Part shown: in pieces, positions 1 through 64,000 of the stretch
Numbering within the stretch: the first letter of the stretch is position 1
Layout: the number at the start of each line of letters is the position of its first letter
Assembly (NCBI GenBank): GCA_003153575.1
Contig: PLZW01000035.1
Coordinates: 176,148-240,147, forward strand
Reading direction: 5' to 3'
Length of the DNA: 64,000 nt
Source: Acidimicrobiaceae bacterium
GTDB lineage: Bacteria; Actinomycetota; Acidimicrobiia; Acidimicrobiales; RAAP-2
Position numbers and translations under genes: made by a program
Notes under the pieces: model-generated
Told to the model about the DNA's origin: nothing
The model's database searches: none
The model's input: the letters and a program-made list of their open reading frames with translations, nothing else

Positions 1-1
1 C

Positions 2-775
2 GGCCGCCGCTACCTCGACCTGGACCACCCAATCCACCACGTGGGCGCCGCCCTCGAGGCCACCAGCTTCCACCCGAGTCGTCGGGCCGAGGACCACCTG
101 AAGACGGTGGCGCTGGCCAGCGGCATCCCGCTCACCCGCGTGGCGGAGACGCTGGACCTCGTCGGCCTCACTGATGTGGCCCGGCGGCGGGTCGGCAAGT
201 TCTCCCTCGGCATGCGCCAGCGCCTGCAGCTGGCCACCGCAGTGCTTGGTGACCCCGAGATCCTGATCCTCGACGAGCCGGCCAACGGGCTCGACCCCCA
301 GGGCATCCAGTGGCTGCGCACCTTCATCCGCCATCAGGCCTCGCTCGGTCACGCCGTGCTGGTCTCCTCCCACCTCCTGTCGGAGATGGAGGAGACGGTC
401 GACGACGTGGTCATCATCTCGCAGGGGAAGCTGGTGCTCCAGACCACGCTCGCCGACATGGCCGCCCAGGCCGGCACCGGCACGGGCCTGCGCATCCGGA
501 CCCCCGAGATCAACCGGCTGGCCGAAGTGCTCAACGCCGTCCCCGTGGGCTGGCGCCAGACCGCTCCCGACACCCTGGTCATCGACGGAGCCACACCGGA
601 ATGGTTCGGTCCGTTCGCCGCCCACCACCGGATCGTCCTCTACGAGCTGATCAACGAGCGGGGCAGCCTGGAGGACGTCTTCCTCCGACTGACCCACGGG
701 TTCGATACGGCCCATCCACCCGACCACTCCGGCGGCCAGTCGGCGCCTTTCCGCATGCCCGAGGCGTCAGCATGA
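2..775 (+). CDS. ABC transporter ATP-binding protein (5' partial)
   Basis: This is the ATPase subunit of an ABC exporter, which hydrolyses ATP at the membrane to drive the permease encoded next. The reading frame is open to the left edge, so the start and the Walker A loop lie outside the window; the GTG at 41 used by the ORF track is internal. Visible in order are a Q-loop region (VGAALEATSFHP), the ABC signature FSLGMRQRLQLA, Walker B with D-loop (ILILDEPANGLDP) and the H-loop (LVSSHLLSEMEE), followed by the C-terminal extension usual for ABC-2 type drug or antibiotic exporters. The stop overlaps the start of the permease gene by 4 nt (ATGA), implying translational coupling. The substrate cannot be told from sequence. 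Confidence 0.93.
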   Translation, partial: GRRYLDLDHPIHHVGAALEATSFHPSRRAEDHLKTVALASGIPLTRVAETLDLVGLTDVARRRVGKFSLGMRQRLQLATAVLGDPEILILDEPANGLDPQGIQWLRTFIRHQASLGHAVLVSSHLLSEMEETVDDVVIISQGKLVLQTTLADMAAQAGTGTGLRIRTPEINRLAEVLNAVPVGWRQTAPDTLVIDGATPEWFGPFAAHHRIVLYELINERGSLEDVFLRLTHGFDTAHPPDHSGGQSAPFRMPEASA

Positions 776-1542
776 TCGCCGTCATCCGCTCGGAGCTCCT
801 CAAGATCCGGACCACTGCGGTCCCGTGGGTGCTGGCCGGCATCGCCGTCCTCATCAACGGGCTGCTGATCCTGGTCATCTACCTCAGCCAGAACTACGGC
901 GGGCCTGGCGACGATGTGCCCCACACCACCCAGCAGCTGCGGAACCTACTCGGCTCCGGATTCCAGGGCTACCTGCTGGCCCTGATCCTGGGCGTGCTCC
1001 TCATCACCATCGAGTTCCGGCACAAGACGGTCACCACCTCGTTCCTGGTCACGCCCCGGCGCCCGGCCTTCGTGGCCGGCAAGCTGATCACCGCGGCCAT
1101 CCTCGGTGCGCTGCTCGGCGTGCTGATGCTGATCGTCGCCCTGGTCGGAGGCGGGCTGACGCTCACGGCCCGGGGCGGGTCGTTCACGGGCCTCGTCCAC
1201 CAGATCCCGGCTGTCGCCCCCGGCTTCATCCTGGTCTTCGCCCTGTTCTCGATCCTCGGGGTGGGCATCGGGTCGATCCTCACCAACCAGGTGGCGGCCA
1301 TCATGGTCAGCCTCGGGTGGTTCATCATCCTCGAGGCGATCCTGGTCGGCCTGGTCCACGGCGCCTTCAAGTGGGTGCCGACGGGCGCGGCCGACGCCGC
1401 GTCCAACCTGACCCGCAACGGGGGAAATGGGATCCACCTCACTTTGTTCTCCTGGTGGCAGGGCGGCCTGCTCATGCTCGTCTACGGGCTGGTCTTCGCC
1501 GGCATCGGCTCGATCCTGCTCACGAGCCGCGACATCACCTGA
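772..1542 (+). CDS. ABC-2 type transporter permease
   Basis: Membrane partner of the preceding ATPase, 256 residues. The start is the ATG at 772 that overlaps the upstream TGA; the longer ORF in the track (from 310) is read-through of another frame. The protein begins MIAVIRSELLKIRTTAVPW, the usual short cytoplasmic N-terminus of ABC-2 permeases. It then has about six hydrophobic segments (roughly residues 17-39, 62-83, 103-127, 150-170, 178-200 and 228-250). Length fits the family. It probably forms a homodimeric exporter with two copies of the ATPase; the substrate is unknown. Confidence 0.9.
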   Translation: MIAVIRSELLKIRTTAVPWVLAGIAVLINGLLILVIYLSQNYGGPGDDVPHTTQQLRNLLGSGFQGYLLALILGVLLITIEFRHKTVTTSFLVTPRRPAFVAGKLITAAILGALLGVLMLIVALVGGGLTLTARGGSFTGLVHQIPAVAPGFILVFALFSILGVGIGSILTNQVAAIMVSLGWFIILEAILVGLVHGAFKWVPTGAADAASNLTRNGGNGIHLTLFSWWQGGLLMLVYGLVFAGIGSILLTSRDIT

Positions 1543-1586
1543 GCGCGTCGCGGGCCCGGCCGGGTGCCTCGCCGTAGGCTCGGTCG

Positions 1587-2876
1587 ATGGCCGACATCGC
1601 CGACAACCGGCTCCCCGCCCACGGCGTCGACGCCGACACCGTGCTCGCCCGCCTGGACGCCCTGGCCGGTGACGACCGCGACTGGCGGGGCGGCCGTGTG
1701 TTCAGCCTCGTGTACAACGCCGGCGACGACGTGCTCGACCTGCTGACCCGGGCCGGCAACCGGTTCTCGGCCGAGAACGCTCTCAACACCATGGCCTTCC
1801 CCAGCCTCGGAAGGATGCAGCACGACATCGTGACCATCACCGCCGGCCTGCTGGGGGCCGATCGGCGGCCGGCCGGGAGCGGCCGCGTCCGGGGCTACCT
1901 CACGTCGGGGGGCACCGAGTCGCTCCTCCAGGCCACCAAGACCGCCCGCGACCGGGGTCGGGCCGAGCGGGGCGTGACCCGCCCCAACATGGTGCTCGCC
2001 ACCAGTGGCCACGCCGCCTTCGACAAGGCGGCCCACTACTTCGACGTCCAGGCCCGCCGCGTGCCGGTGCGACCGGACGGGGCGGCCGACGTGGGGGCCA
2101 TGGCCGACGCGGTGGACGACGACACCGTGCTCGTGATCGGCTCGGCACCCTCGTACCCCCAGGGGGTCATCGACCCGATCACCGACCTCGGCGCCCTGGC
2201 CGCCGAGCGTGGCATCCTGTGCCACGTCGACGCCTGCCTCGGGGGGTTCCTCCTGCCGTTCCTCGCCACCCTCGGGCACGTCACGACGTCGTGGGACCTG
2301 GCGGTTCCCGGGGTGACGTCGATCAGTGCCGACCTCCACAAATACGGCTACGCGTCCAAGGGCGTGTCGGTCATCCTCTACGGCGACGCCGCTCTGGCCC
2401 GCCTCCAGCCCTTCGTGACGTCGAACTGGCTGGGCGGCCTCTACGGCTCGCCCTCGATGGCCGGCACCCGGCCCGGCGGACCCATCGCCGCCGGGTGGGC
2501 CGTGCTCCACTACCTCGGCGAGGACGGCTACCTGCGCCTGGCCGCCGACGCCCATCGGGCCGCCGGCAAGCTCCGCTCCACCATCGAGGCGACCCCGGGC
2601 ATCGCCGTGCGGGGCGCTCCCGACGCCACCGTGCTCGCCTTCGGCGACGACGGGACCGGGTCGGTCGACACCTTCAGCCTGGGTGACGCCCTCGTCGAGC
2701 GGGGCGGGTGGTTCTTCGACCGCCAGTCCCCTCCCGACAGCCTGCACGCCACGGTCCACGCCGGGCACGCCGAGGTCATCGACGAACTCTGCTCAGACCT
2801 GGCGGACGCCGTCGCCGACGTGTCCGGCTCGGGCGCCCGGGCCGCCGACCGCGGCACCACCTACGGGACGGTGTGA
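1587..2876 (+). CDS. PLP-dependent decarboxylase, sphingosine-1-phosphate-lyase-like
   Basis: Fold-type I PLP enzyme of the group II decarboxylase / S1P lyase superfamily, 429 residues. Visible features are the phosphate-binding GYLTSGGTES (about 103-112), the PLP-ring aspartate in HVDACLGG (D215) and the Schiff-base lysine in SADLHKYGYASKG (K252), which resembles S1P lyases more than amino-acid decarboxylases. The likely chemistry is cleavage or decarboxylation of an amine-bearing substrate; the true substrate is unknown. The ATG follows TAGGCT by 6 nt, so the transcript is probably leaderless. It stands alone between the ABC operon and an MFS gene. A second, unrelated-subfamily PLP decarboxylase (gadB) lies near 57 kb. 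Confidence 0.8.
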   Translation: MADIADNRLPAHGVDADTVLARLDALAGDDRDWRGGRVFSLVYNAGDDVLDLLTRAGNRFSAENALNTMAFPSLGRMQHDIVTITAGLLGADRRPAGSGRVRGYLTSGGTESLLQATKTARDRGRAERGVTRPNMVLATSGHAAFDKAAHYFDVQARRVPVRPDGAADVGAMADAVDDDTVLVIGSAPSYPQGVIDPITDLGALAAERGILCHVDACLGGFLLPFLATLGHVTTSWDLAVPGVTSISADLHKYGYASKGVSVILYGDAALARLQPFVTSNWLGGLYGSPSMAGTRPGGPIAAGWAVLHYLGEDGYLRLAADAHRAAGKLRSTIEATPGIAVRGAPDATVLAFGDDGTGSVDTFSLGDALVERGGWFFDRQSPPDSLHATVHAGHAEVIDELCSDLADAVADVSGSGARAADRGTTYGTV

Positions 2877-2929
2877 GCCGGGTCCGCCCAGACCCCGTAC
2901 CCAGGAGTGTGCCCGCCGTCGCCGATCCA

Positions 2930-2958
2930 TTGCCGGTCCGGTGCGCATCGTCTATACA
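2930..2958 (+). promoter_or_regulatory. Candidate sigma-70-type promoter for the MFS gene
   Basis: TTGCCG (2930-2935), a 17-nt spacer and TATACA (2953-2958) lie about 75 nt upstream of the GTG start at 3031. The spacing is ideal and both hexamers are 4/6 to consensus. The call is by inspection only. Confidence 0.4.
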
Positions 2959-3030
2959 TGCCCAGGCACCGGTCGGCGTCGGAGCGTAAGGGACGAGACG
3001 CAGTCGGCGGACTGAGCTGAGGAGATCTAC

Positions 3031-4626
3031 GTGGACCGTAAGTGGTGGACCCTCATCGCCGTCTGCTTCGGCACCTTCATGTTGCTGCTCGACATCACCG
3101 TCGTGAACGTGGCCCTGCCCGACATCCAGGTCGCCCTCCACTCGTCGTTCGCCGACCTCCAGTGGGTCGTCGACGCCTACGCCCTCACCCTGGCCGCCTT
3201 CCTGCTCACCGCCGGTGTCCTCGGCGACATGTACGGGCGCCGGGGAGTGTTCGCCATCGGCCTCACCCTGTTCTCGCTGGCCTCGTTGACCTGCGGCCTG
3301 TCCACCACGCCGCTGATGCTCAACCTGTCCCGGGCGGCCCAGGGGGTGGGCGGGGCCATCATGTTCGCCACGTCGCTGGCCCTCATCGCCCAGGCCTTTT
3401 CCGGGAGGGAGCGGGGCACGGCCATCGGCGTGTACGGCGCCGTGGTGGGCGGCGCCGTCGCCATCGGCCCGCTGGTCGGCGGGGCCATCACCAGTGGCAT
3501 CGGCTGGCGCTGGATCTTCTTCGTGAACATCCCCATCGGGGTCATCGCCGTGGTCATCACCCTGACCAAGGTCGACAATGCCAAGTTCTCCACCGGGCGG
3601 CGCATCGACTGGCTCGGGTTCGTCACCTTCTCCGCCTCGCTGTTCCTGCTGGTCTTCGCACTGGTCCAGGGCAACGCCAAGGGGTGGGGCAGCGCGTACA
3701 TCCTCTCGCTCCTGGTCTCCTCGGCCATCCTGATGGCGGTCTTCCTGGTGGGCGAGTGGAAGCAGGGCGACCCGATGCTCGACCTCGGCCTGTTCAAGCG
3801 GCCGGCGGTGGTCGGCGTGTCCCTCGGGTCCTTCACCCTGTCGGCCTCGATCTTCGCCATGTTCCTCTACCTGACCCTGTACTTGCAGGAGGTGCTGGGC
3901 TACTCACCTTTCCAGGCCGGCCTCCGCTTCCTGCCGCTGACGATCCTCGCCTTCATCGTCGCACCCGTCGCCGGCAAGCTCACCGTGCGGATCCAGTCGC
4001 GGTACATGCTGGGACTGGGCCTGGCCCTGGTGGCGATCGGCTGTCAGCTCATGACCCACACCGAGGCCACCTCGTCGTGGCTGGTCCTGCTGCCCGGCTT
4101 CCTCGTCTGCGGCGTGGGGATCGGCATCACCAACCCGGTGCTGGCCTCCGTGTCGGTGTCCGTCGTCCCCCCAGAGCGCAGCGGCATGTCGACCGGCTCG
4201 GCCAGCACGTTCCGCCAGGTGGGCATCGCCACCGGGATCGCCGGGCTCGGCGCCATCTTCGTCCACCAGATCGGGCCGGCCGTCGTCACCTCGCTCCAGA
4301 CGACGGCCTCCGGCCAGGGCGTCCTGGCCCATGCCGGCTCGCGTCTGGGTGGCGCGCTGGCCTCCGGCAGCGTCCGCCAGGCGACGGCGTCCATCCCCTC
4401 GGCCGCGGCCAGGGACGCTCTGCTGTCGGCCTACCGCACCGGATTCGCCCAGACCCTCAACCACCTCATGGCCATCGCCGCCGTGACCGCCATGGTGGGG
4501 GCGATCGGCTGCCTCCTCCTCGTCCACCAACGTGACTTCGTCCTGAGCATCGCCGAGAGCGGGCGGGCCGCGCAGCCCGAGGCCGACGACGGACCGACGG
4601 AGGTCGCCGCGGCCCAGGCCGGATGA
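3031..4626 (+). CDS. MFS transporter, DHA2 (14-TM) drug exporter family
   Basis: Proton-driven multidrug or metabolite exporter of the EmrB/QacA type in the cytoplasmic membrane, 531 residues. The GTG start is preceded by a GAGGAG ribosome-binding site. Diagnostic motifs are the DHA2 TM1 motif LDITVVNVALPDIQ (about 17-30), motif A GVLGDMYGRRGVF (about 62-74) and motif C GAVVGGAVAIGPLVGG in TM5. About fourteen hydrophobic helices end in a short acidic cytoplasmic tail. A candidate promoter lies upstream and a small DUF5522 gene follows. The exported compound is not evident. Confidence 0.93.
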   Translation: MDRKWWTLIAVCFGTFMLLLDITVVNVALPDIQVALHSSFADLQWVVDAYALTLAAFLLTAGVLGDMYGRRGVFAIGLTLFSLASLTCGLSTTPLMLNLSRAAQGVGGAIMFATSLALIAQAFSGRERGTAIGVYGAVVGGAVAIGPLVGGAITSGIGWRWIFFVNIPIGVIAVVITLTKVDNAKFSTGRRIDWLGFVTFSASLFLLVFALVQGNAKGWGSAYILSLLVSSAILMAVFLVGEWKQGDPMLDLGLFKRPAVVGVSLGSFTLSASIFAMFLYLTLYLQEVLGYSPFQAGLRFLPLTILAFIVAPVAGKLTVRIQSRYMLGLGLALVAIGCQLMTHTEATSSWLVLLPGFLVCGVGIGITNPVLASVSVSVVPPERSGMSTGSASTFRQVGIATGIAGLGAIFVHQIGPAVVTSLQTTASGQGVLAHAGSRLGGALASGSVRQATASIPSAAARDALLSAYRTGFAQTLNHLMAIAAVTAMVGAIGCLLLVHQRDFVLSIAESGRAAQPEADDGPTEVAAAQAG

Positions 4627-4656
4627 CCGACAGGGGACGATGATCGACAGGGGACG

Positions 4657-4893
4657 ATGAGCGGCAACGAGCCGCTGGCCGACCGCGGTCCGGACGAGCC
4701 CCATCCGTCCCGCCTCGCTCCCGACCAACCCCGGCGGGCCGAGATCCTCGCCGCCCACCGGGCAGCCATCGAGGCGGGCGAACCCACCTACGCCGATCCG
4801 GCCACCGGCTACTTCGTCATGACGTCGGCCTACCTGGCCGGCCGGGGGACGTGCTGCCACCAGGAGTGCCGGCACTGCCCGTATGTCGTGTGA
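4657..4893 (+). CDS. DUF5522 family cysteine-rich small protein
   Basis: A 78-residue protein ending in the family hallmark TCCHQECRHCPYVV. Four cysteines and two histidines in 14 residues could bind zinc or an iron-sulfur cluster. The preceding block YADPATGYFVMTSAYLAGRG also matches the DUF5522 pattern. Function is not established for this family. It follows the MFS gene by 30 nt and may be cotranscribed. A duplicated GACAGGGGACGATGA element just before the start provides two possible ATGs; the second, in frame with the domain, is used here. Confidence 0.8.
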   Translation: MSGNEPLADRGPDEPHPSRLAPDQPRRAEILAAHRAAIEAGEPTYADPATGYFVMTSAYLAGRGTCCHQECRHCPYVV

Positions 4894-4899
4894 GCCCCG

Positions 4900-6417
4900 T
4901 CAGGCGTCGCCACCCGACCCTGGTCCATCGGGCTCGAGCACCGTCCGGTCGCCCGCCCGCAGTCCGGCGATGATCCGCCGGTAGGCGCCCGCCGAGTCGC
5001 GGCCCATGGCGTCGGTCTCCATCCACGTGCCGCCGCGGCCGCCGCGGTCGCGGTCCACCCCGTGCAGACCGAAGCGCGGTTCGTAGGAACCCCACTCGTA
5101 GTTGTCGACCAGTGACCAGTGCCAGTAACCCTCTACGGGCACGCCCCCGTCGATGGCGTCGACCACGGCGGCCACGTTGGCCCTCAGGTACCGGGGCCGG
5201 TCCCACCCGTCGAGCCGCCCGTACGACCGGCCGCGGCGCAGCCGGTGGCACATCCCGTTCTCCACCACCCACAAGGGCAGGCCGGGAGCCAGCGCGTGCT
5301 GCACGCCGAGCCACCGGGTCAGTCCGGCGGGGTCGGGCGGGTCGTCCCACAGCTCGCGCACCGGGAGCAGGCTGCGGCCCCCGGCCGTGCGGTGGCCGGG
5401 CAGGCGGAAGTGCCGGGCGGCCATCGGGTCGTAGTAGTCCACTCCGAGCACGTCGAGGGTGCGGTCGTGCGGACTGGCCTCCAACGCGTCGAGGGCCCGC
5501 CGGGGGGCCCACGACCCCTGCCCGCTCGCCCCGTAGGAGGCGAGGCGGGCCCCGGCCCTGCGTAGCAGCTGCTCGCCGATCCCGGGAGTGGGCAACAGCG
5601 CGTAGTGGCCCCGGCGACGCTCGGCGATCCACCCGTCGAGGTCGCGGCGCCCGATGCCGTGGCTGCGAGCCAGCAGCAGGTCGATCAGCATCCGGTCGTA
5701 GTCGTAGACCGACAGGCAGAAGTTGTTGGTCGTGACCACGGCGTCGGGGCGCGCGGCGTGGATCATGTCGTAGCCCAACACGTGGGCCGCCACCAGGTTG
5801 TCGAGAGCCACGGCGGCGTCGCCGAAGGCGGCCGTCCGCCCCGGTGGGAAATCACCGGTCACATAGGTCTGGACCGCGAAGATGTTGAGCTCGTTGAGCG
5901 TCACCCAGTGGCGCACGAACGGGGCCAGGGCCGGGACCACCGTCCCCGCCCACTGAGCGAAGCGGGCCGGGGCGTCGGGCCGGAGCCACAGGTCCTCCCC
6001 CAGCCAGGCCGGGTGGGTGAAGTGGTGGAGCGTCACCAGGGGTGCCATGTCCCGCTCCACGCACCCCGCCACGATCGACACGTACCGGGCGAGGGCCGCC
6101 TCGTCGACCCGGTGGGCGTCGGGCATCACCCTGGCCCACTCCACTCCGAGGCGGAAGCTGTCACATCCGAGGGCGGCCGCCCGGTCGAGGGCCTCCTCGG
6201 GCCGGTCCCAGAAGCCCACCGCATTCCCCGAGGGCTCCACCCGGCCGACCTGCTCCCACGCCAGCCAGTTGTTGGCCGGCTCGCCCGGGCCGTTGAAACC
6301 GCCCTCGACCTGGAACCCGGCGGTGGCCACCCCGAACTGGAACCCCTCCGGCAGCAGGCGGCGGCCGGCGTCCGGCGCTCGCGGTCCCGTACCGGATGTC
6401 TTCCTGGTTGGCGACAC
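4900..6417 (-). CDS. Family 1 glycoside hydrolase (beta-glucosidase-like)
   Basis: Retaining beta-glycosidase that would hydrolyse terminal beta-linked sugars, probably in the cytoplasm since no signal peptide is seen. The (beta/alpha)8 protein is 505 residues, normal for GH1. It carries the N-terminal signature FQFGVATAGFQVEGG (about 26-40), the acid/base glutamate in TLNELN (E176) and the nucleophile in VVENGMC (E386). GTG 6417 was chosen because GAGGAGAGG lies 8 nt upstream and the GH1 fold begins shortly after; the 683-residue ORF in the track extends too far. A lone gene, convergent with DUF5522. Natural substrate unknown. Confidence 0.92.
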   Translation of the reverse strand: MSPTRKTSGTGPRAPDAGRRLLPEGFQFGVATAGFQVEGGFNGPGEPANNWLAWEQVGRVEPSGNAVGFWDRPEEALDRAAALGCDSFRLGVEWARVMPDAHRVDEAALARYVSIVAGCVERDMAPLVTLHHFTHPAWLGEDLWLRPDAPARFAQWAGTVVPALAPFVRHWVTLNELNIFAVQTYVTGDFPPGRTAAFGDAAVALDNLVAAHVLGYDMIHAARPDAVVTTNNFCLSVYDYDRMLIDLLLARSHGIGRRDLDGWIAERRRGHYALLPTPGIGEQLLRRAGARLASYGASGQGSWAPRRALDALEASPHDRTLDVLGVDYYDPMAARHFRLPGHRTAGGRSLLPVRELWDDPPDPAGLTRWLGVQHALAPGLPLWVVENGMCHRLRRGRSYGRLDGWDRPRYLRANVAAVVDAIDGGVPVEGYWHWSLVDNYEWGSYEPRFGLHGVDRDRGGRGGTWMETDAMGRDSAGAYRRIIAGLRAGDRTVLEPDGPGSGGDA

Positions 6418-6538
6418 GGTCGCGCCCTCTCCTCGCAGGCGGGCCCCGACCGACGGGGTCGCCACAGGGAGGCGATGGTAGCTTGCCGCCCCGTGGGGAC
6501 CCCGCCCCCGCGGACCCCGAGCATCAGGACATCCCACC

Positions 6539-8074
6539 ATGCCGCCAGCCATCCTCGATCCCGAGCGCCTACCGGTCGTCATCGCCTCCGGACAGGCCAT
6601 CGAGCGCGACTCGCTGGTGACGCCGGTCGAGCTGATGGCCCGGGCGTGCGAGTCGGCCCTGGCCGACGCGCCGGGCCTGCGGGACCGCATCGACCGCCTC
6701 AGCGTGGTCGACGTGATGACCAAGACGGGTCCGGCGCCGGCCACCGAGATCGCCGCCCAGCTGAGCCTCGGGGCCGACGTGGTCAACGAGGTCACCACCG
6801 TCGGGGGCAACACCCCCCAGTGGCTGGTCAGCAGGGCGGCCTCCGAGATCGCCGCCGGAACGCTGTCGGTCACCCTCATCGCCGGGTCGGAGGCCATCCG
6901 GTCGTCGCGGGCCCGGCGCGCCCAGGGGCTCCCACGCCACGAGGGCGCCACCGACCTGGCCCCCGACGCTGTGGTCGGCGACGACCACCCCGGCTTCGGG
7001 CCGGCCGAGCTGGCCGTCGCCCTGCTGGCCCCCGTGCACGTCTATCCGCTGTTCGAGAACGTGTTGGCGTCCCGGGCCGGTCGCGACGGACCCGCCCAAC
7101 GGATCGCACTCGGCGAACTCATGACACCGTTCACAAAGGTGGCCGCCGCCCACCCCTACGCCTGGTTTCGCCAGGAGCGCTCAGCCGCCGAGATCGCCAC
7201 CCCCTCGGCCGACAACCGCATCGTCTGCGAGCCGTACACCAAGCGGATGACGGCGTTCCTCGGCTCCGACCAGGCGGCCGCCGTCCTCGTCTGCTCGCTG
7301 GCCGCGGCCCGGCGGGCCGGCATCGCCGACCGGGCCGTGTTCGTGTGGTCCGGAGCGGAGGCGGTGGACGTCCGGTTCGTCACGGCCCGGACCGACCCCG
7401 GGCGCTCCCCGGCCATCCGGGCGGCGGGCGAGGCGCTGTTCGCCGCGGCATCGACCGCGGCCAAGCGCACCGTGGGTGTCGACGACCTGGAACGGATGGA
7501 CATCTACTCCTGCTTCCCCTCGGCGGTGCAGATGGCCGCCGAGGCGCTGGGCCTCGCCACCGACGACACCCGGGGACTGACCGTCACCGGTGGACTCCCC
7601 TACTTCGGCGGACCCGGCAACAACTACACGACCCACGGCATCGCCACGCTCACCGACTGTCTGCGCGACGGCACGGGTACGGGCACCCGACTGGGCATGG
7701 CCACCGGCCTCGGCTGGTTCGTCACCAAGCACGCACTCGGCCTCTACGCCTCGACCCCGCCCCCGGGCGGCTTCCAGCGGGGGGACACCACCACCGCCCA
7801 GGCCGCCATCGACGGCACGGCCGCCGACGTCGCCGAGGGGCTCGACGCACCGGAGACGGCCACCGTGGTGGCGGCCACCGTGTGGCGGGACAACGACGGC
7901 ACGGCCGCCGGTGCGCCGGTCGTCGCCCGCCTGGCCGACGGGCGGCAGATGGCGGTCTCGCCGGCCGACGCAGACGTCGTGGCGGCCATGGGCGACACCG
8001 ACATGCCCGGTCTGATCGGTGGCGCCGTGGTCGTCCAGGCCGGCGAGCCGCGCTACCGTCTGGCGGAGCGCTGA
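6539..8074 (+). CDS. Thiolase-fold acetyl-CoA acetyltransferase family protein lacking the nucleophilic Cys
   Basis: A 511-residue member of the SCP-2/thiolase-like family annotated as acetyl-CoA acetyltransferase. The late motif GGLPYFGGPGNNYTTHGIA is well conserved and corresponds to the C-terminal half active site. However, the usual Cys-Gly-Ser loop near residue 89 is TTVGGNTPQ, with no cysteine. Classical Claisen condensation or thiolysis through an acyl-cysteine is therefore doubtful; CoA-ester binding or another acyl-CoA reaction is more likely. It is followed 34 nt later by a crotonase gene, suggesting a shared fatty-acid or acyl-CoA pathway. The start is the first ATG after a TAGCTT element. 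Confidence 0.8.
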   Translation: MPPAILDPERLPVVIASGQAIERDSLVTPVELMARACESALADAPGLRDRIDRLSVVDVMTKTGPAPATEIAAQLSLGADVVNEVTTVGGNTPQWLVSRAASEIAAGTLSVTLIAGSEAIRSSRARRAQGLPRHEGATDLAPDAVVGDDHPGFGPAELAVALLAPVHVYPLFENVLASRAGRDGPAQRIALGELMTPFTKVAAAHPYAWFRQERSAAEIATPSADNRIVCEPYTKRMTAFLGSDQAAAVLVCSLAAARRAGIADRAVFVWSGAEAVDVRFVTARTDPGRSPAIRAAGEALFAAASTAAKRTVGVDDLERMDIYSCFPSAVQMAAEALGLATDDTRGLTVTGGLPYFGGPGNNYTTHGIATLTDCLRDGTGTGTRLGMATGLGWFVTKHALGLYASTPPPGGFQRGDTTTAQAAIDGTAADVAEGLDAPETATVVAATVWRDNDGTAAGAPVVARLADGRQMAVSPADADVVAAMGDTDMPGLIGGAVVVQAGEPRYRLAER

Positions 8075-8108
8075 ACCGCTTCCGCAGACCCGCACCAGGG
8101 AGACCACC

Positions 8109-8882
8109 ATGTCCGACGTACTGCTCCGCGAACGCCAGGATTCCATCGAGATCCTCACCATCAACCGGCCGGAGGCCCGCAACGCCGTCAACGGCGCCGT
8201 CTCCAAGGCCTTCGCCGCCGCCTTCGACGACCTCGAGAACGACGACGGCTGCAACGTGGTCATCGTCACCGGCGCCGGCGACAAGGCATTCTGCGCCGGG
8301 ATGGACCTGAAGGCGTTCGCCGCCGGCGAGGCGGGCGACATCATGGGCGCCCGCGGCGGGTTCGGGGGCATCGCCCAGCGCGACTTCCCCAAGCCGATGA
8401 TCGCCGCCCTCAACGGCTCGGCCCTGGCCGGCGGGTGCGAGATCATGCTGTCGTGCGACCTGGTGGTGGCCGTCGAAGGGGCGATGATCGGCATTCCCGA
8501 GGTCAAGCGGGGCCTGCTGGCCGGTGCCGGCGGCCTCTTCCGGCTCCCCAAGCGGATCCCCCGGGCCATCGCCCTCGAGCTCGCCCTGACCGGCGATCCC
8601 ATCGACGCCCAGCGGGCCCTGGCCATCGGGCTCATCAACCGGGTCGTGCCCCCCGCCGAGCTGATGACGGCGGCCCTGGCCCTGGCCGGGACCATCGCCG
8701 AGAACGCACCGCTGGCCGTCCGTGGTTCCAAGAAGGTCATGCTGGAGGCTGGCGAAGTGCCCGACGCCGAAGGGTGGGCGATCAGCAACGCCGCCCTGCC
8801 GCCCGTCTTCAGCTCGTCCGACGCCATGGAGGGCGCCGTCGCCTTCGCCGAGAAGCGCAAGCCGGTCTGGACGGGCAAGTAG
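8109..8882 (+). CDS. Enoyl-CoA hydratase/isomerase family (crotonase)
   Basis: Crotonase-fold enzyme, 257 residues, acting on acyl-CoA thioesters in the cytoplasm. The start ATG has GGGAG upstream; the track ORF begins 90 nt too early. It shows the N-terminal INRPEARNAVNG, the oxyanion-hole segment DKAFCAGMDLKAFAAG (about 57-72) and the second conserved block LNGSALAGGCEIMLSCDL (about 101-118). The glutamate position of true hydratases is occupied within IPEVKRGLLAGAGG, compatible with hydratase or isomerase activity. Cotranscription with the upstream thiolase-like gene is likely. Confidence 0.9.
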   Translation: MSDVLLRERQDSIEILTINRPEARNAVNGAVSKAFAAAFDDLENDDGCNVVIVTGAGDKAFCAGMDLKAFAAGEAGDIMGARGGFGGIAQRDFPKPMIAALNGSALAGGCEIMLSCDLVVAVEGAMIGIPEVKRGLLAGAGGLFRLPKRIPRAIALELALTGDPIDAQRALAIGLINRVVPPAELMTAALALAGTIAENAPLAVRGSKKVMLEAGEVPDAEGWAISNAALPPVFSSSDAMEGAVAFAEKRKPVWTGK

Positions 8883-8891
8883 CCGACGCCG

Positions 8892-9332
8892 ATGCCCGCA
8901 GCCATAGTCATGGTCGCCACCGCCCCGACCCTGGCACCGGGGCTGGATGGCTTCCGGCTGATCCTGCACGTGCTGGCCGCCACTGTCTGGGTGGGCGGGC
9001 AGTTCACGGTGGCCGGGCTGCTACCGACCATCCGCACCCTCGGCGACGACGCGCCGAAGAAGGTGGCGCGGGCCTTCGGGCGCCTGCTGTGGCCGGCCTA
9101 CGGTGTCCTCCTTCTGACCGGCTTCTGGAACATCAGCGCCGTCGACGCCAAACACGCCTCGTCCGCCTGGAACGCCGTGCTCGGGATCGAGATCGCCGTC
9201 GTGCTGATCGCCGGGGTGGCCGTCTTCCTCCACCAGCGGTCCACCTCCAAGGTGGGCCTGGCCGTCTGGGGCGCCATCGGCGCCCTGGCGTCTGTGGCCG
9301 CCCTGTGCCTGGGCGTCTTCCTGGCCGGCTGA
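8892..9332 (+). CDS. CopD-like integral membrane protein
   Basis: A 146-residue membrane protein with four hydrophobic helices (about 20-42, 70-88, 97-118 and 122-145). HVLAATVWVGGQFTVAGLLP in the first helix matches the CopD/putative copper-export family, in which the histidine is conserved. It starts 9 nt after the crotonase gene, so it may share its transcript although a metabolic link is not obvious. A role in copper handling or cytochrome oxidase assembly is possible but not shown by the sequence. Confidence 0.7.
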   Translation: MPAAIVMVATAPTLAPGLDGFRLILHVLAATVWVGGQFTVAGLLPTIRTLGDDAPKKVARAFGRLLWPAYGVLLLTGFWNISAVDAKHASSAWNAVLGIEIAVVLIAGVAVFLHQRSTSKVGLAVWGAIGALASVAALCLGVFLAG

Positions 9333-9427
9333 CGGCAACGCCGGGAGCCCGTCATCTGATGGACCGGTCGGCAACGAACCCTGGGCACGTCTAACCTGGT
9401 AGTAGCACTCGACAAGGGAGCATCGTC

Positions 9428-9736
9428 ATGCCATTCAGCCCGCCAGCAGAGTTCGCCAGCGTCGACAACATCCTGATCCTGGTCGTAGTCGTCCTCCTCG
9501 TCTTCGGGTCCACGCAGATTCCCAAGCTGGCCCGCTCGCTGGGCTCCGCCCAAAAGGAGTTCAAGAAGGGCCTCGACGAGGGTGCATCCGAGGACCCGAA
9601 GCCCGCCACCGCCGAGGTAGCGGCCCCCGCCGTCGCTCCCGCGGTCGCACAGGCGCCGGCTCCGGCGCCGGCCCCCGCCCCTCCTGTCGCGCAGGCTCCT
9701 CCTGCCGCAGACGGGACCCCGGGCGCTCCCTCCTGA
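9428..9736 (+). CDS. tatA: Sec-independent protein translocase TatA/E
   Basis: Pore-forming component of the twin-arginine translocase, which exports folded proteins. The 102-residue protein has a single membrane helix (ILILVVVVLLVFGST, about 15-30), the hinge-amphipathic motif FGSTQIPKLARSLGSAQKEF and then a long Ala/Pro-rich tail (APAPAPAPAPPVAQ). AAGGGAG precedes the ATG, and a TAACCT element about 40 nt upstream could be its -10. tatB/tatC are not in this window. The low-complexity C-terminus is longer than in many TatA proteins. Confidence 0.9.
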   Translation: MPFSPPAEFASVDNILILVVVVLLVFGSTQIPKLARSLGSAQKEFKKGLDEGASEDPKPATAEVAAPAVAPAVAQAPAPAPAPAPPVAQAPPAADGTPGAPS

Positions 9737-9749
9737 ACAGACTTCACCG

Positions 9750-10439
9750 ATGACGACGGCGGCTGGAGATCCACCAGCTCCGTCGGACTCCGCTCCGAGG
9801 TGGCGATCTGGACGATGGATTCCCTTCTGGGTACTGCAAGCGTCGGAACTGGCCCTGGCCGTCGTCCTGGCCGACCTCTCCATCCACGTGCCCCACGGTC
9901 AGGCGCTGATCGTCGCCGCGGCGACCCTGTTCGTACTGGCCCTGACGGCCGACGGGCCCCTCGGAATCCTGCGGGTCGTCGGCAAGCGCACGCATGTGCA
10001 GCTGGCGGTGGCGGTGGCGATCGTCTTCGGGGTCGCCGTGTGGCTGCCTGCCCTGCATGCGGACAGCGAGGAGAAGGTCGTCGTCATGGTGGTCTCGATC
10101 GGACTCATCCGGTTGGCCACCCTCACGCGGACCAGTGGCATGACCGGTAGGGGGCGGCGGCGCAAGGGCGCAGGCAACGGCGAGGTAATCGACGCCACAG
10201 CCACAGCCACCGCCACCCCGGTGTCGCCGCCACCGGAGCACCGCGAAGGGGAGTCCGAGGCCGAAACGGCGTTCCGCAAGGCGGGCCGGACCACCGGGGC
10301 GGCGGCGGCTGCCGGCAAGCGGGCCGTCGACGAACACCGTCCCCAGGTGGAGGACCAGGTGAAGCGGACACTCCGGGGTGCGGGCCGCTTGGCCGGCCGC
10401 TTCGCCGGGCCCAAGTCACCCCCCGACCCACCGGCCTGA
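9750..10439 (+). CDS. Uncharacterised membrane protein
   Basis: I do not recognise a family for this 229-residue protein. It has about four hydrophobic stretches in the first 130 residues (roughly 24-41, 51-66, 83-100 and 109-123). These are followed by a basic linker TGRGRRRKGAG and a long charged tail ending near GPKSPPDPPA. It begins 13 nt after tatA and may be cotranscribed. The tail contains an Ala/Thr repeat (ATATATATP). No enzyme motif is visible. Confidence 0.65.
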   Translation: MTTAAGDPPAPSDSAPRWRSGRWIPFWVLQASELALAVVLADLSIHVPHGQALIVAAATLFVLALTADGPLGILRVVGKRTHVQLAVAVAIVFGVAVWLPALHADSEEKVVVMVVSIGLIRLATLTRTSGMTGRGRRRKGAGNGEVIDATATATATPVSPPPEHREGESEAETAFRKAGRTTGAAAAAGKRAVDEHRPQVEDQVKRTLRGAGRLAGRFAGPKSPPDPPA

Positions 10440-10500
10440 CCGGGTCGGAACGTCCACCTATTCCCACCCAACGCAATCATTCGCTGAGGAGCCGAGCAGC

Positions 10501-11787
10501 ATGCCCGAGGACCACGACGTCCTGGCCATCGCCGAACGCCTGTGGAACGGCGACGGCCCGTCGGGACCGAACCCCATGGCCCCCGGAGGGGGCATGGCCG
10601 AGGTGGCCGACGGGGTGGCCTTCGTGCCCTCGTTCGCCAATGTGTCGGCCGTCCGCACCGACGACGGGCTGGTCCTGGTCGATGTCGGCAGCCCATTCCT
10701 GTCCGGCCAGGTCCACCGGACCCTGCGGACGTGGAGCGACCTCCCTCTCCACACCGCCGTCTACTCCCATGGGCACATCGACCACGTCTTCGGGGTCCAC
10801 CGATGGGAGGCCGAGGCCGACGAGCACGGCTGGCCCGCCCCGTCGGTGGTCGCCCACGAGGCGGTGGCGGCCCGGTTCGACCGCTACGTCCGCACCGCCG
10901 GCTACAACGCAGTGGTCAACCGGCGCCAGTTCGGCATCGACGACCTCCAGTGGCCCACGGAGTACCGGTATCCGGACCGGACCTTCCGGGACCACCTCGA
11001 CCTCGAGGTGGGGGGTGTACGGGCCGAGCTCCACCACGCCCGGGGCGAGACGGACGACCATGCCTGGGCCTGGTTCGCCGAGCAGCAGGTGTTGTGTGCC
11101 GGCGACCTGTTCATCTGGGCCTCCCCCAACGCCGGCAACCCGCAGAAGGTCCAGCGCTTCCCGCTCGAGTGGGCCGAGGCTCTGAAGCGGATGCTGGCGC
11201 TCTACGACACACCGGGCGGCGGGCCCGAGGTCCTCCTGCCCGGGCACGGCTACCCGATCGTGGGAGCCGACCGGATCCGGCGGGCCCTGTCCGAAACGGC
11301 TGAGCTGCTGGAGTCCCTGGTGGCCCAGACCCTGGAGCTGATGAATGCCGGGGCCCGCCTCGACGAGGCGATCCACTCGGTCACCCCGCCCGCCCATCTG
11401 ATGGCCCGGCCCTACCTCCAGCCCGTCTACGACGAGCCGGAATTTGTGGTCCGTGGGGTGTGGCGGCTCTACGGCGGCTGGTGGGACGGCAACCCGGCCA
11501 CGTTGAAGCCGGCCCCGGAGGCCGACCTGGCACGCGAACTGGCCGACCTGGCCGGGGGACCCGGAGCCCTGGCCGACCGCGCGCTGGCCCTGATCGAAGC
11601 GGCCGGGAGCGCCGACCCCGACGCTGCATTGCGTCTGGCCGGACATCTGGCCGAACTGGCCTGGCTGGCGGCACCCGACGACCCCGGCGTGGCGGAGGCC
11701 CGGCGGTCGGTGTGCACCCGACGGGCGGACGCGGCGACCTCCACCATGGCCCGGGGCATCTTCGCGTGGGCGGCCCGGGAGTCCTGA
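10501..11787 (+). CDS. MBL-fold metallo-hydrolase with alkyl-sulfatase-like dimerisation domain
   Basis: A 428-residue metallo-beta-lactamase fold hydrolase. The zinc motif SHGHIDHVFG (about 90-99) gives HxHxDH. Later ligands are probably in GETDDHAW and CAGDLFIWAS, then LLPGHGYPI. The C-terminal half resembles the alkyl-sulfatase dimerisation domain (LMARPYLQPVYDEPEFVVRGVWRLYGGWWDG region). Hydrolysis of an alkyl sulfate or a related ester is plausible; the exact substrate is unknown. The ATG with GAGGAG about 10 nt upstream was chosen over the longer ORF. No signal peptide is seen, unlike periplasmic SdsA1-type enzymes. Confidence 0.82.
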   Translation: MPEDHDVLAIAERLWNGDGPSGPNPMAPGGGMAEVADGVAFVPSFANVSAVRTDDGLVLVDVGSPFLSGQVHRTLRTWSDLPLHTAVYSHGHIDHVFGVHRWEAEADEHGWPAPSVVAHEAVAARFDRYVRTAGYNAVVNRRQFGIDDLQWPTEYRYPDRTFRDHLDLEVGGVRAELHHARGETDDHAWAWFAEQQVLCAGDLFIWASPNAGNPQKVQRFPLEWAEALKRMLALYDTPGGGPEVLLPGHGYPIVGADRIRRALSETAELLESLVAQTLELMNAGARLDEAIHSVTPPAHLMARPYLQPVYDEPEFVVRGVWRLYGGWWDGNPATLKPAPEADLARELADLAGGPGALADRALALIEAAGSADPDAALRLAGHLAELAWLAAPDDPGVAEARRSVCTRRADAATSTMARGIFAWAARES

Positions 11788-11910
11788 GGGGACGTCGGCG
11801 GAGGTCCTGCGGACCGGCGCCGAAGGGCCCCATTCGCACGCCTGTGACCAGGCAGTTCTCCGACGCCAGGCACCCACATTCTCAACTTCTCAATTTGGTT
11901 CGGTCCCCAC

Positions 11911-11916
11911 TAGTGT
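11911..11916 (+). promoter_or_regulatory. Probable -10 element for leaderless ctaC
   Basis: TAGTGT ends 7 nt before the GTG at 11924. The position suits a leaderless transcript and argues that the GTG at 11915 in the ORF track, which lies inside this hexamer, is not the start. Confidence 0.45.
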
Positions 11917-11923
11917 GACCCCC

Positions 11924-12891
11924 GTGAACGCCTTCACAAACGGATCTCCGACCTCCCTACTCGCACGCGACCCCTCGTCCGACGCGCACCCGGCGGGGCC
12001 TTCGGACCCGGCCCGCGGCCGTCGTTGGAAGCGTCTGGCCGTCGGCCTGGCCATCGGGGCGCCGCTCGTGCTCGGGGGCTGCAACTTCTACCCGACATAC
12101 GGCGCCAGCCGGGGGGTCACCACCCAGGGGCAGGACACCTTCAAGCTCTACTCGGGGATGATGACCACGGGCATCATCATCGGCGGCTTCGTCGGCATCC
12201 TGATCCTGTACACCGTCCTGCGCTACCGCCGGCGCTCGGACGACATGCCGAAGCAGTTCCACGAGAGCATTCCCATCGAGATCCTGTACACCGCCATCCC
12301 GGTGTTCGTGGTGGCCGTCCTGTTCCTGTTCACCGTGCTCACCGAGAACAACGTCGACGCCACCGTGCCCAACAACGCCCGGATCACCACCACCGGCGCC
12401 CCGGTGCTGGAGGTGAAGATCACCGCCTTCCAGTGGGGTTGGCGGTTCGACTATCCGAACAACAACGTGAGTGTCTCAGGTGAGGTGACCGACGGCCCCG
12501 GCGGCCTCGGGCCCCAAATGGTCCTGCCCGTCGGCGAGACCGTCCAGATCCTGCTGGTCTCCAACGACGTCATCCACGGGTTCTACGTACGGGACTTCAA
12601 CTTCAGCCGCTACGCCCTGCCCGGCGTGCAGAACCGGTTCGACCTCAACATCATCAAACCTGGTCTCTTCCCCGGGCAGTGCACCCAGATCTGCGGCCTC
12701 TACCACTCGGAGATGCTCTTCACCGTGAAGGGCGTGACCCCGTCGGACTTCGCCACGTGGACGACCTCCGAGATCGCCGCCGGCCACACGTTGCAGCGCT
12801 ACCCGGTGCCGGCGGCCAACACCCCGCCCCCCTACACCCACGTGACCCCGTCCAACGCCCTGGCTGCGCCTTCCGCCAAGAAGGGTTCCCT

Positions 12892-12895
<4 letters not shown>
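11924..12895 (+). CDS. ctaC: Cytochrome c oxidase subunit II
   Basis: Electron-entry subunit of the aa3-type oxidase, 323 residues from GTG 11924. It has a hydrophobic export segment ending in [10 protein letters not shown] that looks like a lipobox, so the mature N-terminus may be lipidated. Two membrane helices follow (about 83-105 and 123-145), then the cupredoxin domain. The CuA site is formed by a histidine in NDVIHGFYV and by [14 protein letters not shown], giving CxxxC-H-M. It opens the ctaC-ctaD-ctaF operon, and its stop overlaps the ctaD GTG by 4 nt. Partner complexes are the ctaE-qcrCAB genes near 23-27 kb. Confidence 0.94.
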
Positions 12896-14648
<1,753 letters not shown>

Positions 14649-14652
<4 letters not shown>

Positions 14653-15041
14653 GAATCAGCGGGACGTTCCTCGCCGCCATCGGCTTCTTCTTCGGCGTCA
14701 TCGCCCTCATCTACTGGTTCACGGCCTACGAGGACGCCGGATTCCTGATGCTGATCGGCTCCGCCATCCTCGGGCTCCTGCCCGGTGGCTACTACCTCTG
14801 GTGGTCGAGGCGGATGCGTCCCTTGGAGGGAGACGTGGACGATGCCGACATGAGCGACGGCGCCGGCGTCATCGACGCCTTCCCGGGCTCCAGCATCTGG
14901 CCCTTCCTGCTCGGCATGGGGGCCTTGTTTGCCGCCCTCACCTTCATCTTCGGACTGTGGCTGGCGCCCATCGCCGCCGCCCTCGGCCTGTCCGCCGTCA
15001 TCGGTGGCGTGATCGAGAGCCGCCGCGGCGGCGCCGTCTGA
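14649..15041 (+). CDS. ctaF: Actinobacterial cytochrome c oxidase subunit IV
   Basis: Small accessory subunit of the actinobacterial aa3 oxidase, 130 residues, overlapping the ctaD stop by 4 nt (ATGA). Four hydrophobic helices (about 7-27, 33-52, 81-98 and 101-120) include the family-like [19 protein letters not shown] and [12 protein letters not shown]. The subunit is thought to stabilise the complex; no redox ligand is seen. It is the last gene of the operon and converges on a kinase-like gene 32 nt away. Assigned by position and topology as well as motif. Confidence 0.85.
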
Positions 15042-15073
15042 CCGGCGCGGTTGCCGATACTCAGGCCCCTCCG

Positions 15074-15769
15074 TCAATGCTCCTGTGCGACCTCTCGTGC
15101 GATCTTCCACATGGCCTGGATCTCCTCGGTGGACAGATTCGGATCGGCGGTCTTCCGTTCGGCAACCTCCAATATCCTCGGTCTCAATGCCGAACGGTCA
15201 CGGCCGCCGAGGAAACCACGAATCAATTGCGTGCGACCCCAGCCCAGGATCTTCTGTTCGAACCTTCCGCCTGGAATTGTGCCTGAGGCGATGAGCAGAT
15301 ATGCCAACGTGACATCGACCAGAGGATCGCCTCTTCCCGCGTTCGTCCAGTCGATGACCACCGGCCCGTGGGGACCGATCAGCACGTTGAGGGGATGAAG
15401 GTCCATATGGACAAGTGACTCTCCCTGGCCGAACGCAGCGGGACCGAGGAAGTCCGGCGGAGGGATCTCGTGCAGTTGCCGGTGCAGCCCGGCCAGGGTT
15501 CGCCCAAGGTGCCGAATCTGCCACGGTCTTCGGCTCAGGTAGTCCACCATCGTGGGGCCATCGATCCGCTCCATGACGAGTTCGGTCCCGTCATCGGACA
15601 CGCCGTGGATAGCAGGGACCGGATAGCCGCTCCCATGGAGATACTCCATGACTCGGGCCTCGTGTGCGACGGAGCGTCCTTTGCGCGAACGGCGGAGCAC
15701 CAGGCCGGGCCCAAATTCGAAGATGTCGGCGTCACGGCCTGACGCCAGCTTGCGGCCCGGCTGTCCCAT
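15074..15769 (-). CDS. Phosphotransferase family protein (aminoglycoside-phosphotransferase/kinase-like)
   Basis: A protein-kinase-like phosphotransferase of about 231 residues. The catalytic loop HMDLHPLNVLIG and the metal-binding VVIDWTNAGRGDP are both intact. The N-lobe shows LASGRDADIFEFG and VLRRSRKGRSVAHEARVME, with the candidate lysine in the second block. The start was moved from 15814 to ATG 15769 because TACGTT lies exactly 6 nt upstream, a leaderless arrangement common in this window. The substrate is unknown; these kinases often act on small hydroxyl compounds, and resistance to an antibiotic should not be assumed. Confidence 0.8.
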   Translation of the reverse strand: MGQPGRKLASGRDADIFEFGPGLVLRRSRKGRSVAHEARVMEYLHGSGYPVPAIHGVSDDGTELVMERIDGPTMVDYLSRRPWQIRHLGRTLAGLHRQLHEIPPPDFLGPAAFGQGESLVHMDLHPLNVLIGPHGPVVIDWTNAGRGDPLVDVTLAYLLIASGTIPGGRFEQKILGWGRTQLIRGFLGGRDRSALRPRILEVAERKTADPNLSTEEIQAMWKIAREVAQEH

Positions 15770-15775
15770 CAGAAG

Positions 15776-15781
15776 AACGTA
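15776..15781 (-). promoter_or_regulatory. Probable -10 (TACGTT) of the leaderless kinase gene
   Basis: TACGTT on the minus strand is separated from ATG 15769 by 6 nt. It decides between the two candidate starts of the downstream kinase-like gene. Confidence 0.45.
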
Positions 15782-15835
15782 GCGGAACGGCAGTCCCGTG
15801 AACGCCTGCGCCACATGCGGGCATCGCTGTCATCG

Positions 15836-16189
15836 CTAAGCGGGCTGCCAGAGCTCGACGCGGTTGCCCTCGGGGTCGGTCACCCAGCCAAATCGGCCGA
15901 CGCCTTCCATATCCTGGATTTCGTCTGCCACGTCGGCGCCCGTGTCGCGGAGCTGGGTGAGCATGGCCTCCAGGTCGCCAACCCGAAAGTTGAGCATGGT
16001 CTGCTGGGATCGGGAACCGAAATAGTCGGTCCCAACCTCGAACGTCGCAAATACTGTGGGGCCCGTCACTTGGTGCCACAGGCCGTGCTCATCGGCATCG
16101 AGGCCAAGGCAGCCCCGATACCAGGCGCCCAGAGCCGTCGGATCCGAGGCGCGAATGAAGTATCCACCGATTCCGAGCACGCGTTCCAT
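15836..16189 (-). CDS. VOC (glyoxalase/dioxygenase fold) family protein
   Basis: A 117-residue vicinal-oxygen-chelate fold protein. It begins MERVLGIGGYFIRASDPTAL and contains the paired beta-alpha-beta-beta-beta units typical of the family, ending with the recognisable GWVTDPEGNRVELWQP. Potential metal ligands are a histidine in ADEHGLWHQV and the glutamate of VELWQ. Single-domain VOC proteins are often glyoxalase-like or act in detoxification; the substrate cannot be given. CAAGAT precedes the ATG by 6 nt. It lies 66 nt from the upstream end of the kinase gene on the same strand. Confidence 0.85.
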   Translation of the reverse strand: MERVLGIGGYFIRASDPTALGAWYRGCLGLDADEHGLWHQVTGPTVFATFEVGTDYFGSRSQQTMLNFRVGDLEAMLTQLRDTGADVADEIQDMEGVGRFGWVTDPEGNRVELWQPA

Positions 16190-16287
16190 GACGGGATCTT
16201 GCCAGACCGGGCCACGAGGATCCTCTGAGATGCGCCTACCCGATGGTCCTGAGTCGCGGTCACGTCGACCTCGGACATACTGGTCGG

Positions 16288-16602
16288 ATGCACCGATCTG
16301 AGGCGAGGCACGTCGATAGCGCCGCCCTCAGGGTCCGGGTCGGGATCGCCCTCTGGTTGGTTTCGTGGATCCCGTTCGGCGTGATCTTCCGCGTCAACGG
16401 CTGGGCATTCCTGGTGGCGATTGCGGTAGAGATCATTGTGGGTCTCATCGGTCTCGCCCTGGCCGGGTCGGAAGTGGCGCGAAGTGCGGCGTGCCGGGTG
16501 GCAGCAAGGATTGCGCTCCGGTTGGGAGCTCTTCAGGTGAGGCCGCAGGCGAAAGTCGGCAGACGCGATCTGAGCGATCACGCTTCTCCCCCCGCAGCAT
16601 GA
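16288..16602 (+). CDS. Small uncharacterised membrane protein
   Basis: A 104-residue protein starting MHRSEARHVDSAALRV, chosen because CATACT lies 6 nt before this ATG; the ORF track starts 45 nt earlier. Two hydrophobic segments (about residues 15-33 and 38-58) form a hairpin followed by a basic, partly amphipathic tail. No family is recognised. The gene converges with a GT39 gene, ending 16 nt from it. Codon usage resembles the neighbours, which is the main reason for calling it. Confidence 0.5.
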   Translation: MHRSEARHVDSAALRVRVGIALWLVSWIPFGVIFRVNGWAFLVAIAVEIIVGLIGLALAGSEVARSAACRVAARIALRLGALQVRPQAKVGRRDLSDHASPPAA

Positions 16603-16618
16603 GACGCGTGGTCGTACG

Positions 16619-18142
16619 TCAGTCGAAGTGTTTGAGCTGCGGCCAGAGGACCCAGGGCACCCGCTGATTCCTGCAGATCCAGATCGGCACCCCGCGTTCG
16701 TGGGGATCGATGGGAGTCGATCCCGACTCCAGGGTGTCGACCCGGACGACTGAGCCCCAGTACCGCCGCACGACATCGCCGGGTAGGCCCACCGCCAGGA
16801 CTGTTGCCTGGGCTGCCGGTCGACCGTAGCCCCACGTCCAGAACGAGTTGTGTCCACTGATGGCGTCGGGCAGCCCATAGGTTGCAGCGTAGAAGTCGAT
16901 CGCGCCGGCTTCGGAGTAGTTGCTCGTCAAGATGACCGCATGACGCTGTTGGCCGACCGGCAGCCGATGGAAGTCGCGGGAGATGTACGCCGTGGTCGTC
17001 GCCCACCCCATCATCCCGCCGATGTCGGCGTTCGACGTGTCGATGTGCAGCCGCACGGCGGTCGCCTCTGGTACCAGTGGCGTGGCGAACGGCGCGAAGA
17101 GCAGACCGGTGACGGCTACGGCGCCGAGGACGACTCCCCGGGCGCGCCGTCGCCACCGGTGCTCGATGGCCACCGACCCGACCGCCACCAATGGTAGGTA
17201 CCACGAACCGAGGTAGTAGGGCTTTCCGGCCAGCGCGATGAGGATGGTGAAGGCGACGACGTAGCCGATCAGCAGCCAGCGCTGGGGCCGCCACTCGGGC
17301 CGGGCCAGGACGATGAGCGCCGTGATCCAGACGATGGCTCCCCCGAGGGTCACGAGCAGGAGTTGCACCGGCGCGAACTGGATGAGATTGCTGTGTGCGC
17401 CGCTTGTCCGGATGTTCCGGAGGAACTGCCAGGTGGGCCAGTGGTTGTCGATCTCCCACAGGATGTTGGGTGCCACCATCACCCCTGCGACGATGGCGCC
17501 GATGGGGAGCCAGACACTGGCCATGAGGCGCCGTTGCGACGTGAGGAGGAGCCCGGCCACCGTCGCCACGATCCAGAAACCCATCGTGTACTTATTCAGT
17601 AGACCGAAGCCGCAGACCACGCCGATCCAGATCCATAGACGACGGTCGCCGGTCCGGGTCATCCGGAGCACGAGCAGGGAGCCCAGTGCCCAGAAGACCA
17701 GGTCGAGACTGAGCGTGCTGAGGAAATGGCTGGTCGTGAGGAAGATCGAACCGAGACAGGCAACGACACCGGTGAGCAGCTGGGCGTACCGCCGTCCGCC
17801 CAGCTCACGGGCGAGCAGACCTCCGAGGATCACGTAGACGCCTCCAAGGAAGGCCGGCACCACCGCCAAGGCGGAAACGGAGTGACCGAATACGAGCTCC
17901 TGCAGCCGGTAGACCACGGGAACAAGGGGAGGATTGTCGACATACCCCCACGCCAGGTGGTGGCCACTCTCGAGGTAGTAGAACTCGTCCCGATGGGCGC
18001 CGTAGAGATTCGAGGTCAGGAGCTGGAGGACGACCTTTGCGCCGGCCAAGGGCCCGAGGAATCGCCATGCAATGGGAGCAAGATCGGCGACCGCCGGGTC
18101 AGCGCCGTCCCTATCGGCTTCCACGTCGCCAACCATTGACAC
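16619..18142 (-). CDS. GT39-family (ArnT/PMT-like) membrane glycosyltransferase
   Basis: Polytopic glycosyltransferase of 507 residues, expected to use a lipid-linked (polyprenyl-phosphate) sugar donor outside the membrane. The acidic catalytic motif follows TM1 in LYGAHRDEFYYLESG (about 46-60), equivalent to the DE motif of GT39/ArnT, and YVDNPPLVPVVYRLQE is also typical. About eleven helices are followed by a C-terminal globular part with WGYGRPAAQA. GTG 18142 follows GATACT by 6 nt, and an in-frame ATG lies two codons later. Acceptor unknown; cell-envelope lipid or protein mannosylation are both possible. Confidence 0.82.
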   Translation of the reverse strand: MSMVGDVEADRDGADPAVADLAPIAWRFLGPLAGAKVVLQLLTSNLYGAHRDEFYYLESGHHLAWGYVDNPPLVPVVYRLQELVFGHSVSALAVVPAFLGGVYVILGGLLARELGGRRYAQLLTGVVACLGSIFLTTSHFLSTLSLDLVFWALGSLLVLRMTRTGDRRLWIWIGVVCGFGLLNKYTMGFWIVATVAGLLLTSQRRLMASVWLPIGAIVAGVMVAPNILWEIDNHWPTWQFLRNIRTSGAHSNLIQFAPVQLLLVTLGGAIVWITALIVLARPEWRPQRWLLIGYVVAFTILIALAGKPYYLGSWYLPLVAVGSVAIEHRWRRRARGVVLGAVAVTGLLFAPFATPLVPEATAVRLHIDTSNADIGGMMGWATTTAYISRDFHRLPVGQQRHAVILTSNYSEAGAIDFYAATYGLPDAISGHNSFWTWGYGRPAAQATVLAVGLPGDVVRRYWGSVVRVDTLESGSTPIDPHERGVPIWICRNQRVPWVLWPQLKHFD

Positions 18143-18283
18143 GTGGTGAGTATCCCGCGACTCTCGTCAATCCGCCTCGAACCCCGGGGAACTCGCTCGA
18201 CCTGGATGAACGCGGTCACCGGATCGGTCCCTGCCGCAACGACCAGAGCGGACCCACCGATCGAGCCTGCATCAACGGTGGAC

Positions 18284-19087
18284 TTACCAGCGTGCGGCCA
18301 GTGCCTTGGCCTGCTGCTGGTCGAATGAACCGGCCAGCTGGAGCTCCCCTTCGAATGACGTGAACGACGACTGTGTCGGCTGTGTAATCGGAGCCGAGAT
18401 CACGTGACCGTCGACCACGACACCGACGAAGGCGTGAAACTGCTCTTGAGCCAGTGCGTCCCACTGGGCCGATCCGGCATCGGTGAGTCGGAGCAAGACG
18501 GCCCACTGACCGTCGATGTGAACTGCCGTGGCGGATTGGATTCCCGCGCCGGTCAGTCCGGCAGGACCGAGCACATAGCGGCCGTCCGATGCAGTCGCAC
18601 CGGGCAGCAGCACGGTGGCATCTTTGGTGTCGTCCTGCGACGACGTCGACGGAACGGCTGCCAAGGAGGGATCTGCTCGACCGGGGTTGTCGACGATGAA
18701 CCCGCCAACTCTGTTGGTCTCCGGAGTGACTCCCAGGTGCGCTGGGGTCAGCTGGAATGCCTGGCCGCACGTAGGAGACGTCCCGGCGCTGACCGACAGG
18801 CCAGTGGGTGCGAACACAGGGGCAAAACACAGCAACGGGCGCACGCTGAAGTCGGCAGCTGACACGGCGGAAGCGGCCGGGACGGCGGCCGACGGTACCG
18901 GGGGCTGCGTGCCCCCTCCACGTCGACCGACGGACAGGCCGAAGGTGACACCCATGACCACGAGGATCACCAGTGAGACGATGCCGGAGACCAACCACCG
19001 ACGCCTTCGGCGCTGCTTGGCCTCCTGGAAGAGGAGCTGGGCCGCGTCGAACTCGGGCGGCGCGGTCCGGGATTCGATGAGAGTCAA
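18284..19087 (-). CDS. Membrane-anchored protein with a stand-alone SecD P1-head-like domain
   Basis: A 267-residue protein with a cytoplasmic N-terminus (about 1-30, containing KQRRRRR), one membrane helix (about 32-55), a Pro/Ala-rich linker and an extracytoplasmic domain. The last 100 residues (YVLGPAGLTGAGIQSA ... LAGSFDQQQAKALAARW) match the P1 head of SecD, including the hallmark VVVDGHVISAPITQP. The rest of SecD (the transport helices) is absent, so it is not a SecD subunit itself. A role in late protein export or folding is inference only. It is preceded by a good sigma-70 promoter overlapped by a long dyad, implying specific repression or activation. Confidence 0.72.
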   Translation of the reverse strand: MTLIESRTAPPEFDAAQLLFQEAKQRRRRRWLVSGIVSLVILVVMGVTFGLSVGRRGGGTQPPVPSAAVPAASAVSAADFSVRPLLCFAPVFAPTGLSVSAGTSPTCGQAFQLTPAHLGVTPETNRVGGFIVDNPGRADPSLAAVPSTSSQDDTKDATVLLPGATASDGRYVLGPAGLTGAGIQSATAVHIDGQWAVLLRLTDAGSAQWDALAQEQFHAFVGVVVDGHVISAPITQPTQSSFTSFEGELQLAGSFDQQQAKALAARW

Positions 19088-19110
19088 CGTCGGCCCCGCC
19101 TCGAGTAGTT

Positions 19111-19137
19111 CATGGGACTACTATGACTAGTACCATG
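19111..19137. promoter_or_regulatory. 27-bp imperfect palindrome (candidate operator)
   Basis: The outer arms CATGG/CCATG are perfect and the inner ACTA/TAGT arms match, giving CATGGnACTAnT ... AnTAGTnCCATG. It covers the -10 hexamer and most of the spacer of the minus-strand promoter. Placement and symmetry fit a dimeric DNA-binding regulator; no such regulator gene is adjacent. Confidence 0.55.
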
Positions 19138-19148
19138 TTGCCTGTCAA
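19120..19148 (-). promoter_or_regulatory. Sigma-70 promoter for the SecD-head protein gene
   Basis: On the minus strand a perfect TTGACA (19148-19143) is followed by a 17-nt spacer and CATAGT (19125-19120). The start codon at 19087 is about 32 nt downstream of the -10. This is the best consensus -35 box noticed in the window. Confidence 0.65.
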
Positions 19149-19639
19149 GGCGGACAGGTCGATCCGGCGATGGCGCACGGCGACCTGCCAACGGCGATCC
19201 GCCGTTCCGACGCTGAATACGCAACCGGATCAGTGCCAAGGAGGGCGACCACGCGCACGGCGATCAAGACCAGCGGGAACGTCGCAGGCTCGAACCGAAC
19301 GCGTCCGGCTGTACGTGACCTCGAGCGAGTGCACACCACGTCTGGTGAACCCGGCCGCAGGGCGAACCCATGTGTCGGTGGAACAAACGCGCAACTCCCG
19401 ATCGCGGTAATTGCTCCCCACGTCGGCCGGAAACCTAAATTCATTTTCAACCTCTTCAGTGCTGACGCAGACGTCCACGTCCCTGGTGAATCGGCAATTC
19501 GACAGAGGATCACGATCGCGGGCAACAAAGTACATCCGGACGCACCTCGGCTCCGAAGAAGCATCGAAAGGTGAAAACCGATCGAGCTCGACTTCACCAA
19601 CGACCGACCATCCTGACCGTTTCGCCACGCATCGGAAAC

Positions 19640-19676
19640 GTGATCCATTGGTAGGATCACTGGCATCCGCCGATGC
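19640..19676. repeat. Two adjacent perfect hairpins
   Basis: GTGATCC-7 nt-GGATCAC (19640-19660) is followed after 2 nt by GCATC-4 nt-GATGC (19663-19676). They lie about 105-140 nt upstream of the secreted-protein gene and could act as an operator or leader structure. No T-run follows, so a simple intrinsic terminator is unlikely. Confidence 0.45.
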
Positions 19677-19731
19677 GGGGCGCATCGAACGGGGAGCCTC
19701 GGCCGTCAGTGGGTTGGACGAGTCCGTCGGC

Positions 19732-19761
19732 CAGATGCAACATCAGTCCAGATGCAACATC
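19732..19761 (+). repeat. Direct repeat (13 bp, 17-bp period)
   Basis: CAGATGCAACATC occurs at 19732-19744 and again at 19749-19761, 18 nt before the start of the secreted-protein gene. It may be chance duplication or a pair of regulator sites. Confidence 0.5.
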
Positions 19762-19779
19762 CAAACAAGGGGGTAGGAC

Positions 19780-20403
19780 ATGAACAAGTTCGTACGAAGA
19801 TCGGCACTCGTCGCCGCACTGTGCGTGGCACCGGCCGGGGCGACGCTCGCCACGGTGATGCCCGCCGGCACGGCGTCCGCCACTTCGGCGTCAGGGATAC
19901 CGGTCAACTACGTCGTCAACGCGTCGACCACGCTGGCCAAGCTCCACCAGACCGTGGTGGTGCCGCCCGGCACGTTCAAGGGGAGCGTCTCGATACCGGG
20001 CTTCATCCTGACGGGCGTGCTCAAGCTTCCACCGGCCAGCGACACCATCGCGTTGGCCGGAGTCGGCTTGGCCACGGCCACGTTCAAATTGGCCGAGACG
20101 AAGCCGGTCACGGGGGTGGTCGACCTGTCCAACCTGACCGTGACGGCTACGTCCACCTTCAACGTCCTGATCACCTCGGTGAACCCACTGGGACTCCCGA
20201 TCAACCTCGTGGGGAACAGTTGCGGCACGTCCAAGCCCGTGTCGGTCACCTTCTCGGGGAAATTCTCGTTCGGGGGTTCGTCGTCGTTCTCCGGGAGCTA
20301 TAAGATCCCACAGCTCAGCAACTGTGGTGCGCTCACCGCGGCCCTGAACCTGGTGATCCCGGGCCCTGGAAACCAATTCAACGCGTCGTTCGCACCGGCC
20401 TGA
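19780..20403 (+). CDS. Secreted protein of unknown function
   Basis: A 207-residue protein with a clear Sec signal peptide (MNKFVRRSALVAALCVAPAG...) and likely cleavage after GTASA around residue 34. The mature part is rich in Ser, Thr, Val and Gly with alternating hydrophobic residues, suggesting an all-beta fold. Two cysteines (in NSCGTSK and SNCGAL) could form a disulfide. I do not recognise a family with confidence. GGGGGTAGG precedes the ATG. Surface-exposed or secreted location is expected. A weak hairpin follows the stop. Confidence 0.75.
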   Translation: MNKFVRRSALVAALCVAPAGATLATVMPAGTASATSASGIPVNYVVNASTTLAKLHQTVVVPPGTFKGSVSIPGFILTGVLKLPPASDTIALAGVGLATATFKLAETKPVTGVVDLSNLTVTATSTFNVLITSVNPLGLPINLVGNSCGTSKPVSVTFSGKFSFGGSSSFSGSYKIPQLSNCGALTAALNLVIPGPGNQFNASFAPA

Positions 20404-20452
20404 GCCGGTAGCCCGGCCGTTACCCCCGGCTGACTCCACGCCGGCCCGGTTT

Positions 20453-20476
20453 CCTCGTCGAAAGCAAACGACGGGG
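20453..20476 (+). terminator. Possible stem-loop terminator
   Basis: CCTCGTCG, an 8-nt A-rich loop and CGACGGGG form an 8-bp stem with one G-U pair, 50 nt after the secreted-protein stop. No downstream T-tract is seen, so termination here is tentative. Confidence 0.35.
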
Positions 20477-20585
20477 TACCCGGCTCGGCTGGAGCATCCG
20501 GCAAGTTCAGAGGGCGGTGTGGTGGCGGCAGGGCGGTGTGGTGGCGCACAGCATCGATCGGTGGCGGCGGCATCCGGTCGATACT

Positions 20586-20903
20586 GTGCAACTTCGTTGT
20601 GCCCCGAGGGTCCTCAGCATCGCGTTGATCGGATCGCTCGGTGTGGCGATGGCAAGTTGCTCGTCGGGTACGGGTCCTCTGGCCGGTTCCTTCTGCGCCG
20701 GAATCAGGCACGATGCCGCCGTGCTCCACCAGGCTGCCGGGGGCGTGTCGACGTTCACCGGAACCCATGACGGCCTGGGCGATGCCGGGCTCGATGCGGC
20801 CTCGACCGACCTGTTCCATGCCCTGGGTGGATCCGACCAAGCCGACAAGGTGCGGGCGGTGGCCGAGGTCCACACCGCCTGCAGCCGCCTGCGGCTGTGG
20901 TAG
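20586..20903 (+). CDS. Small lipoprotein of unknown function
   Basis: Hypothetical exported protein, 105 residues from GTG 20586. The hydrophobic segment VLSIALIGSLGVAMASCSSG ends in a plausible lipobox with Cys as the lipidation site. The mature domain of about 80 residues is mostly helical (DAAVLHQAAGG, VRAVAEVHTACSRL) with two further cysteines. The track ORF starts at 20517, but that adds a basic extension encoded by a duplicated GCGGTGTGGTGGCG stretch, so the GTG is preferred. No family recognised. Confidence 0.6.
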   Translation: MQLRCAPRVLSIALIGSLGVAMASCSSGTGPLAGSFCAGIRHDAAVLHQAAGGVSTFTGTHDGLGDAGLDAASTDLFHALGGSDQADKVRAVAEVHTACSRLRLW

Positions 20904-21064
20904 CCGGCTCCCGGAGGCACCCTCCCCGACGGCCCTAGGGACGAACCCTCCACCAGGGAGGTCTCGACGATCCGTCGTGCGAGGTGTTCAAGGTCCACCT
21001 CCCCAGTATGGGTCGGGGGGTCGGAGGACGCTCTGACCTTCGTCCGACGACGGGCCGCAAACCC

Positions 21065-21574
21065 CTACTCGCCGACCGTGCCGTCGATCGCCTCGCGGAG
21101 CAGGTCGGCGTGCCCGGCGTGCCGGGCCGTCTCCTCGATGAGATGCAGCACCATCCAGCGCAAGGAGAACTGCTGGCCGCTGTCCAGCGGCATGACCGAC
21201 AGCGCATCCAACGACGCCGCTTGGAGGACGACGGTCCGGGTCCGGTCACAGGCCTGGCAGTAGCGGTCGTGGAGCTGGTCGGGTGAGCATTCGGCGGCGG
21301 TGCGGAACTCCCAATCAGGGTCGGCCGTCCAATCCACCTGCGACCACGGCTCGCCTTCGGGCAGACCCAGGAACCGGACCTGGGCCCAAGAGTCCTCGAC
21401 GAGGGCCAGGTGGTTCAAGATGCCGCCCAACGACAGAGTGGACGGAGGGTGGATCTGGGCCATCTGCCCGCCTGAGAGCCCGTCGGCCTTCATGACGACG
21501 GTGGCCCGTTGGAAGTCCAGGAACTGAGTCAGGAGCTCTGTCTCGGGGGCGGTCCCGACCGTTTGATTGCGCAT
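21065..21574 (-). CDS. DinB/DUF664 family protein
   Basis: A 169-residue four-helix-bundle protein of the DinB/YfiT-like superfamily (DUF664), which includes mycothiol- and bacillithiol-dependent metal enzymes. Histidines at the expected metal positions are seen in LGGILNHLALVEDSW, in VLHLIEETARHAGHADLLREA (the C-terminal signature) and possibly in QLHDRYCQ. In actinobacteria such proteins are candidate mycothiol S-transferases, so a detoxification role is a fair inference. CAGTAT lies 6 nt before the ATG, fitting a leaderless mRNA. Confidence 0.83.
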   Translation of the reverse strand: MRNQTVGTAPETELLTQFLDFQRATVVMKADGLSGGQMAQIHPPSTLSLGGILNHLALVEDSWAQVRFLGLPEGEPWSQVDWTADPDWEFRTAAECSPDQLHDRYCQACDRTRTVVLQAASLDALSVMPLDSGQQFSLRWMVLHLIEETARHAGHADLLREAIDGTVGE

Positions 21575-21704
21575 CCTTCGATACTGCCCCGTCCGCGGGG
21601 ATCAGGCCACCGCGATCGACCGACACGACCGTCGGCGACACCGGACTGTCGCAGCCTCCCGGATCTCCCGTATCCCGTGCCCGGGCCAACGGTAAGTTGG
21701 CGCG

Positions 21705-22109
21705 ATGGCAACCACGCACGATGATCTTCCCCCAGGTCTCGGAAATGCCCGGTTCGTGGGCTTCGTGCCGGTCCGGGATCTCGGCGTCGCCCGAATGTTC
21801 TACGAAGGGACGCTGGGCTTGGCCGTCACCACGGCGAGCCCGTTCGCCGTAGTCGTCGACGCCGGTGGCACGTCACTGCGTCTGACCGAGGTGCCCGGCC
21901 TCGAGCCGCAGCCGTTCACCATCGCCGGATGGGAGGTGTCCGACATCACCGCTGTCGTCGACCTCCTGGCGTCGCGCGGAGTCGCCTTCCGTCGCTACGA
22001 CGGCATGGAGCAGGACGAGCGTGGGATCTGGACCACGCCCGGTGGTGACCGGGTGGCCTGGTTCGGTGACACCGACGGGAACACCCTGTCGTTGACGATG
22101 TTCGCCTGA
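21705..22109 (+). CDS. VOC family protein
   Basis: A 134-residue glyoxalase/bleomycin-resistance fold protein. It shows VGFVPVRDLGVARMFYEGTLGLAV at the N-terminus and WFGDTDGNTLSLTMFA at the C-terminus, the classic VOC ends. The usual C-terminal metal glutamate appears replaced (TLSLTMF), so a metal-independent or non-catalytic role is possible. TAAGTT lies 6 nt before the ATG (leaderless). It lies upstream of, and convergent with, an SDR gene. Confidence 0.83.
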   Translation: MATTHDDLPPGLGNARFVGFVPVRDLGVARMFYEGTLGLAVTTASPFAVVVDAGGTSLRLTEVPGLEPQPFTIAGWEVSDITAVVDLLASRGVAFRRYDGMEQDERGIWTTPGGDRVAWFGDTDGNTLSLTMFA

Positions 22110-22147
22110 CCGCCGCGGCCCGGCCGGCGGTGCCTCGTGCGTCCGCC

Positions 22148-22996
22148 CTACTCCTCGGCGTTGCCGATGTCGGCCAGCATGCCCACCATCGACTCGGTCC
22201 GGGACCGCGAGTTGCGGTAGGTGGGCCCGGTCGTGAGTCCCCCGTCCACGGCGATGGCCTGGCCGTTCACGAAGCTCGACGAGTCACTTGCGAGCCACAG
22301 CGCACACTCGGCGATGTCGATCGGCTGGCCGGAGCGCTTCATGGGGGCCACGTCGGCCAGGACCACCTCCATGACGGCAATCGTCTTCTGGGCCGCCTGC
22401 CCGTCGAGGCCGGCGCCCCGCCCGAAGATCGAGGTGGCGATGCCGCCGGGGCAGATGGCGTTGACCCGGACTCCGTCCTCGCCCAACTCGTTGGCGGTGG
22501 TCCTGGTCAGGTGGGCGATGGCCGCCTTGCAGGCGCTGTAGTCGTGGCCGCCGTAGTTGGCCTGGAGGCCAGCCACACTGGCCGTGTTGATGATGCTGCC
22601 GCGTCCTTGGGGACGCATCACCCGGGCCGCGGCCCGGATGCCCAGGAACACGCCCCGAAGGTGGATCCCGACCGTCTTGTCGAACAGCGCCATGTCGATC
22701 TCCTCGACACGGCCGAGCGAGCCCGGATTGCCGGCGTTGTTGAACACGCAGTCGAGGCCACCGAAGGCCGACAGCGCCTCGTCGATGGCGTGCTCGATGG
22801 CACCCTCCTCGGCCACATCGACATGCACGTAGCGGGCCTGGTCGCCGAGCTCGACGGCGATGGCCTTCCCGCGCTCGTCGTCGACGTCGGCCAGGATGAC
22901 TGTGGCCCCCTCGGCCACGAACAGCCGGGCTGTCTGCTCGCCGATCCCGCTGGCGGCTCCGGTGATGACGGCACGGCGGCCTTCGAGACGCGACAT
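22148..22996 (-). CDS. SDR family oxidoreductase
   Basis: NAD(P)-dependent short-chain dehydrogenase, 282 residues. The cofactor motif TGAASGIGEQTA (TGxxxGIG) is at about 11-22, followed by an acidic residue after beta-2 (ILADVDDE) that suggests NAD preference. NNAGN, the catalytic serine in NTASVAG and YSACK (Tyr-x-x-x-Lys) are all present. ATG 22996 with CGGAG upstream was chosen; the track ORF extends 22 residues further. The substrate is unknown. It lies just downstream of qcrB on the same strand, with a 103-nt gap. Confidence 0.92.
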   Translation of the reverse strand: MSRLEGRRAVITGAASGIGEQTARLFVAEGATVILADVDDERGKAIAVELGDQARYVHVDVAEEGAIEHAIDEALSAFGGLDCVFNNAGNPGSLGRVEEIDMALFDKTVGIHLRGVFLGIRAAARVMRPQGRGSIINTASVAGLQANYGGHDYSACKAAIAHLTRTTANELGEDGVRVNAICPGGIATSIFGRGAGLDGQAAQKTIAVMEVVLADVAPMKRSGQPIDIAECALWLASDSSSFVNGQAIAVDGGLTTGPTYRNSRSRTESMVGMLADIGNAEE

Positions 22997-23099
22997 GGCG
23001 GGACTCCGATCGATCGCGGGTGGGTCCGGGCGCATCGTGGCACGCCCACCCACGAGCGTCAACGCAGAGCGCGTACGGTACCGACTCGGGCGGTGGCGG

Positions 23100-24584
23100 C
23101 TAGCGGATCACCCGGCGGACGCCGGCCGCCGTGGCCAGGTCCGGGTGGGTGGTGTCGATGTAGGTCGGCACCGGGATGGCCTCGAGCTCCTCGTGCGCAT
23201 CGCCGGGGCGGGGCTCCGACTTGACTGTCGAGTACTCGCCCTCGGCCGAGCGGGACACCACAAGCGCGCGCTTGCGCTTGCCGATGCCCTCGGCGGCCCG
23301 CATCTCGTTGCAGATCTTGTACGTGAGGAAGTACGCCACGATCGGTGCCAACGGCACGAAGAAGCGGAAGAACCAGAGCACATCGAGGAGGGGCAGCTGG
23401 AAGAAGTTGGCCATCACGTCGGTCGAGGAGGCGAAGAACACGGCGAACAGCAGGGTCAGCATGGATGCACCGGCCGCCGTCCGCTTGGGGCGGTCCCGCG
23501 GGCGGTCCAGCAGGTTGTGGTAGTTCGTGTCCTTCGTGTAGATCGACTCGATGAACGGCCAGACGATCAGGATGTTGAAGACCAGGCCCGGGAAGACCAC
23601 GGCCGGCAGGAACACCTCGAGCGGGATGGTGTGGCCCCAGCCCACCCACTCCCAGCTCGGCATGATCCGGAGCGCACCGTCGAGCCAGCCCATGTACCAG
23701 TCCGGCTGCACGGCGTACGAGATCTGATAGGGCTCGTATTGACCGAACTGCCAGATCGGGTTGATCTGGGCGAAGCCACCGAGTCCGAAGGTGACGGCGC
23801 TGGCCATGAAGAGGAAGCCGGTCGTCTTGGCGATGAAGGTCGGGAACATCGGCGAGCCGACCACGTTGTGTTCGGTCTTGCCCTTACCCGGAAACTGGGT
23901 GTGCTTCTGTTTGACCAGCAGCCCCAGGTGGGCCGCCAGCAGCCCGACGATGATCGCCGGGACGATCAGCACGTGGAGCACGTAGAACCTCGGAATGATG
24001 ATGCCCGAGCCCGGGTAGTTGCCCCCGAAGAGGAAGAAGCTGAGGTACGTGCCGACCAGCGGGATCGACTCGGTGATGGAGTAGGCGATGCGGATACCGG
24101 TACCGGACACCAGGTCGTCGGGAAGCGAGTAGCCGAGGAACCCGTTGACGATGCCCAGGATGAGCATCAGGGTGCCGACGATCCAGTTGAACTCGCGGGG
24201 CTTGCGGAAGGCCCCGGTGAAGAACACCCGGGCCATGTGGACGGCGATGGCGCCGAGGAAGATGTCGGCCGCCCAGTGGTGGGCCTGGCGCATCAACAGG
24301 CCGGAGCGGACGTCGAAAGAGAGGCCGACGGTCGACGCGTAGGCCTCCGACACGCGCTGGCCGCGCAGCGGCACGTAGCTGCCGTGGTAGACGATCTCGT
24401 GTCCGGAGGGTACGAAGTAGAGGGTGAGGAAGACTCCCGTGCCCAGCAGGATCACGAACGAGTACAGGGCGATCTCGCCCAACATGAACGACCAGTGATC
24501 GGGGAAGATCTTGTCGAGGAAGGTGCGGCCGCCCTTGGCGATGCCCAGGCGGTCGTCCACCCAGTTGAGGGATTTGTCGATCAT
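23100..24584 (-). CDS. qcrB: Cytochrome bc1 complex cytochrome b subunit
   Basis: Quinol-oxidising cytochrome b of the actinobacterial bc1-aa3 pathway, 494 residues with a soluble C-terminal tail. Heme-ligand histidine pairs are in RQAHHWAADIFLGAIAVHMA (H102/H103 and H116) and YVLHVLIVPAIIVGLLAAHL (H204 and H219). The quinol-site motif is QPDWYMGW, the PDWY variant of PEWY. ATG 24584 overlaps the qcrA stop by 4 nt; the 755-residue ORF in the track reads into a shadow frame. Last gene of ctaE-qcrC-qcrA-qcrB. The C-terminal extension after TM8 contains RKRALVVSRS. Confidence 0.96.
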   Translation of the reverse strand: MIDKSLNWVDDRLGIAKGGRTFLDKIFPDHWSFMLGEIALYSFVILLGTGVFLTLYFVPSGHEIVYHGSYVPLRGQRVSEAYASTVGLSFDVRSGLLMRQAHHWAADIFLGAIAVHMARVFFTGAFRKPREFNWIVGTLMLILGIVNGFLGYSLPDDLVSGTGIRIAYSITESIPLVGTYLSFFLFGGNYPGSGIIIPRFYVLHVLIVPAIIVGLLAAHLGLLVKQKHTQFPGKGKTEHNVVGSPMFPTFIAKTTGFLFMASAVTFGLGGFAQINPIWQFGQYEPYQISYAVQPDWYMGWLDGALRIMPSWEWVGWGHTIPLEVFLPAVVFPGLVFNILIVWPFIESIYTKDTNYHNLLDRPRDRPKRTAAGASMLTLLFAVFFASSTDVMANFFQLPLLDVLWFFRFFVPLAPIVAYFLTYKICNEMRAAEGIGKRKRALVVSRSAEGEYSTVKSEPRPGDAHEELEAIPVPTYIDTTHPDLATAAGVRRVIR

Positions 24585-25549
24585 GGACGCTCCCAGAATC
24601 CCGGGCCGACGGCCTGGTCGAAGGTGCCGTTGGCCCGCATCTGACCGGTGGCGTCCACCGCCAGCGGCAGCTGGGGCAGCGGGCGGGGGGCGGGGCCGAA
24701 CTGCGGGATGGCCCCGGCGTTGACGTTGAAGATCGACTGGTGGCACGGGCACACCAGCTGCTGGGTCTTCTCCTGGTAGAGGCCCACGGGGCAGCCGAGG
24801 TGGGTGCACAGCTTCGAGTAGGCCACGTAGCCGGCGGCCGTCCACTCCGTGTTCCCGGGTGGCTCGAGCGTGTAGTGCTCGTTCGGTGCCTGCTGGGCCA
24901 AGCGAATCAGGATGACCTGGTCGGGGGACGAGCCCTCGTAGCCCTGGGGGAAGACGGTGAGTACGCCGCCCACGTCGAGGTCGTCGACCATGACTTGGCG
25001 ACCCCCGACGGTCACCAGCTTCGATCCCTGGCGCCAGTTGGTGGTGAACAACGAGACGTCGGTCGAGCCGTGCGGGTCCTCGGACTTGGCCGGCTTGGGG
25101 CCGAGTGAACGCACGCCCGGAATGAGGAGGGCGAGGGTCATGATGCCGCCGCCGACGGCGAAGAGGCCGAGGAGCAGTCCCCGGCGCTTGACCTCGAGGC
25201 CACCGCGTCCGGTGATCGCCGCGTTGAAGGCGGACCGCTCGTCGTCGGTCGAGTGGAAGTCGTGACGCTCCTCCACGAAGGGCCCCTGGGGCATCAGGTA
25301 CTTGCCCCAGGAGATGGTGCCGATGCCCAGTCCGAGCATGCCCACAGTCAAGGTGGCGGCCTGCCACTGTGTGCTGGCGTCGACCCAGTAGGCCCAGATG
25401 AAGCCGACGAAGCCGATCATGCCGATGACGATGGCCACCGCGGCCAGGGCCTCCATCCGCTCGGGGTGCCCGGTGGCGGGCTGCAGGTGGGGGTCGTCGA
25501 GTGCGGCCGGTGGCAGCGGGCCGTCGAGGCGAATGTTGTGGTCGCTCAC
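24581..25549 (-). CDS. qcrA: Rieske iron-sulfur subunit of the bc1 complex
   Basis: Transfers electrons from quinol to the c-type hemes. The 322-residue protein has three N-terminal membrane helices (about 35-55, 65-82 and 124-143), the actinobacterial arrangement, and a C-terminal Rieske domain. The 2Fe-2S site is complete: CTHLGCPVG and CPCHQSIFN supply the two Cys-His pairs and the disulfide cysteines. A proline-rich loop (FGPAPRPLPQLPL) follows. The start overlaps the qcrC stop (ATGA). Its role is fixed by the flanking qcrC and qcrB. Confidence 0.96.
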   Translation of the reverse strand: MSDHNIRLDGPLPPAALDDPHLQPATGHPERMEALAAVAIVIGMIGFVGFIWAYWVDASTQWQAATLTVGMLGLGIGTISWGKYLMPQGPFVEERHDFHSTDDERSAFNAAITGRGGLEVKRRGLLLGLFAVGGGIMTLALLIPGVRSLGPKPAKSEDPHGSTDVSLFTTNWRQGSKLVTVGGRQVMVDDLDVGGVLTVFPQGYEGSSPDQVILIRLAQQAPNEHYTLEPPGNTEWTAAGYVAYSKLCTHLGCPVGLYQEKTQQLVCPCHQSIFNVNAGAIPQFGPAPRPLPQLPLAVDATGQMRANGTFDQAVGPGFWERP

Positions 25550-26499
25550 TGGCGATCTCCGATCCAGAAGCAGACGAGCATCAGCACACCGACACCGATC
25601 AGGAGCCCGACGAAGCCCTCACCGACCGGGCCGATGCCGCCCAACCCGGCGCCGCCGGCGTTGTTCGGGTGCTGGAGCACGCCGGTCACGTAGGCCGTGA
25701 TGTCTCGGGCCTCGGTGTCGGTAATGTTGCCCGGGCTGAACCGGGGCATGTTGCCCGGTCCCGAGCGGATGGCTTCGATCACCTGGGTCGGGGTGGCGAG
25801 GTGCAGGCTCGGGGCGTAGGCGCCGAAGGCCAGTGCGTCACCCGCCCCGGAGATGGTGTGGCAGGCAGCACAGTTGAGGGTGAACAGCGTGTTGCCGGAC
25901 TCGAGGTCGGCCCCTGCCGTCTTGACCAGGGGGACCTTGGTGCCCTGGCCCGGGGCCAACGACTGCACCCAGGCGGCGATCTCCAGGGTCTGGATCCGGT
26001 TGAATCGGGGCGGCTTGCGGATGGCCTGGGCGCTGATGTTCTCCAGCGGCATCCGACCGGTGGAGACCCAGAAGTCGACCGTCCCGGCGCCCAGACCCTC
26101 GAGGTTGGGTGCGATTGCCACGCCGTTTTTCACGACCCCGTTGGCCAGGGGTCCGTGGCAGCTGGCGCAGTTGGCCGCGAACAGCGCCTGGCCGGGGGCG
26201 ATGAACGACGCTGGCAGATCGGTGTAGATGATGCCGCCCTGGTTGGACGGCGCGGCGTTCTTGGCCGCGGCCGATGGCGACGGTACGGCGGTGACGGCGG
26301 TGGGCGTCTGCTGGACGGTGCCGGGCTGGGCGCCGGGCACGGTCGAGACGGTGGTCGGAGCGGTGGTGGTCGAGCTGGTGTCGGCCCGGGCCGGACCGGA
26401 GGAGAAAGCGACCAGACCGAACACGGCCACGGCGCCCACCAGGGCGGCGGGTGCGGCCAGCCGGGCCGTCATGGGGCGGCGGGAGGTGCGCTGACTCAC
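25546..26499 (-). CDS. qcrC: Diheme cytochrome c subunit of the bc1 complex
   Basis: Membrane-bound diheme cytochrome c that passes electrons straight to CtaC, replacing a soluble cytochrome c. Two heme sites are seen, CASCHGP and CAACHTI, each in a cytochrome c domain with distal methionines probably in GRMPLEN and GNMPRFS. There is an N-terminal signal/anchor and a C-terminal helix (GEGFVGLLIGVGVLMLVCFWIG). GTG 26499 was chosen because it overlaps the ctaE stop (GTGA); an ATG nine codons later is the alternative. A long Thr/Ala/Pro linker precedes the first heme domain. Confidence 0.95.
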   Translation of the reverse strand: MSQRTSRRPMTARLAAPAALVGAVAVFGLVAFSSGPARADTSSTTTAPTTVSTVPGAQPGTVQQTPTAVTAVPSPSAAAKNAAPSNQGGIIYTDLPASFIAPGQALFAANCASCHGPLANGVVKNGVAIAPNLEGLGAGTVDFWVSTGRMPLENISAQAIRKPPRFNRIQTLEIAAWVQSLAPGQGTKVPLVKTAGADLESGNTLFTLNCAACHTISGAGDALAFGAYAPSLHLATPTQVIEAIRSGPGNMPRFSPGNITDTEARDITAYVTGVLQHPNNAGGAGLGGIGPVGEGFVGLLIGVGVLMLVCFWIGDRQ

Positions 26500-27110
26500 T
26501 TGAGGAGGAAGAGGCAGCTGTAGAGGCCGACCCACACCACGTCGACGAAGTGCCAGTAGTAGCTGACGCCCTGGAAGACCGGCGTCTCGCCGGGGTCGCC
26601 GGCCGGGCCCCGCAGGCGGGTCAGGAGGAAGAGCATGGCGGCCAGGCCCAGGAACACGTGGAGTCCGTGGAGTCCCGAGGAGATGTAGAAGATCGACCCG
26701 TAGGACGTCTGGGTGGGGTTGGTGGCGTGGTCGTGGGACAGGCTCACCCACTCGAAGAACTGGTTGGCCACGAACAGGCTGCCCAGGACCAGGGTGATCC
26801 AAATCCAGAGCTTCGCGCTCTTGCGCTCGCCCCGCTCCTGGTCCCAGACGGCCTTCTGCATGGTGAAGCTCGAGGCCACCAGGATGATGGTGAAGATTCC
26901 CGCCCGCACGGTGTCGAGGTGGGCCCCCGGGGGCGGCCAGACCGACGAGTGGGCCCGGAGGGTGAAGAAGGCGGCGAAGATGGAGCTGAAGAACATCACC
27001 TCGGAGCCGAGCCAGATGATCACGCCTACCGCCAGCATCGGCGGCCGGTCGGGTATGTGGCGCGGCGGGCGTGCGCTGATGGCCGGATCGGCGGCGAGAG
27101 CCTGGGTCAC
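26496..27110 (-). CDS. ctaE: Cytochrome c oxidase subunit III
   Basis: Structural subunit of the aa3 oxidase, 204 residues, with five membrane helices. Typical sequence includes IWLGSEVMFFSSIFAAFFTLRAH (about 31-53), SSGLHGLHVFLGLAAM and SYYWHFVDVVWVGLYSCLF at the C-terminus. It heads the ctaE-qcrCAB operon while the other oxidase subunits (ctaC, ctaD, ctaF) are encoded 8 kb away on the opposite strand. This split is common in actinobacteria and signals the respiratory supercomplex. Confidence 0.95.
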   Translation of the reverse strand: MTQALAADPAISARPPRHIPDRPPMLAVGVIIWLGSEVMFFSSIFAAFFTLRAHSSVWPPPGAHLDTVRAGIFTIILVASSFTMQKAVWDQERGERKSAKLWIWITLVLGSLFVANQFFEWVSLSHDHATNPTQTSYGSIFYISSGLHGLHVFLGLAAMLFLLTRLRGPAGDPGETPVFQGVSYYWHFVDVVWVGLYSCLFLLK

Positions 27111-27230
27111 GGCGTACGTTTTAGTCGATACGGCGCTCGGAGAGCCAACTCGCCCCGCACCCCGGATCGAGGCTTGCTGACCTGGGTCTTCGACGCCATC
27201 GCCCGGGGTCCGACCGGGAGCGCCCGAGCC

Positions 27231-29504
27231 TCAGTCCAGGGCGGACAGGGCCGTCGGGGGGGTCGTCAACGACACCACCGCCAGGCGCTGGGTGGGCCGG
27301 GTCAGGGCAACGTACAGCGTGCGCAGGCCCCGGGCCGTTTCGCCGGCGATGACGGCCGGCTCGACAACCACGACCGAGTCGAACTCCAGCCCATTGGCCG
27401 AGTCGGCCCCCAGCAGCACGAGGGGCTCGGACAGCCCTCCCTTGCGCATGTCCCGGGCGTCGACCACCGGGACACCCGACTCCTCGAGGGCGGCAGCCAG
27501 TACGTCGCGGAGCGACTCGGGGGTCAGGATCGCCACCCGGCCGGGTCGCACGGCGTCGACCTCCTCCTCGGCCGCCCTGGCCACGGCCCGGGCCAGGTCG
27601 CTCGTGGTCGCCGGGCCGTCGCTGCCCGTCACCTGCAGCATCCTGGGCTCGACCCCGGTGCGCCGCACCGGGGTGGGCGGGGCGAGCTCGGGAGCGGCCA
27701 CGGCCAGGACCCGGCTGGCCACGGCCAGGACCTCGGCGGGAGTGCGGTAGCTCACCGTGAGCTCGACGGTGCGGGCCGACCGCCGCCGCGGCAGGTGCTC
27801 GACGATGTCGTCCCACGAGGCCGGGGCCCACGGCGCGGTGGCCTGGGCGATGTCCCCCACCACCGTCATCGAGCCGGCCAGGGACCGTCTGGTCAGCATC
27901 CGCAGCTGCATGGGCGAGAGGTCCTGGACCTCGTCGACCACGATGTGCCCGTACTTGCGCACCGCCTCGTCGGCGCCCCCGTTGCGCGGCCCGAGCAGGT
28001 GCCGGGCCTCGTCGACCAGCGCGGCGTCGGCCGGGGTCCACGACACGTCGTCGAACGACGCCGAACGCGGACGCCGCAGCAGGGCCTGCTCCTCGGGGGA
28101 GAGGACCCCCCGGGCGGCGGCGGCGATCAGCGCCGGCGCGCCGTAGAGGTCGTGAAGCAGCTCGTGGGGCGACAGGCGGGGCCACATCCGGTCGAGGGCC
28201 TCGGCCAGCTCCGGAACCCGCTTCACTTTGCGTGAGAAGTCCTCGAAGTCGAACTCGTCGTCGTCGAGCTCGGCCGGATCCTCGTAACCGGGGAAGGCCG
28301 TCACCGACGACGGCGAGCCGGCGCCCAGCCGCTGCTGGGTCTGTCGGGCCCGGTCGGCCAGCACCTGGGCCACCGAGCGCTCGACCAGGCGCCGTCGGGC
28401 ATTATGGGTGCCCGGGCGGCGGCGGGCGCCCTCCACGATCGTGCGCGCGTCCTGCGAGCTGAGGCGCAGCACCAGTGCCCCGTAGGGCACCGCTACGTCC
28501 CCCGACAACGGGCGCTGGCGGGTGCGCACGGCCCGGGCGATCACTTTGGCCATCCGCACGTCGCCCTTCAGGCGGGCCACGTCGGCCGGGCCGTTCTCGC
28601 GGATCTTGATTTCGGGGACCAGGCCGGCCACGGTCGACAGTGTGACCCCCGTCTCGCCCAACGATGGCAGGACCTGTTCGATGTAGCGCAGGAACAGCGG
28701 GTTGGGCCCGACCACCAGCACCCCCTGGCGCTCGAGCGGGAACCGGTGGGTGTAGAGGAGGTAGGCGGCGCGGTGCAGGGCCACCGCCGTCTTGCCGGTG
28801 CCCGGACCACCTTGGACGACCAGGACGCCGCTGAGCGGCGAACGGATGATCTCGTCCTGCTCGGCCTGGATGGTCGAGACGATGTCGGTCATCCGGCCCG
28901 ACCGGGCCCGGTCCAGGGCGGCCAACAGGGCGGCGGGACCGCCGATGGGCAGGTCGCCCACGATCAACTCACCCGACGGGTCCCCGGGATGCTCCACCCC
29001 GTCGCTGCCCTCCACGGTGTCGGTCACATGGCCCGGGCTGGTGAATCGCTCGTCCTCGACGCTCACCACTTTGCGGCCCTGGAGGGCCAGGTGACGGCGC
29101 AGGACGAGACCGAGGGGGTCCCGTCCGGTGGCCCGGTAGAAGGGCTCGGCCACCGGTGCCCGCCAGTCGACTACCAGCGGCTCGTGGTCCGGCCCGTGGA
29201 TGGCCAGACGACCGATGTGGAAGGTCTCGGTGTCGGGGGGGGAGCCGTTGCCGTCGGGCCCGTCCTCGTCGACCACCCGGTCGATCCGCCCGAAGGTCAG
29301 CGCCTGGTCGCCGATATCGAGCTGCTCGAGTCGGGCCAGGCTGGTGCGCACGATGACGTCTCGCTCGGTGCGGGACTGGAAGGTGCCGCCCCTCCCGAGG
29401 TCGAGCACCCCTTCGAGCATGGAGTTGGCGTCGCCCCGCATGGCGTCCAGCCGCGCGTAGGCGAGGTCGACGAAGTCCTGCTCGGCCTCCAGCTCCGTCT
29501 CCAC
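27231..29504 (-). CDS. HelD/HelR-type UvrD-like ATPase (RNA polymerase recycling factor)
   Basis: Superfamily 1 motor protein of about 757 residues that, by family knowledge, binds RNA polymerase and releases stalled or inhibited complexes. An N-terminal coiled-coil-like segment (ELEAEQDFVDLAYARLDAM) leads into VVDWRAPVAEPFYRA, a HelD hallmark. Walker A is QGGPGTGKTAVALHRAAYL, motif II is VVDEVQDLSPMQL and the late motifs include VSYRTPAEV and LYVALTRPTQRLAVV. GTG 29504 is preferred over 29510 because it leaves proper spacing from AGGAGG. Divergent from the heme operon. Some members protect against rifamycins, but that is not shown here. Confidence 0.88.
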   Translation of the reverse strand: METELEAEQDFVDLAYARLDAMRGDANSMLEGVLDLGRGGTFQSRTERDVIVRTSLARLEQLDIGDQALTFGRIDRVVDEDGPDGNGSPPDTETFHIGRLAIHGPDHEPLVVDWRAPVAEPFYRATGRDPLGLVLRRHLALQGRKVVSVEDERFTSPGHVTDTVEGSDGVEHPGDPSGELIVGDLPIGGPAALLAALDRARSGRMTDIVSTIQAEQDEIIRSPLSGVLVVQGGPGTGKTAVALHRAAYLLYTHRFPLERQGVLVVGPNPLFLRYIEQVLPSLGETGVTLSTVAGLVPEIKIRENGPADVARLKGDVRMAKVIARAVRTRQRPLSGDVAVPYGALVLRLSSQDARTIVEGARRRPGTHNARRRLVERSVAQVLADRARQTQQRLGAGSPSSVTAFPGYEDPAELDDDEFDFEDFSRKVKRVPELAEALDRMWPRLSPHELLHDLYGAPALIAAAARGVLSPEEQALLRRPRSASFDDVSWTPADAALVDEARHLLGPRNGGADEAVRKYGHIVVDEVQDLSPMQLRMLTRRSLAGSMTVVGDIAQATAPWAPASWDDIVEHLPRRRSARTVELTVSYRTPAEVLAVASRVLAVAAPELAPPTPVRRTGVEPRMLQVTGSDGPATTSDLARAVARAAEEEVDAVRPGRVAILTPESLRDVLAAALEESGVPVVDARDMRKGGLSEPLVLLGADSANGLEFDSVVVVEPAVIAGETARGLRTLYVALTRPTQRLAVVSLTTPPTALSALD

Positions 29505-29651
29505 CCCCACCTCCTGTCTGGCCTGCGCCTGTCCGGAGCCCGAACCCCGGGCGGTGCTTCCGGCTCAGGGGAACCCTCGATTGTATGCGCCGGGGGCCGG
29601 GCGCGCTCCAAGGGGCGTGGCGCCGCTCCCGGAGGCGGGGTCGACCACTCC

Positions 29652-29657
29652 TAGACT
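29652..29657 (+). promoter_or_regulatory. -10 element (TAGACT) of the leaderless hemE operon
   Basis: TAGACT lies exactly 6 nt upstream of the hemE ATG, placing the transcription start at or next to the start codon for the hemE-hemH-hemY-lnt transcript. Confidence 0.5.
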
Positions 29658-29663
29658 CGGCCC

Positions 29664-30767
29664 ATGTCCACCGCAGCGCCGCGCGCGCCCGGCGGGTCCG
29701 CTGATGCGCCCGGCCGCTTCGACGACACCCCGTTCATCCGGGCCTGCCGCGGCCAGTCCGTGCCCCACGTCCCCGTGTGGTTCATGCGCCAGGCGGGTCG
29801 GTCCCTGCCCGAGTACCGGGCGGCCCGGGGGGCGGGCAGCATCCTCGACGCCATCGCCCAGCCGGAGCTGGTGGCCGAGCTCACCCGCCAGCCCGTCGAT
29901 CGCTACGGCACCGACGCCGCCATCTTCTTCAGCGACATCGTGGTGCCGGCCGCCGCCGTCGGCTTCGGCGTCGACGTCGCTCCGGGCACCGGCCCCGTGG
30001 TGGCCGAGCCCTTCCGCTCGGCAGCCGACCTCGCCCGCCTGCGGCCCCTCGAGCCCGAAGTCGACACCCCCTACGTGATCGAGGCGGTAGACCTGCTCAG
30101 CCGATCGCTCGACGTGCCCCTCATCGGCTTCGCCGGTGGGCCGTTCACCGTGGCCAGCTACCTGGTCGAGGGTGGGCCGTCCAAGAACTTCACCCGTGTC
30201 AAGTCGCTGATGCAATCGGATCCCGGCCTGTGGCACGACCTGGTGGAGCGCCTGACCGACATGGCATTGGCCTCGCTGCGTTCGCAGCTGGACGCCGGGG
30301 TCGCAGCCGTGCAGGTCTTCGACAGCTGGGCCGGCATCCTGAGCCCCCGCCACTACGCCGAACTGGTGCTGCCGGCCACCACCCGCCTGTTCGCCGACCT
30401 GGAGGCGTCCCACCCCGGCACCCCCACCATCCTCTTCGGGGTGGGCACGGGCGAGCTCCTCGGACTCATGTCGACCGCCGGCCCATCGGTGGTGGGCATC
30501 GACTGGCGGGTGCCCCTCGACGAGGCACGCCGCCGGGTCGGTGCCGGCGTGGCCGTGCAGGGCAACCTCGACCCGGCGATGTGCCTCGGATCGTGGAAGG
30601 TGGCCGCCGCCGAGACCCGGGAGGTGCTCGACCGGGCCGGCACCACCCCTGGCCACGTCTTCAACCTGGGCCACGGCGTGCTGCCCGAGACCGACCCGGG
30701 CATCCTCGAACAGGTGGTGGCGCTGGTCCACGCCGAAGGCCGGGCCGGCGTGGGGACGCTTCAGTGA
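29664..30767 (+). CDS. hemE: Uroporphyrinogen decarboxylase
   Basis: Converts uroporphyrinogen III to coproporphyrinogen III by four decarboxylations in the cytoplasm; 367 residues. It shows VPVWFMRQAGRSLPEYR (about 36-52, with the substrate-binding arginines), the first signature, and GFAGGPFTVASYLVEGG, the second. The catalytic aspartate is in IFFSDIVVPA. First gene of hemE-hemH-hemY-lnt, each overlapping the next by 4 nt. Supplies precursor for the heme needed by the cta and qcr cytochromes encoded nearby. Confidence 0.95.
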   Translation: MSTAAPRAPGGSADAPGRFDDTPFIRACRGQSVPHVPVWFMRQAGRSLPEYRAARGAGSILDAIAQPELVAELTRQPVDRYGTDAAIFFSDIVVPAAAVGFGVDVAPGTGPVVAEPFRSAADLARLRPLEPEVDTPYVIEAVDLLSRSLDVPLIGFAGGPFTVASYLVEGGPSKNFTRVKSLMQSDPGLWHDLVERLTDMALASLRSQLDAGVAAVQVFDSWAGILSPRHYAELVLPATTRLFADLEASHPGTPTILFGVGTGELLGLMSTAGPSVVGIDWRVPLDEARRRVGAGVAVQGNLDPAMCLGSWKVAAAETREVLDRAGTTPGHVFNLGHGVLPETDPGILEQVVALVHAEGRAGVGTLQ

Positions 30768-31708
30768 CCGCTCGCACCGGCGTCCTGGTCATGGCCCATG
30801 GGACACCTGACACCCCGGAGGGGATCGAGCCCTTCTACACCCGGATCCGCCGGGGCCGGCCGCCGACACCGGCGCAGCTGTCGGAACTGACCCGGCGCTA
30901 CGAGGCCATCGGCGGCACGTCGCCGCTGACCGCCCGCACCGTTGCCCAGGTCGACGGGCTGGCCGCCGCCCTCGAGGCGACCGACCCCGGTCGGTTCGTC
31001 GTGCGCCTCGGGACCAAGTACGTGCCGCCCACCATCGAGGAGGGCATGGCGGAACTGGCCGCCGAGGGTGTCGATGGCGTGGTGGGCATCGTCCTCACCC
31101 CGCACCAGTCGACCATGGGCTCCGGCGAGTACTTCGCCCGGGCCAGCGCCGCAGCCGGACAAGTGGAACCGCCGCTCGAACTCACCGTGATCCCCTCGTG
31201 GCACCGGACCGCGCCGCTCGCCACGCTGCTGGCCGCTCGCACCCGGGCCGCGCTCAACACGCTCGGGCCCGAGGCCCGTGCGCAGGTGGCGGTGTTCTTC
31301 ACCGCCCACAGCCTTCCGGTCCGTGCCGTGGCTGACGGCGACCCCTACCCTGCCCAGGTGGCCGAGTCCGGGGCCGACATCGCCGGTCTCCTCGACCTCG
31401 ACGCCGATCCCTTTGTCACCTGGAGCACCGCCTGGCAGAGCGCCGGCCGCACCGACGACCCCTGGATCGGCCCCGACCTGCTGGCCGAGATGAAGCGGGT
31501 GGCGGCCGACGGGGCCACTGCGGTGGTGGTGTGCGCCGTCGGGTTCGTCTCCGACCACCTCGAGGTCCTCTACGACCTCGACATCGAGGCCCGGGACGTG
31601 GCCTGTGCCCTCGGAATGGCCTTCGCCCGCACCATCTCGCTCGACGACGACCCCGCCTTCCTCGCCATGTTGGCCGCCGTCGTGGTGGCCGCCGTGGACG
31701 GCGCGTGA
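30764..31708 (+). CDS. hemH: Ferrochelatase (probably coproporphyrin ferrochelatase)
   Basis: Inserts Fe2+ into a porphyrin; 314 residues. GTG 30764 overlaps the hemE stop; the 643-residue ORF in the track is a read-through. It contains GVLVMAHGTPDTPEGIEPFY, VIPSWHRTAPL (with the metal-site histidine) and FFTAHSLPVRAV, the typical ferrochelatase blocks, and VVVCAVGFVSDHLEVLYDLDIEA at the end with the catalytic glutamate. In actinobacteria the substrate is usually coproporphyrin III, followed by HemQ; a hemQ gene is not in this window, so the pathway variant is inferred. Confidence 0.93.
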   Translation: MTARTGVLVMAHGTPDTPEGIEPFYTRIRRGRPPTPAQLSELTRRYEAIGGTSPLTARTVAQVDGLAAALEATDPGRFVVRLGTKYVPPTIEEGMAELAAEGVDGVVGIVLTPHQSTMGSGEYFARASAAAGQVEPPLELTVIPSWHRTAPLATLLAARTRAALNTLGPEARAQVAVFFTAHSLPVRAVADGDPYPAQVAESGADIAGLLDLDADPFVTWSTAWQSAGRTDDPWIGPDLLAEMKRVAADGATAVVVCAVGFVSDHLEVLYDLDIEARDVACALGMAFARTISLDDDPAFLAMLAAVVVAAVDGA

Positions 31709-33243
31709 CCGACGATCCGGTCTCTACCGGGCCGATCATCGCCGTGGTCGGAGGCGGCATGGCCGGCCTGTCCGCCGCCTGGGAGCTGACCCGGACCCGT
31801 GTCGGCCGGGAAACGCCGCGTGTGATCGTCCTGGAGGCCGGCAACCGGGTCGGCGGCAAGGTGCGCTCGACCGAGTTCTGCGGCCGCACCGTGGACCTGG
31901 CGGGTGACGCATTCCTGGCCCGACGCCCCGAGGCCACGCAGCTGTGCGACGAGCTCGGCCTGACCGGTGCTCTGGTGGCGCCGGGAACGAGCGGCGCCTC
32001 GCTGTGGGTCCGCGGCCGGCTGCGGATGATGCCCGCCGGGGTGAACCTCGGGGTGCCGACGAAGGCGTGGCCAATGGTGCGGTCGGGCATCCTCAGCCCG
32101 GCCGGCCTGCTGCGGGCCGCCGTCGACCTGGTGGCCCCCCACCGCGGGGAGCCGCAGGCCACGGGCGACCGGTCGGTGGGCGACATCGTGGGGTCCCGCT
32201 TGGGCCACCAGGTGGTGGAACGCTTGGTCGACCCCCTGATCGGCGGGATCCACGCCGGGGGCGTCGCCGACCTGAGCGCCGAGGCCACCTTCCCGCCCCT
32301 TCTGACCGCCGACCGCCGGCCCGGCAGCCTGGTGCGCGCCCTCCGGCGGGGACCGTCGCCCGGGGGATTGGCGCCACCGCCGGACGCCGCGCCGGCGCCG
32401 GTGTTCTGGTCGCTCGACGGCAGTGCCGCCCGCCTGCCCGCCGAACTGGCGTCCGCCCTCGCCGTCCAGGGGGTGCCCGTCCACACCGGGGTGGCCGTGG
32501 AGTCGCTCGCCCGCAGACCTGTTGATGACGCGGGACCGACGTGGCGTCTGACCCTGGCCGGCGATGCCGACGCCGTGCCCGGCACCGCCGGGTCGTCAGA
32601 CTCCGTGCGTCACCTGGACGTGGACGCGGTGGTGCTGGCCGTGCCGGCCGGCCAGGCCGCGGGGCTGCTGGCCGGCCACGCCCCGCTCGCCTCGTCGCTG
32701 CTCGGAGACGTCGAGCACTCGTCGGTCACCGTGGTCACCCTGTCGATGGCGGCCGGCTCCGTCCGCAGCCCGCTCGTCGGCACCGGATTCCTCGTCCCGC
32801 GGACCTCGACGATAGGTGGCCGGCCCGCCCTGATCACCGGGTGCACCTACCTCAGCCGCAAGTGGCCGGGTCTGGCCCGAACCGAGGACGAGCTGATCCG
32901 CCTATCGGTCGGCCGCCACGGCGACACCCGGCCGGACTCCCTCGACGACGATGAGCTGACGGCCGCCGCCGTGGCCGAGCTGGGCGCCGTGCTCGACGTC
33001 GCCGGCCGCCCCCGTGCCTCGATGGTCACCCGTTGGGACGGCGCCTTTCCGCAGTACCGGGTCGGGCACCTCGCCCGGACGGCCACCATCGAACTGGCCG
33101 TGGCCGCGCTGCCCGGTGTGGCCGTGGCCGGTGCCACCTACCGGGGGGTGGGCATCCCTGCGGTCATAGGCAGCGGCCGGACGGCGGCCCGCACCGTGCT
33201 CCGGTCGCTCGACGGAGCTGCACCGGCCCGACCCGGCCGATGA
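31705..33243 (+). CDS. hemY: FAD-dependent protoporphyrinogen/coproporphyrinogen III oxidase
   Basis: Oxidises coproporphyrinogen III (or protoporphyrinogen IX) to the porphyrin using FAD and O2; 512 residues. The dinucleotide fold is VVGGGMAGLSAAWEL (about 13-27), followed by the glutamate of IVLEAGNRVGGKVRS. DPLIGGIHAGG in the middle is characteristic of HemY/HemG. The C-terminus carries a second FAD-binding block (GVAVAGATYRGVGIPAVIGSGRTAA). GTG 31705 overlaps the hemH stop. Operon order here puts the oxidase after the chelatase although it acts before it. Confidence 0.93.
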   Translation: MTDDPVSTGPIIAVVGGGMAGLSAAWELTRTRVGRETPRVIVLEAGNRVGGKVRSTEFCGRTVDLAGDAFLARRPEATQLCDELGLTGALVAPGTSGASLWVRGRLRMMPAGVNLGVPTKAWPMVRSGILSPAGLLRAAVDLVAPHRGEPQATGDRSVGDIVGSRLGHQVVERLVDPLIGGIHAGGVADLSAEATFPPLLTADRRPGSLVRALRRGPSPGGLAPPPDAAPAPVFWSLDGSAARLPAELASALAVQGVPVHTGVAVESLARRPVDDAGPTWRLTLAGDADAVPGTAGSSDSVRHLDVDAVVLAVPAGQAAGLLAGHAPLASSLLGDVEHSSVTVVTLSMAAGSVRSPLVGTGFLVPRTSTIGGRPALITGCTYLSRKWPGLARTEDELIRLSVGRHGDTRPDSLDDDELTAAAVAELGAVLDVAGRPRASMVTRWDGAFPQYRVGHLARTATIELAVAALPGVAVAGATYRGVGIPAVIGSGRTAARTVLRSLDGAAPARPGR

Positions 33244-34961
33244 GTCCCGGGCCCGAGGGCGGCCCGGCCCTCGCCGCCGATCCGGCCACCTCCGAGAAGG
33301 TCCCGTGGCGACCGTCCCGCATGTCGATGACACCGCGACCCGACACCGTCCGACCCGGCCGGGGACGGGTAACCGTGCCGGCGGTGGCGTCCGGACTCGG
33401 TCTGGCGCTGTCCCTCCCCCCCTGGGGCTTCTGGGTCCTGGCCTTCCCGGCAGCCGGCCTGCTGTGGTGGCGGCTCGGCGGGCTCCGACCGCGGACCCGG
33501 CTGTGGGCCGGGTGGCTGGCCGGCCTCGGGTGCTACATCCCCGGTCTCTTGTTCGCCCGCGCCTTCACCCTGCTCGGCGCAGCGGTGCTCATCGCCGTCG
33601 AGGCGCTGTTCGTCGGCGTCGCCTGCCTGGCCGTCCCCCGCGGTCCGGCGGTGGCCCGGGCCCTGGCCTTCCCCGCCGCCATGACGTTGGCTGAGGCGGC
33701 CCGCCAGGCGTGGCCGTTCGGGGGCCTGCCCATCGGCGGGGTCTTCCTCGGCCAGGCCGGCGGGCCGGTGCTGGGCGTGGCACGAATCGGCGGCCCGCTC
33801 GGCCTCACTCTGGCCGTGTACGTCGGCGGGGTCGGACTCGGCGCGCTGGGCACAGCCGTGGCCCGTGCCGTCCGCGACCGTTCCCGCATCCGCGAGTTCG
33901 ACCTATCGGGCGCCGGGTCGGACAGCGGAGGCGACCACGCCGGCGCGCCGCTCGGCGGGTCCGGGTGGCGCGGGGCCCTGGCCGGACTCGGGACCCTGGC
34001 CGCCACCGGCGCCGTCGCCGTGGTGGCGATGGTGGGGGCCGGAGTGGCGGCCGCCCACGCCCCGGACGGCGGCCCGTCGGTGGGCACGGTGACGGCGGCG
34101 GCTGTCCAGGGCGGCGGGGTGCGCGGTGTGGCCAAGTCCCAGGTCGATCCGGCCGTGGTGCTCGCCGCCGCCGTGGCCGGCACCGAGCCGCTCACCCACC
34201 GGTCCCCCGGCACCGGACCCCAACTGGTGCTGTGGCCCGAGGACGTGGTGGCCCTCGACGGGCCCCTCGATGGTTCGGCCGAGGAGGCCGCACTCGCGCA
34301 GCTGGCCGTCGCCCTGCACGCCACCCTCGTGGTCGGCGTCACCGAGACCCTGTCGGACACCGCCTTCCGGAACGAGGTGGTGGCGTTCGGCCCCGACGGC
34401 TCCATCGTGAGCCGGTACGAGAAGGTGCACCGGGTCCCCTTCGGCGAGTACGTCCCCTGGCGTCCGTTCTTCGCCAAGCTGGCGAACCTGTCGGCCGTGT
34501 CCCGGGACGCGGTGCCCGGCACCGGGACGGGTTTGCTCACCACGCCGGCTGGCCCGCTCGGGGCCATGATCTCCTACGAGGTGTTCTACGCCGACCGCGG
34601 CAGGTCGTCGGTGCGGGCCGGAGCCCAGCTGCTCGTGGTCCCCACCAACACTTCCTCGTACGCCGCCGCCCAGATCCCCACCCAGGAGATCGCCGCCAGC
34701 AAGGTCCAGGCCGTGCAGCTGGGCCGCGACCTCCTCCAGGCCGCGCCCACCGGTTTTTCGGCCTGGATCACCCACCGCGGCGACCTCCTGGCCCGGTCGG
34801 TCCTCGGCACCCGCCAGGTGGTCCCGGCCGTGCTCGACCGGCGCACCGGGACGACGGTCTACGTGCGGTGGGGCGACCTGCCGGTGCTGGTCGCCTCGGG
34901 ATCGGCCCTGGCGGCCGGTTGGTGGCTGGCGGTCCGCCGGAGGGGGCCGGACTACTCGTAG
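33240..34961 (+). CDS. lnt: Apolipoprotein N-acyltransferase with Ser at the nucleophile position
   Basis: Integral membrane protein of 573 residues that would N-acylate lipoproteins. About six to eight helices fill the first 275 residues, with PPWGFWVLAFPAAGLLWWR typical of Lnt. The C-terminal nitrilase domain keeps the glutamate (LWPEDVV, E334) and lysine (YEKVHRVPFGEYVPW, K395) of the triad. However, the segment equivalent to E. coli Cys387 reads GAMISYEVFY, placing serine at 445. An insertion of about 45 residues with SGAGSDSGGDHAGAP separates helices. ATG 33240 overlaps the hemY stop. Activity is uncertain; see findings. Confidence 0.85.
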   Translation: MSPGPEGGPALAADPATSEKVPWRPSRMSMTPRPDTVRPGRGRVTVPAVASGLGLALSLPPWGFWVLAFPAAGLLWWRLGGLRPRTRLWAGWLAGLGCYIPGLLFARAFTLLGAAVLIAVEALFVGVACLAVPRGPAVARALAFPAAMTLAEAARQAWPFGGLPIGGVFLGQAGGPVLGVARIGGPLGLTLAVYVGGVGLGALGTAVARAVRDRSRIREFDLSGAGSDSGGDHAGAPLGGSGWRGALAGLGTLAATGAVAVVAMVGAGVAAAHAPDGGPSVGTVTAAAVQGGGVRGVAKSQVDPAVVLAAAVAGTEPLTHRSPGTGPQLVLWPEDVVALDGPLDGSAEEAALAQLAVALHATLVVGVTETLSDTAFRNEVVAFGPDGSIVSRYEKVHRVPFGEYVPWRPFFAKLANLSAVSRDAVPGTGTGLLTTPAGPLGAMISYEVFYADRGRSSVRAGAQLLVVPTNTSSYAAAQIPTQEIAASKVQAVQLGRDLLQAAPTGFSAWITHRGDLLARSVLGTRQVVPAVLDRRTGTTVYVRWGDLPVLVASGSALAAGWWLAVRRRGPDYS

Positions 34962-35440
34962 TAGCCGGAGTGGATGTACACGCAGGGGATGCCCATGGCG
35001 TGGAACATGGCGAAGTTGTTGGGGTCGTCCTCGAATGCCAGACGCAGGTCGAACCCGAAGTGGCGGAGCTCGTCCACCGAGTCCCGCTTGTACCAGGTCA
35101 CCTGGGAGTAGTCCCCCCTGGCCCGCATGACGAGCAGGTCCCAGCGCAGGTCGTAGCGGTCGAGCCAGGCCAGGGTCTGGGGCTGGACCCGCATGGGGCG
35201 TCCGGTCAGCAAGACGATCTGGAGCTTCGGGTCGAGCAGCTCGAGTACGCGCGCCAGCTCGGCGATGACGGCGTCCTCGGCGCACGCGTCGAAGAAGGCG
35301 TCCCAGTTGCGCCGGCCCTGCTCGATGAAGTGCTGGCGGCCGACGGCGTCGGACAGGACACCGTCCATGTCGAAGACCACCGCCTCACCGGGCTGTTCGA
35401 TCCGTCCATCGCGCCACGCCCAGTTGCCCGGTTCGCCCAC
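34952..35440 (-). CDS. HAD-like phosphatase (PNKP/acid phosphatase-like)
   Basis: A 162-residue haloacid-dehalogenase fold protein. Motif I is VVFDMDGVLSD (nucleophile and acid Asp), motif II is VLLTGRP, and the acidic pair of motif IV is in LAFEDDPNN. These show an intact Mg2+-dependent phosphohydrolase site with little cap domain. Close relatives include phage-type polynucleotide kinase 3'-phosphatases, so a nucleotide or nucleic-acid phosphatase role is possible. The stop overlaps the lnt 3' end convergently by 10 nt. It sits 4 nt upstream of acsA's stop on the same strand. Confidence 0.82.
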   Translation of the reverse strand: MGEPGNWAWRDGRIEQPGEAVVFDMDGVLSDAVGRQHFIEQGRRNWDAFFDACAEDAVIAELARVLELLDPKLQIVLLTGRPMRVQPQTLAWLDRYDLRWDLLVMRARGDYSQVTWYKRDSVDELRHFGFDLRLAFEDDPNNFAMFHAMGIPCVYIHSGYYE

Positions 35441-35444
35441 GCCG

Positions 35445-37454
35445 CTACTCCTCGCCCGACGAGGCGGCCGAGAGCCGTCGGATCTCCTCCACCACCGCCG
35501 GGTCGGCCAACGTGGTGGTGTCGCCGAGGACGCGGCCCTCGGCGACGTCGCGGAGCAGCCGGCGCATGATCTTGCCGCTGCGGGTCTTCGGCAGCTCGTC
35601 GGTGAAGATCACCGTCTTCGGCCGGGCGATGGGCCCGATCTTGGCGGCCACGTGGGCCCGCAACTCCTGGCCGCGGGCGTCGTCGACCGGGCCGGCGTCG
35701 GCCACCAGGGTGACGAAGGCCACGATGGCCTGACCGGTGGTGGCGTCCGCGGCGCCGACCACCGCCGACTCGGCCACCAGATAGTGGTCGACCAGCGCCG
35801 ACTCGACCTCGGTGGTCGAGATCCGGTGGCCCGACACGTTCATGACGTCATCGACCCGGCCGAGCAGCCAGAGGTAGCCGTCGTCGTCGATCTTGGCGCC
35901 GTCACCCGCGAAGTAGCGGCCTGCGAACCGGCTCCAGTACGTGTCCATGTAGCGCTCGGGGTCGCCGTAGATGCCGCGCAGCATCGACGGCCACGGCGTG
36001 GTCAAGGTGAGGTAGCCGCCCCCGTGCTCGATCATCTGCCCCTCCTCGTCCACCAGCTCGGCGCTGATGCCGGGCAGGGGGAAGGTGGCCGACCCCGGCT
36101 TGGTGGTGGTGATACCGGGCAGGGGGGCGATCATGATGGCGCCCGTCTCGGTCTGCCACCAGGTGTCGACGACCGGGCAGCGGCCGCCGCCGATGTGGTC
36201 GGCGTACCACATCCACGCCTCGGGGTTGATCGGCTCGCCCACCGAACCGAGCAGACGCAGACTGGAGAGGTCGTGCCCGGCCGGCTCCTCGGCGCCCCAC
36301 TTCATGAACGTCCGGATGGCCGTGGGCGCGCAGTAGAGGATGGTCACCCCGTAGCGCTCGATCATCGACCACCAGCGGTCCCGGCCCGGCGTGTCGGGAG
36401 TGCCCTCGTACATCACCGAGGTCGCCCCGTTGGCCAGCGGCCCATAGACGATGTAGCTGTGTCCCGTGACCCAGCCGATGTCGGCCGCGCACCAGTAGAC
36501 GTCCTCCTCGGGATGGAGGTCGAAGACCGCCTTGTGGGTGTAGGCCACCTGGGTCAGGTACCCGCCGGTGGTGTGCATGATCCCCTTGGGGGCGGCAGTG
36601 GTGCCCGACGTGTACAGGATGAAGAGCAGGTCCTCGGCGTCCATGTGCTCCGGTTCGCACGTGTCGTCCGGCGCGCCCCCGGCCGCCGGGTCCTCGCCGG
36701 TCATCAGTTCGTGCCACCAGTGGTCGCGGCCGGCAACGAGGGACACCTTCCCCCCCACCGTGTCGTCGCCGGTCCGGCGGACCACGACCACGTGGTCGAC
36801 GCACGGCGTCTCGGACACGGCCGCGTCGACGTTGCCCATCAGGCCGACCCCCTGGCCCCGGCGCCAGCCGCCGTCGGCGGTCACCACCACCCGGGCCTCG
36901 GCATCGAGGATGCGGTCCCGGAGGGCGTCGGAGGAGAAGCCGCCGAACACCACGGAGTGGACGGCGCCGATCCGGGTGCAGGCCAGCATGGCCACGGCCA
37001 GCTCGGGCACCATGGGCATGTAGATGGCCACCCGGTCGCCCCGGGCCACCCCGAGGCCCCGCAGCACGTTGGCGAAGCGGCACACTTCGACCAGCAGGTC
37101 GGCGTAGCTGATGGTCCGGGTGTCGCCGGGCTCGCCCTCCCAGTGGAAGGCCACCTTGTCGCCCCGGCCGGCCGCCACATGCCTGTCCAGACAGTTGTAG
37201 GAGACGTTGAGCGTGCCGCCGTCGAACCACCGGGCGAACGGGAGGTCCCAGGTCAGGACGGTGTCCCACGGGCGGAACCAGTCGAGCGACCCGGCCTGGC
37301 GGGCCCAGAACTCGGGCCCGAGGGCGGCCGCCTCCTCGTAGACACCGGGATCGGTGACCACTGCACCGGCGCGGAAGGCGGGCGGGGGCGGAAAGATCCG
37401 CTCCTCGGTGAAGTAATCCTCGATTGTGGGCTCGTGACGCACGTCTTCGGACAC
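35445..37454 (-). CDS. acsA: Acetyl-CoA synthetase
   Basis: Activates acetate with ATP and CoA through acetyl-AMP; 669 residues, normal length. Recognised are [20 protein letters not shown], the P-loop-like [33 protein letters not shown], the acceptor region DTWWQTETG, and the C-terminal [12 protein letters not shown] whose lysine is the usual regulatory acetylation site. GTG 37454 is preceded by AAGGGGGAG at proper distance; the track ORF extends 22 residues further. Divergent from the DUF2156 fusion gene. Feeds acetyl-CoA to the acyl-CoA enzymes and respiration. Confidence 0.96.
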
Positions 37455-37605
37455 TGCTCCCCCTTTCGCGACTGAGTGTCGGGGCCGACCACTGTGCGCC
37501 CGGCCCCGGCCCCGGCGACGCACATCGTCCCAGGTCCCGGCCGATGCGACCGTAGGCCCCGGCCGCCCCAGACTAACGCCGACGGGGCTTTAGACTGGAG
37601 GGGCC

Positions 37606-40600
37606 GTGACCACGACTACCCACACCGAGGGACCGGACTCGGCGGACGAGGACGCGACGGGGCCGGGCCCCGTTCCCGTCCCCGGCTACGCCCACCCCGG
37701 CACCTTCACGCCGGACCCGGGGGGAACACGGGTCGACGTCCCGCTCGGCCGGCGGGTGATGGTGGTCAGCGACCTCCTCCTGACGCCGTCCGCCACCGCG
37801 TCGACACTGGCCCTGACGGCCGAGCTCGCCCGGGCCCTGGATGCCTGGGACGGGCCGGGCATCCTCATCATCGCCGGGAACCTGTTCGACCTGAACGGGT
37901 GCGACGACCCGCTCGGCACCGCCGGGCGGGCCATCGACGCCCACCCGGCACTGGCCCGGTCGTTCCTCCAATTCCTCCAGATCGACGATCGTCGTATCCT
38001 GCGCCAGCGGGGCACCCACGAGCCGGAGGAGATCGCCCAGGGCCTGCGCGACCACGTCGATGGTGCCTCCGACGTGGTGGCCTGCCTGGCCGAAGCCGGC
38101 GTGGAGCACCTGGGATCGGTGGACCTCCACGTGCAGACCGGAACGGGCGAGCGGGTGGTGCGGGTCGAGCCCGGTACGCATGTCTACGGGAACGCCCACG
38201 ACGAATCCGCACTGCCCACCGCCGACACGAAGCCCGGCATCGCCTCCGGCGCTGGGCGGCACTGGCACAACCTGGTCCACGAATCGCCTGACGACGCGCC
38301 GTGGTTGCACGGGTTGCACCAGCTGTGCGACCCGTCAGCCCTTTCCCGTTTCGTCGTCTCCCGCACCCTCTACCGGCGGTTCGGCAAGTACGCATGGTGG
38401 CTCCTCGTCCCCTTCGGCGTGGCCGTCCTCCTGCGGGTGGCCGTCACCCCGTGGCTGCTCGGACATCTCGGGAGCGGGTTGCCGGCCCGGGCCCTGCGCC
38501 ACGCCCATGCCGCCGACCTCAACGACCAGCTCGTCATCGCCCTGGTGGTCGCCCTCGTGGTGCTGGCTGTGCTCGCCGTGGTGCTCGGACTGCTCAGCCG
38601 GCGCATGTGGTCGATCCTGGGCGGCGGTGCGCTGGAGGAGGTCAGGAACGAGGCCGGGGCCAACGACTCGGCGCGAGATGACGCCCGGCGCCTCGTGGCC
38701 CAGGGCTATGCCGGGCTCATCACCGCCGCAACCTTCCGGTCCGAGCTCACCAATCTCGGAACCGGGTTCTACGCCAACGTGGGCGCTACCGCCGAGGTGG
38801 TGGCCGAGCACAAAGGCCGGCTCGGCCTCCCGCCCGTATTCCTGCAGAGCCAGTGGGTGAGCTGGGTCGAGATCGAGTCCGGTGCCGAGCTGCACGTCCG
38901 GATGTTGCTGGCCCACAACGAACTCCCCTCGCCCAGTCGCCTGGAACGGGTCGTCACCCGGAGCCGCGTCGGCGGCTCGCTCCATCCCTCGCTGGTCGCC
39001 TCCTATCCGGTGGGCGACTCCTGGCCGCCCCCCTCCGACCTCCGCCAAGGCCACCGTCGCACCCGTCGTGTCCGCCGGTGGGCGGCCGTCGCCATCCTCG
39101 TCACGGGGATCATCGACCTCCTCGACTCCATCACCCCGCCACTGCACGGCCGGCTCCATGCCCTCGAGCAGTTCCTGCCGCTCCGGGCCAGCGTGGCCGC
39201 CGGGACTCTGGTGGCGCTGGCTGGACTCGCTCTCATCGCCCTGGGCCGCGGCATCCTGCGGGGCCAGCGTCGGGCCTGGCGAGTGTCGGTGGCCCTGCTC
39301 GGCGGCACCATCTTCCTCCACGTGGTGGCTGGAGCCGACATCGAGGAGTCGCTGATCACCGGGGTGGTCCTGGCCTTCCTGCTGGTCAACCGCAAGGAGT
39401 TCCAGGCTGCCTCCGACGCCACGTCGATGCGGTCGGCCTTCATCGCCCTCGGCGCGGTGGCGCTCGGCATCGCCGTCGTGGCCACCGCGTCGATCGAGCT
39501 CTTCACCCACATCGGCCGCCATCACAGCCAGACCCTCCAATGGTGGACCACCTTCTGGGCCGTGTCCGAGCGGTTCGCCGGGATCACCACCATCGATCTG
39601 CCGGAACGGGCCGACCGGTTCCTGGCGCCGGCCCTCCTGGCCATCGGGATCTGCCTGGCGGCCGTCACCCTCTACCTGCTGACCCGGCCGGTCGTCGACC
39701 GGCGCCTGGGCTCGGGCCGGGCCGCCGAGTTCCGGGCCCGCGACATCGTCCGCCGCCACGGCTCCTCCACCCTCGACTACTTCGCCCTGCGGTCGGACAA
39801 GAGGTGGTTCTTCCACCGGGACAGCCTGGTGGCCTATGCCGTCTACGGAGGTGTCTGCCTCATCTCCCCCGACCCCATCGGCCCCCGCAACGAGCGCGAG
39901 CAGGTGTGGGGCGCCTTCCGCGCCTTCGCCGACACCCACGGCTGGACCACCGCCGTCATGGGGGCGGGCGAGGAGTGGCTCGCCACCTACCGGGACTCGG
40001 GGATGCACAACATCTACCTGGGCGACGAGGCCGTGGTGCGGCTGCAGGAGTTCAGCCTGGCCGGCAAGCACATGAAGGGCCTGCGCCAGGCCCACAACCG
40101 GATCCACAAGTACGGCTACACCGTCAGCTTCCACGACCCGTCGCGGATCGACACGGGCCTGACCCAGGAGCTCACCTCGCTGATGCGGCTGTCGCGCCAG
40201 GGCGAGCACGAGCGGGGATTCTCGATGATGCTGGGCCGGGTCTTCGACCCCCGCGACGCCGGGATGCTGCTGACCGTGGTCCGCACACCCGACGGGGCGG
40301 CGGCGGCCATGTGCCAGTTCGTCCCGGCGACCGGCATCAACGGCTTCTCCCTCGACTTGATGCGCCGGGATCCGGGCGACCACCCGAACGGCCTCCTCGA
40401 CTTCGCCCTGTGCTCCACCATCGAACACCTGGCCGCACGCGGCTTCGACGGGCTCAGCCTCAACTTCGCCGCCATGCGCTCCACGCTGGCTGGCGAGAAG
40501 GGCGACGGGACCGTCCAACGGGCCGAGCGCTGGTTCCTCAAGCGGCTCTCGAACTTCGCCCAGATCGAGTCACTGTGGAAGTTCAACGCCAAGTACGAGC

Positions 40601-40896
40601 CCGAGTGGCTGCCCCGCTACGTCGTGTTCGACACCGCCGAGCACCTGGTGCCGGTGATCATGGCCATCCTGCGGGCCGAGTCGCTGTGGGAGATCCCGGT
40701 CCTCGGGAGACTGCTCGCCGCCGGTGCCGAGAAGCGGATGCTGGCCGCCCAGCAGGACACCGACGAGTTCCTGGCCTCCATCGTCCCGTGGGACGAGGAC
40801 GGTGTGCGTGTGGCCGACACCGGCGGGCCGGTCATCGTCGGCACGGTCCCGGCACCGGACCGCGCTGAGCAGCCGACCGTCACCCCCCAGGCCTGA
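37606..40896 (+). CDS. Fusion of degenerate metallophosphoesterase-like domain, membrane region and DUF2156 (MprF-like) domain
   Basis: A 1,096-residue protein. Residues about 50-240 resemble a calcineurin-like phosphoesterase: VVSDLLLT, IIAGNLFDL, RGTHEPE and VYGNAHDE sit where DxH, GD, GNHE and GHxH are expected, but several metal ligands are changed. Helices follow at about 263-283 and 308-330, then a soluble segment (about 340-480), then roughly six more helices (490-692). The C-terminus (about 715-1030) is the DUF2156 / phosphatidylglycerol lysyltransferase domain (FHRDSLVAYAVYGGVCLISP, GFSLDLMRRDPG). Lipid aminoacylation is inferred; a lysyl-tRNA synthetase-like part is absent. TAGACT precedes GTG by 9 nt. 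Confidence 0.82.
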   Translation: MTTTTHTEGPDSADEDATGPGPVPVPGYAHPGTFTPDPGGTRVDVPLGRRVMVVSDLLLTPSATASTLALTAELARALDAWDGPGILIIAGNLFDLNGCDDPLGTAGRAIDAHPALARSFLQFLQIDDRRILRQRGTHEPEEIAQGLRDHVDGASDVVACLAEAGVEHLGSVDLHVQTGTGERVVRVEPGTHVYGNAHDESALPTADTKPGIASGAGRHWHNLVHESPDDAPWLHGLHQLCDPSALSRFVVSRTLYRRFGKYAWWLLVPFGVAVLLRVAVTPWLLGHLGSGLPARALRHAHAADLNDQLVIALVVALVVLAVLAVVLGLLSRRMWSILGGGALEEVRNEAGANDSARDDARRLVAQGYAGLITAATFRSELTNLGTGFYANVGATAEVVAEHKGRLGLPPVFLQSQWVSWVEIESGAELHVRMLLAHNELPSPSRLERVVTRSRVGGSLHPSLVASYPVGDSWPPPSDLRQGHRRTRRVRRWAAVAILVTGIIDLLDSITPPLHGRLHALEQFLPLRASVAAGTLVALAGLALIALGRGILRGQRRAWRVSVALLGGTIFLHVVAGADIEESLITGVVLAFLLVNRKEFQAASDATSMRSAFIALGAVALGIAVVATASIELFTHIGRHHSQTLQWWTTFWAVSERFAGITTIDLPERADRFLAPALLAIGICLAAVTLYLLTRPVVDRRLGSGRAAEFRARDIVRRHGSSTLDYFALRSDKRWFFHRDSLVAYAVYGGVCLISPDPIGPRNEREQVWGAFRAFADTHGWTTAVMGAGEEWLATYRDSGMHNIYLGDEAVVRLQEFSLAGKHMKGLRQAHNRIHKYGYTVSFHDPSRIDTGLTQELTSLMRLSRQGEHERGFSMMLGRVFDPRDAGMLLTVVRTPDGAAAAMCQFVPATGINGFSLDLMRRDPGDHPNGLLDFALCSTIEHLAARGFDGLSLNFAAMRSTLAGEKGDGTVQRAERWFLKRLSNFAQIESLWKFNAKYEPEWLPRYVVFDTAEHLVPVIMAILRAESLWEIPVLGRLLAAGAEKRMLAAQQDTDEFLASIVPWDEDGVRVADTGGPVIVGTVPAPDRAEQPTVTPQA

Positions 40897-40910
40897 GTGG
40901 CCACGGTGGG

Positions 40911-41762
40911 TCAGTCGGGCCGGGGCAGGCCCATCGGGTTCGGGTAGGAGATGATCTCGGCGGCACGTACGGCCGCCGCCACCGAGGACAGCCCCCGGAA
41001 GAGCACGGCGGCGTCCTCGTCCGACGCGCGTCCGGTCACCATGCCGGCCAGGTCGTCGGTCGTCCCTTCGATCCACCGGCGCAACCCCGCGCCGTCCGGC
41101 GTGACGCCCCCGGCATCCACCAGGCCGCGGCGGACGAGCCGGCCACGGGCGTAGGACCACTCGTCCTCCGACCATCCCCGAGACTTGCGGAGCAGTTCGA
41201 CGGGCAGATCCTCGGACGCCGCGAAGAGGACGAGAGCCTCGCATCCGTCCAGCCCGGCCGCGGTCAGGGCGGCCACGTGCCCGTCCCCACGGTGCTCCCG
41301 CAGGCAGGTGCACCAATACCAGAGGGCCGCTACCGGATCGTCGGGCTCGCCCGTCGCCCGGGTGGCGGCGAACAGGGGCCGGCCGGCATCGGGGACGCCG
41401 TCGAGGAGCGCCCGCAGACCCGGCACCAGGGTCCCTGCGGTCCGGGCCACCCCGGAGTCGACCCGGCCCAGCACCTGGGCGGCGGCGTGGGATCTCGTGG
41501 TCCACACGTCGGCCGGCGAAGCGATCGTCCACGCCTCGGGCAGGGCTCGGCGGGCCCGATCCGGGTGGAAATTGAAGAACGATGCCGTCACCGGCTCGGG
41601 CCCTACCGGACCGAAGGGCGCCGCCCGACCGGCGAAGTAGCCCATCCAGAAGCCCCGGAACCCGAGGCCGTCCATGGCGGCCAGGCACTCGGGGTCGAAG
41701 TAGACGACGGCGTGTACCGATTCGAATGCCATCCACCAGTCCCGTGGCGTGGGTACCGTCAT
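40911..41762 (-). CDS. SCO6745 family protein
   Basis: A 283-residue soluble protein of the conserved actinobacterial SCO6745 family, function unknown. N-terminal block WWMAFESVHAVVYFDPECLAAM and the middle GRAAPFGPVGPEPVTASFFNFHPDR are the family hallmarks. The C-terminal third (SEDEWSYARGRLVRRGLVDAGG) resembles a winged helix-turn-helix, so nucleic-acid or protein binding is possible. Ends 14 nt from the fusion gene, convergent. No enzyme motif is certain. Confidence 0.8.
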   Translation of the reverse strand: MTVPTPRDWWMAFESVHAVVYFDPECLAAMDGLGFRGFWMGYFAGRAAPFGPVGPEPVTASFFNFHPDRARRALPEAWTIASPADVWTTRSHAAAQVLGRVDSGVARTAGTLVPGLRALLDGVPDAGRPLFAATRATGEPDDPVAALWYWCTCLREHRGDGHVAALTAAGLDGCEALVLFAASEDLPVELLRKSRGWSEDEWSYARGRLVRRGLVDAGGVTPDGAGLRRWIEGTTDDLAGMVTGRASDEDAAVLFRGLSSVAAAVRAAEIISYPNPMGLPRPD

Positions 41763-41781
41763 GTCATCGGTCGCGACGGGC

Positions 41782-43101
41782 TCAGTCCGTGGCGGTGCCG
41801 GCGCCCGCCGCCGGACCCGACCCGACCGGGGTGGCTTCGACGGGTGGATCGCCCGCGGGGGCGCGCCGTGCCCCGTACAGGCCTACGAGCATCACCACGA
41901 ACAACGTGACCAGGACGATGATCAATGCCACCAGGACCGTCGGCTGGTTCCACAGCACGAGTACCGCCAGGCCGAGCACGAGCACGCCCCACTGGAATGC
42001 CTTCCGGTGCCCAGCAACGGTGTTGTAGACGGGACCACTCGACAGCCACGACGGTGTCTTGCGCTCGTGCATCCAGCGCCGGACCGGGCCGAGTCCCACA
42101 ACAAAGGCCACGATCGCCACGATGGCGGCAATGGCCAGGATCCACCGGACGGAGTCGAGCAATGCGGCGTCGACGGTGTCGATGACAGCGGCGGTCGCCT
42201 CCTTCGACTGGTGGACATCGAGGGACGACAGGTACTGATTCCGACCGACATTGGCCGCGATCAACAACAGAGCCATCGACACGGCGAGGCCCGACGCGGC
42301 ATGGACCAGGCCCCGTCTCCGATCACGGGCCAACAAGACGGCGCCGGCAAACATCAGGATCGAGACGATCGGCAGCACCAGTGCCAGGTGATTGAGGAAC
42401 TTGATCCATCGCTGCAGCTTGGCCAACTGGTCCGATTGGAAGAGCACTAGAGGGGCGCCGTTGTAGTTCGGGATCTTGTTGAACACCGAGAGACCGCGTG
42501 CAGACAGCTGTTGCTTGGCCGCGTTCTCCACCTGGGTCAGATCCACGGTCACCTGACCGTTGGTTGACTGGAAGGCGCCGACTTTGTTGCCGAGCAACAG
42601 GTCGTCGACCTGCGCATGCGAGCGGCGGACCGACTCCTCCCAGAGGCTCTGGAATCGGGGGCTCTGCACCAGCTTCAACGTGATCTGGTACGTGGCGGTG
42701 TGGACGGCATCCGTGATCGGATTGGCGAGGAACCCGGCTTTCTCAGGTAGGGCGTTCTTCACCCGCTGCTCGACGTTGGTCCGACCGACAAGGTTGTCGC
42801 TGACCTTGGTGGCGACGACCGTCTGGATCGCCTTGTCCTTGGCCAGCGGAGCCACCGTGGCCACGAACGTGTCGGTGTTGAGCAACTCGTTGCGGGCGTA
42901 GACAATGACCACCGACAGGACCGCCAGCAGACAGGCGAGGACGATCAGTACCCAGGACGCGATCGTGCGGCCCGGGCGGCCCCTGGGCTTCGACGACGCC
43001 GCCACCTGGTGCCGGAGCGACTCGTTCTCCTCCTCCAGGACCTCGACTTCGCGCTGGGGTTCGTCCGGGTCCCGCTCACCCGCCAGAGGTTCGTTCGTCA
43101 C
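41782..43101 (-). CDS. Conserved multi-pass membrane protein of unknown function
   Basis: A 439-residue protein from GTG 43101, chosen because TACAGT lies 7 nt upstream and the preceding sequence is low-complexity Ala/Gly. A predicted cytoplasmic coiled coil (REVEVLEEENESLRHQV) precedes TM1 (about 50-70). A large extracytoplasmic domain (about 70-240, with LNTDTFVATVAPLAKDKAIQ) is followed by five or so helices (about 250-275, 285-300, 330-355 and 375-415). I do not recognise an enzymatic family; similar architectures are found widely in actinobacteria as integral membrane proteins. Same strand as the adjacent SHOCT gene's neighbour. Confidence 0.7.
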   Translation of the reverse strand: MTNEPLAGERDPDEPQREVEVLEEENESLRHQVAASSKPRGRPGRTIASWVLIVLACLLAVLSVVIVYARNELLNTDTFVATVAPLAKDKAIQTVVATKVSDNLVGRTNVEQRVKNALPEKAGFLANPITDAVHTATYQITLKLVQSPRFQSLWEESVRRSHAQVDDLLLGNKVGAFQSTNGQVTVDLTQVENAAKQQLSARGLSVFNKIPNYNGAPLVLFQSDQLAKLQRWIKFLNHLALVLPIVSILMFAGAVLLARDRRRGLVHAASGLAVSMALLLIAANVGRNQYLSSLDVHQSKEATAAVIDTVDAALLDSVRWILAIAAIVAIVAFVVGLGPVRRWMHERKTPSWLSSGPVYNTVAGHRKAFQWGVLVLGLAVLVLWNQPTVLVALIIVLVTLFVVMLVGLYGARRAPAGDPPVEATPVGSGPAAGAGTATD

Positions 43102-43108
43102 CCGGTCA

Positions 43109-43114
43109 ACTGTA
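43109..43114 (-). promoter_or_regulatory. Probable -10 (TACAGT) of a leaderless gene
   Basis: TACAGT on the minus strand is 7 nt upstream of GTG 43101 and supports that start for the multi-pass membrane protein. Confidence 0.4.
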
Positions 43115-43222
43115 CCGGCGGCTCCAGCCGCCGCCGGGGACGCCCCACATCCCGGACGCGGCGATGGCCGCCCATCGTGCGCCAGGCACAACGGCGGCCA
43201 TCCACCGGGACAACCAGGTGCG

Positions 43223-43615
43223 TCAGGCCAGAATCTTCGCCTTCTGGGTGTCGAACTCGGCCTGGGTGATCGCGCCCTTCTCCTTGAGGTCGGCCAGCTT
43301 CGTCAGCTCGTCGGCGCTGCCACCGGAGCTGGCGGCCTCCTGCACGTAGGCGTCGAACGCCTTCTGCTGCTGGGCTGCCTGCTCCGCTGCACGCTCGTGC
43401 ATCTTGCCGCCACGGGCGATGAGGTACACGAGCACGCCGAGGAACGGCAGGATGATCACGAAGAGCACCCAGAGCGCCTTCGCACCACCGCCGAGGTCGT
43501 GGCTCCGGAAGATGTCCATGAAGATGGAGATGAGCAGCCAGATCCAGAGGACGAACACGAAGAACATGAACATCATCCAGATCAGGCTCAAAATCGGATA
43601 GTTGTAGGCAAGCAT
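43223..43615 (-). CDS. PLDc_N/SHOCT membrane protein (paralogue A)
   Basis: A 130-residue protein starting MLAYNYPILSLIWMMF, with GGAG upstream of the ATG; the track ORF adds 50 residues. Two membrane helices (about 10-33 and 47-67) form a PLDc_N-like hairpin with GGGAKALWVLFVIILPFLG between them. A Gln/Ala-rich coiled segment leads to a C-terminal SHOCT motif (LTKLADLKEKGAITQAEFDTQKAKIL), an oligomerisation module. It is close to identical in its core with the protein at 46753-47145. The pair flanks the channel genes in mirror orientation. Biochemical role unknown. Confidence 0.85.
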   Translation of the reverse strand: MLAYNYPILSLIWMMFMFFVFVLWIWLLISIFMDIFRSHDLGGGAKALWVLFVIILPFLGVLVYLIARGGKMHERAAEQAAQQQKAFDAYVQEAASSGGSADELTKLADLKEKGAITQAEFDTQKAKILA

Positions 43616-43803
43616 GTGGTGTTGCTCCTTACACGGGATTGAAGCCGCCTTACGCGCCGGCGGCGGGACCACATTAACCGGCAGGCCCCGTCGCATCGGG
43701 GACCTGGAGTGGAGGCGCCCACCAGGCCCATAGGCCGTGATCTCGCCGCGGACGCCCCTGGTCACCTAACCTCGGACCAGCACCGAACCGGAGGCCGACG
43801 ACC

Positions 43804-43902
43804 TTGTTCTACATCCTGATCTTCGGACTCCTGGCCGTCGTGCTGATCGTGGCCTTCGCCAAGAAGTGGAGCTCGCGCAACAAGTGGCCCGACGATGAGT
43901 GA
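43804..43902 (+). CDS. 32-residue single-helix membrane peptide
   Basis: Too short for the ORF track. TTG 43804 is preceded by CGGAGG at about 9 nt, and TAACCT at about 43768 may be the -10. The peptide has one hydrophobic helix (FYILIFGLLAVVLIVAFA) and a basic/acidic tail (KKWSSRNKWPDDE). The last 8 nt overlap the start of the ClC gene, so translation is probably coupled. It could be an accessory subunit of the channel, as small membrane peptides often are, but no family is recognised and expression is unproved. Confidence 0.5.
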   Translation: MFYILIFGLLAVVLIVAFAKKWSSRNKWPDDE

Positions 43903-45343
43903 CGCGGCGACCCCTGCTCCGGCGCCGGCGGCGGCTTCTCCCGACCCGGCGCAACTGCTGCAGTCGAAGAGCTACCTGCAGTTGCTGGCGCTGGCTGCAC
44001 TGATCGGTGTCCCGATCTCGGCTGTCGCCTACTTCTACCTGGCACTGGTCGGCCACCTCCAGACGTGGCTCTTCACCTCCGTCCCGACCGCCCTCGGGTT
44101 CCACGGCACACCCGTGTGGTGGCCGCTGCCGATGCTGCTGGTGGCCGCCGTGCTGGTCGGCCTCACCATCACCTACCTCCCAGGCACGTCCGGTCACGAG
44201 CCGGCCGAAGGGTTCCATACGGGCGGCACCCCGCTCCCGGTCGACCTCCCCGGCATCATCGTGGCCTCAATTGTCACCCTGTCGCTCGGGGCCGTCCTCG
44301 GACCCGAGGCACCGCTCATCGCCGTCGGCGGCGGACTGGGCGTGCTCGCCGTCCACCTCGCGGCCCGGGACGCGCCGCCCATGGCGGCCACGGTCATCGC
44401 CGCGGCCGGCAGCTTCGCCGCCATCAGCACGCTGCTCGGCTCACCCATCATCGGAGCATTCCTCCTGATGGAGGCATCCGGTCTCGGCGGCCCGCTGCTC
44501 GGAATGGTGCTCGTGCCCGGACTCCTCGCCGCCGGCATCGGCACCCTGATCTTCATCGGGCTCGACCAGTTGACCGGTCTCGGCACGTTCTCCCTGGCCA
44601 TCTCCGGACTGCCGACCTTCAGCCATCCGACCGGCACCCTCTTCCTGTGGGCCGTCGCCATCGGGGTACTGTCCACGTTCCTGGGAACGGCCATCCGGCT
44701 CGGTGGGCTTGCCGCCCAGTCCCTGGTCCTGAAGCATCGGCTGGCCTGGACGATTGCGGCGGGCACGGTGGTGGCCGGATCGGCGATCGCCTTCGCCGAA
44801 CTGACCCACAAGAGCGCCCAGAACGTCCTGTACTCGGGGCAGAACGCACTGCCCGGACTCGTGCTCCACGCGTCGACCTGGACCGTCGGCGCACTCATCG
44901 TGCTCATTGTGGCCAAGTCGATCGCGTACGCCACCTCGCTGTCCGCGTTCCGGGGCGGCCCGATCTTTCCCGCCATGTTCATCGGAGGAGCCATCGGCGT
45001 CGCCGGCTCACACCTGCCGGGCATGGTCCTGGTACCCGCCGTGGCCATGGGAATCGGAGCCATGACGACGGTCATGCTCCGTCTTCCCCTCACGGCGACG
45101 CTGCTCGCCGTGCTGCTGGTCTCGAGCGACGCGCTGGCCGTCACCCCCCTGGTCATCGTGGCCGTCGTCGTCGCCTACGTGCTGACCGCCCGGTTGCCCC
45201 AGCGTCCGGCCGACCTCCGGGGCCACCGTGCACCACCGACTACGCCAGCAACTCCGACAGCACCTGCAGCACCTGCAGCACCTGCAGCACCGGCAGCACC
45301 TGCAGCACCGGCAGCACCTGCAGCACCGGCCGGAGCCGGCTGA
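43895..45343 (+). CDS. ClC-family chloride channel/transporter
   Basis: Polytopic anion channel or H+/Cl- exchanger of 482 residues. Family motifs are GAVLGPEAPLIAVGGGLG (the GxEGP loop, here with Glu retained), GTSGHEPAEGF in place of the GSGIP loop, and FRGGPIFPAMFIGGAIGV (GGxFxP). The canonical anion-selectivity loop is thus altered. It lacks CBS domains and instead ends in an Ala/Ala/Pro repeat encoded by a 9-bp minisatellite. ATG lies inside the upstream peptide gene; the channel-like protein gene follows after 3 nt. Confidence 0.88.
   Translation: MSDAATPAPAPAAASPDPAQLLQSKSYLQLLALAALIGVPISAVAYFYLALVGHLQTWLFTSVPTALGFHGTPVWWPLPMLLVAAVLVGLTITYLPGTSGHEPAEGFHTGGTPLPVDLPGIIVASIVTLSLGAVLGPEAPLIAVGGGLGVLAVHLAARDAPPMAATVIAAAGSFAAISTLLGSPIIGAFLLMEASGLGGPLLGMVLVPGLLAAGIGTLIFIGLDQLTGLGTFSLAISGLPTFSHPTGTLFLWAVAIGVLSTFLGTAIRLGGLAAQSLVLKHRLAWTIAAGTVVAGSAIAFAELTHKSAQNVLYSGQNALPGLVLHASTWTVGALIVLIVAKSIAYATSLSAFRGGPIFPAMFIGGAIGVAGSHLPGMVLVPAVAMGIGAMTTVMLRLPLTATLLAVLLVSSDALAVTPLVIVAVVVAYVLTARLPQRPADLRGHRAPPTTPATPTAPAAPAAPAAPAAPAAPAAPAAPAGAG
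45258..45329 (+). repeat. 9-bp tandem repeat (8 units) in the ClC 3' end
   Basis: Eight consecutive units of CAGCACCTG/CAGCACCGG encode the repeated Ala-Ala-Pro tail of the ClC protein. It is in frame, so copy-number changes would lengthen or shorten the tail without a frameshift. Confidence 0.9.
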
Positions 45344-45346
45344 TCG

Positions 45347-46546
45347 GTGCTCGCCGACGCGTCCCAGGCCGCCCACTCGGCCGTCGCCCAGATCACTGCG
45401 ATCGCACTCGGGGCTGCACTGGTCGCCTCGGTCCTGCTCTCCGCAGTCGAGACGGTGGTGCTCCCCCGTAACTCCTTCACCCGGATCACCCGGGCGACCT
45501 TCGCCGTGGCCAACCGCGTGCTTGTCCACGACGGTCCGAACCGCGAGCGCTCCACCCGCAGGCGCGGCCTCTACGCACCGGTGGCCCTGGTGACGCTGCC
45601 CCTGGTGTGGATGCTGGCGGTCATCGTCGGCTTCACCTTCATCTTCTGGGGGGCCGACGCCGGCTCGTGGCAGAAGTCGTTCGAGGTCAGTGGCTCGTCG
45701 GTCACCACACTCGGGTTCTCGGCCCCCTCGGGGAGCCTCCGCACCTGGATCAGCTTCGTCGAAGCCATCATCGGGTTGGGGCTCGTTGCCCTCCTCATCA
45801 GCTATCTGCCGACCATCTACGCCGCCCATCACGACCGGGAGAAGGGCATCCGCACCCTCCGTCCCTTCGCGGGAACACCACCCTCGGGAGTCGGGCTACT
45901 TCTCAACCTGAGCCGGTTCCAAGCGGTGGACAACCCCGACCTGTGGCGGACAGCATCGGCGTGGCTGCTCGAACTCGATCAGACGCACTGCTCGTTCCCC
46001 GCCCTGTGCTACTTCCCCGAAAGCGATGACACCCAGTCGTGGGTGGCCACAGTGGGCTCGCTCCTCGACGCTGGGGCCCTCCTCCTCTCGGCCAACCCCA
46101 TCGAATGGGGCGAAGAGGCCACGATCCGCCACCAGGGTCCGATGATCGTCCTCGCCAACGGCGTGCCCACTGTGATCGAGATCGGTCGGGCGGCGGGGCT
46201 CCCGATCGCCCAGCCCGTCCCGCTCGTCGAACTCCTCCCCGACGGTTCCGGAGTCGCCCCGCCGATCTCCGTGTCCCGGGACGAGTACCTGGCGGCCGTC
46301 GACCGCCTCACCGACATCTTCACGATCGTCGACGATCAGCGCCAGGACGCCTGGCTGCGGTTCGCCGCAGTGCGCGCCTCCTACGACGAGGCGCTCCGCG
46401 GGCTCGCGGGCCTGACGCTCTCGCTGTCTGCTCCCTGGACCACGGACCGACCCGCCGCCGTCGGACGACCACGTCTGCTGACCAGCAAGCCGATCCCCGT
46501 CGACTGGTCGTTGCCCGCCTCCGAGCAAGACACAGGTGGTGGCTGA
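45347..46546 (+). CDS. Pore-loop (K+-channel-like) membrane protein
   Basis: A 399-residue protein with GTG start 3 nt after the ClC stop. Helices lie at about 15-36 and 72-94, then a pore-loop candidate GSSVTTLGFSAPSG (about 117-130) and another helix (about 133-158). The loop resembles a two-TM K+ channel filter but reads TTLGFS rather than TVGYG. A cytoplasmic domain of about 235 residues follows (LLLNLSRFQAVDNPDLWRTAS ...), not recognised. Ion specificity is uncertain. Tight coupling with the ClC gene suggests paired anion and cation flux. Confidence 0.65.
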   Translation: MLADASQAAHSAVAQITAIALGAALVASVLLSAVETVVLPRNSFTRITRATFAVANRVLVHDGPNRERSTRRRGLYAPVALVTLPLVWMLAVIVGFTFIFWGADAGSWQKSFEVSGSSVTTLGFSAPSGSLRTWISFVEAIIGLGLVALLISYLPTIYAAHHDREKGIRTLRPFAGTPPSGVGLLLNLSRFQAVDNPDLWRTASAWLLELDQTHCSFPALCYFPESDDTQSWVATVGSLLDAGALLLSANPIEWGEEATIRHQGPMIVLANGVPTVIEIGRAAGLPIAQPVPLVELLPDGSGVAPPISVSRDEYLAAVDRLTDIFTIVDDQRQDAWLRFAAVRASYDEALRGLAGLTLSLSAPWTTDRPAAVGRPRLLTSKPIPVDWSLPASEQDTGGG

Positions 46547-46752
46547 AGGGCTCGCAGCCGGCGAGGTGGCGGGGAGATCTCGCGCCAAAAACGGCACACC
46601 GCCCGCTGCGGCGGCCGCCGCCCTCGACGCCAAAGCGCAGACCCGCTGGAACCATTCCACCGCCAGCGGTCGCCGTAAGGCACGCAGACCCCGTCGGGAC
46701 TTTGCCTGCGTTACGTTATCGACAGGTTCAACATCCTGAAGGAGAATCCGCT

Positions 46753-47145
46753 ATGACTGCCTATACGTATCCGCTGGCCGACCTGTTCGGCACCATGCTC
46801 GGCATCTTCGTATTCCTCATCTGGTTCTGGCTGCTCGTCATCATCTTCGGCGACATCTTCCGCAGCCGGGACATGGGCGGCGGTGCCAAGGCGCTCTGGG
46901 TGCTTTTCGTGATCATCCTCCCCTTCCTCGGAATCCTCGTCTACCTGATCGCCCGCGGCGGCAAGATGCACGAGCGGGCCGAGCAGGCGGCCCAGCAGCA
47001 GCAGCAGGCGTTCGACTCCTACGTGAAGGAGACCGCCGGTGCCGGCAACAGCGTCGACCAGCTGGCCAAGCTGGCCGACCTGAAGCAGCAGGGCGTCATC
47101 ACCGATGACGAGTTCGAGGCGCAGAAGGCCAAGCTCTTGGCGTAA
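46753..47145 (+). CDS. PLDc_N/SHOCT membrane protein (paralogue B)
   Basis: A 130-residue paralogue of the protein at 43223-43615, starting MTAYTYPLADLFGTML with GAAGGAG before the ATG. The track ORF is an extension into the channel gene's frame. It has the same helices, the same GGGAKALWVLFVIILPFLG core, a Gln-rich AEQAAQQQQQAFDSY segment and a SHOCT C-terminus (LAKLADLKQQGVITDDEFEAQKAKLL). It follows the channel-like gene on the same strand by about 205 nt. Sequence similarity suggests duplication, perhaps with the channel pair inserted between the two copies. Confidence 0.85.
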   Translation: MTAYTYPLADLFGTMLGIFVFLIWFWLLVIIFGDIFRSRDMGGGAKALWVLFVIILPFLGILVYLIARGGKMHERAEQAAQQQQQAFDSYVKETAGAGNSVDQLAKLADLKQQGVITDDEFEAQKAKLLA

Positions 47146-47286
47146 GGAGTGTGCTCGAGGCGGGTCGGTGCGCGATGCTCCGGCCTGCCTCGATCCGCTT
47201 CCGGGGCTGGGAGGATCGTCAGTTCCCCGATGCGATGGGTCATCGGAATCCGCCGACGCGGTTTCGGACAGCGCCGACTGAGGGAG

Positions 47287-47601
47287 ATGCGTGTGGGTCG
47301 ATTTGCACAGCACACGAAACTGGTAGCTACCAGGGGGAATGCCGATCGGCTGGCCCGGAAGTTTCTCGATTCAGTCGAGATTCAGCGGGAAAATCCAGCC
47401 TGCGAGTTGATGATCGTCAGCAGATCGCCCGTGGATGTTGACGTTGTCTTTCTTACCGAAGTGTGGACGAGCGAATCCGATTGGGACGTAGCTCGAAGCA
47501 GTCCTGTCATCGCCGACTGGGCCAAGGACATGCCATCCCTGGTAGCTGAAGCGCCGCAGAGCGTCCGGCTCGATCCGCTCGGAGGGAAGGGGCTCTCGTA
47601 G
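47287..47601 (+). CDS. ABM-domain (quinol monooxygenase-like) protein
   Basis: A 104-residue antibiotic-biosynthesis-monooxygenase fold protein from ATG 47287 (GAGGG upstream; GTG two codons later is possible). It has the family order: TKLVATRGNADRLARKFL, PACELMIVSRSP, DVVFLTEVWTSESDWD and PQSVRLDPLGGKGL. Dimeric ABM proteins oxidise small phenols, quinols or heme, or only bind ligands. No partner is adjacent. Codon usage is somewhat less GC-rich than the core operons. Confidence 0.78.
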   Translation: MRVGRFAQHTKLVATRGNADRLARKFLDSVEIQRENPACELMIVSRSPVDVDVVFLTEVWTSESDWDVARSSPVIADWAKDMPSLVAEAPQSVRLDPLGGKGLS

Positions 47602-47678
47602 CGCAGCAACGGTCCCTTGTCTGTGGGAGCCACCCTGACCCCCACACCCGCGTATTGAGTGATCGGGGACACCTGGAA

Positions 47679-48104
47679 TCAGCGCAGTTCGGCCCGTGGG
47701 CGCACTGCAATCGTCACCCGTGCCGTGGCGCAGAGCCGGCCCTGATCGTCACGCATCTCGACGTCCCACACCCAAGTCGTCCGTCCCCTGTGTATGGCAA
47801 CGGCATTGCCGTAGACGGAACCTTCGGTGATCGGCCGCAGGAAGCTGGTGTTGTTCGACATTCCAAGAGCGGCACCGCCAGTGGAGTAGACCCCGCGTGC
47901 CGTCCCAGTCGAGGCGAGGGTCTCGGCAATGGCCGCATAGACGCCACCATGAATCATGCCCAAGGGCTGACACACCTGTGGTCGAACTGGCAAGCGGCCA
48001 GAGCAGTGGTCGACCGCGTCTCCATCATCCACGACAAGTCCGATCGTCGCGTCGAACGCCGACTCCAGAGGAACACGCAGGTTGTAGGGAGGAGAATCGG
48101 GCAT
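47679..48104 (-). CDS. PaaI-family hotdog thioesterase
   Basis: A 141-residue acyl-CoA thioesterase-like protein. The hotdog motif GMIHGGVYAAIAETLAS carries the HGG element and the glutamate expected for PaaI-type catalysis; SNNTSFLRPITEGSVYGNAV follows. ATG 48104 was chosen because TAACCT lies 7 nt upstream; the track ORF starts far too early in the neighbouring gene. Divergent from the epoxide-hydrolase-like gene. It would hydrolyse an aromatic or short-chain acyl-CoA. Confidence 0.82.
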   Translation of the reverse strand: MPDSPPYNLRVPLESAFDATIGLVVDDGDAVDHCSGRLPVRPQVCQPLGMIHGGVYAAIAETLASTGTARGVYSTGGAALGMSNNTSFLRPITEGSVYGNAVAIHRGRTTWVWDVEMRDDQGRLCATARVTIAVRPRAELR

Positions 48105-48111
48105 GTTGCCG

Positions 48112-48117
48112 AGGTTA
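48112..48117 (-). promoter_or_regulatory. Probable -10 (TAACCT) of the leaderless thioesterase gene
   Basis: TAACCT lies 7 nt upstream of ATG 48104 on the minus strand and supports the shortened start. Confidence 0.4.
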
Positions 48118-48270
48118 CCTCTGGCCCAACCAGGTGCGATCATCCACGCCGAAGCTCCCGCACTGCCGGCGACGTTCGGGGGCAGGCGTACAGGGCGGGG
48201 CCATCGGTGGCGGGTGGCAGGTCGGAGGGTATTGCTAGCTTTGTCGAAGATCGACCGCAGGAGGAGCCAG

Positions 48271-48654
48271 ATGGAGAGCCCGATCGAAGTAGTGCGCAGG
48301 TTCTGCGCGGCCTGGTCCGAAAATCTTGAGGCCGTCGAGCTGGCCACATTCTTCACCGAAGACGCCATCTACCACAACATTCCGCTGGAACCGGTAACCG
48401 GCAGAGAGGCCATCGCCGACATGATCGGCACCTTCATCCGGCCAGGTGCGCCAGGCATCGAGGCCCTCGAGTTCCGCGTCATCAACATCGCAGCCGACGG
48501 TCCGATCGTGATGACCGAGCGGGTGGACGTCTTCACGCTCCCTGGCAAGTCGTTCGAGTTGCCGGTTATGGGGACCTTTGAGGTCAGGGACGGCAAAATC
48601 AACGCCTGGCGCGACTACTTCGATATGAACCAGTTTGCCAGCCGGATGGGATAA
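48271..48654 (+). CDS. Limonene-1,2-epoxide-hydrolase-like protein
   Basis: A 127-residue SnoaL/NTF2-fold protein with AGGAGGAG before ATG 48271. The LEH-type triad appears intact: Arg and Asp in MTERVDVF (R84, D86) and Asp in AWRDYFDM (about D115). Other family features are EVVRRFCAAWSE and FTEDAIYHNIPLEPVTGREAI. Epoxide ring opening with water is therefore plausible; the natural substrate is unknown. It converges with an ECF41 sigma gene whose C-terminal domain has the same fold. Confidence 0.82.
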   Translation: MESPIEVVRRFCAAWSENLEAVELATFFTEDAIYHNIPLEPVTGREAIADMIGTFIRPGAPGIEALEFRVINIAADGPIVMTERVDVFTLPGKSFELPVMGTFEVRDGKINAWRDYFDMNQFASRMG

Positions 48655-48669
48655 GGCTGGACCCGCTAC

Positions 48670-48683
48670 CGTCAGATCTGACG
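48670..48683. repeat. 14-bp perfect palindrome
   Basis: CGTCAGATCTGACG lies between the convergent LEH-like and sigma-factor genes. It could be part of a bidirectional terminator or a protein site; no T-runs flank it. Confidence 0.4.
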
Positions 48684-48711
48684 TTGCCCAACTCAACCGT
48701 GGCCCGGGCAG

Positions 48712-49575
48712 TCACCGCTGAAGTTCCGCCACACTTCCCAGCCCTCCCAGTTTATGTGGGTTGCGGATGGCGTAGATCCGGGTGATCTGACCGTCTTCTA
48801 CCATCAGACTGACCGCGGTTATTCCGCCATCGACGTCGAACCGAGCGCCCGGCATCCCGTTGAGCCAGATCGTGGTCACCGCGAGGTCCGGGAGCTCCAC
48901 TACGCGGGCCAGGAACGCCGCCACCCGTTCGATTCCCGCTATGGGTTTCCGCGCAGCCGTCACCAGTCCGCCGCCGTCGGCGATCAGTACCACATTTGGA
49001 GCAAGGATCTCCAACAATCCGTCCATGTCGCCAGAGGAGATGGCGGCCAGGAATCTCTTAACGGTCGCCTCCTGCTGGGCTCGGTCTACTGGCATTCGAG
49101 GCCGCCGCGCCGCCACGTGCTCACGGGCACGGTGTTCGATCTGCCGGACCGCCGCCGGACTCTTGCCTACGACGTCGGCAATCTCGTCATACGGCGTCTC
49201 GAATACCTCGTGCAGCACGAATACCACCCGCTCGGCCGGACCGAGGGTCTCCAGCACGGTGAGCATCGCGATCGAGACGTTCTCGGCGAACTCGACGTCT
49301 TCGGCCACGTCGGCCCTGGTGAGCAGCGGCTCGGGCAGCCACTCCCCCACATACTCCTCCCGACGACGGGACACGGTGCGCAGGCGATTCAACGCCTGGC
49401 GAGTGACGATTCGGACGAGATAGGCCCGCGGGTCACCAACCTCTGCCTGGTCAACGTCCGCCCACCGCAGCCAGGTCTCCTGTAAGACATCTTCGGCGTC
49501 GACCGCAGAGCCAAGCATTTCGTAGGCGACCGTGAAGAGCAGGCCGCGATGGGTGACGAACGGGTCGTCGATCAT
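48712..49575 (-). CDS. ECF41-family RNA polymerase sigma factor (SigJ-like)
   Basis: Extracytoplasmic-function sigma factor of 287 residues with a fused C-terminal SnoaL-like domain. Sigma-2 (about 10-75, DAEDVLQETWLRW), the linker motif WLPEPL (about 79-84) and sigma-4 (about 105-160, YDEIADVVGKSPAAVRQIEHRARE) are complete. The C-terminal regulatory motifs DGGG (200-203) and NPHKL (272-276), known to control ECF41 activity, are present. There is no anti-sigma gene; the C-domain acts in its place. ATGA overlap with the AhpD-like gene upstream matches the conserved ECF41 neighbourhood. Confidence 0.92.
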   Translation of the reverse strand: MIDDPFVTHRGLLFTVAYEMLGSAVDAEDVLQETWLRWADVDQAEVGDPRAYLVRIVTRQALNRLRTVSRRREEYVGEWLPEPLLTRADVAEDVEFAENVSIAMLTVLETLGPAERVVFVLHEVFETPYDEIADVVGKSPAAVRQIEHRAREHVAARRPRMPVDRAQQEATVKRFLAAISSGDMDGLLEILAPNVVLIADGGGLVTAARKPIAGIERVAAFLARVVELPDLAVTTIWLNGMPGARFDVDGGITAVSLMVEDGQITRIYAIRNPHKLGGLGSVAELQR

Positions 49576-50150
49576 GCCGACGAGGCTAGGGCGATCGGTT
49601 TGAGCTCACAGACGGCCGAGAACTCCTGCGACTCGACGCCCATGGCAACGTTGGAGCGGGCCATGAGGTTGGCGAGCGCAATGAACATGGTCAATTCCAC
49701 GAGGGCGGCCGGGCCGAGTGCCTTCAGCAGCCTGGCTGACAATTCGTCAGTGACGGTCGGTGGGGTCTGGGTCATTGCCTCGGCGTACTCCATGACGTCG
49801 CGCTCGAGCGGCGTGAATACTTCCGACACCCGCCAGCGGGGCACCTCACGCGCCTTGTCTAAATCGAGCCCCTGGTTGTGGGCAAAGAAGTAGCCCAAGT
49901 CCAAGCAGAAGCTGCAGCCGACCAGGCTGGCTGTCGCCATGTGGGCGAACGACTTCAGGCTCTCGTCACACTGGTCCCACTTCTGCGCCTTACGCCCGAC
50001 GTTGAAGCTGAAGTTCAGGACCTTCCGATTGTGCCAAGCCACCCCGACCGGATCTGGCACCTCGCCGAACATCTTGCGGGACATCCGCTTGACCAAAGCG
50101 CCATATAAGCCGGTCAACTCCGCTTTGGGGATCCTGAGGCTGCTCGACAT
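49572..50150 (-). CDS. Carboxymuconolactone decarboxylase/AhpD-like protein (ECF41 partner)
   Basis: A 192-residue CMD-domain protein. The redox motif VGCSFCLDLGYFFAHN gives CxxC at C79 and C82 with a following histidine, as in AhpD peroxidase partners. It lies directly upstream of the ECF41 sigma gene with a 4-nt overlap, the hallmark arrangement in which the sigma factor controls this gene. GGAGGAG precedes the ATG and an ECF41-type promoter lies about 40 nt upstream. A role in oxidative or thiol stress is inferred from the motif. Confidence 0.9.
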   Translation of the reverse strand: MSSSLRIPKAELTGLYGALVKRMSRKMFGEVPDPVGVAWHNRKVLNFSFNVGRKAQKWDQCDESLKSFAHMATASLVGCSFCLDLGYFFAHNQGLDLDKAREVPRWRVSEVFTPLERDVMEYAEAMTQTPPTVTDELSARLLKALGPAALVELTMFIALANLMARSNVAMGVESQEFSAVCELKPIALASSA

Positions 50151-50187
50151 GATGTCTCCTCCGATCGGTTGCTTGCTCTAGGCATAG

Positions 50188-50214
50188 GACACCGGCGACG
50201 CGTCGAATGTGACA
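50188..50214 (-). promoter_or_regulatory. ECF41-type promoter of the CMD-sigma operon
   Basis: On the minus strand TGTCACA (50214-50208) matches the -35 reported for ECF41 promoters, followed by a 16-nt spacer and TGTC (50191-50188) in place of CGTC at -10. The ATG is about 37 nt downstream. Suggests that the sigma factor activates its own operon. Confidence 0.65.
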
Positions 50215-50338
50215 CAAAAGCCGGAATTTGCCGTCCGCCACCGCGGTGCACTGTTGCGTTTCGTCGGGGCCGAGGGAGATCGGCCGGGGGGTGGATGGCC
50301 TTCGGACTGTCGCTCATCAGTAGGCCGAGCGCACCGAA

Positions 50339-50842
50339 TCAATCTCGGCGACCCGGTAAGGGTGTTGCCCCAGGCTTCGTTTGCCGTTCGATGGCGACAA
50401 GACGACCGCCGGGGAGCAGCACTCGGCGGGCTTCTCGCAGTCCGCCGTCGATGTCCCCCCAGTGGTGCACGGTGGCGATCGACCAAACGATCGAAGCGGA
50501 GCCATCCTGCAGCGGGATCGCCTCGACGACGCCTTCGACATACTTGACCCTCGCCGGGTGAAGTGTCAGTAACCTCGCCATACGAAGCATGACCGGCGCC
50601 GGATCGATTCCGACGACGGTCGCGCCCAGCCGTGCCGCGTCGCGAACAGCGACCCCAGGTCCGCACCCGATGTCCACGACCGTGTCGCCGGAACACAGAT
50701 CGCTCAGGCGTGCGGCAAGTCGAGCGTCGCCCTTTCGGCCGAACGCCATGCTGAGCGCAGCGATGAGTCCCGCGATCCCGGCAGCAGCAGGCCCGGACCT
50801 ACCTCGCCGGTGCGCTGTTCTGCCGATTCGACCATCCAGCAA
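50339..50842 (-). CDS. Class I SAM-dependent methyltransferase, apparently C-terminally shortened
   Basis: A 167-residue methyltransferase-like protein. Motif I is VVDIGCGPGVAV, then VVGIDPAP (acidic SAM-ribose residue), VEGVVEAIPLQDGSASIVWSIATVHHW and EARRVLLPGGRLVAIER. Homologous proteins I know continue for about 40-50 residues after the ERxxRPGATG block; here the frame stops at GATPLPGRRD. No continuing frame with the expected sequence was found downstream. It may be a pseudogene or a minimal variant. The ATG is near TCGAATCGG with no clear ribosome-binding site. Confidence 0.65.
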   Translation of the reverse strand: MLDGRIGRTAHRRGRSGPAAAGIAGLIAALSMAFGRKGDARLAARLSDLCSGDTVVDIGCGPGVAVRDAARLGATVVGIDPAPVMLRMARLLTLHPARVKYVEGVVEAIPLQDGSASIVWSIATVHHWGDIDGGLREARRVLLPGGRLVAIERQTKPGATPLPGRRD

Positions 50843-50985
50843 CAGACTGCCAAGTGATGGGGACCGAGATCAACAGGCGACTTACGGTCAGCAGCACAAC
50901 CTGACACGCCCGGTGATCAGCAGACCTTCCGGACTCAACAATCGAGCGGCGAGCTGGCCCCATGGCTCGCGTGGGCCTCGTGGGC

Positions 50986-51765
50986 TCAGCGTCGAAATAC
51001 TTGTTCGAAGATCCCGTCGACTCCCGATCCATGCAACGTCATACCTCCATCGACGACGATGTTCTGCCCGGTGATGAAACGTGCCAGGTTCGAGCACAGA
51101 AAGACCACTACGTCGGCAATGTCGTCGGGCTGTCCGATGCGTCCCAGTGGGGTCGTCCGCTCGAATCGAGCTTGCTCATGGGGAAGGAACTGCAACAGGG
51201 GTTCCGTCAAGGCGGTGAGGATCATTCCGGGGGAGACCGCGTTCACGCGAATCTCCGGACCGTACTCGAGTGCTGCGGATGCCGTGATTGCGGCTACTCC
51301 TGCCTTCGCTGCGGCATATGGTGCCTCCCCTGATGCCGGCCTCGTGCCGCTGATCGATGCCGTTGAAACGATGCTGCCCCCGCCTGAGGCACGAATATGC
51401 GGTATGGCAGCCCGGAAGCCCAAATACACCCCGGTCAGATTTACGGCCAGCAAGTGATCCCACTCTTCGGGAGCCCATTCGTGGAGCGGCGACTGGCTAC
51501 CCACTCCGGCATTGTTGAACATGATCGTGATCCCACCCATGGCCGTTGCCGCGGCATCAACGGCGCCGCGCAGTCCGTCGGCGTCGGTGACATCGGCCAC
51601 GTAGGCGGTTCCACCGATCTCCGCGGCAACCTCGTGGGCGGCATCACCGTTGATGTCTATGACAGCCACCAATGCGCCCTCGTCAGTCATGCGCCGCGCC
51701 GTTGCCCGTCCGATGCCCGAGCCGCCCCCGGTTATGACGGCACGCTGGCCTTCAAGTAATCCCAC
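50986..51765 (-). CDS. SDR family oxidoreductase
   Basis: Short-chain dehydrogenase of 259 residues. TGGGSGIGRATA is the cofactor motif, with an aspartate after beta-2 (VAVIDINGD) favouring NAD. NNAGVG, the catalytic serine in STASISG and YAAAKAG are intact, as is the C-terminal VDGGMTLHG. GTG 51765 (AGGA upstream) is chosen since the SDR fold starts there; the 317-residue track ORF adds an unrelated N-terminus. Substrate unknown. Neighbours give no pathway hint. Confidence 0.88.
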   Translation of the reverse strand: MGLLEGQRAVITGGGSGIGRATARRMTDEGALVAVIDINGDAAHEVAAEIGGTAYVADVTDADGLRGAVDAAATAMGGITIMFNNAGVGSQSPLHEWAPEEWDHLLAVNLTGVYLGFRAAIPHIRASGGGSIVSTASISGTRPASGEAPYAAAKAGVAAITASAALEYGPEIRVNAVSPGMILTALTEPLLQFLPHEQARFERTTPLGRIGQPDDIADVVVFLCSNLARFITGQNIVVDGGMTLHGSGVDGIFEQVFRR

Positions 51766-52004
51766 GATCGCATTCCTACCGTGTGCAGTTGAATCGTGCC
51801 AGTGAGCGACCGCAATGATCTGGACCGACATGAGCCCGCGGCCCGTAGGGAATGACTTTGAGGGCAACCGGGTCCTCCACGCCTGCCGAACGGACCACGC
51901 GCCCGGCGGTCTAGGACACAGTGCCCTCCACGGCCCCACTGCCGAAGAGGTGACTCAGATTCGGTCTCGGGCCACCTCGCCATACGGTGCCACCCAACCG
52001 AGAG

Positions 52005-52190
52005 CTACTCGGCAGCTTCACCTACATCGACCGGCCGCTTGAATAGGGCGTAGGGGTACTCGCCGACGGTTTGAACGCCGACGAATTCCCAGCCCTCATC
52101 CCCCAACCGGTTGAGGGATTCCTCGACAGCGGTGTGTCCGCCATCTGCCATGAGGTCGAATCGCTCCAACTTGTAGGACCAGATGATCAT
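52005..52190 (-). CDS. DUF4177-like small protein
   Basis: A 61-residue protein with the DUF4177 pattern: IIWSYKLERFDL at the start, LNRLGDEGWEFVGVQTVGEY and YALFKRPV. The family has no proven function. TAAGGT lies 6 nt upstream of the ATG (leaderless). It is divergent from the P-loop kinase gene at 52290. Confidence 0.75.
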   Translation of the reverse strand: MIIWSYKLERFDLMADGGHTAVEESLNRLGDEGWEFVGVQTVGEYPYALFKRPVDVGEAAE

Positions 52191-52289
52191 GCTCAGACCT
52201 TACCTCTGGGGCATCTCGAGTGGAAGAAGGACGTGCACTCCCGACCGGCGGTGGGGGTCAGGGGGCACGGGGTCACGTAGCCTTGGTCC

Positions 52290-52838
52290 GTGACTTCAGC
52301 CTGGACTGACGAGCTTGCCGCTGGGCCCCGGACTCGACTCGTGCTCATCTGCGGGCTCCCAGCCTCGGGAAAGTCGACACTCGCTCGTGAGCTCGCACCC
52401 AAGATCCGTGCCATCCGGCTGGACAAGGACGGGTGGGTGACCCAACTAGGCGCCGATGTGTGGGACGACGAGTTCCGAGTCCGTCTCGAACGACAATTGT
52501 GGGCTCTCACCCAGGAACTTCTCGCCCATGGTCAGAGCGTGATTTTGGAGTGGGGCCACTGGGCGCGAGTTGAACGAGACGAGAAACGACTCGGGGCGCG
52601 AGCGCTGGGCGTGGGAGTCGAACTGCATTACCTCGATGCGCCCTTGGAGGAGTTGATCGAGCGAGCTGATGGTCGCACTAGTTCGGGCGAGTGGACAGCC
52701 TTGCCCATGTCACGGGACCACTTTGAGAAGTGGGCGACGATCTTTCAGCCACCCGACGAGGCCGAGTTCCTGTTGTTCGACAAGCCCGTTGCCGGAGTTT
52801 CCCTAGGCCAGTCGCCAGGCAGCAGGATTCAAGCGTAG
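52290..52838 (+). CDS. AAA/P-loop kinase-like protein
   Basis: A 182-residue P-loop protein with Walker A GLPASGKSTLARELA (about 22-36). LDKDGWV and SVILEWGHWARVERDE follow where such kinases bind substrate, and YLDAPLEELIERADGR resembles the Walker-B/lid region. This is the architecture of small-molecule kinases (zeta-toxin/chloramphenicol-kinase-like group), but the substrate is not evident. GTG 52290 follows TAGCCT by 6 nt. The stop codon lies in the first unit of an 18-bp tandem repeat. Confidence 0.78.
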   Translation: MTSAWTDELAAGPRTRLVLICGLPASGKSTLARELAPKIRAIRLDKDGWVTQLGADVWDDEFRVRLERQLWALTQELLAHGQSVILEWGHWARVERDEKRLGARALGVGVELHYLDAPLEELIERADGRTSSGEWTALPMSRDHFEKWATIFQPPDEAEFLLFDKPVAGVSLGQSPGSRIQA

Positions 52839-52869
52839 GGTGAGTATAGGACGTAGGGTGAGTATAGGA
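52834..52869 (+). repeat. 18-bp tandem direct repeat (2 units)
   Basis: CGTAGGGTGAGTATAGGA is repeated exactly, with no spacer, at 52834-52851 and 52852-52869. The first copy contains the stop of the kinase gene. It is a recent duplication by its perfection. Confidence 0.9.
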
Positions 52870-52954
52870 ACGGAGCGGCACCGGTAGGGCGCCCTTCAGA
52901 TTCACCCCAGATGGCCGCTGCCGCTGAGCCGGTTAAGCGGTCGATTGGAGGCAC

Positions 52955-53182
52955 ATGCTTCCAGAATGCGACACCCCAACGGGAAGTCAGCTCGACGAGC
53001 ACCATGCGCCGGAGACGAACGGGCGCATGGCAGTCTGTCGGCGCTGTGGATCCCGGACAGATGGCCCGGCTGGACGACTACACATGCCAGCTGAACGTCA
53101 GATGACCCGCATCGGCGAGTGGCTGACCGCCGAGTCGAAGAGAGCGCACATCAAACAGGTGAGAGATGGCCGCGAACACTGA
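52955..53182 (+). CDS. Small protein with CxxC motif
   Basis: A 75-residue protein, ATG after TGGAGGCAC. The middle segment AVCRRCGSRTDGPAGRLHMPAERQ carries one CxxC with further Cys and His at the ends, so a small zinc site is possible. The tail is helical and basic (IGEWLTAESKRAHIKQVRDG). The segment resembles short conserved actinobacterial proteins, but I cannot name the family. The overlapping 52911-53105 frame looks non-coding. Confidence 0.5.
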   Translation: MLPECDTPTGSQLDEHHAPETNGRMAVCRRCGSRTDGPAGRLHMPAERQMTRIGEWLTAESKRAHIKQVRDGREH

Positions 53183-53250
53183 ACGATCAACGGCGATCAT
53201 CCCGGTGATCGGGTGACAAACGAACGCTCGGGCTGTCATACGGTAGGACG

Positions 53251-53538
53251 GTGGATTTCAGCCAGGAGCTTCGTGCCGCCGTGCTGTCAGGTGACATTAC
53301 GCTGACGTTCCGTTTGTGGCGGCGTCCCCACGTGAAACCTGGCGGTCGGTACCGCGTCGGCGACGGTCAGATCGAAGTCGATTCGGTCGAGCTGATCCCA
53401 TTCGCATTCATCGACGAAGCTGACCTGCGCCGATCTGGCGAATCAGACCTGGAGTCACTTCGAATACGCGCCGCCCATGCCGGGCCCATCCACGATGAAA
53501 CCGCCCTTTACCGGATCGAGTTCCACATCGTGAGTTAG
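53251..53538 (+). CDS. ASCH/PUA-like small protein
   Basis: A 95-residue protein with GTG start 6 nt after TACGGT (leaderless). It begins FSQELRAAVLSGDITLTFRLWRRPHVKPGGRYRVGDG, like ASCH domains, in which a basic groove binds RNA or nucleotides. VDSVELIPFAFIDEADLRRSGE continues the fold. RNA-linked or nucleotide-hydrolysing roles are known for related proteins; not assignable here. It converges on an aldo/keto reductase gene. Confidence 0.65.
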   Translation: MDFSQELRAAVLSGDITLTFRLWRRPHVKPGGRYRVGDGQIEVDSVELIPFAFIDEADLRRSGESDLESLRIRAAHAGPIHDETALYRIEFHIVS

Positions 53539-53561
53539 GTTGCTGGCGCTCGGAGCCCCAG

Positions 53562-54596
53562 TCAGTACCTAGGGGGACGGCGACGCCGCCAGGCCTGGGT
53601 GATCGAGGGCGGGTCGTAGCCGGCATCTTCGGCGAGGAGGTTCTGCCCGGGTGGCACGATGTTGTCGATTTGGTCCAGGACCTCGGCGTCGAGGGTCACG
53701 TCCGCCGCCCCGATCTGGCTCTCGAGGTGCTCCATGGTGCGAGGTCCGATGATCGCTGACGTCACTGCAGGATGGTTGGTGACGAAGGCCAGTGCCAGGT
53801 GGATCAAGCTGATCCCGGACTTGTCCGCCAGATTGGCCAAGGCGTCGGCGGCGTCGAGCTTGGCCTGGTTGCCGGGCTTGGACAGGTCGTAGCGGTCGGG
53901 CAGCATCGCCGACCGCCGGCTGCCGAGCTCGCTGCCGTCCTTGCGCCACTTGCCGGACAGCCATCCGCCGGCCAGCGGACTCCACGGGATGACCCCCATG
54001 CCGTACTTGAGGCAGACAGGCAGGACCTCGGCCTCGACGCCGCGGGCCAATAACGAGTACGGCGGTTGTTCGCAGACGAACCGCTCCCGCTGCCGCCGCT
54101 CGGCCGTCCATTGGGCTTCGACGATCGATGAGGCCGGGAACGTCGAAGACCCGGCATACCGGACCTTTCCCTGGCGGATCAGGTCGGTCAGGCCCGCCAG
54201 GGTCTCGTCCACGTCCATCTCGGGATCGGGCCTGTGGATCTGATACAGGTCGATGTAGTCGGTGCCGAGACGTCGCAGACTGTTCTCGCATTCCCGGATG
54301 ATCCATCGCCGGGAGTTTCCCTGCTCGTTGGGATCGAAGCTCATCGCCCCGTGGACCTTGGTGGCCAGGATGACGTTGTCACGCCGACCGGCCAGTGCCT
54401 TGCCGACGATCTCCTCCGATTCGCCGGCCGAATACATGTCCGCGGTATCAACGAAGTTGATCCCGGCGTCGAGGGCGGCGTGGATGATCCGGATCGAGTC
54501 CTCGTGGTCGGGGTTGCCCCACGCCCCGAACATCATGGCGCCGAGGCACAGTTGGCTCACCTTGATCCCGGTCGATCCCAGGTTGCGGTTCTTCAT
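53562..54596 (-). CDS. Aldo/keto reductase
   Basis: NADPH-dependent aldo/keto reductase of 344 residues, (beta/alpha)8 fold. The tetrad is seen: Asp and Tyr in DTADMYSAGES, Lys in LATKVHGAM and His in YQIHRPDPEMD. The cofactor-binding end AFVTNHPAVTSAIIGPRTMEHLESQI is typical of the AKR 'potassium-channel beta/Gcy' group. GAGGAGGAA precedes the ATG. Reduces aldehydes or ketones; physiological substrate unknown. Fits the detoxification theme of this stretch. Confidence 0.92.
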   Translation of the reverse strand: MKNRNLGSTGIKVSQLCLGAMMFGAWGNPDHEDSIRIIHAALDAGINFVDTADMYSAGESEEIVGKALAGRRDNVILATKVHGAMSFDPNEQGNSRRWIIRECENSLRRLGTDYIDLYQIHRPDPEMDVDETLAGLTDLIRQGKVRYAGSSTFPASSIVEAQWTAERRQRERFVCEQPPYSLLARGVEAEVLPVCLKYGMGVIPWSPLAGGWLSGKWRKDGSELGSRRSAMLPDRYDLSKPGNQAKLDAADALANLADKSGISLIHLALAFVTNHPAVTSAIIGPRTMEHLESQIGAADVTLDAEVLDQIDNIVPPGQNLLAEDAGYDPPSITQAWRRRRPPRY

Positions 54597-54851
54597 CGAA
54601 TCGTTCCTCCTCTTGGCGCGGCACGTCTACAGAGCACCTTATCTTTTCGTTTGCTCTCATCCTCGAGGCGGCTCAGCACGTGGGTCGCCGGCATGCGCTC
54701 CCGGGATCGGTGCGAGTTCAGGGGGCATTCTTCAATCAGACGGTGCCCGCCAGTCCCCCTGCTCCCGACCCTGTGTGGGGGCTCCAACGTCGATCTGGAC
54801 GAAGTATGCCCCGAAAGCCCATCTGGTGCCTCAGCTTGAAAGGCGCCGCGT

Positions 54852-55334
54852 TTATCCTCGGGCCGCGGTCTCGATGGCAGCGATGTCGATCTTGGTCATC
54901 GTCATCATCGCATCCATAGACCTCTTTGCAGCGGCCGTGTCCTGGCTGTTCATCGCCTCCAGCAAGGCTCGAGGTGTGATTTGCCAGGAGAAGCCCCACC
55001 GGTCTCTGCACCAGCCACACACACTCTCTTCACCTCCATTGTCGACGATCGCGCTCCAATACCGGTCAGTCTCGGACTGGTCGTCGGTCAGCACCATGAA
55101 GCTGACGGCCTCGTTCGGAACGAAGTTCGGTCCACCGTTCAGACCCACGAATGATCGACCAAGCACGGTGAATTCGACCGTCAGCTCGTTCCCGGCTGAT
55201 CCCTCCGGATATTCCGATGGAGCCAGGTGGACTGCGTCGACGTGGCTGCTGGGAAAGGTCCTCGCGTAGAACTCAGCTGCCGTGCGGGCCTCACCGTGAT
55301 CGAACCACAGGCAAGTCGCCAGTTTGTCGGACAT
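54852..55334 (-). CDS. VOC family protein (PhnB-like)
   Basis: A 160-residue glyoxalase-fold protein of the PhnB/3-demethylubiquinone-methyltransferase-like type. It contains LATCLWFDHGEARTAAEFYARTFP, VEFTVLGRSFVGLNGGPNFV and SFMVLTDDQSETDRYW, then EESVCGWCRDRWGFSWQITP near the end. ATG 55334 is four residues inside the track ORF. Such proteins are often annotated as methyltransferases, but they have no SAM motif. Function unknown. Confidence 0.85.
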   Translation of the reverse strand: MSDKLATCLWFDHGEARTAAEFYARTFPSSHVDAVHLAPSEYPEGSAGNELTVEFTVLGRSFVGLNGGPNFVPNEAVSFMVLTDDQSETDRYWSAIVDNGGEESVCGWCRDRWGFSWQITPRALLEAMNSQDTAAAKRSMDAMMTMTKIDIAAIETAARG

Positions 55335-55550
55335 CCAAAACCTCAACTCTCTCTCGGGAGCCGTGAACGCATTCTCGGAAAGCCCCGTTAGTTTTGTTCA
55401 ATTCCCGTAGCAATGTGGCCCGTCCAAGCCCGGCTCATCGGTTCCTGGCCCTTCGTCGCTCCCCGTCGGTCCGGTGCGATTCGATTCGGTCGAACTGTCC
55501 GGTCCATTCGGTGAGAACTACTGCACCACCGCTCGGTCTATGTTGCGGAT

Positions 55551-56048
55551 GTGCCTAAGTGGCGACTGGCCCTGGTGGTGGTGGCGAGCACGTTCGTAGC
55601 CGGATGTGCCTCGCCGTCGACGTCGGCCAATTCGACGCAACCGCCCGGCTCGTCACAAATCTCGGCGACCACGCAAGGGATTGCCGAGCCGTCAACGAGC
55701 CACTCTGGCCCGGGGTGTGCGAGCGGAACGGTCAGCGTGGAGGAGCAACCCAGTGAGGCCGTGACCCTGGTCTGCGTGACAGTTGGTTCGATCCTGATGC
55801 TGACTGGTGGCTATGGAGGGTCCGGTGGATCTTGGCCCGGACCCCCGACCATCTCAAACGGTCGGGTATTGGCACTGATGTCGAGTGGCGCCAACGGCAT
55901 TGTCTTCAAGGCCCATCTCAGAGCGATCGGAGTCGGGTCTGCCATCGTCGAGGTACCTTTCGTTGCAGGTCCCGATGTGTGCAACCCCACCCCGTGCACC
56001 CCCATACCGGGGCGACCACTGGACTGGAAGGTCACGGTTGTCGGATAG
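55551..56048 (+). CDS. Putative lipoprotein
   Basis: A 165-residue exported protein, GTG start 6 nt after TATGTT. The signal segment WRLALVVVASTFVAGCASP ends in a lipobox. A Ser/Thr linker (STSANSTQPPGSS) follows, then a beta-rich domain with cysteines in PGCASG, TLVCVT, DVCNPTPCTP, probably two disulfides. No family recognised. Surface-anchored location expected. Confidence 0.65.
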   Translation: MPKWRLALVVVASTFVAGCASPSTSANSTQPPGSSQISATTQGIAEPSTSHSGPGCASGTVSVEEQPSEAVTLVCVTVGSILMLTGGYGGSGGSWPGPPTISNGRVLALMSSGANGIVFKAHLRAIGVGSAIVEVPFVAGPDVCNPTPCTPIPGRPLDWKVTVVG

Positions 56049-56288
56049 CTCGGAGCTGCCGATTGCGCCCGGCTCCGGCGCCCTACCGGTGCCGGTCACG
56101 GCCAGCTAGCGGTTGGCAAGCAATCGTCCGCTGACAATGAGCCCACGGCCGGTGATCGGGGGCACGCCCGCCCCAGTGCCTCAGGCCATGGCCACGCCAC
56201 CGTGTAACACTTTGCCTAGAAGGGTGCCCCGACGCGCCCACCCGATATCTACGAGGATCCACTCGACGTCGTGGTGCGTCACGTCCGC

Positions 56289-57689
56289 CTACAGGTGGCT
56301 GAAACCGCCCGACTCCTCTGGGGTCATGGCGACGGACACGGGGTGCCTGTCGAAGTGGTGGATGGATTCGCCGATGTCGTGGAGCAGGAGGAAAGCCAGG
56401 TCGTGGCTCACGTCCTGGCGGACCAGGATGCGCTGGACCGAAATGTCCGACACGGTGCCGGTCAGGGGATAGGCGGGTACCTGCCAGCCCTTGACCCGCA
56501 GACGGTCGGCCACGTCGTAGAGGGTGTACCCGGGGTCCTCACCCTCCTTGATGCGCCATGCCACCGACGGGATCCCGGTCAGCGGGTTGCCGTCGCACAG
56601 CAGTTCGAACGGTCCGAGCTTGACGATCTCTTCGGCGAGGAATTGGCTGACCCCGTAGCAGGAGTCGTGCACAGCCCGGTAGCCCTCGCGCCCCAGGCGC
56701 ACGAAGTAGTAGTACTGCGCCACGATCTGGCCGGCGGGGCGCGAGAAATTGATCTGGAAGACCGGCATGTCACCACCGAGATAGGTGACATGGAAGATCA
56801 GGTCATCGGGCAGATCCTCGGCATGGCGCCACAGCACCCACCCGACCCCGAGCGGGGCCAGCCCGAACTTGTGGCCAGAGGTGGAGATCGACTTCACCCG
56901 GGGGATCCGGAAGTCCCAGATCACGTCCGGCGCGCTGAACGGGGCGAGGAAGGCGCCCGAGGCGCCGTCCACGTGGATGTCGATATCGAGTCCGGTGTCG
57001 GCGGCGAGCTTGTCGAGCGCCTTGGCGATCTCCTGCACCGGCTCGTAGGTCCCGGTGTAGGTGACGCCGAAGGTGGGCACCACGAAGATGGTGTTCTCGT
57101 CGACCTGGGCCAGCATCTGCTCCACGTCCATGAAGTACTTGCCGGGCGACATCGGGATCTCGCGGATCTCGACGTCCCAGTAGCGGGCGAACTTGTGCCA
57201 CACCACCTGGACCGGGCCGCAGACGAAGTTGGGCGTGTCCGTCGCCTTGCCCGCAGCCTTGCGCTTCGCCCGCCACCGCCACAGGGCGGCCATGCCGCCC
57301 AACATGCACGCCTCCGATGACCCGATGGCCGAGCAGCCCACCGCACCACCCTCTTCCGGGGCGTTCCACAAGTGGGCCAGCATCTGGACGCAGCGCCGCT
57401 CGATCTCGGCCGTCTGGGGGTACTCGTCCTTGTCGATCATGTTCTTGTTCATCGACAGGTCCATGAGCTGGTGGACCTCGTCCTCCTCCCAGGTCTGGCA
57501 GAACGTGGCGAGGTTCTGTCGGGCGTTCCCGTCGAGCAGCAGCTCGTCGGAGATGGCCTCGAAGGCATCCTGCCGGCGCATCTCATTCGTCGGGAAGAGA
57601 TGCGACGGCAGGGTGGTCAGGAGGTCCTTGCCGGAGTAGACCGAGTCGAGGAGCTCGTTGCGCAGGGATTCGTGCTTGTGGAGGGGCAT
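56289..57689 (-). CDS. gadB: Glutamate decarboxylase
   Basis: PLP enzyme converting glutamate to GABA and CO2; 466 residues, the normal length. [18 protein letters not shown] binds the phosphate, [13 protein letters not shown] the PLP ring, and [14 protein letters not shown] supplies the Schiff-base lysine. ATG 57689 follows TACAAT by exactly 6 nt (leaderless, near-consensus -10); the track ORF adds ten residues. No antiporter gene is adjacent, so acid resistance is not directly supported; GABA shunt use is possible. Confidence 0.95.
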
Positions 57690-57695
57690 GACTGG

Positions 57696-57701
57696 ATTGT
57701 A
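57696..57701 (-). promoter_or_regulatory. -10 element (TACAAT) of leaderless gadB
   Basis: TACAAT lies 6 nt before ATG 57689 on the minus strand, the closest match to TATAAT among the leaderless elements in this window. Confidence 0.55.
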
Positions 57702-57779
57702 GGCACGGCCACCGCCCACCGCTCATAGCCGTGTCGGGGCACGCGAACCGCTGTCGGAAGGCCACGCCGGCCCGCCGGT

Positions 57780-59171
57780 TCACACGTCGCTGATGGCGTG
57801 GACCTTGTTGGTGGCGATGGCCAGCTTCAGGGCCTCGTGGTCGAGTTCGTTCTGGTCGGCGTAGGCCGAAGCGAACGAGCACATGGCCTCGTCGAACCGG
57901 GTGCCGGCGCCGAGGTAGGAGCCGATGGCCAAGGCGTCGCCGGACCGGGCGTGACCGAGGGCCAGGACCCAGCCGCACATCTGGGCGTAGATCTCGAACA
58001 TGGCGGGTGCCATGTTCTCGACGTCGGGGGAGAGCTTCCAATCCCACATCTGGCGGAAGTAGAAGTCGCGCTGGACACCGTCGATGCCGACCAAGGTGTC
58101 CCATCCGAGGAAGATGTCGCTGGCGCTCTGGACGAGGCGCTGGCCCTGCACCACCCGCTCACCCATGGTCCGGTACACGCTCGGCTGGAGGAAGGGCTCG
58201 GCCACCGAGTGCTCGGCCTCCTTGACCTGCAGCACCAGGGGGTCGCCCTCGTCGCGGCCGGCGAAGAGCGCGACCCAGCAGCGGGCGCCGACCGAACCGA
58301 CCCCGACCACTTTTCGGGCGAGATCGGCGAACTGGTAGCGGCTGAGCAGGTGCTGGCGGTCCCCGGCCAGGGTGACGCGATAGGCGTCGAGCGCGCCGAG
58401 CAGGCCGTCGATCGTCTTGGCCCCGTCACCGGCATCGACCAGGTCGTCGATGGGCGTCAGCAACGGCGGGTCGGCCCGGAACCGGAGCTTGCCGTCACGC
58501 TGCTCCGTCAGCTTGGCCACCGCCTTGAGGTGGTCCTTGCCCCGGGCCTTCTCCGCCCGCTGCTGGAATCCGGCGATCATGGGGGCGCCGGCTTCGGACC
58601 CCCACCGGTCGATCAGGGTGACGGCGTCGAGCCGCAGATACCAGACGTCGAGGTGGCGCATCCCCCCGAAGTCCCGGATCGCCTCGCGGTAGCCCTTCGA
58701 CGACAGACCCACGAGCTTGCGGCACAATGGCTCGTCGAAGCCTCGGCTGCGCGCCGCCACCTCGATACTGGCCGCCAGGCGCTTGAGGTCCCACTCGAAC
58801 GGACCGGGGATGGTCTCGTCGAAGTCGTTGACGTCGAAGATCATGTCCCGCTCCGGGGACGCGAATCCGCCGAAGTTGACCAGGTGGGCGTCGGCGCACA
58901 GTTGGACGTCCAGGTGCGAGTGCTCCTCATGGGCCAGGTCGGCGGCCATCACCGCGGCCGCTCCCCGGAAGAAGGCGAACGGCGACGCGGCCATCCGCCC
59001 GTAGCGGATGGGGACCAGGTCGGGCACCCGGGTCACGGCCTGCAGGGCCAGGATGTCGAGGGGGTCGGTGCGGTCGGCCGGGGGGGCCCACTCGCCGTGC
59101 CTCGAGCGCGGGACCAGTTCGCGTGCCTGGCGTCCGTGGGCGGCTCGTTCCTCGGGAGTCTGTTGGGTCAT
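57780..59171 (-). CDS. DUF2252 family protein
   Basis: A 463-residue protein of the DUF2252 family, distantly kinase-like. The conserved core is LCADAHLVNFGGFASPERDMIFDVNDFDET, in which the Asp-His and DFDE residues resemble a phosphotransferase site. FEWDLKRLAAS and a C-terminal GWVLALGHARSGDA also match. ATG 59171 follows GATGAT by 6 nt; the track ORF adds 12 residues. Enzymatic activity is not established for the family. It is preceded on the same strand by the LapA-like gene. Confidence 0.85.
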   Translation of the reverse strand: MTQQTPEERAAHGRQARELVPRSRHGEWAPPADRTDPLDILALQAVTRVPDLVPIRYGRMAASPFAFFRGAAAVMAADLAHEEHSHLDVQLCADAHLVNFGGFASPERDMIFDVNDFDETIPGPFEWDLKRLAASIEVAARSRGFDEPLCRKLVGLSSKGYREAIRDFGGMRHLDVWYLRLDAVTLIDRWGSEAGAPMIAGFQQRAEKARGKDHLKAVAKLTEQRDGKLRFRADPPLLTPIDDLVDAGDGAKTIDGLLGALDAYRVTLAGDRQHLLSRYQFADLARKVVGVGSVGARCWVALFAGRDEGDPLVLQVKEAEHSVAEPFLQPSVYRTMGERVVQGQRLVQSASDIFLGWDTLVGIDGVQRDFYFRQMWDWKLSPDVENMAPAMFEIYAQMCGWVLALGHARSGDALAIGSYLGAGTRFDEAMCSFASAYADQNELDHEALKLAIATNKVHAISDV

Positions 59172-59248
59172 GGGTCCATCATCGCGCCCCACCCGGTGGT
59201 CGACCACCGGTGCCGGCTCGACCGGTGCGATCTCCCCGTGGGACCCGG

Positions 59249-59512
59249 CTACTCCTTCTTCTTCCGGCGCTTCCTGAGCGCGATGACCAGGCGGTCGACC
59301 AGTACGCCGAGCACGGCCGATACCAGGATCACCCAGATCAGGCTGGTGGAGTGGTGGAAGAAGACGAAGTTGACCTTGACATCGCTCGAGTTCCCGATGA
59401 TGAAGGCGATCAGCAGGACGAGGCCGAGGGCGAAGACGACCAGCCGGGCAATCTCACGGTTGTCACGCTTGGTGCCCGATCTGCCCCCGGACCGTTCTGG
59501 TGCCTCTGCCAT
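59249..59512 (-). CDS. LapA-domain (DUF1049) small membrane protein
   Basis: An 87-residue protein with two helices (about 23-43 and 57-78) and the LapA-domain pattern FIIGNSSDVKVNFVFF between them; the tail is strongly basic (RKRRKKKE). GAGGAG precedes the ATG. LapA proteins take part in lipopolysaccharide assembly in Gram-negatives; in actinobacteria the role is unknown. Located between DUF2252 and nuoN. Confidence 0.8.
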   Translation of the reverse strand: MAEAPERSGGRSGTKRDNREIARLVVFALGLVLLIAFIIGNSSDVKVNFVFFHHSTSLIWVILVSAVLGVLVDRLVIALRKRRKKKE

Positions 59513-59612
59513 GCCGTGCTCCTCGGTTCGCGCCGCCGGGATCGACAGTACCGCCGTAACGGGACTGCCGCCGGGATGCGGGTGCGGCCCGCGGCAAGGG
59601 GCGGTGGGACTA

Positions 59613-61259
59613 CTAGCGCAGAAGGAGCAGCGTGGCCTGGTGGGCGAAGTTCAAAATGGGACCGGGGATGACCCCGAACACCACGGTGAACGCCACGCAG
59701 GTGCCGATGGCCACCTTGGTGAGAGCCGGGACCGGCACCGGTCCATGGGCCGCGACGTCGGCCTCGGGCGCAGCATCGGTCAGGACCTGGATGCTGGCCG
59801 GCTGGTCGTCGGGAGCGGACCTGGCCCCGGAGCCGTAGGTGTCCGCGGCATCCGGGCCGTTCGTGGTGCCCGCCTCGTCGTCGGGGATGTCACCCACCGG
59901 GCCGACGGGCGAGAACATGGTGACGGCCAGGCGTAGGTAGAAGAAGGCGGCGACGGCGCCGGACAGCATGGCGATGACGGCCAACGAGTAGCCCTGGTCG
60001 GCCACCGAGGCCTCGATGACACCCAGCTTGGCCAGGAAACCGGTGGTGAACGGTGCACCGGCCTGGCCGAGCAGCAGCACGGCGAACGACAGGGCCAGGA
60101 GTGGCTGGCGTTTGGCCAGCCCCCGGTAGTCGGTGATCGAGGACCGGGTGTCGCCCCGACCGGCCACCACGGTGATGACGGCGAACGTGCCGATGACCAT
60201 GAACAGGTAGGTGAACACGTAGTAGAGCGAGGCCGACACGCCCCGGGCGCTGCACGCCTCGACGCCCAAGAGGATGAAGCCGACGTGATTGATCGACGAG
60301 TAGGCCATCATCCGCTTCACGTCGCGCTGGGTCAATGCCACCACCGCTCCGAGTACCAGGCTCAGGCAGGCCAGCGCCCAGATGACGGGCTGCCAGTCGG
60401 CCCGCACGGTCGGGAAGGAGGTGACGAACACCCGTAACAGTGCGGCGAAAGCCCCGACCTTGGCCACCGCGGCCATGAACCCGGCGACCGGCGACGGCGA
60501 GCCCTCGTAGACGTCGGGCGACCACATGTGGAAGGGCACCGCGGCGATCTTGAACCCGAAGCCGACGAGCAGGAGGGCCAGTCCGCCGAGCAGGACGCCG
60601 TTGTGGACGATCACGTTGCGCGACAGGTAGTCGGCGATCTGGACCAGGTTGGTCGTGCCCGTGGCGCCGTAGGTGAGGGCGATGCCGTAGACGAAGACTG
60701 CGGAGGAGAAACCGCCGAGGACGAAGTACTTGAGCGCGGCTTCGCCCGACTCGGCCCGCCGGTGGTTGAAGGCGGCCAGCACATACAGGGCGATGGACAG
60801 GATCTCGAGGCCCAGGAAGATCACGATGAGGTCGTTGGCCGCCCCCATCATCATCGCCCCTGACGCCGACACCATGGCCAGCACGTGGAATTCGGGACCG
60901 TCGATGCCCTCGCGTCGCAGGTAGCCGTCGCCCACCAGGGCGGTCAGGAGCATGGCGATCGACACGGCGATCTGGATGAAGACGTCGAACCCGTCGAAGG
61001 CGATGGCGCCGGCGATGGTGACCGAGGGGCCGTGGGTGGCCACGTGGTCCCACTGGACGAGGGCGGCCACCAGTGCCGCGGCCGACACCGTCACGGCCAC
61101 GATGGTGCCCGACCGGGCGTCCATGATGCGCTTCAGCAGGGACGACACCACCATGAGCCCGATAGCCCCGCCCAGCATGATCAACATGGGCAGGATGCTC
61201 AGGTAGTCCACGTGCGGCACGTGGATGGTGGGTGCCGCCGAGGCCACCAGGCCGGTCAC
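59613..61259 (-). CDS. nuoN: NADH-quinone oxidoreductase subunit N
   Basis: Antiporter-like proton-pumping subunit of complex I, 548 residues with about fourteen helices. It has LEILSIALYVLAAFNHRRAESGEAALKYFVLGGFSS, the region with the conserved glutamate and lysine, then FKIAAVPFHMWSPDVYEGSPSPVAGFMA with the second lysine. Between the last two helices there is a hydrophilic segment of about 60 residues (DIPDDEAGTTNGPDAADTYG ...) that is absent from E. coli NuoN. Its start overlaps the nuoM stop by 4 nt. Last gene of the visible nuoLMN set. Confidence 0.94.
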   Translation of the reverse strand: MTGLVASAAPTIHVPHVDYLSILPMLIMLGGAIGLMVVSSLLKRIMDARSGTIVAVTVSAAALVAALVQWDHVATHGPSVTIAGAIAFDGFDVFIQIAVSIAMLLTALVGDGYLRREGIDGPEFHVLAMVSASGAMMMGAANDLIVIFLGLEILSIALYVLAAFNHRRAESGEAALKYFVLGGFSSAVFVYGIALTYGATGTTNLVQIADYLSRNVIVHNGVLLGGLALLLVGFGFKIAAVPFHMWSPDVYEGSPSPVAGFMAAVAKVGAFAALLRVFVTSFPTVRADWQPVIWALACLSLVLGAVVALTQRDVKRMMAYSSINHVGFILLGVEACSARGVSASLYYVFTYLFMVIGTFAVITVVAGRGDTRSSITDYRGLAKRQPLLALSFAVLLLGQAGAPFTTGFLAKLGVIEASVADQGYSLAVIAMLSGAVAAFFYLRLAVTMFSPVGPVGDIPDDEAGTTNGPDAADTYGSGARSAPDDQPASIQVLTDAAPEADVAAHGPVPVPALTKVAIGTCVAFTVVFGVIPGPILNFAHQATLLLLR

Positions 61260-62842
61260 TTGGAGCCTCCCGTCGCCCGGTTGGCCGAGGTCGCCGACCC
61301 CGGGGTCCGGATGGCCACCACCGGGTTGCGCAGGTCGGCCGGCACCGGGGTGTGGGTGACCTGGTCCACGTGGATCACGAGGCGGTCGACCGAGGGGGTG
61401 ATCCGGTCGAGGACCGGCTTCGGGAACACGCCGAGCAGGACGATCAGCACCATCAGCGGCGCCACGATCAGGCGCTCGTTGACCGACAGGTCGCGGGTGG
61501 TGGTGTCCTCGGCGGTGGGCTCACCGTGGAAGACCTGCTGAAAGCCCCAGAGCAGGTAGATGGCGGCCACGATCAACCCGACCGAGGCGGCCACGGCCCA
61601 CCAACGGTGGGCCACGAAGGTGCCGAGGAGGATCAGGAACTCGCCCACGAAGCCGTTGAGGCCGGGCACGCCGATCGAGGCCAGCATGGCCAAGGTGAAG
61701 ACGCCGGCCAGCACCGGTGCGGGCGACTGGAGCCCCCGCAGCGAGCCGATCTGCCAGGTCTTCCGCCGCTCGTAGATCCAGCCGACCAGGATGAACAGCG
61801 TGGCCACGACCAGACCGTGGTTGACCATCTGGAGGACGCCGCCGCTCAGGCCCTGGCTGTTGAGGGCGAAGGTGCCGAGGGCGATGAAGCCGATCTGGGC
61901 CAGCGACGAGTAGGCCAACAGGCGCTTCAGGTCCCGCTGGGCGCAGGCCACCAGGGCGCCGTACACGATCCCGATGACCGCCAGGGTCAACAGCACGGGC
62001 GCCAGCGTGCGGCTGGCCTGGGGGAAGAGATTGAGGTCGAAGCGGATGACGCCGTAGGTGCCGAGCTTGGCCATGATCCCGACCAGCAGGATGGCACCGG
62101 CCGTCGGGGCCTCGGCGTAGGCGTCGGGCGACCAGGTGTGGAACGGGAAGATCGGCGCCTTCACGGCGAAGGCGGCGGTGAAGGCGCAGAACAGCAGGAC
62201 GCCCTCGGTGCCGGACAAGTGGGTGTGCATGAGCGCCGGGAGGTCGAAGGTCAGCACACCGGTCTGCGACTTGTGGATGAAGGCGATCGCCACGATCCCG
62301 ACAAGCAGGAAGGCCGAGCCGGCGAACGTGTAGACGAAGAACTTGATGGCCGCGTAGCCGCGCCGGGCGAAGCCCCACCCGCCGATGAGGAAGTAGGACG
62401 GGACCAGGGTCAACTCGAAGAACAGGAAGAACAGGATCAGGTCGAGGGAGATGAAGCTCCCCATGCACGCCGCCTCCAACAGGAGCACCCAGGCCACGAA
62501 CGCCCGGGTGTCGCGTCGGGCCCGGGCCCCCAGCATGGTGAGCGGGAACAGCACGCCCGTCAGCACGACCAGGAACAGCGAGATGCCGTCGACGCCCACC
62601 GACCAGTGGATGCCGAGCCCGGTGGCCCAATTGTGCTCACTGACCATCTGGTAGCCGGCGACGCCGGACTTGAAGGCGACCAGGACAGCGATCGACACGG
62701 TCAGCGTGACCACGGTCACGGCCACGCCCAGCGCCTCGTGGAACCAGGAGGCCACACCCTTCTTCGGGACGACGGCCACCACGGCGGCACCGATGGCCGG
62801 GACCAGCACCAGGACGGTCAGGTACGGGAAGTCGGCGGCCAT
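61256..62842 (-). CDS. nuoM: NADH-quinone oxidoreductase subunit M
   Basis: Second antiporter-like subunit of complex I, 528 residues. It contains LFFLFFELTLVPSYFLIGGWG with the conserved glutamate and FAVKAPIFPFHTWSPDAYAEAP with the lysine, plus LLAYSSLAQIGFIALGTF. ATG 62842 shares one base with the nuoL stop (TGATG); the 905-residue ORF in the track continues in a nuoL shadow frame. The C-terminus has a long polar tail ending RTPGSATSANRATGGSK. Confidence 0.95.
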   Translation of the reverse strand: MAADFPYLTVLVLVPAIGAAVVAVVPKKGVASWFHEALGVAVTVVTLTVSIAVLVAFKSGVAGYQMVSEHNWATGLGIHWSVGVDGISLFLVVLTGVLFPLTMLGARARRDTRAFVAWVLLLEAACMGSFISLDLILFFLFFELTLVPSYFLIGGWGFARRGYAAIKFFVYTFAGSAFLLVGIVAIAFIHKSQTGVLTFDLPALMHTHLSGTEGVLLFCAFTAAFAVKAPIFPFHTWSPDAYAEAPTAGAILLVGIMAKLGTYGVIRFDLNLFPQASRTLAPVLLTLAVIGIVYGALVACAQRDLKRLLAYSSLAQIGFIALGTFALNSQGLSGGVLQMVNHGLVVATLFILVGWIYERRKTWQIGSLRGLQSPAPVLAGVFTLAMLASIGVPGLNGFVGEFLILLGTFVAHRWWAVAASVGLIVAAIYLLWGFQQVFHGEPTAEDTTTRDLSVNERLIVAPLMVLIVLLGVFPKPVLDRITPSVDRLVIHVDQVTHTPVPADLRNPVVAIRTPGSATSANRATGGSK

Positions 62843-64000
62843 CAGCCCCACCACAATCGGGTCAGCATGAAGCCGAGCACCACCACGGTGCCGAAGGCGA
62901 TCCCGGCCACATAGTTGCGGACATAGCCGGTCTGGGTGCGGCGGAGCAGGGTCCCGGACCCCCGGAAGGCGCCGGCCACGCCGTTGACGGCGCCGTCGAT
63001 GATCCTGGGGTCGACGACCTCGGCACAGAAGGCGGCCAACCGCTCGCTCGGTCGACCGAAGACCGTGTCGTAGAGCTCGTTGATGTACCACGCCCCCCGC
63101 AGGAACGCCGCCTCGAGCACGGGGCGGTCCGAGCGGGTCGACCACAGACGCAGGCCGATGGCCACGAAGGCGATGGCCACCAGGGCGTCGACGATGGCGA
63201 GGATCCACAGGGCGGCCGTCGACAGGTTGTTCTGGTAGAGGGTGGCTCCGAAGACCGGGTCCACCCAGTTCGACAACGAGAACTGGCTGCTCGAGATGGC
63301 CATCACCCCGGCCACGGCCGCGAAGAACGAGAGGATCCACAGGGGCACGGTCATGACCCAGGGCGACTCGTGGGGCTCGGACGAGACGCCGTCGGCATGG
63401 TGGGCGTGGGCGGCGTCGAGTTGGACGGCTCCGTCGCCGTCGTTGGCCCAACGGTCCCTCCCGAAGAAGGCCAGGCCGGTGAGGCGGCTCATGTAGTAGG
63501 CGGTGAGGGCGGCGGTGACGATGCCCACCACCCACAGTGCCGGGTGGGCGGCCCACGTGTTGTCGAGCACGTCGCCCTTGGCCCAGAATCCGGACAGCGG
63601 GGGCACGGCGGCGATGGCCAGCCAGCCGATGGCGAAGGTGATGAAGGTGATCGGCAGGTAGGCCCGCAGGTTGCCCATCCGCTTGAGGTCCTGCTCGTCG
63701 TGGAGCCCGTGGATGACCGACCCGGCACCGAGGAAGAGCAGGCCCTTGAAGAAGGCGTGGGCCACCATCAAGAAGATGGCGGCGGTGTACGCCCCGCACC
63801 CGATGGCCAGGAACATGTAGCCGAGCTGGGACACGGTCGAGTAGGCCAGCACCTTCTTGATGTCCTGCTGGGCGCAGGCGATGGTGGCGGCCACGAAGGC
63901 CGTCGCCGCTCCCACGATGGCGATGGTCAGAGCGGCCGCCGGCGAGGCGTGGAGCAGCGGGCTGACCCGGCACAGCAGGTAGACGCCGGCGGTCACCATG
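62842..64000 (-). CDS. nuoL: NADH-quinone oxidoreductase subunit L (N-terminus outside window)
   Basis: The C-terminal part of NuoL, about 386 residues; the frame is open at the window edge and the ATG in the track at 63999 is internal (MVTAGVYLLCRVSPLL). Blocks are CAQQDIKKVLAYSTVSQLGYMFLAIG, HAFFKGLLFLGAGSVIHGLHDEQD and PPLSGFWAKGDVLDN. The extra C-terminal helices and the long amphipathic helix that runs along the membrane arm are expected near the end. The neighbouring nuoK to nuoA genes probably lie beyond the window. Confidence 0.95.
   Translation of the reverse strand, partial: MVTAGVYLLCRVSPLLHASPAAALTIAIVGAATAFVAATIACAQQDIKKVLAYSTVSQLGYMFLAIGCGAYTAAIFLMVAHAFFKGLLFLGAGSVIHGLHDEQDLKRMGNLRAYLPITFITFAIGWLAIAAVPPLSGFWAKGDVLDNTWAAHPALWVVGIVTAALTAYYMSRLTGLAFFGRDRWANDGDGAVQLDAAHAHHADGVSSEPHESPWVMTVPLWILSFFAAVAGVMAISSSQFSLSNWVDPVFGATLYQNNLSTAALWILAIVDALVAIAFVAIGLRLWSTRSDRPVLEAAFLRGAWYINELYDTVFGRPSERLAAFCAEVVDPRIIDGAVNGVAGAFRGSGTLLRRTQTGYVRNYVAGIAFGTVVVLGFMLTRLWWG

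Follow-up and report, generated by a model that had tools for sequence, protein, structure and literature searches.

A degenerate, hairpin-split metallophosphoesterase fused to an MprF-like aminoacyl-lipid synthase module in Acidimicrobiaceae

The DNA considered here is a 64,000-nucleotide stretch (the window) of an Acidimicrobiaceae genome assembly (GCA_003153575.1, contig PLZW01000035.1). It harbors a gene in which a phosphoesterase-like domain is fused to a membrane domain and a lipid-aminoacylating synthase domain. The gene, its start signal and its upstream neighbor are:

37606..40896, + strand: whole gene, 1096 amino acids plus stop, open reading frame intact
37597..37603, + strand: likely ribosome-binding site GGAGGGG, as judged from the sequence, preceding a GTG start
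34952-35440, − strand: PNKP-like HAD phosphatase (PF25109), upstream of the fusion gene

The fusion gene is found in a single copy in this 2.98 Mb actinobacterial assembly, which is 76% complete, and no other LPG_synthase_C protein was found there. Upstream are hemE-hemH-hemY, lnt, the HAD phosphatase and an acetyl-CoA-synthetase-type gene. A scan of GTDB yielded 26 related loci, labeled mostly as Acidimicrobiaceae/Acidimicrobiales, and 24 of these are full or nearly full length at 41−84% identity. The HAD phosphatase adjoins the fusion in almost every orthologue, to identities as low as ~40%, and has lnt and hemE-hemH-hemY on its far side; because the hem genes and the HAD gene, often together with lnt, still adjoin the fusion in orthologues at 40−50% identity, the locus has been kept vertically. 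Contamination or mis-assembly can be ruled out, given an identical architecture at 24 independent loci and a synteny common to most of them. One locus (L021) is found on an Acidobacteriota-labeled contig; its protein is close to those of Acidimicrobiaceae and has the same hem-HAD neighbors, i.e., this bin is probably mislabeled.

The C-terminal part of the protein is composed of the following regions:

39061..39705, + strand: membrane domain resembling TM9−14 of MprF and the TM region of LysX, residues 486−700 (sub-threshold PF16995; phmmer to MprF structures)
39745..40626, + strand: LPG_synthase_C (DUF2156) aminoacyl-tRNA:lipid transferase domain, residues 714−1007 (PF09924, E 1.2e-69)
40741..40893, + strand: weakly constrained C-terminal tail, residues 1046−1096 (dN/dS 0.27−0.84 in pairs with enough synonymous change)

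On the basis of its sequence, this part is predicted to move an amino acid from aminoacyl-tRNA onto PG or DAG. The DUF2156 domain that a first-pass annotation had recognized here is confirmed by the match to PF09924 at residues 714−1007 (E 1e-69; 235 bits against a curated cut-off of 27.5). To score synthase integrity, 13 non-fused synthases, PaMprF among them, were used to define 53 columns that 12 or more of them conserve, and the window protein keeps 46 of these, including D917, N928-G929 and K996; such residues are referred to as conserved rather than catalytic, because a literature search for catalytic-residue numbering found nothing. PF16995, which describes the membrane region of LysX, is matched below threshold (6e-5, residues 485−686). 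A model of the full-length protein has the MprF cryo-EM structures as its top matches (E ~1e-23), and at its pTM of 0.64 the contacts between domains are unreadable.

The bifunctional LysPG/AlaPG synthase-flippase MprF (7duw, 9goe) shares TMD2 (TM9−14) and the C-terminal GNAT-pair synthase with the window protein, residues 494−1009 of which align to residues 374−868 of P. aeruginosa MprF (phmmer), but the TMD1 flippase is absent and a pseudo-phosphoesterase with a membrane hairpin is found there instead. Consistently, MprF profiles match the protein only from residue ~490, and NF033480 (MprF) scores 272 against a cut-off of 600, matched at positions 323−837 of 841, i.e., outside TMD1. Like LysX, the protein is actinobacterial, is devoid of the flippase region and combines a PF16995-like TM region with LPG_synthase_C, but it ends at residue 1096 after the synthase, without the C-terminal lysyl-tRNA synthetase (NF002821 scores 306 against a cut-off of 742, with positions 10−591 of 1102 matched), and LysX forms a separate clade from the fused proteins in the synthase tree. 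LysX2 (Rv1619), another unusually built MprF-like protein of actinobacteria, also has no LysRS, but its synthase domain is extracytoplasmic, its TM segments number four and it has no metallophosphoesterase (MPE) domain (PMC8974105).

The N-terminal domain is a degenerate calcineurin-like MPE of residues ~45 to ~470, divided into two halves by a membrane hairpin of two helices:

37738..38190, + strand: MPE N-terminal half, residues ~45−195 (alignments; AlphaFold2 pLDDT mostly 85−95 in strands)
38290..38379, + strand: conserved basic lead-in to the hairpin (RFVVSRTLYRRFGKYAWW region), residues 229−258
38380..38616, + strand: transmembrane hairpin within the MPE fold, residues 259−337 (hydropathy; two long helices in the model)
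38668..39015, + strand: MPE C-terminal half, residues 355−470 (alignments; pLDDT about 85−95; dN/dS 0.07−0.22)

Family profiles do not reveal this domain directly. A Pfam and NCBIfam scan of the window protein gave no match over cut-off in residues 1−480, PF00149 being absent, and a scan of 25 orthologues yielded no more than weak signals of Metallophos and DNA_pol_E_B. Against PDB sequences, a profile of the degenerate set had no relevant match, and one of the intact set touched Vps29 at the GHTH end only (E 0.28). The orthologues align throughout residues 1−480, and S217, R218, Y221 and R222 (alignment numbering) of the hairpin lead-in are invariant in A1. After the hairpin their sequence is G-x-x-T-A-A-T-F-x-x-E-L...G-F-Y-A-N-x-G, a possible worn form of GHTH...NxG and thus of the C-terminal end of an MPE. 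A search with the orthologue profile then led to an unfused relative, L050, in which all motifs are intact (DLH, GDCFE, GNHD, EHGH and GHTH) and in which an equivalent hairpin, as in other unfused relatives, is inserted between motifs IV and V. The extent of the domain and its split by the hairpin follow from this protein, where PF00149 (40−188) and PF12850 (324−360), both over the Pfam cut-off in one chain, flank the hairpin, and from an hhalign comparison of the degenerate and intact sets that covers 402 columns (probability 100, E 2e-77).

The fold is supported by an AlphaFold2 model of residues 36−485 (pLDDT 77, pTM 0.77), calculated from an alignment of 25 rows (25−26 rows only in all such runs), in which the two halves have well-predicted strands and are joined by two long helices. 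Among PDB entries, this model is closest to the lipid X complex of H. influenzae LpxH (5k8k; 382 alignment columns, E 8.2e-4, probability 1.00), which is also the sole match below 0.001; the next ~40 are mostly MPE folds, i.e., GAP50, the polymerase alpha B subunit, Vps29, PP5, 5'-nucleotidase, Mre11 and GpdQ. Together, hhalign and the fold search establish homology to calcineurin-like metallophosphoesterases over the whole fold. Two of these matches, Vps29 and the B subunit of DNA polymerase alpha, are MPE folds that act as protein scaffolds and are not known to work as phosphatases; in contrast to the window domain, they are eukaryotic and soluble and have neither hairpin nor synthase. LpxH, a UDP-2,3-diacylglucosamine pyrophosphohydrolase, coordinates metal by Asp8, His10, Asp41, Asn79, His114, His195 and His197, and its lipid-binding helical insertion (residues 119−173) is located between His114 and His195 (PMC5016852), i.e., in the same slot between motifs IV and V as the window's hairpin. 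The insertion is, however, a soluble helical domain in LpxH and a transmembrane hairpin here, and the window protein has lost the ligands and is fused to a synthase. The NCBIfam equivalog PRK05340 (LpxH) has no match in the window protein, and the intact relatives reach 16−21 bits against 134.

The sites of the MPE motifs, as defined by an alignment of 76 sequences, are:

37771..37779, + strand: motif I site D56-L-L58; DxH in intact relatives, His lost
37879..37881, + strand: motif II site N92, replacing the bridging Asp
38014..38019, + strand: motif III site T137-H138; N-H in intact relatives, metal Asn lost, catalytic-type His kept
38170..38172, + strand: motif IV site P189 (E-P-G-T), replacing His
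38188..38199, + strand: "GNAH", residues 195−198; not motif V, aligns to PxNAF after motif IV
38728..38736, + strand: motif V site A375-T-F377 (T-A-A-T-F); H-T-H in intact relatives, both His lost

The seven metal ligands D, H, D, N, H, H and H thus correspond to D56, L58, N92, T137, P189, A375 and F377, of which only D56 is kept, together with H138 of motif III; the window protein does not have the ligand set of an MPE enzyme. The first-pass annotation had read DLL (56−58), GN (91−92) and GTHE (136−139) as worn DxH, GD and GNHE, which the alignment upholds, and GNAH as a worn GHxH, which it does not: aligned with the intact relatives, this tetrapeptide coincides with a P-x-N-A-F stretch that follows motif IV, and motif V proper is A375-T-F377. 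That annotation also ended the phosphoesterase at about residue 245 and left 340−480 unexplained, while the fold resumes beyond the hairpin and the latter segment is its C-terminal half. A domain confined to residues 40−245, with GNAH as motif V and a separate domain of another kind at 340−480, places motifs I−III correctly, but it is refuted by the intact relatives, in which GHTH follows the hairpin and 340−480 is the end of the MPE fold; we regard it as next to impossible. The annotation's central proposals have held: the expected structural match to the phosphoesterase fold was found, with LpxH as the best, and the loss of catalysis ahead of MprF-like parts is borne out by the one remaining ligand of seven, the LpxH-fold model and the intact relatives, both fused and unfused. 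A role of the dead domain as a sensor or binding module, as proposed there, is plausible.

D56 is nearly invariant and H138 frequent, and because these residues persist the degenerate MPE may, from its sequence, still bind a single metal weakly. The persistence of these residues, as well as a conservation of the C-terminal half that nearly equals that of the synthase, could also indicate an MPE that remains catalytic through a remodeled active site, with a different metal or none, and acts on a lipid head group. We consider this unlikely, because the six lost ligands are replaced differently in each lineage (the motif I His by L, S, D, F, W or E, the motif II Asp by N, R, Q or A, and the motif III Asn by T, S, R or W), unlike one new conserved site.

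The degenerate MPE is under purifying selection. Among close orthologues, dN/dS is 0.16−0.32 in the N-terminal half, 0.07−0.22 in the C-terminal half, 0.07−0.15 in the synthase and 0.27−0.84 in the C-terminal tail; the pair L017/L018 was left out as too close for a reliable ratio. These low values in both halves make a useless passenger unlikely. A decaying MPE, retained merely as an in-frame lead to a needed membrane synthase, would fit the faster evolution of the N-terminal half relative to the synthase and the further erosion in L049 and L097, but ratios of 0.07−0.3 in both halves, well below those of the tail, and the retention of the MPE in fused members of several families speak against it, which makes this explanation rather improbable.

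The relatives form a series from intact to degenerate domains. All seven ligands are kept in 25 of 25 unfused relatives (L051, a fragment and near-copy of a fused gene, was left out of the count) and also in four fused proteins, L117 (=L055), L118 (=L056), L121 (=L039) and L134. L117, L118 and L121 have both PF00149 and PF09924 over the Pfam cut-offs, and L134 combines DMH/GDILE/GNHD/EHGH/GHTH with an intact synthase (46 of 53 columns). Intermediate fused proteins keep five (L057), four (L054) or two ligands (L046/L047 and L041), and the window's clade none to two. Since fused proteins with all seven ligands exist, fusion most likely preceded ligand decay. In a quick tree of the synthase domain, the fused proteins form a group that excludes LysX and plain synthases, with an SH-aLRT of 100, and the ligands seem to have been lost once. 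A more careful tree, to which the very distant PaMprF was added, gives the fused grouping only 52/88 and does not uphold a single loss, since the dead state requires two or more independent changes. The neighbors of the intact fused and unfused relatives differ from the window's; those of the unfused MPE genes have no gene in common with them and give no hint of a substrate. The unfused set includes actinobacterial MPEs of ~450−510 residues with the hairpin between motifs IV and V (L058, L060−L082), and none of the unfused hairpin MPEs scanned has an NCBIfam name over cut-off. In L097 and L049, from genomes of family f3, the fused MPE is eroded further still and the synthase is conserved.

Decay is also seen on the other side of the fusion. 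The window protein and its kin keep 43−47 of the 53 synthase columns, while two relatives with intact MPE ligands, L117 and L118, keep 31 and 33, their losses including Q828, R832, N928-G929 and K996, the last within an F-N-x-K-[FY] motif that is kept elsewhere:

L117:4821-7973, − strand: fused relative with intact MPE and a synthase without the F-N-x-K and N-G motifs
L118:1300-4443, − strand: fused relative with intact MPE and a synthase without the F-N-x-K and N-G motifs

On the synthase side the case comes from these two related genomes, which likely encode a dead synthase beside a live phosphatase. Thus, the L117/L118 lineage loses synthase residues, one genus keeps both parts and the window's clade keeps the synthase alone, a reciprocal pattern expected from an ancestral double enzyme that later lost either activity.

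Such a history would fit a bifunctional membrane enzyme, in which an LpxH-like lipid phosphatase with a transmembrane "lid" would make or edit the lipid to be aminoacylated by the fused synthase, for instance by turning a phosphorylated precursor into DAG or PG. Both activities would be found in one genus (L134 and L121), and elsewhere one half would be a retained pseudoenzyme partner, i.e., the phosphatase in Acidimicrobiaceae and the synthase in L117/L118. LysX in several actinobacteria charges DAG rather than PG (PMC10580965), and an LpxH-like lipid phosphatase would therefore be a natural supplier for the synthase. As an account of the whole family, this is a tentative possibility that we rate below even.

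Most likely, the dead MPE of the window protein holds or regulates the aminoacyl-lipid synthase to which it is fused, a pseudo-phosphatase role suggested by conservation without catalysis. Stated in full, with somewhat better than even confidence, the protein is an aminoacyl-lipid synthase with MprF TMD2-like helices and LPG_synthase_C, in which a hairpin-split, LpxH-like pseudo-phosphatase replaces the flippase and anchors or positions the synthase and/or regulates it via a ligand. Strongly basic stretches (RFVVSRTLYRRFGK before the hairpin and HRRTRRVRRW before the six-helix region) and the even number of helices between the soluble parts lead us to infer that both MPE halves and the synthase are on the cytoplasmic side. 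The protein would thus sit in the cytoplasmic membrane, where the synthase would charge lipid from aminoacyl-tRNA. Its ancestor may have been bifunctional, coupling a membrane-facing phosphatase of lipid-linked phosphate to aminoacylation; in the window's clade, catalysis would have been lost and the MPE kept as a membrane clamp and/or a lipid- or nucleotide-binding regulator of the synthase. The clamp would perform the structural job of the flippase domain in MprF, which in RtMprF grips the synthase by specific contacts (PMC8131360).

The position of the MPE where MprF has its flippase, in a protein without a flippase region, could alternatively mean that it is a flippase-like or lipid-transfer accessory in place of TMD1, whose hairpin moves the product across the membrane. 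With just two membrane helices and no TMD1 similarity, and given that LysX functions although it is without the MprF TMD1 region (PMC10580965), this is quite unlikely. The MPE adds a further partner domain to the MprF/LysX family, beyond the known flippase and LysRS.

A literature search found no paper on a metallophosphoesterase-MprF fusion or on DUF2156 together with a phosphoesterase; the parts belong to known families, but a phosphoesterase split by a hairpin, the joining of such a domain to an LPG synthase and the reciprocal decay of the two appear to be undescribed. This one architecture offers a graded series from active-looking to dead metallophosphoesterases with reciprocal decay of both enzymes, so that the reason for keeping a dead phosphatase can be tested in one family, as can a past coupling of lipid dephosphorylation and aminoacylation in actinobacteria, where LysX uses DAG and not PG.

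On the other side of the fusion gene, the window encodes two membrane-type proteins without a Pfam match (41782-43191, − strand, and 45347-46546, + strand), which are found near the fusion in several orthologous loci, and a low-complexity TPTAPAAPAAPAAP repeat tail (45200-45343, + strand) ends a chloride-channel-like protein.
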